The notes beneath the pieces are model-generated. The model had not been told where the DNA came from, ran no database searches, and saw only the letters and a program-made list of their open reading frames with translations. Of a stretch of DNA of 34,361 nt, positions 1 through 34,361 are shown piece after piece. Both the position numbers and the translations under genes were made by a program. Position 1 is the first letter of the stretch; each line of letters opens with the position of its first letter. The stretch comes from Sulfurovum sp. (lineage in GTDB: Bacteria; Campylobacterota; Campylobacteria; Campylobacterales; Sulfurovaceae): contig DYMX01000014.1 in assembly GCA_020721345.1 (NCBI GenBank), positions 1 through 34,361 of the forward strand, read 5' to 3'.

Positions 1-14
1 TAAAAAGAACAAAA

Positions 15-98
15 GGAGAATAGTGTACTATCACTATCACCTGACCCCTATTCTTTCTATTCTTCAAAATGTGCTATTACTATCACCTGACCCCTATA
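15..98 (+). repeat. Two direct copies of a REP-like element (ggagaatagtgtactatcactatcacctgacccc / aaaatgtgctattactatcacctgacccc) plus degenerate tgacccctatatt units to about 152
   Basis: Direct reading: 15-48 and about 67-94 share ctat(c/t)actatcacctgacccctat; partial tgacccctatatt copies recur near 101 and 140. Inverted counterpart at 1894-1926. Confidence 0.85.
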
Positions 99-151
99 TT
101 GTGACCCCTATATTGCTATATTCTATATTTCTATATTTGTGACCCCTATAT

Positions 152-334
152 TTGAATGGCATTGAAAGCTTTTGGAGCTTTACTAAAAGAAGATTATTTC
201 AATTTAATGGTCTTAATGATGATACCTTCTATTTGCATCTAAAAGAGAGTGAGTTTAGGTTCAATAATAAAGTTAATGATTTGTATGGTATAATGTTAAA
301 GAGTTTAAGAAAAATCCTCTTTGAATTCAAATAA
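152..334 (+). pseudogene. C-terminal remnant of an IS1595-family (ISXO2-like DDE) transposase
   Basis: NGIESFWSFTKRRL.QFNGL...FYLHLKESEFRFNNK...LLKSLRK matches the typical C-terminus of this family; the N-terminal part is missing and homology starts directly after the repeat at about 152. Confidence 0.75.
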
Positions 335-339
335 AAATA

Positions 340-360
340 GGTCTAAAGTTTACCAGACCC
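340..360. repeat. Possible terminal inverted repeat (right end) of the transposase remnant
   Basis: ggtctaaagtttaccagaccc lies just downstream of the transposase stop codon and itself has GGTCT/AGACC arms; no partner left end is visible. Confidence 0.3.
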
Positions 361-386
361 TAATGCATTATAAAAACTAAGGAGCA

Positions 387-1814
387 ATGATGAAGAGAGG
401 GATTATAGTCTTATTGTATTGTGCTATGCTGAGTATCTTGGGTTGGGCAAAAATGCCAGAAGCCATGCTGGTGCTGGATGCTTCAGGTAGTATGATGGGA
501 CAAATCGGAGGAGAGAGTAAAATCGCCAGTGCGCAGCGGGTGTTTGCTGAAGTATTGCCGACTTTTCCAAAAGAAACACCACTAGGATTGGTCGTCTATG
601 GTCACCGTGCCAAAAAGAAGTGCGACGACATTGAGTTGCTGCATCCTTTGGGGTTGAACAATCGTGATGTGTTATTGCAAAGCGCTAAACCCATCAAGCC
701 ACTTGGCATGACGCCGATTTCAGATGCAATTGCCAAGGCGTTGGGGTCGTTTTCCAAAGATGCGACGCAGCACATCGTGGTTCTGCTTAGCGATGGGATT
801 GAGACCTGCAAGGCGGATCCATGCGCATTTGTTCGCACTCTCAAAGACGCGGATGCCAAACTGATACTGTATATCGTCGGTTTTGGCGTCAAGGCAGACG
901 AAAGCGCTTCGCTGCGTTGCATGGCGAAGGCAGGCGGAGGAGAGTATTTTGATGCGCGGGATGCATCCAAGCTGCTTGAGGCATTTCAGACCATTGGTCA
1001 AAAAGTTGAAGTCGCTGTTAAAGGGGCCAAAACAGTCACCAAAAAAGTGGCGACCGGATTGGGCAAATTGCACATTTTACTACCCAAAGAGGCTGCGATC
1101 AGCCTTGCCGACATCAAACTGATCCGCACTTCAGATGATAAACTCATCAAAACCGCCGAAAAACCCGACGCAGATGCTACCTATCCCCTGCCTTCCGGCA
1201 AGTACCGCATCGTGCTCGGATTTGCCAATCCCAACTACCAGCCGCCGACAGATGTGACCCTGGGGAGTTACACGGTTGAGCCAAAAATGACGACCGAAGT
1301 GCGACTCGGCGCATTGGCGTATAATATCGCGCCCGCGCTCCAAAAGCTTCCGGCAGCAGCCGTGACGGTTGCATCTTCTGGAAACAATTTTGCGCTGAAG
1401 TTGCAAAGCCACAACAACGGCTACTACCTTTTTAAGCCCAAGCCGCTGCCGATAGGCAAGTACCAAGCGGGGATTCTTTATTCACAGAGCAAAACACCTA
1501 TGCTTTTTACGGCGCCTGTACAGATTGAAGAGGCACATACGACCTATGTGACGATTGATTCCGGATTTAAAATCATCAAGCCATCCCAGGGCGATGATGT
1601 GCAGAGGTGGGAGTTGGTCAAAGGGAATGGCGGAAAATCGGTGCTTGGAGTCGAGCGCCGCTGGGACAACCAATACCCATTATGGGAGAGTTTTGCTGTA
1701 TCACCGGGACGCTATAGTGTTCGATTTTTTCTTAAAGGTATGCCGGAGCCGCTCGATGCCGGTGAGTTGGAGATCAAAAAAGGTGAATTGGCCGAGTTTG
1801 AGAGCGGATTGTAA
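387..1814 (+). CDS. Exported von Willebrand factor type A (VWA) domain protein
   Basis: 475-aa ORF with RBS aaggag, signal-peptide-like N-terminus, intact MIDAS-like motif VLDASGSM, downstream GMTPIS and LLSDGIETC. Richer in G/C than the neighbouring genes. Confidence 0.85.
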   Translation: MMKRGIIVLLYCAMLSILGWAKMPEAMLVLDASGSMMGQIGGESKIASAQRVFAEVLPTFPKETPLGLVVYGHRAKKKCDDIELLHPLGLNNRDVLLQSAKPIKPLGMTPISDAIAKALGSFSKDATQHIVVLLSDGIETCKADPCAFVRTLKDADAKLILYIVGFGVKADESASLRCMAKAGGGEYFDARDASKLLEAFQTIGQKVEVAVKGAKTVTKKVATGLGKLHILLPKEAAISLADIKLIRTSDDKLIKTAEKPDADATYPLPSGKYRIVLGFANPNYQPPTDVTLGSYTVEPKMTTEVRLGALAYNIAPALQKLPAAAVTVASSGNNFALKLQSHNNGYYLFKPKPLPIGKYQAGILYSQSKTPMLFTAPVQIEEAHTTYVTIDSGFKIIKPSQGDDVQRWELVKGNGGKSVLGVERRWDNQYPLWESFAVSPGRYSVRFFLKGMPEPLDAGELEIKKGELAEFESGL

Positions 1815-1864
1815 CGGGAGGCACTCTATGCAAAAAATGTGAGTATAGGAGTATAAAGGTTAAA

Positions 1865-1926
1865 GTCAAGGAGTCAAGGAGTCAAGGAGTCAAGGGGTCA
1901 GGTAATAGTGATAGCACATATTCTCC
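1865..1926. repeat. Tandem octamer array (GTCAAGGA)x3 + GTCAAGGG running into an inverted copy of the left-end REP-like repeat (ggggtcaggtaatagtgatagcacatattctcc)
   Basis: Direct reading; reverse complement of 1894-1926 is ggagaatatgtgctatcactattacctgacccc, closely matching 15-48. Confidence 0.85.
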
Positions 1927-1994
1927 TCTTTTTTTCTTTATAAAAATTATATCGCAAACTTTCTCTTACCTCTATATTCCCTATGCTTGAAAGT

Positions 1995-3096
1995 TCATTG
2001 CTTCATCTTCCTAACCCAATTCCAAAAAAGCCTCTCATTATCCGCTCTTTTGTCGATAGGCTTTTGCTCAATCATCAGATTTGCCAACTCCTTTGCCAGA
2101 TATGGCGCAAGCACAAATCCTCTCGCGCCCAAACCATTTAAAATATATAGATTTTCATGATAGATAGTAGGATATTTTCTACCGTCAAATATATAAGGAT
2201 ACTCAAACATCTTATTAGCGTCTATCACTTTGCCGACAACTGGCGAAAAGTCCCTACTCCCACTCCCTCATACCACAATACGTTTTAATGAGCTTAAAAT
2301 CGCTTGTATCTATCATATTTGATGCTTTTTCTAAAAGCTCATAATCTTTACTATCATCACACGGCTTTTTGTCTATAACTTCAAGCTCATGAGTAGCGCC
2401 AAGTTTGATAACTCCACCCATATTTGCAGAAATTGATAGTGATTCATGCATACTGACATCGAGTTTTAGCTGTGAGCTAAAGTCGCCACGATTTCCCCAA
2501 GTACCTTTTATACCCATATATCTCATATCAAATAGATCATTTTCAAATCCTGTTGAGAGAACGATATTTTTTGCTTTTTTGTCTTTAACTATCCAAACAT
2601 CATCTTTTTTTGTTATATCTTTGACATCAAAGCGTAAAAAATCTATGTCTTTTACTAATTCTGTGCAAATCTCTTTTGCATCACATGTGCCGCCGTCAAA
2701 AAACAGAGTTGAGTTATATCTGACATCGAAGCCATATTTGCTTATCTGACTAGGTGTCAGCTCTGCATATTTTGCATTGTGAAATTTGGAATATTTTGAA
2801 GTTTTAGAAGCATTAAGCTCATCTTTGGGTACTCGTATCACTCCTGTTTGATGATAGTATTGTGGGAAATTCTTTTTATAAAAATCTATCGTAAAATTAA
2901 ATGCATCGTCTGTTAGATCTTTTAGAGGCGAACTCACACCTATCTTAGGAGAGAGAAAAGCTCCGGCAGCACCGCTCCCGCCGCTTGCAATACCTTCTTT
3001 ATCGACTAGTAGAACTTTTTGATTTTTTTGTTTTAAAAAATAAGCAACACTACAACCTGCGATCCCTGCACCTATGACTACAGTATCGTAAAGCAT
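1995..3096 (-). pseudogene. mnmC: MnmC C-terminal-like FAD-dependent oxidoreductase, single frameshift at about 2254-2268
   Basis: ORF 2254-3096 has a Rossmann GxGxxG FAD motif (VVIGAGIAGCSVAYFL); ORF 1995-2228 continues it (NGLGARGFVLAPYLA). Removing one G restores CGMRSGSRDFSPVVGKVIDANK across the junction. Confidence 0.75.
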
Positions 3097-5099
3097 TAGA
3101 TAGTTATCTCTTTTATATCGGCAATGTTTTTAAAACTATTATAAATTTGTCCGATAGTTGCTAAGCGGTTATTTTTCAAGGATACATCATCGCTATTTAC
3201 CATAACTTTATCAAAATAATTATCAAGTAACTCTTTTAGAGAAAAAAGTGCTTTTAAATTATCTTCATAACTCTCATGTTTTTTTGAAATTATATTTTTG
3301 AACTGTGTATAAAGATCTTTTTCTTCATCCAACTCAAATTTATCCTCATCAACATTAAAATCGCTTACATCTTTTGATATATTTGCTACTCTTTTAAATG
3401 TTATGGATATATCTTTAAAGTCATTTCCACTAACAATGCTATTTAGCGCTTCGCATTTTTTAAATATTTTGACTATATCACTCTCATTTGAACTTAAAAC
3501 TGCATTTATAATCGAAGGATTCATATCTATACTTTTTGAAATTCTCTCCAACATAAATGCTTTTAGTTGTTTTAAATCAAACTCTTTATATTCATTTGCA
3601 AGCCCTTGTATCATCTCGTCAATATCAAAAGGCAAGTCAAACTCTAAAACGATTCTAACTATCCCGTTAACCGCTCTTCTGAGCGCAAATGGATCTTTAG
3701 AGCCTGTCGGGATCTTACCGACGCTAAATAAACCTATAAGAGTGTCAAGTTTTATCGCCATTGCTACTATTGCGCTAAATATAGAGCTTGGAAGTTCGCT
3801 TCCCTCGCCTGTTGGCATATATTGCTCTTTTATTGCTAAGCGCACGTCGCTATCAAGATTTAAAGCTTTGGCGTAATAATAGCCCATAAGCCCCTGAAGC
3901 TCTGTAAACTCGTAAACCATCTCACTTGTAAGGTCAGCTTTAGCAAGGCGCACGGCTTGGCTTATCTTTTTACCATCAATGCCGAATTTGCTTGCCAAAT
4001 AAAGTGCAATTTTTTCTTCTCTGTCAATTTTATCGATAACTGTACCCAATCCATCCATAAACTGCACAAGCTCAAGCCCATCAATTTTAAGTCCACGCTT
4101 TAGGTCATTTTGATAAAAGAACATAGCGTCGCTAAGTCTAGGTTTAAGCACTCTCTCATTACCTGCAACTACTTTACTATAATCATCCGTTAGAGCATTA
4201 CTTACTACCACAAAGTGATTTGATAATTTATCTCCATTGAACACAGGAAAATATCTTTGATTTTCTTTCATAGATGTTATGATAACTTCAGGTGGTAAAG
4301 TCAAAAATGCTTCCTCAAATTTACCAAGCAACGCTTTTGGATTTTCCGTAATTGCCACAACCTCATCAAGCAGATCTTCATCTATCTCTATGGTTATATT
4401 GTTCTCTTTTTGAAGCTCTGCAAACTCTCCAAGAATCAACCCTCTTCTATCATCAGGCTTTAGCAATACGCTACCCTCTCTTAAGATACTTTCAAAATCA
4501 CTAATTTTTACAACTTCTTGTTTTTCAAAACTTTTCATTCTATTAACATAAGTAAAATTACTGCTCTTAACACCAAAAAGTTCAGCATCCACAACACCAT
4601 CATCAAGTCTAACTTGAAGCCATCTGATCGGTCTTATAAACTCATCGCTCCTATCTCCCCATCTCATCATTTTTCCAAACGACATAGACTCTATCCACTC
4701 TTTTATCATATCTTCCAATAATGAAGCAGTATCAACACCTTCTTTTGTACTACTATAATAAAGCGCTTCTTTGCCTCTATCCACAGTAGTAGAAAGCGCG
4801 CTGAACTCAACGCCGCACTTGTTGGCAAAACTAATTCCTGCCGGTGTCGGTATGCCGTTTTTTGTTGCTATTGCCACAGGGGGTCCAAAAAGTTCCATGT
4901 TCGAATCGGCTTGTTTAAGAGAAATCTCTTTGTGTATCAGAACTAATCGTCTAGGAGTATAAAAGAAGTCAAAATCACTTGCAAGCAGATACTTCTCTAA
5001 AATATTACTCCAAGATGATTTTATATTGTCTATGATTTTTAAAAGTGGGATTGCCGGAAGTTCTTCGACTCCAACCTCTACCAATAATTGTGCGCGCAT
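3096..5099 (-). CDS. glyS: Glycyl-tRNA synthetase beta subunit
   Basis: MRAQLLVEVGVEELP N-terminus, GSKDPFALRRAVNGIVRI motif, 667 aa. Confidence 0.95.
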   Translation of the reverse strand: MRAQLLVEVGVEELPAIPLLKIIDNIKSSWSNILEKYLLASDFDFFYTPRRLVLIHKEISLKQADSNMELFGPPVAIATKNGIPTPAGISFANKCGVEFSALSTTVDRGKEALYYSSTKEGVDTASLLEDMIKEWIESMSFGKMMRWGDRSDEFIRPIRWLQVRLDDGVVDAELFGVKSSNFTYVNRMKSFEKQEVVKISDFESILREGSVLLKPDDRRGLILGEFAELQKENNITIEIDEDLLDEVVAITENPKALLGKFEEAFLTLPPEVIITSMKENQRYFPVFNGDKLSNHFVVVSNALTDDYSKVVAGNERVLKPRLSDAMFFYQNDLKRGLKIDGLELVQFMDGLGTVIDKIDREEKIALYLASKFGIDGKKISQAVRLAKADLTSEMVYEFTELQGLMGYYYAKALNLDSDVRLAIKEQYMPTGEGSELPSSIFSAIVAMAIKLDTLIGLFSVGKIPTGSKDPFALRRAVNGIVRIVLEFDLPFDIDEMIQGLANEYKEFDLKQLKAFMLERISKSIDMNPSIINAVLSSNESDIVKIFKKCEALNSIVSGNDFKDISITFKRVANISKDVSDFNVDEDKFELDEEKDLYTQFKNIISKKHESYEDNLKALFSLKELLDNYFDKVMVNSDDVSLKNNRLATIGQIYNSFKNIADIKEITI

Positions 5100-5160
5100 A
5101 AGATTAAATTTCCTATAAAATAAAGTTAATTATTTTACCCAATATTTCGTAAAGAGGCGG

Positions 5161-5304
5161 TTAAGAGTTATTCTCTTCTTCTTTCATATCTTTTCTCTTC
5201 CAATCCTCATCAAACTTTCCTTTGTAATAACTTCTTATATTAAAAATCGTAATAGCTATGAACATAATCAATGCTATGTAGTAAATTATCTCTTTTGTCT
5301 CCAT
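5161..5304 (-). CDS. Small single-TM protein (47 aa), hypothetical
   Basis: METKEIIYYIALIMFIAITIFNIRSYYKGKFDEDWKRKDMKEEENNS; its ATG overlaps the stop of the upstream trmL-like gene (TAATG); below the ORF-track size cutoff. Confidence 0.6.
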   Translation of the reverse strand: METKEIIYYIALIMFIAITIFNIRSYYKGKFDEDWKRKDMKEEENNS

Positions 5305-5777
5305 TATAAATTATCCTTTATTACTTCATAATTTTGTCTTATAGCTTCGTAAGTTACAATTCCGACACTAAGTGCGAGATTTAAACTTCTTCCATTATCA
5401 CTGCTCATGGGAATAGTTATACAATTTTTAGCATTTTCATCTAAAATATAACTAGGTATTCCCTTTGTTTCAGAGCCAAAAACTAAAAAATCGCCTGCTT
5501 TATAACTGCTATTAAAATATAAATTTTTTGTTTTTGTCGTAGCAAAATGAAATCTATCATCTATTGGGTTGTGGAACAAAAAATCATCTAGACTTTCCCA
5601 AACTTTCAGATCAAGCTTTTCCCAATAGTCAAGTCCTGCCCTTTTAACTTCTTTATCATCGATAGAAAAACCGAGCGGCTTAACCAAATGCAAAGTTGCG
5701 CCTAAATTTACGCAAAGTCTTCCAATTGTGCCGGTATTTGGCGGAATTTGTGGATTGATTAGAACTATGTTGAACAT
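5304..5777 (-). CDS. trmL: tRNA (cytidine(34)-2'-O)-methyltransferase (SPOUT family)
   Basis: FNIVLINPQIPPNTGTIGRLCVN, LVFGSETKGIP, IPMSSDNGRSLNLALSVGIVTYEA. Confidence 0.9.
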   Translation of the reverse strand: MFNIVLINPQIPPNTGTIGRLCVNLGATLHLVKPLGFSIDDKEVKRAGLDYWEKLDLKVWESLDDFLFHNPIDDRFHFATTKTKNLYFNSSYKAGDFLVFGSETKGIPSYILDENAKNCITIPMSSDNGRSLNLALSVGIVTYEAIRQNYEVIKDNL

Positions 5778-6614
5778 TTAAAAAATTATTGTCTTATTGC
5801 CGTTTACAAATACTCTGTCCGTTAGCACTAGATCAAGCGCCCTGGAAAGTACGATCTTTTCCACATCTCTTCCTGCACGCTGCATATCAGTCCAGTCAAA
5901 TCTGTGATTTACCGGTATTACATCTTGGGAGATAATCGGTCCTTCATCGAGGTCGTTTGTTACAAAGTGTGCTGTTGCGCCAATGATCTTAACGCCTCTA
6001 TGGAAAGCTTGTTTATATGGATTTGCTCCAATAAAAGCCGGCAAAAATGAATGATGGATATTGATGATCTTACCTGTAAAATGCGTTACAAAATTTGGTG
6101 TTAGAATCCTCATATACTTTGCAAGTACAACATAATCAAATTCAAATTCATTTAAAAGATCTATAATGACCCCTTCATGCTCTTCTCTGCTCATCTCGTC
6201 TGCGCTTATATGAAAAAACGGTATATCAAACCTTCTGACAAGCTCTTCGAGGGTATTGTGATTTGCCACAACAGCAACTATCTCGGCATCAAGTTCATCA
6301 TCTTGATGACGTATAAGTATATCGCCTAAAGCATGAGATTCTTTTGTTGCCATAAGAACTATTTTTTTTCTTTTTGGCATAATTACTTTTATATTTGCAT
6401 CATTCGGCAGCGCAACCAAAAGTTCGCTTTCAAGTATCTCTGGGTCAAATTTACCTGAAATTACGGTTCTCATAAAAAACCTATTTGTTTCAACATCAAC
6501 AAACTCTTGATTGTCTTCTATATTTAGATCTTTATCAAAAAAAAGTTTTGAAATTTTATAAACCAAGCCCTTGTCATCATTACAGTCAATTAAAATTCTT
6601 GCTTTTAAACTCAT
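5778..6614 (-). CDS. purU: Formyltetrahydrofolate deformylase
   Basis: N-terminal ACT-like region and formyltransferase domain (NIHHSFLPAFIGANPYKQAFHRGVKIIGATAHFV...EGPIISQDV). Likely start is the internal Met (MSLKARILIDCNDDKG) rather than 6677, which lies inside leuB. Confidence 0.9.
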   Translation of the reverse strand: MSLKARILIDCNDDKGLVYKISKLFFDKDLNIEDNQEFVDVETNRFFMRTVISGKFDPEILESELLVALPNDANIKVIMPKRKKIVLMATKESHALGDILIRHQDDELDAEIVAVVANHNTLEELVRRFDIPFFHISADEMSREEHEGVIIDLLNEFEFDYVVLAKYMRILTPNFVTHFTGKIINIHHSFLPAFIGANPYKQAFHRGVKIIGATAHFVTNDLDEGPIISQDVIPVNHRFDWTDMQRAGRDVEKIVLSRALDLVLTDRVFVNGNKTIIF

Positions 6615-6628
6615 TTTTATCCGTTTGC

Positions 6629-7696
6629 TTATTTTATATAAGAGACTATAACATCTCCCATTTGTGAACAGTTGCATATCGTTTTAGCATCATATGCGCC
6701 GATATCGCCTGTTCTATATCCATCTTTAAGAGCTTGTTTTATAGCATGATCTATTTTACTAGATGCTTCCATCTCGCCTAATGCATATTTTAACATCATA
6801 GCAGCGCTTGAAATTGTTGCCAACGGATTTGCTATTCCCTGCCCTGCAATATCAGGAGCTGAGCCGTGAATAGGCTCATACAGCCCTACACCTTCGCCTG
6901 TGCTTGCGCTTGGAAGAAGTCCGATGGATCCGCTTAGCATACTAGCGGCATCTGAGAGAATATCGCCAAAAATATTTCCGGTTAGTATTACGTCAAACTG
7001 TTTAGGATTTCTGATAAGCTGCATAGCAGCATTATCAACATACATATGAGAGAGTTCAACTTCAGGATACTCTTTTGCTACTTCTATAACCACATCTCTC
7101 CAAAATTGGCTGACCTCAAGAACATTTGCCTTGTCAACAGAACAGACCCTTTTGTCTCTTTTCATGGCTATCTCAAATGCTACTTTAGCTATTCTTGTCA
7201 CTTCTGCCCTAGTGTATATCATGGTATTATAAGAATGATCTTTTAGATATTCTCTTGGCTGTCCAAAATAAATGCCGCCTATAAGCTCACGAACCACCAT
7301 GATATCAACACCCTTTACTACTTCCGGTTTTAAAGTAGATGCATTTACCAACTCATCGTAAACAACAGCCGGACGAAGATTTGCAAAAGTTCCCATATGA
7401 GCTCTTAGCGCCAAAAGTCCGCTTTCGGGTCTTAGACGTCTCTCTAGGTTATCCCATTTAGGACCGCCGATTGCTCCAAAAAGTACAGCATCACAACTAT
7501 CAACGCCTTTTTTTGTTTCGTCTGGGAAAGGAACGCCTGTAGCGTCTATCGCCGCGCCGCCAAGCAACATCTCTTTATATTCAAAGTTGATATCGCAAAC
7601 AGAGCCGACTTTATCAAGTACCTTCAAAGCTTCCGTTACGATCTCCGGACCTATCCCATCCCCTCTTATAATGCCTATTTTATATGTTTTTGCCAT
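6629..7696 (-). CDS. leuB: 3-isopropylmalate dehydrogenase
   Basis: [51 protein letters not shown]. Confidence 0.97.
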
Positions 7697-8190
7697 TATT
7701 TACTTTTCCCTTCAAGCTCTTTTTTTGCAAACTCTATAAGTCCGCCGGCATCAACCAACTGTTGCATAAATGGAGGGATCGGAACAAATTTGTATGTTTT
7801 CGCTTGGGTTATGTTTATAATTTCGCCCTTGTCCATATCTATCTTTATAGTATCGCCTTCATTTATCTCATCAGCTTCTTTGAGCTCAAATATCGGTAAC
7901 CCCATATTGAAAGCATTTCTATAAAATATTCTGGCAAATGTCGGCGCTATTACTGCATTGATCCCTGCTGCTTTTATTGCTATTGGCGCATGCTCACGGC
8001 TGCTTCCGCATCCAAAATTTTCGCCTGCAACAATAATATCGCCTTTGTTCATTTTTGAAACAAAATTCGGATCTGCATCTTCCATGACATGCTTTGCAAG
8101 CTCTTGTGCGTCACTCGTGTTTAGGTATCTTGCGGCTATTATCAAATCGGTATCGATATTCTCTCCAAATTTCCAAACTTTACCTTGCAA
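7696..8190 (-). CDS. leuD: 3-isopropylmalate dehydratase small subunit
   Basis: [56 protein letters not shown]. Confidence 0.95.
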
Positions 8191-8220
8191 TGATTGTCCT
8201 TTTGTCCGTTATTTTGGGCG

Positions 8221-8226
8221 ATTATA
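8221..8226 (-). promoter_or_regulatory. Candidate sigma70 -10 element for leuD-leuB operon (ttttggaTATAATcgccc on minus strand)
   Basis: TATAAT preceded by a T-rich stretch upstream of leuD; no clear -35, as is typical in this phylum. Confidence 0.5.
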
Positions 8227-8291
8227 TCCAAAAGTAGCATAAAAACCAAAGAAGAAAGCGCAAATTTGTTCTATGATTAAAAAAATTTCGG

Positions 8292-8297
8292 TATAAT
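8292..8297 (+). promoter_or_regulatory. Candidate sigma70 -10 element for rpoD (tttcggTATAATata)
   Basis: TATAAT about 84 bp upstream of the rpoD ATG. Confidence 0.5.
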
Positions 8298-8380
8298 ATA
8301 TGACATAATATAAAGATTACAAAAACAGAAAAAGTTTACAGAATATAAATAAAAAGATATAAAACAAAGGATAGTCAAAA

Positions 8381-10261
8381 ATGGCAGAAAAAGACAGCTT
8401 GAAGACAGTAGAAGAGATGTTGTATCAGAAAAACAATAATGATTTTATAACCTATGAAAATATAGCGAGGGAATTCAACAAACCCATCACAAGCACTCAA
8501 GCAAAAAAAATATATAAAATAACACAAGATAAAAATATAAATGTCATAAGCGCTTCTGAGGCTGCTAGAGATCTAACCATTAGAAGACAGATAGAAAATA
8601 GTGAAATTATTCGTAAAAAAAATAGTGACGGCAACCTAGAAGAAGAGTTTGACTTTGCAAAAGAAAAAGAGCTTCTAGAGTGGAGCAGAAGTGATAGTCC
8701 TGTGAGGATGTATCTAAGAGAAATGGGCAAAATTCCTCTTCTTACAAAAGACGAAGAAGTTGACCTGAGTATACAGATAAAAGAAGGAGAAGACATCATC
8801 ATAGATGCTATCTGTTCAGTTCCTTATCTTGTTGACTATATCATCAGATACCGCGAACCGCTCCTTAACCGCGAAAGAAGAGTAAAAGAGCTATTTAAAA
8901 GCTTTGAAGATGCCGATGATAGTGAAGAAGAAGTTGAAGAAGTTGAAACGGAATCCGAAGAATCAGAAGAAAACACAGAAGCAAAAGCAAAACCTGCAAA
9001 AGAAGACAAAAGAGTTGGACAAGTACTTGAGAGCTTTAAAGCTTTAGAAAAAGCAAAAAAAGAGTGGATGAAGTCTAGAGGCGAACTTATAAAATTCATA
9101 AACGAACACGGAGATGTTGACTCGGAAGATGTGTTCACTGAAAGACTCAAAGTGGCTTACAAAAAAGAGCTGCTTAAACATGCTCTTTTAGACCTTGGGC
9201 CGACAAGCAAACTAATAAATGAGCTTGTAAAAGCCATGGAAACAGCGCTAAAAAGCGATGACAGCTTTGATAAAGAACTTAAACGTCTTGAATACAAGCT
9301 TCCGCTTTTTAATGAGATACTTATCAAAAACCATGAGAACATACTAAAAAACATTATTAATATGTCAAAAGAAGAGATTGCTATTGCCGTTCCTGAAGCG
9401 ACAATGGTAAGCACATACGTAGAGATCAAAAAGCTTTTTGAAACCAAAGAGGCAAGCAAAGGCGGATTTGACCTAAGCCCTGAAAAACTTGAAGAGATAT
9501 TAAATCAAATCAGACTAGGTAAAGCCAAAAGCGAAAAAGCGAAAACGAGAATGGCAAAAAGCAACCTTAGACTTGTTGTCTCTATAGCAAAAAGATACAC
9601 AAACCGCGGACTGCCGTTTTTGGATCTTATCCAAGAAGGAAATATAGGTCTTATGAAGGCGGTTGATAAGTTCGAATACGAAAAAGGGTATAAATTCTCA
9701 ACTTATGCGACATGGTGGATAAGACAAGCTATAAGCCGCGCAATCGCAGATCAAGCGAGAACCATCAGGATACCTATCCATATGATAGAAACTATCAATC
9801 GAATAAATAAAATTACCAGAAAGCACCTGCAAGAAAACGGCATAGAGCCGGATATAGACACGATAGCAAGAGAGATCGGACTCTCAGCTGATAAAGTAAG
9901 AAATGTTATCAAAATAACAAAAGAACCCGTAAGTTTAGAATCTCCTGTTGGTGACGAAGATGATGGAAGATTTGGTGACTTCATAGAAGACAAAAGCTCA
10001 TTAAGCCCTACAGAAGAGGTTCTTAGAGATGATTTAAACAATCAAATAGATGAAGTCTTAGAACAGCTGAACGAAAGAGAAAGAGCCGTTATAAGAATGA
10101 GGTTCGGACTACTTGATGATGAAAGTGACAGAACGCTTGAAGAGATAGGAAAAGAGCTAAGCGTAACAAGAGAAAGAGTTAGACAAATAGAATCGTCAGC
10201 GATCAAAAAACTAAAACATCCAAAAGTCGGCAGAAAGCTAAAAAATTATATAGAAGATTGA
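8381..10261 (+). CDS. rpoD: RNA polymerase primary sigma factor (sigma70)
   Basis: [103 protein letters not shown]. Confidence 0.98.
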
Positions 10262-10263
10262 TA

Positions 10264-11007
10264 GTGGATTTTTATGCTCTTATCATAGGAACGGAGATTT
10301 TAAATAAGAGAAGAGAAGATAAGCATTTTGAATTTCTCTCATCCGAGCTTGCAAAATACGGTCATACGCTAAAAGCATCTTTGGTCATTATATGATGATC
10401 CAAACTTGATCGTCTCGACGCTTAACTGGCTAAATTGTCTACCAGATGGTGTTATTTTTTGCTTTGGCGGGATCGGCTCAACTCCTGATGACCACACAAG
10501 ACAAGCTGCCGCAACTGCTCTTAGAGACGGTGTACTTTATATCAATGAAGAAGCAAAAAAAAAATAATTGATACACTAGGAGTTAGAGCATATCCATATG
10601 CCATAAATATGGCGAATTTACCCAAAGATTGCAAATTGCTAGAAAATCATTTTAACAAAATGCCCGCATTCAGCCTAGATGAGAAATTCTTTTTTATGCC
10701 CGGTTTTCCGGAGATAAGCCACCAAATGGTGTTAGATATTCTTCCAAGATTGAATATCAAAAAAAGAAAAGTTTATAGACACACCTTAACTGCTTTGTGC
10801 AAAGAGAGTGAGTTGATACCTATCATGGAGACAATGCCAAAAAATGTTGAAATGTCTTCTCTGCCAAAGCTTTATAGCGATGGGTCAAGAGTTACGCTCT
10901 CAGTTGCATCGACTGACAAATCAGTAGCTTTAGAAAATTTCAAAAAATTTACAGATGAACTTCAAAAAAAAGAGATAATATACGCATTAAATGATGAAAA
11001 AGAGTAA
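10264..11007 (+). pseudogene. MoCF/molybdopterin-binding (CinA N-terminal-like) protein, with two frameshifts (about 10392 and at the A10 run 10555-10564)
   Basis: Successive frames give VDFYALIIGTEILNKRREDKHFEFLSSELAKYGHTLKASLVI / DDPNLIVSTLNWLNCLPDGVIFCFGGIGSTPDDHTRQAAATALRDGVLYINEEAKKK / KIIDTLGVRAYPYAINMANLPKDCKLL...FFMPGFPEISHQM. Confidence 0.8.
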
Positions 11008-11060
11008 TCTTTCAAACCTTTTATGATAATATTTCACCAATCAAAACAAGGAGTAATTTT

Positions 11061-11579
11061 ATGAATATAGATAAGATCGGTCATGGTAAAAATCCTGACG
11101 AAGTTAAGGTTGTTATCGAAGTTCCGTTAAATTCAAATATCAAATATGAGCTAGATAAAGATAGTGGTGCGGTTATGGTTGATAGAGTTTTGTACTCAGC
11201 AATGCACTATCCTGCAAACTATGGATTTGTTCCTGATACACTTTCAGACGATGAAGATCCAGCCGATGTATTGGTACTTTGTGACTATGTACTTCAAGCA
11301 GGAAGCGTTATCAAATGTCGTCTTGTGGGCGTGCTTCTAACAGAAGATGAAAAAGGCGGGGATGAGAAGCTAATAGCAGTACCTTCTAGCAAGATCGATC
11401 CGACTTATGATAATATCCAAGATCTAAACGATATTCCTGTTCACACTCAAAACCGTATCAAAAACTTCTTTGAAACATACAAAGCGCTTGAGCCAAATAA
11501 ATGGGTAAAGGTTACAGGATTTAAAGGCAAAGCAGAGGCAACTGCTATTTTAGAAAAAGCCATCAAAAACTACAAATAG
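11061..11579 (+). CDS. ppa: Inorganic pyrophosphatase
   Basis: VVIEVPLNSNIKYELDKDSGAVMVDRVLYSAMHYPANYGFVPDTLSDDEDPADVLVL; RBS aaggag. Confidence 0.97.
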   Translation: MNIDKIGHGKNPDEVKVVIEVPLNSNIKYELDKDSGAVMVDRVLYSAMHYPANYGFVPDTLSDDEDPADVLVLCDYVLQAGSVIKCRLVGVLLTEDEKGGDEKLIAVPSSKIDPTYDNIQDLNDIPVHTQNRIKNFFETYKALEPNKWVKVTGFKGKAEATAILEKAIKNYK

Positions 11580-11602
11580 TTTATACAATTTCAAAAACAT
11601 AC

Positions 11603-11621
11603 TCCCATCGTATTGATGGGA
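11603..11621. terminator. Possible hairpin terminator between convergent ppa and amidase genes
   Basis: tcccatc-gtatt-gatggga, 7-bp stem between converging genes; on the minus strand followed by gtatgttttt, so the T-tract is weak. Confidence 0.35.
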
Positions 11622-11651
11622 AAAAATGCCTCTAGGCTACAATAATTATTT

Positions 11652-12899
11652 TTAAAACCCTATCTCTTCTCTTTGATTTGCAAGATACCTAACAACCCCG
11701 TCGGCTATTCCATTAGCGATCTTAGATTGATATCCATCATTAAAGAGCATTTGTCCTTCTTCAGGATGGGTGATATAGCCCATTTCCACAAGAACTGACG
11801 GTCTGCTCGCGCCCACCAATACCCAAAAAGGAGCGCTTCTAACCCCTCCATCTTTTGTCGGCAGATTTTTCATAAGATTATTTTGGATATCGATAGCAAG
11901 TTTATTTGAAAGGACTATCTTTGGTCCGCATAGTACAGCATCTACGATAACTTGTTTGCTTTTCTTGTCGGCTCCTTGTAAAACAGAGGCATTTTCCCTA
12001 GCCGCGATCGCTTGGCTTCTGGCATCTTTACTTCTCTGCAAAAAGAATGTTTCAATACCTTTCATATTGTTTGCCGCTCTTTCATTTGGCGCAGCATTGC
12101 AATGGAGCGACAGAAATATCTTTGCATCTTTTTTATCTGCCATTTTAGTTCTTTGCTCAAGCGTGATAAATCTATCATCGTCCCTAGTAAGATATACTTT
12201 GTAGCCTCTATTTGCCAATATCCTGCCAAGTCTTTTAGCAACTGAAAGTGTCACATCTTTTTCTTGCAAATCTCCGCTCACAGCACCAGGGTCTTTTCCG
12301 CCGTGACCGGCATCAATGACTATAACATCCCCGCCCGCAGTTGGCTCTTTAATAAATTGTTCTTTTGACTTAAAGCCGTTATTACTATTTTTACTTTTCT
12401 TTGTAGGCACTTCGCAATCTTCGATTTTTATTTTTGGCGCTTTTTGAATGCCTGAAAAAATACTATCAAGTTCATTATATTCTATATTTTTCGTGCTTGA
12501 GTTCTTGATCTCTTTTTTGCTTTCTGCAGAAGTGCTCTCAAAAGATGAGCTGCTGTTTATTTTGAGAGGTATTTTATATATATTGCCTGACAATCGTGCA
12601 TCACTGTCAAGCTTTCCTGATATTACGACCCTTACTCTATCTGGTCTATTTTGCGCTATTTTTACCATACCATCAGTATCAATGGAGCCTATATCGTCGC
12701 CTATTTGTGAATTTTCAAAGTCAAAAATTTCTCTTTTCGGGTCTTCGAGTGTTAGATAATTAATCTCTTTAGGTTTTAAATCTTTTTTAAATTTCAGCTC
12801 TAAAGTACTGCCACTTAGAGATACTTTTTCTAAAACATTCATTGCGTATGAAAAACTTAAAAAAATAAAGATTAAAACAAACAACAATCTCACATTCAT
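11652..12899 (-). CDS. amiC: N-acetylmuramoyl-L-alanine amidase with AMIN-like N-terminal region (Amidase_3)
   Basis: Signal peptide; VIVIDAGHGGKDPGAVSGDLQEKDVTLSVAKRLGRIL, SLHCNAAPN, VLVEMGYITHPEE. Confidence 0.9.
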   Translation of the reverse strand: MNVRLLFVLIFIFLSFSYAMNVLEKVSLSGSTLELKFKKDLKPKEINYLTLEDPKREIFDFENSQIGDDIGSIDTDGMVKIAQNRPDRVRVVISGKLDSDARLSGNIYKIPLKINSSSSFESTSAESKKEIKNSSTKNIEYNELDSIFSGIQKAPKIKIEDCEVPTKKSKNSNNGFKSKEQFIKEPTAGGDVIVIDAGHGGKDPGAVSGDLQEKDVTLSVAKRLGRILANRGYKVYLTRDDDRFITLEQRTKMADKKDAKIFLSLHCNAAPNERAANNMKGIETFFLQRSKDARSQAIAARENASVLQGADKKSKQVIVDAVLCGPKIVLSNKLAIDIQNNLMKNLPTKDGGVRSAPFWVLVGASRPSVLVEMGYITHPEEGQMLFNDGYQSKIANGIADGVVRYLANQREEIGF

Positions 12900-12908
12900 A
12901 ATTTACTA

Positions 12909-14003
12909 CTACTCACCGTTTACAAGTTTATCTAATAGTTCTTTTACGGAAATTATTTCATTTAGTCTGTATCCATTTGACCCCGTGAAGAAAAGCCCTT
13001 TGCTCAAATCTCCATCGTACGCATCACTCAATCTGTCTGCGATACAATATCCAACAGCTTTTGCTTCTTCTCCATGATGACAAGGGGCAACACAATTTGA
13101 TATACATGCAACTTTTGGAGCTGTACCAAGTTCTATCATATGGTGAAGATTAGTTTTTACGCCTCTTGCCGGATATCCTACCGGTGATTTAAAAAGCCTA
13201 ATGTCCTCTTCTTTCGAATCAAGTATGACTTGTTTGAACTTATCGCTCGCATCACACTCATAAGTGCCTATAAATCTTGTACCTATTTGCACACCGCTGG
13301 CTCCTAGCGCAAACATTTTTTTAATATCGCTATTGTCCCATACTCCGCCTGCGGCAATTACCGGCATATTGCCCCACTCTTTCGCTTCTTCTACAACAGG
13401 AGGTAAAATTGCTTCAAGTTGATTTTCAGGTAAAAAACATTCATCATATTTAAACCCTTGATGCCCACCGCTAAGCGGTCCTTCTACTATAACGGCGTCA
13501 GGCATTCTACCGTGACTCTTTTCCCATCTTCGGCACAATATCTTAAGCGCTTTAGCGGTAGAAACGATCGGGACTAAAGCAACATCAGGAAAATCTTTGA
13601 CGCATTCAGGCATAGTTAGAGGCAAACCTGCTCCTGTAATAATGATATCTGCGCCAGCTTCACATGAGTCTATAACAACTCTTTTGTAGTCATTTATAGC
13701 ATATAAAACATTTGTGGCAAGGGGTTTGTTTCCGCATATTTTTCTTGCCCTTGCAAAAATTTCATGAAGCGCTTCTTTTGAATAAAAGTTAACTGCGTCA
13801 ACCGGACGGTTATCGCCGGCTAACTTGTTAGAATATCTTCTATTTTCATATATACCGGTCCCAACAGAACTTATAACTCCAAGTCCGCCCTCTTTTGATA
13901 CGGTTCCTGCTAGCCTATCCCAGCTGACTCCTACTCCCATACCGCCTTGGATAATTGGTGTATCTATGATATGTTTTCCGATTTTTAATGGTGCAAATGA
14001 CAC
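12909..14003 (-). CDS. Nitronate monooxygenase / FabK-like NPD-family flavoprotein
   Basis: PIIQGGMGVGVSWDRLAGTVSKEGGLGVISSVG, VEGPLSGGHQGF, PVIAAGGVWD...GASGVQIGTRF. Confidence 0.88.
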   Translation of the reverse strand: MSFAPLKIGKHIIDTPIIQGGMGVGVSWDRLAGTVSKEGGLGVISSVGTGIYENRRYSNKLAGDNRPVDAVNFYSKEALHEIFARARKICGNKPLATNVLYAINDYKRVVIDSCEAGADIIITGAGLPLTMPECVKDFPDVALVPIVSTAKALKILCRRWEKSHGRMPDAVIVEGPLSGGHQGFKYDECFLPENQLEAILPPVVEEAKEWGNMPVIAAGGVWDNSDIKKMFALGASGVQIGTRFIGTYECDASDKFKQVILDSKEEDIRLFKSPVGYPARGVKTNLHHMIELGTAPKVACISNCVAPCHHGEEAKAVGYCIADRLSDAYDGDLSKGLFFTGSNGYRLNEIISVKELLDKLVNGE

Positions 14004-15203
14004 TTATTTAACCTTTATTTTTGCAAATTTTCTTTTTCCGACTTGAGCTATATACTCACCACTTTCTAGCGTCATCTGTTCATCAGAGATCTTTTTCCCA
14101 TTTAGTTTGATGGCACCTTGCTTAATGTCTCTTCTAGCTTGTGACGTAGAAGGTTCAATTTGTACATCTACTAAAATTTTACATATCCATGTAGGTTTAT
14201 TGATCTCAAACTCATCAATATTCGAAGGAAGTTCATTGGATTTAAACACTTTATCAAATTCCTCTTTTGCTATATTAGCCAACTCTTGATTATAAAACCT
14301 TGTAACTAGCTCAAGCGCTAGATTTTCTTTTACTTTTTTTGGATGGATAGTGCCACCAAGAACGCCTGTTTTTAGATCATTTATCTCATTTAGACTCAAA
14401 GAGCTTAAAAGTTCATAGTATCTCCACATCAGTTCATCCGATATCGACAATACTTTTGCATATATGGTATTTGGCTCTTCCGTTATGCCTATATAATTAT
14501 CTAGCGACTTGCTCATCTTTTGCACACCGTCCAAACCTTCAAGTATAGGCATAGTGATAACCGCTTGCTCTTTGCCGACATGGTAAGAGCGTTGCAAGTG
14601 TCTTCCCATTAATAGATTAAACTTCTGATCCGTTCCGCCAAGTTCAATATCGCTTTTTAGCTCTACACTATCATATCCTTGCAATAATGGATACAAAAAT
14701 TCGGATATTGATATACTTTGGTTCGATTTGAATCTTTTTTCAAAATCATCACGTTCCAGCATTCTTGCAACATTAAATTGTGTTGTTAGAGCAACCATTC
14801 CTGAAGCTCCCAATTTTTCAAACCAAACAGAATTGTACACAGGCTCAGTTTTTTCTTTGTCTAAAACCAAAAATGCCTGATCTTGATATGTTTTTGCATT
14901 TTTTATAATTGTTTTTCTATCCATAATCTTTCTTGTTTCACTTTTTCCGGTTGGATCGCCGATAGTGGCAGTGAAATCACCTATTACCAATTGTACCGTT
15001 GCACCGTGTTTTTGAAAAGTTCTTAATTTATTTAAAAGTACGGTATGTCCCAGATGCAAATCTGCGCCTGTCGGATCAAAACCTGCTTTTATCGTATAAG
15101 TGGTGCTGTCACTGTAATATCTTGTTACGAGTTTTTCAATATACTCAAAATCGATGATCTCGCTAACTCCTCTTTTTATCTCTTCAAGTGCTCTTTGTAT
15201 CAT
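14004..15203 (-). CDS. tyrS: Tyrosyl-tRNA synthetase
   Basis: KAGFDPTGADLHLGHTVLLNKL, ELGGTDQKFNLLMGR, KMSKS, C-terminal S4 domain. Confidence 0.97.
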   Translation of the reverse strand: MIQRALEEIKRGVSEIIDFEYIEKLVTRYYSDSTTYTIKAGFDPTGADLHLGHTVLLNKLRTFQKHGATVQLVIGDFTATIGDPTGKSETRKIMDRKTIIKNAKTYQDQAFLVLDKEKTEPVYNSVWFEKLGASGMVALTTQFNVARMLERDDFEKRFKSNQSISISEFLYPLLQGYDSVELKSDIELGGTDQKFNLLMGRHLQRSYHVGKEQAVITMPILEGLDGVQKMSKSLDNYIGITEEPNTIYAKVLSISDELMWRYYELLSSLSLNEINDLKTGVLGGTIHPKKVKENLALELVTRFYNQELANIAKEEFDKVFKSNELPSNIDEFEINKPTWICKILVDVQIEPSTSQARRDIKQGAIKLNGKKISDEQMTLESGEYIAQVGKRKFAKIKVK

Positions 15204-15217
15204 TTTCCCCTCTTAAC

Positions 15218-17374
15218 TTAATTATTATACGCATCATTTAAGCTTATGATCTCGATCAACTTATACTCTTTTGAAATCTTTGCCTCAATGTTTGATTTTT
15301 TATTTTCAAAACTTTCAACTTCTATTTTACAAAATTCTGCCTTGTCGCTTACATTGATGCCTAGCTCAATGCTTGTAACATTCAAGTCCATTTTTGACAA
15401 AAAAGATAGTAAGCTCGCGAGCATTCCTTTTTGGTTTTGAAGACTAATGATAAGTCTATATTTTGAAAGTTTTGAATTTTTCCAACTTACAAAAACCATC
15501 GGTTTTTCTTCGGACATCATTCCGTATGCCTTATTGCAAAGTTTATGATGTATTATAGCTTTACCGTTGTCATAAAAAGCAACTATCTCATCGTTTATTT
15601 TTGGATGACAGCAATAGTCAAATTCAACACTGTCTATATTTTTATTACCGAAAAATTCAAAAAGTTCTATAGTTTTCAAAAATGGTTTTTTATAGCCTTT
15701 TTTAAACAACTCCCACGATCTTACCTCTTTTAGACCTAAAAGTTGCGATATTTTGCCTATTTTATCTTTTAAAAAATCTAATTTTGTAGCTATTCTATAT
15801 ATATTTTTGCTATTTTTTTGATTGTCTATGGTTGCTTTTATCTCATATGCAGGCACATCGAATATTGTAGAAAGCATATTGAATGAAATAAGCATATCAC
15901 ACTCTTTCAGCCTTGATCTGCATAGATTTTTTATCCCATCTTTTGCTTTTGAAGTTTTAACGCTATCTAACCAAGAACAATGATAGTTGTTTTCATCACT
16001 TGTTATTATCCTGATTATATCCCCATTTCTAAGGGGAGACAATAATGAACCTTTTTGCTTGTTTAGATTTGCGCCCATAGCCTTTGCCCCGACTTCAGAG
16101 TGAATAGCATAGGCGAAATCCAGCGCAACAGATCCTTTGGGAAGAGTAAATTGATCTCCTTTTGGCGAAAATACCGATATATCTTCGCTAAAGAGATCAC
16201 CCTTGGCTAGCTCATAAAATTCTTCGATGGAATCATTTTGGTACTGCAATCCTTCCAGCCAATCGAGCTTAACAGAAGAGTCCATACTCTTGTATTTCCA
16301 ATGAGCGGCAACTCCGAACTCAGCGAGTCTATGCATATCTTTTGTTCTTATTTGAACTTCAACTATATTTTTATCATCGAAAATGGAGGTATGGATAGTT
16401 TGATATCCATTTTCTTTCGGCAATGCTATGTAGTCTTTAAATCTTGATATAAGAGGAGTGAAATTGATATGCATAGCGCCAAGTACTTTGTAGCACTCTA
16501 TCGGATTATCAACTATGGTCCTGATAGCAATAAGGTCTAAAACTTCATCTATATCTATACCTTTTCTATGCATTTTGATATATATTGAATAGTTATGTTT
16601 AATCCTGCCTATTATTTCAAAGCTATCTTTTAAAAATCCATTTTTAAAAAGTATATTTTTTGTTTTGTCTATAAAAGAATTTAGACTTAGCTGCAAGTTT
16701 TGATTGTTAGCTATGAGATATTCATTTATCTTTTGATAATCTTTTGGATAAATTATCTCAAAGCTAAGATCTTCTAATATATTTTTTATCTTTGAAATAC
16801 CAAGCCTATGAGCAATTGGAGCATATACTACCAATGTCTCTTGGGCTATCCGCTCTTGTTTTTCATGATTCAATGCAGACAATGTCATCATATTGTGCAA
16901 TCTATCGCATAGCTTGATCACAAGAACTCTGACATCGCCGATTGAAGCAATTAACATTTTCCTAAAAGACATGGCCGAGCTGATAATTTTTTCATTTGAT
17001 TTAGAGGAGACGATTTCGGTATCTCTTATGGCAACTATCTTTGTAAGTCCTTCTACAAGATGAACAACATCACTAGAAAAATCTTTTTCGATATCACTTT
17101 TTTCCAAAAGCGTATCTTCGATCACATCATGCAAAAGAGCAGCCTGAACCATAGTTTCATCACCGCTTATAAATGCAGTAATTGATGCCACCAAAATAGG
17201 ATGAATGATATACGGCTCGCCGCTTTTTCTAAATTGTCCTACATGGGCTTTGATTGCGATTTCAAGCGCTTTTAATGTAGACTCTGAAGGTTTATTGTTT
17301 AATTGCGAAAAAAGTATATTTTTAGATTCTTCAATAGTACTACATTTTTTAACTTCATCTAAAAATGTATCCAC
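15218..17374 (-). CDS. spoT: RelA/SpoT bifunctional (p)ppGpp synthetase/hydrolase
   Basis: HD domain (AALLHDVIEDT), synthetase (RLHNMMTL; ENGYQTIHTSIF), TGS (VFSPKGDQFTLPKGSVALDFAYAIHSEVG), ACT tail. Confidence 0.96.
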   Translation of the reverse strand: MDTFLDEVKKCSTIEESKNILFSQLNNKPSESTLKALEIAIKAHVGQFRKSGEPYIIHPILVASITAFISGDETMVQAALLHDVIEDTLLEKSDIEKDFSSDVVHLVEGLTKIVAIRDTEIVSSKSNEKIISSAMSFRKMLIASIGDVRVLVIKLCDRLHNMMTLSALNHEKQERIAQETLVVYAPIAHRLGISKIKNILEDLSFEIIYPKDYQKINEYLIANNQNLQLSLNSFIDKTKNILFKNGFLKDSFEIIGRIKHNYSIYIKMHRKGIDIDEVLDLIAIRTIVDNPIECYKVLGAMHINFTPLISRFKDYIALPKENGYQTIHTSIFDDKNIVEVQIRTKDMHRLAEFGVAAHWKYKSMDSSVKLDWLEGLQYQNDSIEEFYELAKGDLFSEDISVFSPKGDQFTLPKGSVALDFAYAIHSEVGAKAMGANLNKQKGSLLSPLRNGDIIRIITSDENNYHCSWLDSVKTSKAKDGIKNLCRSRLKECDMLISFNMLSTIFDVPAYEIKATIDNQKNSKNIYRIATKLDFLKDKIGKISQLLGLKEVRSWELFKKGYKKPFLKTIELFEFFGNKNIDSVEFDYCCHPKINDEIVAFYDNGKAIIHHKLCNKAYGMMSEEKPMVFVSWKNSKLSKYRLIISLQNQKGMLASLLSFLSKMDLNVTSIELGINVSDKAEFCKIEVESFENKKSNIEAKISKEYKLIEIISLNDAYNN

Positions 17375-17379
17375 AAAAA

Positions 17380-17589
17380 TTAACTTTCAATATTTACTGT
17401 AATTTTTCCTTCGGCAATTTCCAAAAGTGCAATATCTGTGTTTTTCATTTTTTTAACATTCATATCAATTAACGGTTGTGCGCCGTTGCTTAGCTCTGCC
17501 GCTCTTTTGCTAACAGCGCAGGCAAGTAAATATCTATCAAATCCAACTTTTTCCAAAGCTTTTGCTGCAACTTGTTCGAGTCTTATCAT
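17380..17589 (-). CDS. rpoZ: DNA-directed RNA polymerase omega subunit
   Basis: [34 protein letters not shown]; between pyrH and spoT. Confidence 0.9.
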
Positions 17590-17606
17590 TTTGTATCCTT
17601 TTTATA

Positions 17607-18356
<750 letters not shown>

Positions 18357-18383
18357 TTATAGGCTGTTTAAACTAGATTTGAT

Positions 18384-19751
18384 CTAAATTTGAATCAGTT
18401 GCAAAGGGTCTATCTGCCTTGAGTTTTTTGTTGCTTCAAAGATCAATCTTCGCGACACTTTTCCTATTGTATATCCTCTTGAAACAGCCGTTCCTGCCGT
18501 AATTGTCGGAGGAATTTTTGACAATCCTGCATAAACGGTATGCAAATTACCTGCATGAGCTATCACAACAACCTTTCCAAGCATACTGCTATTTCCGGCA
18601 TATACAACTTTCCCATCCATTACGCTTACTACGGCTGCGTCGCTTGACGGTGCTTGCAGAGTTATAGACTCATTAAATATCTTTATCTTGTATATCGGAT
18701 CTTCGTATGTACCGAATCTTTTTATTACGCTTGCGCCTGCGATAGGAGAAATTGTTTTACCGCCGCTGTAACTTGATGTTGCGGTTGCCTTATATGATGA
18801 ATTTATCTGTTTAACGCTGTCGCTTTGCGCTTTTGCTTCCAATGCTTGTACATCAACTTTTTTACCGGTTGTTCTTTCCATATGCTTAGCTTTTGCTATC
18901 TCGCTTCTAAGTCTTTTTTTACGCGCTACTTCCGAAGCAATAGCTTGTCTTTGCACCTTGGCTTGTCTTTGCGCCTCTGCAACCTCGTTTGCTCTTAGGA
19001 TATTGAGTTTAGCGAGAGTGTTTCGCAACTCATCTTGTCTTTTTGTAATGGAGTCTAGATCTCTTTGATATTTTTCTTCTTGTTTATTAAGCGCAATTAT
19101 CTCTTTTTCTTGGCTTGTCTTTTGAATAGTATAAGTATGCCGTTGTTTTGTAATGATACCTAATGTATTTTTGGCATTTTGCACTATCTCCAATCTTTTG
19201 TTTTTTATCAGATTGAGGCTTAAGATATCTTTTTCTAAGTTTGATATCTTTTTTTGGTTAGAAATTTTTTGTTTTTCATAAAACTCAGCAGATATTACCG
19301 ATCCCTTTGTTAAATCTCCGGCTTGTCTTATTGCAACACTAAGTGATAATTGCTCGGCAGATAAAGTTATTAAAGCATTATGTTTTATCTCCAACTCTTT
19401 ACTAACCTTTTCTAGTTGGGCTTCACATATCTCAACTTCTTTTGAGATCTGTTTATACTCTTCTTCGGTAAAAATATAATCTTTTGATAACTTGGTTAAT
19501 TTTCCATCAATCAATCTTATTTCATTTTTTACTTTACTTATATTTTGTTTAGTGTTTTCTATTTTTTGTTTGATTGCCAAAGCATTATTATTTGTCTCTT
19601 TAATAGCCAAAGCTGATTGATTTATTTTCTTTATCGTACTTGATGTTCCATTTGATGATTTTGTACGTTTATCTTTTGCATTGGCAGCTGACGCACTGCC
19701 GTTAAATACAACAACAATAAAAAAAACTAAAGCAGGCAAAACCCTGATCAT
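18384..19751 (-). CDS. EnvC-like murein hydrolase activator / M23 peptidase with long coiled coil
   Basis: Signal peptide, coiled coil, M23-like C-terminus (DGKVVYAGNSSMLGKVVVIAHAGNLHTVYAGLSKI); downstream of ftsEX. Confidence 0.88.
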   Translation of the reverse strand: MIRVLPALVFFIVVVFNGSASAANAKDKRTKSSNGTSSTIKKINQSALAIKETNNNALAIKQKIENTKQNISKVKNEIRLIDGKLTKLSKDYIFTEEEYKQISKEVEICEAQLEKVSKELEIKHNALITLSAEQLSLSVAIRQAGDLTKGSVISAEFYEKQKISNQKKISNLEKDILSLNLIKNKRLEIVQNAKNTLGIITKQRHTYTIQKTSQEKEIIALNKQEEKYQRDLDSITKRQDELRNTLAKLNILRANEVAEAQRQAKVQRQAIASEVARKKRLRSEIAKAKHMERTTGKKVDVQALEAKAQSDSVKQINSSYKATATSSYSGGKTISPIAGASVIKRFGTYEDPIYKIKIFNESITLQAPSSDAAVVSVMDGKVVYAGNSSMLGKVVVIAHAGNLHTVYAGLSKIPPTITAGTAVSRGYTIGKVSRRLIFEATKNSRQIDPLQLIQI

Positions 19752-20569
19752 ATATCTTTTTCCTTTGAAGATGTTACAACGCTATAAACAGAAATTAAAA
19801 CCATAAATAAAGCGCTTGAAAACAAAATAGCTCCATCAAGCGTTAAAAATAGCAACTTGCTATTTTGTTCTACAATATCAATGCCGCCCACATTTACGCC
19901 GTAATAACTAAAAAATAAAAATATGCCGGCTATTATAAAAGTGGATATTATCGCATCTAAAAATGCTACCCTAAAAAGAATTCCGCTTCTAAGCATAAGA
20001 GGAGCTCCAAATATCTCCATAACCTGCATTCTCTCTTTATGAATATATCCCCAAACTTCCATCTGTTTGATAACCAAGAACAAACTTACAATGCCCATAA
20101 ACAGTATAAATAAATTTAATATAAATTTTATAAATTTAAAAAGTTTATAGTTTGAACTATAACTGATTTCAAAAGTTTCGACTTTTTTAATTTTGCCTGA
20201 AACCATCAGCTGTTTTTTTAGCTTTTCAATGCCTTGGGTATCCAAATATTTTGCTAGTTTTAGATTGTAAAAATTTGGCAATGAATTCATTATTTCTTCC
20301 ACATCTTCCGGTTTCTGACCTGCGGATATCTCTTTTAGGATTTCGTTTCTTTCAACTTTTATACTGCTGGCAATATTTGGATTTATAGCCTGAAAATCTT
20401 TTATAGTAAGCTCTCTTTCACTTACCGCAAGCATTGTATAGCTATTTTTTAATTTTTCTTCATATGCGTCTGCTAATCTTTCAAAGATCAAAAAAAACTG
20501 TATTCCCAAAAGGATAGCAATCAGGGGCAAAATAAACATTAAATGATTTTTAATGGACTTCATAAACAC
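19748..20569 (-). CDS. ftsX: Cell division protein FtsX
   Basis: Four-TM permease-like ORF directly downstream of ftsE with 20-bp overlap. Confidence 0.85.
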   Translation of the reverse strand: MFMKSIKNHLMFILPLIAILLGIQFFLIFERLADAYEEKLKNSYTMLAVSERELTIKDFQAINPNIASSIKVERNEILKEISAGQKPEDVEEIMNSLPNFYNLKLAKYLDTQGIEKLKKQLMVSGKIKKVETFEISYSSNYKLFKFIKFILNLFILFMGIVSLFLVIKQMEVWGYIHKERMQVMEIFGAPLMLRSGILFRVAFLDAIISTFIIAGIFLFFSYYGVNVGGIDIVEQNSKLLFLTLDGAILFSSALFMVLISVYSVVTSSKEKDI

Positions 20570-21221
20570 CCTTGTTTTCTAAGATTAAATGTCTATATGG
20601 CAATGAAAACACCATAGGAATTTTATGTGTTACAACAACAACAGTTGTTTGAAGCTGTACACACGCATTTTCTAACAAATCCCAAATTACATTTGAAGAG
20701 TAATCATCAAGATTTCCGGTTGGCTCATCTGCTAAGATCATCATAGGATTTTTAGCCAAAGCCCTTGCAACGCCTACTCTTTGCTGCTCTCCACCGCTTA
20801 GCTCATATGGGTATCTATTTGTATAGTCGCCCAACTTTACATGTTTAAGAAGCCTTTGAACCTGTGTTTGCTGAAGATCCATAGAATATCCTGCTATCAT
20901 CAAGGGAAGAGCTACATTTTTAGCAACAGTCCATTCGTTTACCAGCTTATAGTCTTGAAATACGATACCAAGATGTGTTCTTAGTTCTTGAAGCTTGGAC
21001 GACGTAGCATTTTTAAGCTCCAGCTCTCCAACTTTAAGCAAGCCGGAATCAGCCTTTATGCTGCCGTAAAGCGATTTTAGCAATGTTGATTTTCCGCTTC
21101 CGCTTGGTCCGGTTATAAAAATAAATTCGCCTTTTCTTATATTGAAGTTTGCCTTTTCTATAACTATATGTTCTTTATTGTATGAAAGAGACAAGCTTCT
21201 TGCTTCAACAACATTAGGCAT
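20550..21221 (-). CDS. ftsE: Cell division ATP-binding protein FtsE
   Basis: Walker [28 protein letters not shown], Walker [13 protein letters not shown]. Confidence 0.93.
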
Positions 21222-22392
21222 TTAATAACTCCTTTATCGTATTATGCGCATCAAAATTAGCTCTTGATCCTATCGGTTCCGAGTGATAGTAATAACAACC
21301 TTCTTTGTTTAAAATTATATACTTGTGTTCAGGTCTAGCAAAATCTCCAAATGCGCATCTAATCATCATTGATTCTTTTCCAATCATATAAAATCTCTCG
21401 AAATGGACGAAAAAGCTTTTATAGATATTACTTTCACGCGGCAGATTCTCTGCCATGCTTATATTATAACTCATTTTATCAAAAGAAAAAAGAAAATTAT
21501 TGTCAAATTTTTGTGATTTTTCATTGCAAACCATTGTAATGTCATAAATATCTTTTTCTTGCTTGTTCCATCTAGCTTCATACTTACTGATTATAGGCAA
21601 TGCAAAGTTCTTTTGTATTTGCATTTTTATCTTTTCAAATGAGCTAAATACTTCTAGAGAGTATCTATAATACAAGTCACTATCGGTTCTAAGCTCTAAT
21701 GTACCCCCCATATCCAAAACCCTCATGGCCTCGCTTACAAAATCAACACTTATCACTCTACGGTTTGGTTTTTTATCCCAAGGAACAGGAAAATGAACAA
21801 ATATTTGTTTTGCAATATTTGACGGCAGCATTTCTAAAAAAAGTCTAGCATCATAATTTACTGCCCATATATTATTTAGGTTTTGTATCTCTATCTGCTT
21901 TAGCAGCTGCTGCGCTGATGGAGTGTGTATCTCAATGCCAATATATAATATATCAGGGTTTTGAGCAGCTTGGTACAATATATGCCGCCCGCTCCCAAAC
22001 CCAACCTCAATGGCAACTTTATCAAAATCAAAATGTACTTCTTTAAAATCTTCAATTTTTTTATAATACTTTGAAGCAAAAAGAGGTGGTTTTTTATTTA
22101 AATTTTCGATATTCGAGCTCACTATTTCAAGTTCCAACAGTTTAGAGACTCTGCCGATTGCCTCTTTTAGAGTTGCCAATTTAAGCGGTCTTGTGATCTT
22201 TTCAAATTTAAGCAGCCCCTCACTATCATCATATTTATAGATAAGCAAAAATTTTTCATTTTCATAATTTACGGATATTAGCAACTCATTATAATTTATA
22301 GAATGGGCTACAAATTCGATAATATCGGGATATTTACTTGCTCTAGTTTCGAGTTCATGGCTACTAATCGGCTTTGTTTTAACATGAGGCAC
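21214..22392 (-). CDS. trmB: tRNA (guanine-N7-)-methyltransferase, long form
   Basis: VAIEVGFGSGRHILYQAAQNPDILYIGIEIH, VHFPVPWDKKPNRRVIS, LELRTDSDLYYRYSL. Confidence 0.93.
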   Translation of the reverse strand: MPHVKTKPISSHELETRASKYPDIIEFVAHSINYNELLISVNYENEKFLLIYKYDDSEGLLKFEKITRPLKLATLKEAIGRVSKLLELEIVSSNIENLNKKPPLFASKYYKKIEDFKEVHFDFDKVAIEVGFGSGRHILYQAAQNPDILYIGIEIHTPSAQQLLKQIEIQNLNNIWAVNYDARLFLEMLPSNIAKQIFVHFPVPWDKKPNRRVISVDFVSEAMRVLDMGGTLELRTDSDLYYRYSLEVFSSFEKIKMQIQKNFALPIISKYEARWNKQEKDIYDITMVCNEKSQKFDNNFLFSFDKMSYNISMAENLPRESNIYKSFFVHFERFYMIGKESMMIRCAFGDFARPEHKYIILNKEGCYYYHSEPIGSRANFDAHNTIKELLNA

Positions 22393-23359
22393 TAAAAACT
22401 CCTTTTATCGCTTTTGGTGTTATAAGATCAATACAATTTGTTTCAAAATTGCTATCTAAAAACTCTTTCATGTCGTCAAATAACGGCGCTTCAAACTCTA
22501 CAATTTCATTTGTCGCCGGATGCTTAAAATATATAAGTCTTGCGTGTAAAAAAACTCTTGGCATATCTTTTCCTCTATATCCATATAAATTATCGCCTAG
22601 TATATGTCGTCCCAAATGAGCCAAATGAACTCTAATCTGATGTGTTCTGCCCGTATAAAGTTTTGCCGCAATAAGTTCGATGTTGTTTTTTCCAAGGCTT
22701 AGTTTGGCGAAAGCGCTTTTTGCAAATCTTCCACTTTGGGCTACTGCCATTTTAAGTCTATTGGTACTATTTCTGGCAATATTTTCTTCAATAGTGATAT
22801 CTTCTTTAAGCGGATAATCAATAATAGCCAGATAATACCTTCCCATTGTTTTATCTTCCAATTGAAGGCTCAATGCTTCGTGGGCTTCATTTGTTTTAGC
22901 TATTACTAATGCTCCTGTTGTATCTTTGTCTATCCTATGAACTATGCCATGTCTCTCTTCGCCTGATATCGTAGATAGAGATATGCCTTTTTTTATTAGC
23001 CAATCGACCAGCGTGGGTTCTTTGACACTGGGGGCTGGATGAACCACAAGATTGCTGGGTTTATTTACAACCATCAAATACTCATCTTCATAAAGAATCT
23101 CTATATCAAGATCAATATTCATTGCCTCTTTTTGTGATGCTTGCGACAGTAGATATGAAACGATATCGTTTATATATACCTTTTGGCTTGTTTTTGATAT
23201 AACCTTGTCGTTGATACTCACGAAGCCTTTTTCTATGAGTTTTTCTACCTGATTGCGGCTTGAATTTAATTGTCCGGCTAAAACCTTATCAATACGATTA
23301 TCTTCACTTACAACAAAGCTAAATTGCTCGCTGTTAGTTGCTAATTGTTCACTGCTCAC
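22379..23359 (-). CDS. RluA-family 23S rRNA pseudouridine synthase (S4 domain + catalytic domain)
   Basis: IVHRIDKDTTGALVIAKTNEAHEALSLQLED, YTGRTHQIRVHLAHLGRHILGDNLYG. GTG start lies inside the heptamer array. Confidence 0.93.
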   Translation of the reverse strand: MSSEQLATNSEQFSFVVSEDNRIDKVLAGQLNSSRNQVEKLIEKGFVSINDKVISKTSQKVYINDIVSYLLSQASQKEAMNIDLDIEILYEDEYLMVVNKPSNLVVHPAPSVKEPTLVDWLIKKGISLSTISGEERHGIVHRIDKDTTGALVIAKTNEAHEALSLQLEDKTMGRYYLAIIDYPLKEDITIEENIARNSTNRLKMAVAQSGRFAKSAFAKLSLGKNNIELIAAKLYTGRTHQIRVHLAHLGRHILGDNLYGYRGKDMPRVFLHARLIYFKHPATNEIVEFEAPLFDDMKEFLDSNFETNCIDLITPKAIKGVFSASC

Positions 23360-23374
23360 TGTTCACTGCTCATT
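23326..23374. repeat. Degenerate heptamer array, 7 x 7 bp: GCTCGCT GTTAGTT GCTAATT GTTCACT GCTCACT GTTCACT GCTCATT
   Basis: Direct reading; consensus G(C/T)T(C/A)(A/G)(C/T)T across 49 bp at the ttcA/rluD-like gene junction. Confidence 0.85.
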
Positions 23375-24147
23375 TTATTTATATCATCTCTATTCCACCT
23401 GGCTGGATCAAAAAAAGTGTCATCATGTATATGCTCAAAAGATGCTTTTAACATTTTAAAAAGATTTTTTTGTTTTGACTCCATCTCTTTTAACCACTCT
23501 TTTGTTGATTCTCTGGCATGTGGCATTTTTACATTTTTTAGCATTGCCGGGCATGCTTCATCACCGATTGTCTGAATGTTGTTTTCATCGGCAAATGCTC
23601 TAAGCTGTGATTCTCTTGCTTGGATTAGCGGGCGAATAAGATGAACTCCTCTGTTTGTTTTATAGATAGGTGCTAAACTTCTCATGGAACCGTTATAAAA
23701 CATATTCATAAAAAAACTCTCCACAGCATCATCAAAATGATGCCCCAAAGCAATTTTTGTAAATTCTCCATTTTCGGCAAATGTATAAAGCGCACCTCTT
23801 CTCATGCGAGAAAAATAACTGCAAAATGAGCTATTTTCTCTAATGGTATCATTTGAGATTTCAAAAATATTTGTATCATATACCGTATGTTTTATTCCAT
23901 GTTCCAAACAATGATCATGAAGATATTCATATGATTCTCCAGGCATTCCATAGTTAACTGTGCAAGCTTCAAACTCAAACTTGAAAGGCGCATGTCTTTG
24001 CATATGTTTTAGTATATGGACGAGCGCCAAAGAGTCCTTGCCGCCACTTAACCCAACGAGTACCTTATCACCTTCATTTATTAGCTTAAATGCAGCATTT
24101 GTCTTACCTGCTACCCTGAGGAGTTTTTTGCTTACACTTATCACCAC
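23356..24147 (-). CDS. ttcA: tRNA 2-thiocytidine biosynthesis protein TtcA
   Basis: PP-loop VLVGLSGGKDSLALVHIL, FCSYFSRMRRGALYTFAENGEFTKIALGHHFDDAVESFFMNMFYNG. Confidence 0.93.
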   Translation of the reverse strand: MVISVSKKLLRVAGKTNAAFKLINEGDKVLVGLSGGKDSLALVHILKHMQRHAPFKFEFEACTVNYGMPGESYEYLHDHCLEHGIKHTVYDTNIFEISNDTIRENSSFCSYFSRMRRGALYTFAENGEFTKIALGHHFDDAVESFFMNMFYNGSMRSLAPIYKTNRGVHLIRPLIQARESQLRAFADENNIQTIGDEACPAMLKNVKMPHARESTKEWLKEMESKQKNLFKMLKASFEHIHDDTFFDPARWNRDDINKMSSEQ

Positions 24148-24150
24148 TTT

Positions 24151-24981
24151 TTACCTTTGTATCATCTTTAATATCTCATTACTATCTATATCCATCTTGC
24201 TAAAAGCAAAAACTTTTTTACCCAAATCTTTCAAACTTGCTCCTATGTGATATATCTCTTTATCATCAATTATTATAAATCTATCGTGATAATTTTTAAT
24301 CTCTTTTATTTCTAAGTTATTATACTGTTTATTGTATTTTTCTATATCTAATTGCGATTGTTTTGATATGCTTTGGGTATATATAGTTATTTTAACATTT
24401 TGATTTTTTGAAAATAGTATCAATACAGACTCATCTATGTAGTTATCAACTACAATAATTGATTTTTTAGCACTTTTTATCAAACCTGCTATAAACAAAT
24501 AAGCATCAAATATCTGCCCATCAAAAAATATTCCTTGTTTTATCTCCAATGAATTATCTTTTATTTGAGATTTTATACTTGCAACATCATTTTCCAGTAG
24601 CATTAATCTTTGTTCTGTTATTTTATGACTATTTATAGCATAACTATTTTGGATATAGTTTTTTAGCACACTTGTTGCCCACTGTCTAAACTTTACACCT
24701 TTTACAGACTTAACTCTATAGCCAACTGAGATAATTACATCTAGATTATAATGTTCTGTAATATATGTTTTCCCATCTGAAGCAGTTGTCGCAAAATTTG
24801 CGACAACTGCTTTTTTTACAAGTTCGTTATCTTTAAATACATTACTAATATGTTTACCAATAGTTTTTATGTCCCTGTCAAAAAGATATGACAGTTGATT
24901 TCTGTTTAACCAAACAGTATCCTCTTCAACTGATACCTTTAGCTCCAACTCCCCATCGTTATAGACTATAATGTTTTGCAT
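24151..24981 (-). CDS. RhuM-like protein with C-terminal PLD-like domain
   Basis: N-terminal VWLNRNQLSYLFDRDIKTIGKHISNVFKDNEL...TEHYNLDVIISVGYRVKSVKGVKFRQWATSVLKNYI is RhuM-like; C-terminal YHDRFIIIDDKEIYHIGASLKDLGKK resembles a single PLD-type half-site. Confidence 0.8.
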   Translation of the reverse strand: MQNIIVYNDGELELKVSVEEDTVWLNRNQLSYLFDRDIKTIGKHISNVFKDNELVKKAVVANFATTASDGKTYITEHYNLDVIISVGYRVKSVKGVKFRQWATSVLKNYIQNSYAINSHKITEQRLMLLENDVASIKSQIKDNSLEIKQGIFFDGQIFDAYLFIAGLIKSAKKSIIVVDNYIDESVLILFSKNQNVKITIYTQSISKQSQLDIEKYNKQYNNLEIKEIKNYHDRFIIIDDKEIYHIGASLKDLGKKVFAFSKMDIDSNEILKMIQR

Positions 24982-25030
24982 AGGTTAATCTTTAATCGTA
25001 TAAGCAAAATCATTGTCGCTTTTACCTTTG

Positions 25031-26014
25031 TCACATTATCTCTTCTGTATCTTCAATTGGTATACTCTTTTCTTTACAATAATTTTCAACTTCTGTATCG
25101 TTATCAAAATAATCATCACAAAATACGTCTAATTCTTTTTCAGCACCTGAAGCATATTTTTCACTTGCAGTCATTAGTTTTTCTGTTTGCTCAATAAATA
25201 TTTCAAATTCTTTGTTTATTTTACAAAGTTTATCAATTGTCTTAAAGTCTAAATCTCTATAAGCTGCTGGAAATAGCACTTTACTCTGATAAGGGTTTGC
25301 ATCAAGTTTAATTATCCCGATTCCAAAAGATTGATTTAGTCTTCCCATCTCTTCGTTTAAACTATCGCTAAACTCAAATGCGACTAAATACCCATAATTT
25401 GCCCAACTTGAATTAGAAACAGCTTGAAAAAATGCTTTTTTAAGTTCACTATCACTATTTATTTCTCTTTTAAGTTCGTACGAACTTAATTTGAAAGTGT
25501 CAACACGATTAATTGATTTGAGAAAATTTTGACTTGCTTTCGTTTGTAGTTTCAAGAACTTAATTCCAATCATATCAGGATGTGTCCAAATTTGATTACT
25601 ATCTTTTCCATTTGATTGTTCGTGAAAAATTGTTTTTGAGTAAGTATCTGTATTTTTTAAATAGCTACTCAAAAGCTTATGTAAATCTCTTTCCTCATAA
25701 GTCTTCAATTTATGTATTTTATTTGGCTTTTCAATTTGAGATTCCTTGTCTCCACTCAAAATTTCAATTCCAATATTTTGTTCATTTTTTGTCAAATAGT
25801 AAGAATAAGTTCCTCCATCTTGTTTTATTCGTTTTACTCTTGTATCACCTTTGCGAATAAAGTCACCAAGTAATGCAGAAATCGTTGATGAAGGAGTTTT
25901 TCCAATTTTAAAATCATAATAATCTTGCTTAACAATATAATTATAAACATCCATATAGTTAGTCAAACCATTTATCTCATCAAGACTTTTTAATATTGCT
26001 TCTTTTATTGTCAT
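25031..26014 (-). CDS. HrgA-like protein with N-terminal HARE-HTH domain (COG2958-like)
   Basis: MTIKEAILKSLDEINGLTNYMDVYNYIVKQDYYDFKIGKTPSSTISALLGDFIRKGDTRVKRIKQDGGTYSYYL matches HARE-HTH layout; C-terminal region resembles HrgA proteins of Helicobacter/Campylobacter. Confidence 0.7.
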   Translation of the reverse strand: MTIKEAILKSLDEINGLTNYMDVYNYIVKQDYYDFKIGKTPSSTISALLGDFIRKGDTRVKRIKQDGGTYSYYLTKNEQNIGIEILSGDKESQIEKPNKIHKLKTYEERDLHKLLSSYLKNTDTYSKTIFHEQSNGKDSNQIWTHPDMIGIKFLKLQTKASQNFLKSINRVDTFKLSSYELKREINSDSELKKAFFQAVSNSSWANYGYLVAFEFSDSLNEEMGRLNQSFGIGIIKLDANPYQSKVLFPAAYRDLDFKTIDKLCKINKEFEIFIEQTEKLMTASEKYASGAEKELDVFCDDYFDNDTEVENYCKEKSIPIEDTEEIM

Positions 26015-26029
26015 TTTATTGTTCCTTTT

Positions 26030-26719
26030 TTACACCCTCTCAACCATCTCAAGGATAAAATCAGCACTTACTTTTGCGCTGCTAGCTAGAAATGTATCAA
26101 AATCCACATCTGCGCTTCCATCGGCACTGTCACTTATTGCGCGAAGAATAAAAAATGGAATATTCAAGGCATTACATACAACGGCAACACTTGCCCCTTC
26201 CATTTCCAAGGCATCCGCTTTAAAAGTTTTTGCTACCCACTCTTTTTTTTCACCACATGCCACAAACTGATCCCCAGTAGAAATAACCCCTTCTTTTAAA
26301 GTTATGCCTTTGCTGATTGCAACTTCTTTTGCTATGGCTCTAAGTTTTACATCTGTTGGTATGCATACTTCGCCTTCCGGCACAAATCCATAAGGGTGAC
26401 CAAAAGCAGTAATATCCAGATCATGCTGACAAAGTCCGTCAGCGATTATCAAATCCCCGATCTTAAGATCACTGCTTATAGCTCCGGCAACACCGCTGAA
26501 AAGAACCATTTCGCATCTGAATTTTTCTATCAAAAGAATCGATGTCAGAGCTGAGAAGACTTTGCCTATTTTAGAGTATGCCACTACAACATCCCTTCCT
26601 TTGTATGAGGCCTCATAAAATGTATTATTTGCATAATGCGTCTCTTTAATATTGTCCATATGGGACAATAAAGGCTCTATCTCTTCCCTCATGGCCCCCA
26701 TTATTGCGATTTTACCCAT
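26030..26719 (-). CDS. mtnN: 5'-methylthioadenosine/S-adenosylhomocysteine nucleosidase
   Basis: IAIMGAMREEIEPLL, VLFSGVAGAI, DALEMEGASVAVVCNALNIPFFILRAISDSAD. Confidence 0.95.
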   Translation of the reverse strand: MGKIAIMGAMREEIEPLLSHMDNIKETHYANNTFYEASYKGRDVVVAYSKIGKVFSALTSILLIEKFRCEMVLFSGVAGAISSDLKIGDLIIADGLCQHDLDITAFGHPYGFVPEGEVCIPTDVKLRAIAKEVAISKGITLKEGVISTGDQFVACGEKKEWVAKTFKADALEMEGASVAVVCNALNIPFFILRAISDSADGSADVDFDTFLASSAKVSADFILEMVERV

Positions 26720-27657
26720 TATAGCTCTTTAAGTGCTTCTATCGTTGCTTCTAAGCTTGCCATATCGCTAACATTGAAATGAGGTTTTGATGTCGAACTT
26801 TTATTTAATCCTTTTAAAACATTTCCATGCCCAAATTCTATATAGCAATCCACATCGGCGTCTATATTTTTTATAGACTGCTTATAAAGCACAGGCATTA
26901 CAAGCTGTTTTGGTAAAAGCTCCAAAGCCTCCGCTTTTGTACTGTATGGTTTTGCCGTAACGTTTGATATTACCGGAGCTAAAAAAGCATCTTTTATAAC
27001 CTCTTGTAATTTTAAAGCAAGAGGCTCAGTCGCACTTTCTAAAAGCGGGCAATGGCTTGCAACCGACATATTAAGCAACATTGCTCTTTTTGCCTTTGCC
27101 TCTTTAAGTACATCTACTAACTCTTCAAGGTCTTTTTTTATTCCTGCTATGACGATCTGTCCATCACTATTGTAATTTACAGCCCAGACTTGTTTTCCAT
27201 TGTCTCTTTGTTTCTGACAAATATCTTCAACTGTTGCATCATTAAGTCCAAGACTAACAAGCATACCAACTTCTTGTTTAGCGCAAGCATCAGCCATAAG
27301 TTTTCCTCGCAAGTTTACAAGCTCCACGGCATCTATGGCATCCAAAACACCACTAGCCACAAGAGCAGAAAACTCACCAAGCGAATGCCCCAAAGTAAGC
27401 GTTGGAACAATCCCTGAATTTTGCACAAAAAGTCTATTTGCAATAGAGCTGATAAGTAATATAGCCGGCTGAGTAAATTCCGTTTGAGCTAAATTTTCAT
27501 TTTCTGTAAACAAAAGAGTTTCAAAATCGATACCTGTTCTTTCTTTTGCCGCCGCAAACATTTCTTTTGCAACGCTTGAGTTTTCAAAAAAATCTTTTCC
27601 CATATTCAAAGCTTGTGAGCCTTGACCCGGAAATACAAATGCACATCTTATTGACAT
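26719..27657 (-). CDS. fabD: Malonyl-CoA-ACP transacylase
   Basis: AFVFPGQGSQALNMGKDF, LTLGHSLGEFSALVASG, VASHCPLLE. Confidence 0.96.
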   Translation of the reverse strand: MSIRCAFVFPGQGSQALNMGKDFFENSSVAKEMFAAAKERTGIDFETLLFTENENLAQTEFTQPAILLISSIANRLFVQNSGIVPTLTLGHSLGEFSALVASGVLDAIDAVELVNLRGKLMADACAKQEVGMLVSLGLNDATVEDICQKQRDNGKQVWAVNYNSDGQIVIAGIKKDLEELVDVLKEAKAKRAMLLNMSVASHCPLLESATEPLALKLQEVIKDAFLAPVISNVTAKPYSTKAEALELLPKQLVMPVLYKQSIKNIDADVDCYIEFGHGNVLKGLNKSSTSKPHFNVSDMASLEATIEALKEL

Positions 27658-27689
27658 ATTTTCATCCTTGATTAATAAATAATATATCT

Positions 27690-27695
27690 ATTATA
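27690..27695 (-). promoter_or_regulatory. Candidate sigma70 -10 (aatggTATAATagat on minus strand) for fabD-mtnN operon
   Basis: Perfect TATAAT about 33 bp upstream of fabD. Confidence 0.5.
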
Positions 27696-27714
27696 CCATT
27701 TTAAGGGTTAGGAA

Positions 27715-28455
27715 TTAGCCCTGCTCGACTTCTCCTCTGTATGAAACTACGCCATATTCTAGATTTGTTATATGCTTGTAGCCCATACTTGACATTATCT
27801 GTTGGCAATATGCGCTTCTGCTTCCGCTAAAACAATAAACCACTATATTCTGCTCTTTTTTGTCATCGATTTGTGATAATGCTTGATAAAAAGATGTAGT
27901 TGGAACCAAGAAATCTGTTCCTTTTATCCTTCTGGATTTATACTCCATCCACTCCCTTACATCTACTAAGTAAAAATCTACCATTCCGATCTCTCTTGCC
28001 TCAAGCAGACTGATAAGTTCGTCGGAATCAATATTTTTCTGTTTAAGCAGAGCTTCACATTCCTCTTTTAAGAGTCCCCTTGAATGCGTATGTGACACAA
28101 GGGCTGCTTCTTTTTCTATCATATGATATTTGGCATACTCAGGTGTGCAAAAAATTCCGCAATGACAATGTCCATCATTAGGAATTTCAACTTCAATGGC
28201 AGGTTTGCATGGGCATATTCTATTGTTAGCCGCCTTCCTCTCTTCATCACTCTCACCTTCAACCATAAAACAAGGACAATATTTCTTGTTGTATATCAAC
28301 TTGTTTCTTGCTAGTCCCATAGTAACAGATTCGTTAATCTCATTTTCCGGATTATAAACAAAATTGAATTGCTTGCATACTTTATCAGTAAATGCAACTG
28401 TTTTTGCATATTCATCTTTAAATTCAGGCGAATTTGTATCTATTTTGATAATCAT
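27715..28455 (-). CDS. Ferredoxin-thioredoxin reductase catalytic-domain protein fused to a rhodanese domain
   Basis: CPC...CPC...CHC cysteine pattern (YCPCFMVEGESDEERKAANNRICPCKPAIEVEIPNDGHCHCGIFCTPEY) and C-terminal rhodanese with VYCFSGSRSAYC active-site loop. Confidence 0.88.
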   Translation of the reverse strand: MIIKIDTNSPEFKDEYAKTVAFTDKVCKQFNFVYNPENEINESVTMGLARNKLIYNKKYCPCFMVEGESDEERKAANNRICPCKPAIEVEIPNDGHCHCGIFCTPEYAKYHMIEKEAALVSHTHSRGLLKEECEALLKQKNIDSDELISLLEAREIGMVDFYLVDVREWMEYKSRRIKGTDFLVPTTSFYQALSQIDDKKEQNIVVYCFSGSRSAYCQQIMSSMGYKHITNLEYGVVSYRGEVEQG

Positions 28456-28540
28456 GATAAATTTTCCTAATGTTTATTTTTTGAAATTATATTGAAAAAA
28501 ATTTAGATTTTAGTGTATGTTGTAGTATAAGTGTAAATAT

Positions 28541-28611
28541 GTCACTGCGAGACTTTGAAAAAGTCGTGGCAGTCTATAAAAATAGATTGCTTCACTTTAG
28601 TTCGCAATGAC
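28541..28611. repeat. Intergenic palindromic repeat (gtcactgcgag...ttcgcaatgac), MITE/REP-like
   Basis: Terminal near-inverted repeats gtcactgcga / tcgcaatgac with nested stems gacttt-gaa-aaagtc and gcagtctat-aaaa-atagattgc. Confidence 0.8.
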
Positions 28612-28641
28612 AATTTTAAAATTAAATGATGTCAAACAAGG

Positions 28642-29151
28642 TTAATGGCAATGTCCGCCGCCGCAACACCCGCCTTCATCATCACAAGCAAGCTGACCAG
28701 TCATTGCTTCATCTACCGTAGCTTCTCTAATTCCCATTACTTCAACTGAGAACATAAGGTCTTTTCCTGCCAAAGGATGATTGAAGTCGATTGTAACTTC
28801 AGCATCATCAAATGCTTTTACAACAACTTGTACTGTTTGACCATGCTCGCCTTGACCGTATAGAACCATACCTTCTTTAAGGTCAATTCCTTCGAACTGA
28901 TCTTTAGGAAGTGTTTGGATTGCTTCAGGATTTACTTCACCATAAGCTTCTGCAGCAACAACAAATATATCGCCTTTGTCTCCAACTTTCATATCCATTA
29001 AAGCTTTTTCAAGCCCAGGGATGATATGGCCCTTACCTGTTATAAGCTCAAGCGGAGATCCGCCGACATTACTGTCTATTACTTCGTTTTTTCCTGCTTC
29101 TACCAATGTGTATCCCAAAGATACGACGCTATTTTCTTTTGTTATTGTCAT
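28642..29151 (-). CDS. slyD: FKBP-type peptidyl-prolyl isomerase, SlyD-like, Cys/His tail
   Basis: VSLGYTLVEAG...PLELITGKGHIIPGLEKALMDMKVGDKGD...VDFNHPLAGKDLMFSVEV; tail ACDDEGGCCGGGHCH. Confidence 0.93.
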   Translation of the reverse strand: MTITKENSVVSLGYTLVEAGKNEVIDSNVGGSPLELITGKGHIIPGLEKALMDMKVGDKGDIFVVAAEAYGEVNPEAIQTLPKDQFEGIDLKEGMVLYGQGEHGQTVQVVVKAFDDAEVTIDFNHPLAGKDLMFSVEVMGIREATVDEAMTGQLACDDEGGCCGGGHCH

Positions 29152-29256
29152 TGTTTCTCCAAATAATTATTGATTTTATGTGATTGTAGCCAAAGTAGCT
29201 TTATAAATTCTTAGACGATAAAAATTAGTAACTTGTTTTTATTTTTTAAATAAATA

Positions 29257-29967
29257 TTACTTTAGATTATCCAAATGTTGCTTTGCGATTTTCGCGCTAG
29301 GTTTTTGTAGATATTTATCTATAATAAGTTCATAGAATTTCTTTGCTCCAACATTATCTTTGGTATTTTCAAGAGATATGCCGCTATGCAAAAGTAGTGT
29401 ATCTATATAAGTTGCATTGCTGTCAAGTTTAGCGCTTTTTTTATAGTAATATAAAGCATCTTTGTAATTTTTTTCATAATATGCTATCTCACCTAGGTAG
29501 TAATTAGTAACCGCATTTTTATAGTTTTGCTTATCTAGTTCCAAAAAATACTCTTTTGACTTTTTATACTCTTTGCTTCTAAAAAGTGTTTTTGCATCTT
29601 CTAATATTTTATTTTTATCATTTGAGATACTTTCTGATGGCTTGCTTTGAACGGCTGGTTTATTTTGCGCTTCAAGCATAGCTTTAAACTCATCTTTTTT
29701 GATGCATTTATTCTCTAGCTCATCTATCATTTTTGCTAGATCTTTGATAATTTTTTCATTTTTTACTGCTTCATCGCTTTGCGCATCTTTGTTTTTTATA
29801 ATCTCTTCTAGCGATTGAATCTTATCGTTTAATCCTTCTACAACACTTGTCAGTCCGTCTATTTTTTCATTTTGTTCATTTATTTTTTGCTGCAGCTCTA
29901 CTTCGCCGGCATAAATGAAATTGACCGTAAAAAGATATGCAAATAGGGATATTAATACTTTTCTCAT
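29257..29967 (-). CDS. cpoB: Tol-Pal system protein YbgF/CpoB-like (coiled coil + TPR)
   Basis: Signal peptide at MRKVLISLFAYLFTVNFIYA, coiled coil, TPR-like repeats; directly downstream of pal. Confidence 0.82.
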   Translation of the reverse strand: MRKVLISLFAYLFTVNFIYAGEVELQQKINEQNEKIDGLTSVVEGLNDKIQSLEEIIKNKDAQSDEAVKNEKIIKDLAKMIDELENKCIKKDEFKAMLEAQNKPAVQSKPSESISNDKNKILEDAKTLFRSKEYKKSKEYFLELDKQNYKNAVTNYYLGEIAYYEKNYKDALYYYKKSAKLDSNATYIDTLLLHSGISLENTKDNVGAKKFYELIIDKYLQKPSAKIAKQHLDNLK

Positions 29968-30548
29968 TATTGTTTTTTCAAATCCACTCTTCTGTTTTTT
30001 GCATAACATTCATCTATTGCATCAGTACAAACAGGGGTACTTTCTCCCAATGAAATAATGCTAAACATACTGGCAGGAATTCCCTTTGCTACAAGCGCAT
30101 CTTTTACTATCTTAGCTCTTTTTAGTCCAAGCGCATAGTTAAATTCATCCGTTCCAAACTCATCGCAGTTGCCCTCTATCTTTATTTTTCCATTGTAACT
30201 TTTGAGAGCATTGGCATTTTTATCTATAGCTTTATACATATCATTAACTATTGAGTAGTCACCAAACCCGAAATATACGCTCTGTAAACCTTCTGAACTG
30301 TTGTTAAAAGTGCCGTCATTAGGAATCCCGCCGCTTGGACTCATTCTTGATTTTATATCATTAGCTGTTGCATTGCCTTCTTTTATATTTACTCCGCTAT
30401 CTGTTGTAACGGATGGGCTATCGGATATATTTCCGGGACTTACTTTACTGTTTGCCGCATCATCAGATGGTACGGTTGGAGCACTCTGAGTGCATCCTGC
30501 AAAAAACAATAGTGTAAAAAATGCAAATCCTAATGTTATTTTTTTCAT
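29967..30548 (-). CDS. pal: Peptidoglycan-associated lipoprotein Pal (OmpA-like)
   Basis: Lipobox LLFFAGC; IKIEGNCDEFGTDEFNYALGLKRAKIVKDALVAKGIP...KNRRVDL. Confidence 0.93.
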   Translation of the reverse strand: MKKITLGFAFFTLLFFAGCTQSAPTVPSDDAANSKVSPGNISDSPSVTTDSGVNIKEGNATANDIKSRMSPSGGIPNDGTFNNSSEGLQSVYFGFGDYSIVNDMYKAIDKNANALKSYNGKIKIEGNCDEFGTDEFNYALGLKRAKIVKDALVAKGIPASMFSIISLGESTPVCTDAIDECYAKNRRVDLKKQ

Positions 30549-30593
30549 GAGAAGAATCCTTTGCGTATAAGAATAAATGTATATTACCATAAA

Positions 30594-31808
30594 TTACCAA
30601 TCAATAGATTGAACCCTGCTGTTGATCTCAAAGAGCTTGTTTTGATTTGTTCTAGGATTCACAAAACCTGCATAACTATTGCCGTTTGATTGCCTGATAT
30701 ACATCACAACACTGCCGTCATCAGAAAATCTAGGAAACTGATTTTCACCGCTTGACGTAATAGGAAAAGTGCTGCCGTTTGATATCATATAGATATTGAA
30801 GGTATTGCTTCCAAATATATTTTTACTCTCCCTTGATGAGTAAATGACCTTGCTACCTTTTGTATCGCAGCTATTGTTCTCCCTGCCTTTAAATACCATT
30901 TGTGAAACTGTAGGTGAATCTGTATATTTTTTAAAGATATTTGGATAACCGAGTCTATTTGACACAAACACTATCTCTTTTTCGTTTGATAGATACTGAC
31001 CGCTAACGTCTATACCGCTAAAGTCTGTTAATTTAATACTATTTTTAGTTGTTTTATCAAACTCATAAATATCAGGCTGTCCATCCGGGGACATAGTGAG
31101 AAGCAATCTGTTGCCGTCACTACTTACATCAGAACAGACAAGCATGCCTTCGCCTGATACAATATGATTTTTTATACCGCTGTTTAAACTATACTCATGA
31201 ATCGCAGGCAAACCTGAATTTATAGATGTATAGTAAAAGCTTGTTTGACTTTTATTTGCCCACTTTGGAAACAGATTTAATCCATCTGTAACAATAACTT
31301 TTCTATACGTAAAAGTATAATCAGTTAAAACTATTTCGCTTTTCCCGGACCCTGTATATCGTGACATCAAAACCAAACGATTTATCCATTCCATACTATC
31401 GTATCCAAGAAATTTATTTATATCGCTTATGGATTTGTGTATCAAAAATGGATACTTATCAAATGATGAAATATTGTAGTTTTTTTGAAATAGTAGCGAA
31501 TTGCCGTCTCCATTAAACAAACTAACATTTAAATTAGCGCCATTGGCGCCTGAAAGATCATATTTCAATAGATAATTATCTGAGCCTGAGATATTTTTAC
31601 TTTCTACAGTTTCAAAATTTCCGCTTAGCGTTAGATCATCTTTAAAAAGTATAAAACTTTTTTGTGAGATGGCAGGCATTAATCCACTGCTTATATTTTC
31701 TATAGAAATGCCTATTCTAGAGCCAACATTTTTTTTAATAGTTAAACTAACATCGCTCTCTCCTCTCATTATTGTAAGTATAAAAAATAAAATATATATG
31801 TAACGCAT
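30594..31808 (-). CDS. tolB: Tol-Pal system protein TolB
   Basis: Beta-propeller repeats (SSDGNRLLLTMSPDGQPDIYEFDKTT, NEKEIVFVSNRLGYPNIF, FPRFSDDGSVVMYI); between tolA-like and pal. Confidence 0.92.
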   Translation of the reverse strand: MRYIYILFFILTIMRGESDVSLTIKKNVGSRIGISIENISSGLMPAISQKSFILFKDDLTLSGNFETVESKNISGSDNYLLKYDLSGANGANLNVSLFNGDGNSLLFQKNYNISSFDKYPFLIHKSISDINKFLGYDSMEWINRLVLMSRYTGSGKSEIVLTDYTFTYRKVIVTDGLNLFPKWANKSQTSFYYTSINSGLPAIHEYSLNSGIKNHIVSGEGMLVCSDVSSDGNRLLLTMSPDGQPDIYEFDKTTKNSIKLTDFSGIDVSGQYLSNEKEIVFVSNRLGYPNIFKKYTDSPTVSQMVFKGRENNSCDTKGSKVIYSSRESKNIFGSNTFNIYMISNGSTFPITSSGENQFPRFSDDGSVVMYIRQSNGNSYAGFVNPRTNQNKLFEINSRVQSIDW

Positions 31809-32693
31809 CTATCTCTCCTCAATAAAATCAACATCAAATATATAAGCTCTGCCTCCGTCATGAGCGCCAAAACCTACTCTTTGAAGCTGCTTAAGATATT
31901 GTATCAATCCTTTGTTGAACTCTTCATTAGAAGATTGGCTGACAACGTCAAATTCAAATCTGCCGCTTGGCTCAATAACAAATTTTATCCTAGCTTTATT
32001 CCCTGCAAAATCGCTCTGAGCAGGCCAGCCGTTCAAGATAGATTTAACTTTTGATTTATAACCGTCTTCTACTCCGCTGCTTTTAGCCGATGAAGCATTG
32101 CCAATAAGATCGGACGCCTTACTGGTTGCTTTAGCTTTGGCTGCGGGAATTCCACTGGATACTGTCTGTTTTTGTAATACTACTGCAGTTTTTTTAGCGC
32201 TCATGCTTGGCTCTTTTGCATCAATGGTTTCAAATAGCGAAGTGGTATCTTTGATTATTTTTGATGTTTCTTTGATTGGTTTTTTAACAACAGTTGTTTT
32301 TTTAATAGTAGTATTAGTTTCCGGCTTTTCTTTTTTTCTCTCAACTAAAGGCTTATTTGGTTTTTCTATCTCTTTAGGCTCTTCTTTTACAAACTCTTTT
32401 TTTGCAAGCTCTTTTTCAATAAGTTCTTTTTTCTCTTCGGGAATATTTTCGATCTTCTTAGGTTCTTGCGCTTCTTCTTTTTTTGGCAACTTTTGATTTT
32501 GAGGCTTATCGTTAGACTTTTGAACGGACGGTATATCAATGCCTGACATATCTACTTTTATCGCTTGCTCTTTGCCGCCTTGTGATTTATCATCTTTTGT
32601 ATTTTGAACAAAAGCAAATATGACTATGAAAATGATCAAAATATAGATCAAAATAGCAATCAAACCACTTTTAATAGTATATGCTTTTCTCAT
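31809..32693 (-). CDS. tolA: TolA/TonB-like energy transducer
   Basis: N-terminal TM anchor, Lys/Glu/Pro-rich linker, TonB/TolA-like C-terminus; between tolR and tolB. Confidence 0.8.
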   Translation of the reverse strand: MRKAYTIKSGLIAILIYILIIFIVIFAFVQNTKDDKSQGGKEQAIKVDMSGIDIPSVQKSNDKPQNQKLPKKEEAQEPKKIENIPEEKKELIEKELAKKEFVKEEPKEIEKPNKPLVERKKEKPETNTTIKKTTVVKKPIKETSKIIKDTTSLFETIDAKEPSMSAKKTAVVLQKQTVSSGIPAAKAKATSKASDLIGNASSAKSSGVEDGYKSKVKSILNGWPAQSDFAGNKARIKFVIEPSGRFEFDVVSQSSNEEFNKGLIQYLKQLQRVGFGAHDGGRAYIFDVDFIEER

Positions 32694-32695
32694 CT

Positions 32696-33076
32696 CTACT
32701 CTGTTATCAATGAAACATTTAAAAATCCGGCTTTTTTGACACCCTTCAAAAGATCCATAATATCTTTATACTCCAAAGATTCCTCCGCTCTGATATATAC
32801 GCTGCTATTTTTATCTATATTTTTATCCGAAAAATGATCCGCAAATGAACCAATTTCATAAACTTTATCGTCTATATAAACCTGCCTTGTTTTATCCATC
32901 CTAATTGTAAGAGAATTTGTTTTTTGAGATTTTGTAGTTTTTGAGCCGCCAGGAAGTGTTATCTGCTCTTGATATGTAATAGTTGGAGCGGCTATCATTA
33001 AAACCGCCGTAAGAACAAGCATTACATCCATTAGCGGCGTAATGTTCAAATCCGGATCATCGTCCCAATTAAACAT
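32696..33076 (-). CDS. tolR: ExbD/TolR-family protein
   Basis: DPDLNITPLMDVMLVLTAVLMIAAPTITYQEQITLPGG. Confidence 0.92.
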   Translation of the reverse strand: MFNWDDDPDLNITPLMDVMLVLTAVLMIAAPTITYQEQITLPGGSKTTKSQKTNSLTIRMDKTRQVYIDDKVYEIGSFADHFSDKNIDKNSSVYIRAEESLEYKDIMDLLKGVKKAGFLNVSLITE

Positions 33077-33648
33077 TATTCTTCTTCATTATAACTTTTT
33101 GCCAATATCATTTTTGACTCAGAATTTAAAAGCGAACTAAGTTCATATGCTTTTCTTTTTAGTATCAAATGAAATGTATAAGCAAATATAGCTACCAATA
33201 TCCCTGCGGCAGTTGCCACAAGGGCTTCTGAGATAGCAGGCGCAACAACATTTAGTGCTGCACTGGTTTGATCTCCAAGTTTTCCAAATGTTTCCAATAT
33301 CCCCACAACAGTACCAAAAAGACCTATGAACGGTGCAGTTGAAGCTATGATGGATAATAATGTAAGATTTCTTGTAGATACTCTAAGCGCATCGCTAAAA
33401 GCTGCTTCTAAAATTGTAGAATTTGGATTTTTTACTTTTTCAAGATAACTATAAAGAATTGAAAATTGGCTTATGCTATTTGAATTAAATGCGTACATAC
33501 TTTTTAGAGATTCAGCTTCTATTTTTATACGAGCTTCAAGTAATTTAAATCTGTCGATAAAAACCCAAAAAGTGATTATAAAATATAAAGAAAGTATTAC
33601 CAATACAAAAATAGTGATAATACTTAATTGAGAGAGAAAATGTGCCAT
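33076..33648 (-). CDS. tolQ: MotA/TolQ/ExbB proton channel protein
   Basis: TLLSIIASTAPFIGLFGTVVGILETF...APAISEALVATAAGILVAIFAYTFH. Confidence 0.92.
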   Translation of the reverse strand: MAHFLSQLSIITIFVLVILSLYFIITFWVFIDRFKLLEARIKIEAESLKSMYAFNSNSISQFSILYSYLEKVKNPNSTILEAAFSDALRVSTRNLTLLSIIASTAPFIGLFGTVVGILETFGKLGDQTSAALNVVAPAISEALVATAAGILVAIFAYTFHLILKRKAYELSSLLNSESKMILAKSYNEEE

Positions 33649-33657
33649 AGATGCAGA

Positions 33658-34044
33658 TTATAGCGTTTTTGCCATTTGCTCGACTTTTGCAACAGCGCTT
33701 GCAATCGCAATATTCGAAGATTCTGTGCTTTTGAGAAGTTTTTTAGCTTCTTCTAGAGCATAAGCCAACTCATTACCTTCACCAGAAATTGCAACTGCTC
33801 CGTCAACAATACAAGTTGTTTTAGTTTCATCAACTTTTACATAACCCGAGTTGATAGCAATTGCAATTTTTTTACTTTCCTGTGTTTCGATCTCTACAAC
33901 ACCGACATTAAGCAAAGAAACCAAAGTAGCGTGCTTTGGAAGTACTCCAAACTCACCCTCGCTACCCGGCAAAGTAACTTGTTTGACCTCATTGTCAAAT
34001 ATTACACCATCGGGTGTAACAATTTCAAGTTTTAAAAGTTCCAT
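33658..34044 (-). CDS. atpC: ATP synthase epsilon subunit
   Basis: LKLEIVTPDGVIFDNEVKQVTLPGSEGEFGVLPKHATLVSLLNVGVVEI. Confidence 0.95.
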   Translation of the reverse strand: MELLKLEIVTPDGVIFDNEVKQVTLPGSEGEFGVLPKHATLVSLLNVGVVEIETQESKKIAIAINSGYVKVDETKTTCIVDGAVAISGEGNELAYALEEAKKLLKSTESSNIAIASAVAKVEQMAKTL

Positions 34045-34061
34045 AATTTTCCTTTAATGGA

Positions 34062-34361
<300 letters not shown>

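Follow-up and report, generated by a model that had tools for sequence, protein, structure and literature searches.

Inward-pointing TIRYT 3' ends beside mnmC and a likely helix–hexamer address system in TIRYT terminal repeats

The inverted repeats at the start of the window (the whole 34,361-nucleotide stretch that was analysed, contig C37 of a Campylobacterota source genome, G000, of 51 contigs and 1.24 Mb) are, as far as their sequences tell, the 3' ends of two different copies of TIRYT, a transposase of the Y1/HuH type, and the two ends point at each other. The repeat GGGGTCAGGTGATAGTGATAG is the terminal inverted repeat (TIR) of TIRYT. In the window itself we see a TIRtron pair that has decayed within a hotspot of accessory genes, which is ordinary; the new part is a covariation, seen across TIRYTs, between a helix of the transposase and the hexamers of its TIR. 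We consider it very likely that, taken jointly, TIRs of a TIRYT resembling TnpA_Y1 subclass 2.1, two 3' ends with inserts accumulated between them and a helix-turn-helix (HTH) domain reading the hexamers explain the observations.

Inverted repeats and their dispersal

Comparison of the window with itself revealed three inverted pairs: 66-95 with 1893-1922 (30 nt, 90% complementary), 24-49 with 1893-1918 (26 nt, 92%) and 1-22 with 1919-1940 (82%). These bear out the inverted pair of 33-34 bp reported by the first-pass annotation. In its left copy, placed at 15-48, positions 15-23 are coding (GGA GAA TAG) and represent the end of a TIRYT gene. A direct extra copy at 70-97 was missing from that list. 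The 21-mer core corresponds to the three TIRs in Table 1, the one at 74-94 being partial.

The 21-mer occurs eight times in the 1.24-Mb genome, while the same sequence read backwards does not occur at all, so the repeat is not a product of chance. The other copies in the source genome are located on contigs C25, C33, C13 and C10. A scan of GTDB contigs found the 21-mer in 27 stretches, mostly from Campylobacterota MAGs and often less than 100 bp from a contig end, as is expected because such repeats break assemblies. The repeat therefore recurs in the genome and in its relatives, as the first-pass annotation had suggested, and is not unique to this locus, which had been named there as counter-evidence. 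Two sites, C13:35864 and C13:38319, carry the 10-mer head and were treated as chance matches because no hexamer tail is recognisable behind it. A second TIR-like family, GGGGTCAGTCGCCACCTTGAAAAATC..., with an identical head, adjoins the first family at L011 (4230-4265), at L013 (around 5620) and on the bpt side of L110. The Rfam search of window positions 1-4000 gave no match.

The two ends in the window

Window positions 1-54 are identical to C25:4146-4199, which comprises a TIRYT 3' end and its TIR. Judging from these 54 shared bases, the body of the left TIRYT would lie beyond the contig edge, where it can only be inferred since the contig ends at base 1. The first-pass annotation saw no Y1 transposase because the contig starts inside the TIRYT gene. 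At the right end, the eroded remnant extends about 40 bp beyond the TIR, and the score of its local alignment with the TIRYT tail was reached by 4 of 5000 shuffles. Moreover, the right TIR and the remnant are also present beside mnmC in the congener G010, with which window positions 1887-6092 are collinear in a strong match. The tandem copies of AGTCAAGG in front of the right TIR are possibly a product of slippage or a junction scar.

Table 1. Features of the slot and its right border in the window
Feature	Position	Strand	Evidence
Last codons of a TIRYT gene (KRTKGE-stop), cut by the contig start	3..23	+	Identity of 1-54 to C25
3' TIR of that TIRYT: GGGGTCAGG + TGATAG TGATAG	28..48	-	Repeat comparison, genome scan
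Second TIR copy, one mismatch, orientation as 28-48	74..94	-	Repeat comparison
IS1595-family element, 5'-truncated: transposase C-terminus 152-334, terminal repeat 340-360	141..361	+	NF033547, E=2e-6
VWA-domain protein, foreign, exported-type, 475 aa, MIDAS-like DASGS	387..1814	+	PF00092, E=1.4e-9
Four copies of the 8-bp AGTCAAGG, merging into the right TIR	1864..1895	+	Window self-comparison
TIR of a second, eroded TIRYT: GGGGTCAGG TAATAG TGATAG, opposite orientation	1894..1914	+	Repeat comparison
Eroded 3' coding end of the second TIRYT	1919..1956	-	Local alignment to TIRYT tail; match to G010
mnmC-type FAD oxidoreductase, right slot border, split in two frames near 2228-2254	1995..3096	-	ORF and profile search

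The TIRYT element

The only near-full TIRYT copy in the source genome is on contig C25 (L011), where a TIR at 3328 (plus strand), a frameshifted Y1 gene at 3397-4168 and a TIR at 4173 (minus strand) follow one another. Its open reading frame matched Y1_Tnp (PF01797, E=4.5e-17) and REP_Tyr_transpos (NF047646, E=7.7e-22, just below the curated cut-off of that model) and carries the motifs NHYH and YIEQNP. The first-pass annotation had likened the repeat core to repeats associated with REP/RAYT transposases of the Y1 type, and the C25 gene between two TIRs indeed places the repeat in a REP/RAYT-like Y1 system. The alignment shows a helix-turn-helix-like C-terminus, GYSQHMIAKVLGLxQxxVxxVIKR, for which the match to Pfam HTH_3 was weak (E=0.008). 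As the C25 copy is frameshifted into 197 aa and an 81-aa tail ORF, present activity of TIRYT in this genome seems doubtful. A more decayed copy is located at C1:282-464. The plasmid search with TIRYT gave no match.

The arrangement was compared over 58 TIRYT loci from the source genome and its relatives, allowing up to two mismatches to the head GGGGTCAGGT. The head was found 55-87 bp 5' of the start codon in 43 of the 58 loci (2 with reversed flanks) and in inverted orientation around the stop codon in 33 (1 with reversed flanks). The intact type of element is thus TIR-TIRYT-TIR with the heads directed outwards. A TIRYT gene can end within its TIR, which then furnishes the stop codon (...TITIT-stop), as at the 3' ends in L089 and L118; the TIR is also translated inside other long ORFs as LSLSPDP (L087, L118).

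The TIRs folded no better than shuffled sequences (z from -1.0 to +0.7), and GTAG is absent from them. The repeat is therefore not a REP, since it has neither a significant hairpin nor a GTAG foot, and identity with a classical REP/REPIN, a palindrome with a GT[AG]G foot, was ruled out.

Covariation of the TIR hexamers with the C-terminal helix

In the 57 related TIRYTs compared, the TIR has a head that stays constant, followed by two tandem hexamers specific to the element. The identity of the tail with itself is 0.69 at lag 6 and 0.20-0.25 at other lags, except for the harmonic lag 3 (0.40). The 5' and 3' tails share 0.91 identity within an element and 0.45 between elements, a difference reached in 0 of 20000 permutations. 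The recognition helix, xQyz, was first seen to track the hexamer in an alignment of 16 proteins, and 41 of the 57 elements lie outside that initial set. The helix residues PT occur with ATAG in 5 elements, PA with ATAA in 20, QA with ACAA in 10, ST with AACG in 9, AT with ATGC in 6 and SA or AA with AAAA in 3; two elements show one-base variants of the hexamer (L052, L219), and in the two exceptions (L141, L143) the repeat spacing is altered. An unbiased scan of 206 variable columns placed six recognition-helix columns (241-248 of L037) at the top. In distant TIRYTs (<55% identity) a similar match of helix and tail is visible by eye, in some of them with tandem 7-mers.

These elements are related, and common ancestry, not recognition, could produce such a correlation, the more so as only 4-6 independent pairs lie on the starred branches. 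This explanation appears unlikely. The hexamer can be predicted from two columns of the recognition helix in 52 of 57 elements, whereas the nearest catalytic domain gives it in 22 of 57, and at least 27 hexamer changes are required on the catalytic-domain tree. Among independent pairs on supported branches, P goes with ATA in 6 of 6 (p=0.031) and the last base of the hexamer agrees in 4 of 4; for Q against ACAA/AAAA, three pairs agree and two are uninformative. Moreover, L233 and L239 are 92% identical over the first 180 residues, in the catalytic part, yet only 53% identical in the C-terminal part, and they differ in both helix and hexamer.

The HTH domains of TIRYTs probably read the TIR, a link that is correlative. 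We regard as likely a modular address system in which the HTH helix would read the tandem element-specific repeat behind GGGGTCAGG, helix and repeat switching together. The approximate code would be [A/S]QPT-ATAG, [A/S]QST-AACG, NQAT-ATGC, SQPA-ATAA and [S/T]QQA-ACAA. In the proposed mechanism, the Y1/HuH domain would cut and join single strands at the constant head, as its family suggests, and the two tandem hexamers (here TGATAG) would be read by the C-terminal HTH, which would probably act as a dimer. Each transposase would thereby act on its own TIRs and on any solo copies and dimers that descend from these. The covariation can be tested concretely and cheaply by asking whether the HTH domain binds to swapped hexamers, and it offers a way to match each orphan TIR family to its own transposase. 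It may also illustrate how a DNA-binding helix and the site it binds co-evolve rapidly.

The VWA gene and the bpt-mnmC slot

The first-pass annotation had noticed a transposase remnant and a complete VWA gene of deviating composition between the repeats, and both were recovered (Table 1). The VWA gene, a foreign insert, has a G+C content of 50% (GC3 55%), compared with 35% (GC3 28-29%) in its neighbours, is present in a single copy in the source genome and lies in neither the IS1595 element nor a TIRYT element. The gene was absent from all 10 congeners searched, and at E 1e-45 no homologue apart from the window's own was found among 397 Campylobacterota genomes. The plasmid search with the protein recovered the VWA domain alone (37-41%), Pfam and NCBIfam matches beyond that domain were weak and far under the cut-offs, and PADLOC gave none. 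The IS1595 fragment has a G+C content of 28.5%, and its exact end (340-360) recurs at four other places, on contigs C11, C16, C19 and C35.

Comparison of the occupants between bpt and mnmC identifies this slot as a hotspot for accessory genes in the genus. The first-pass annotation had proposed to look for an empty site, and G004 provides it: bpt and mnmC nearly abut there at their stop codons. Defence genes occupy the slot in three congeners; across the loci compared (L109, L110 and L111), the occupants are a cytosine methylase with a PD-(D/E)XK nuclease in G002, an Snf2/PLD protein in G009 and a PD-T7-like gene in G010. In the source genome, contig C2 begins within bpt and truncates it at residue 64, and the left border of the slot lies off the window's contig. 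The best view of the VWA insert is that it adds a further accessory gene to this hotspot. The two mnmC frames (2254-3096 and 1995-2228) correspond to one intact ORF of 365-369 aa in congeners; the split gene is either a pseudogene or a sequencing or assembly error.

Alternative explanations for the layout

The first-pass annotation read the VWA gene as the cargo of a compound or non-autonomous unit bounded by the repeats. On such a reading, a TIRYT encoded at another locus of the genome would move these ends. The foreign gene is indeed flanked by an inverted pair, a cognate transposase gene exists in the source genome, and in G010 a foreign PD-T7-like defence gene likewise has a GGTGGCGACTGACCCC-type TIR on one side and the homologous TIR near mnmC on the other. 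The heads of the window pair, however, face inwards, whereas those of intact elements face outwards, as do at least 12 close dimers (inverted TIR pairs less than 300 bp apart in relatives) against 0 inward ones among the dimers listed. It is because of this orientation that the pair does not make a TIR-bounded cargo unit; both ends are separate TIRYT 3' ends with remnants of transposase coding sequence. Where inward pairs occur at other loci, the genes between them are ordinary: a porin in L107, for example, or a DEAD helicase and other genes in L090. The right repeat is shared with G010, which has no VWA gene, so it predates the VWA insertion or is independent of it. The gene standing at this slot without repeats across the genus, also named as counter-evidence, was not observed, because the gene is absent from the genus. 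A second copy of the VWA unit was found neither in the genome nor in the genus, and the cargo reading was rejected on end orientation and on this missing second copy; we give it hardly any weight. Outward TIR dimers of 45-150 bp, like REPIN/MITE-like non-autonomous TIRYT units, were observed at G008:C8, G014, G024, G030 and G033.

Passenger genes occur in the IS1595 family, and the VWA gene starts 27 bp past the IS1595 terminal repeat, which could make it a passenger of the adjoining element. The gene nevertheless lies outside that repeat, the element is 5'-truncated, and the compositions of the two (50% and 28.5% G+C) do not match. This candidate, very improbable in our view, was rejected as the window holds a single IS1595 end and the gene is not enclosed. 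The layout might also be partly an artefact of assembly, contig C37 joining unrelated sequences at repeats, and it is true that the MAG contigs of the source genome break at TIRs and IS1595 ends and that the VWA gene is foreign in composition. The independent genome G010, however, shows the right TIR joined to mnmC as well, and the VWA gene is intact between mapped features of a single contig, which makes an artefact very unlikely too. Under the preferred reading, two TIRYT 3' ends with inserts accumulated between them, an ancestral TIRYT would have inserted beside mnmC and then decayed, and a later TIRYT, an IS1595 copy and the VWA gene would have piled up there, probably by independent insertions and recombination; we infer this order of events. 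Neither a target-site duplication nor a transposition event was observed.

Comparison with known systems

The IS1595 family is represented in the window by a remnant that has a terminal repeat but is 5'-truncated, with the VWA gene outside it. The REPtron/RAYT (TnpA_REP) system resembles the one described here in its domesticated-type Y1 transposase, dispersed flanking repeats and short inverted dimers, but differs in that the TIR lacks a GTAG/GTGG foot and a significant hairpin.

Y1/HuH TIRYTs flanked by GGGGWSAS TIRs were described by Di Nocera et al. 2013 (PMC3733652), and that paper gives the same picture of a Y1/HuH gene between such TIRs, with repeats dispersed as singles, dimers and clusters. 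Its GGGGWSAS corresponds here to GGGGTCAG, a literature search for which returned only noise. The source genome contains a Y1 gene (C25), of which the window itself keeps the last six codons, GGGGWSAS TIRs and dispersed TIRs; unlike the TIRYTs of that description, its copies are broken or eroded. The tandem hexamers and their link with the HTH are not given in the passages of that paper that were consulted.

The closest class among the Y1 transposases is TnpA_Y1 subclass 2.1 (PMC6006769), which shares the HuH motif NH[YF]H, the tyrosine motif YIExNP, a length of about 255 aa, a C-terminal HTH, the absence of a nearby hairpin REP and a frequent occurrence in epsilonproteobacteria. The likeness rests on the motifs, which accord with the published table of this subclass. 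Quentin et al. 2018 (PMC6006769) left open the role of the HTH in target recognition for subclass 2.1; the covariation described here bears on that question and points to the C-terminal domain as probably involved in recognition.
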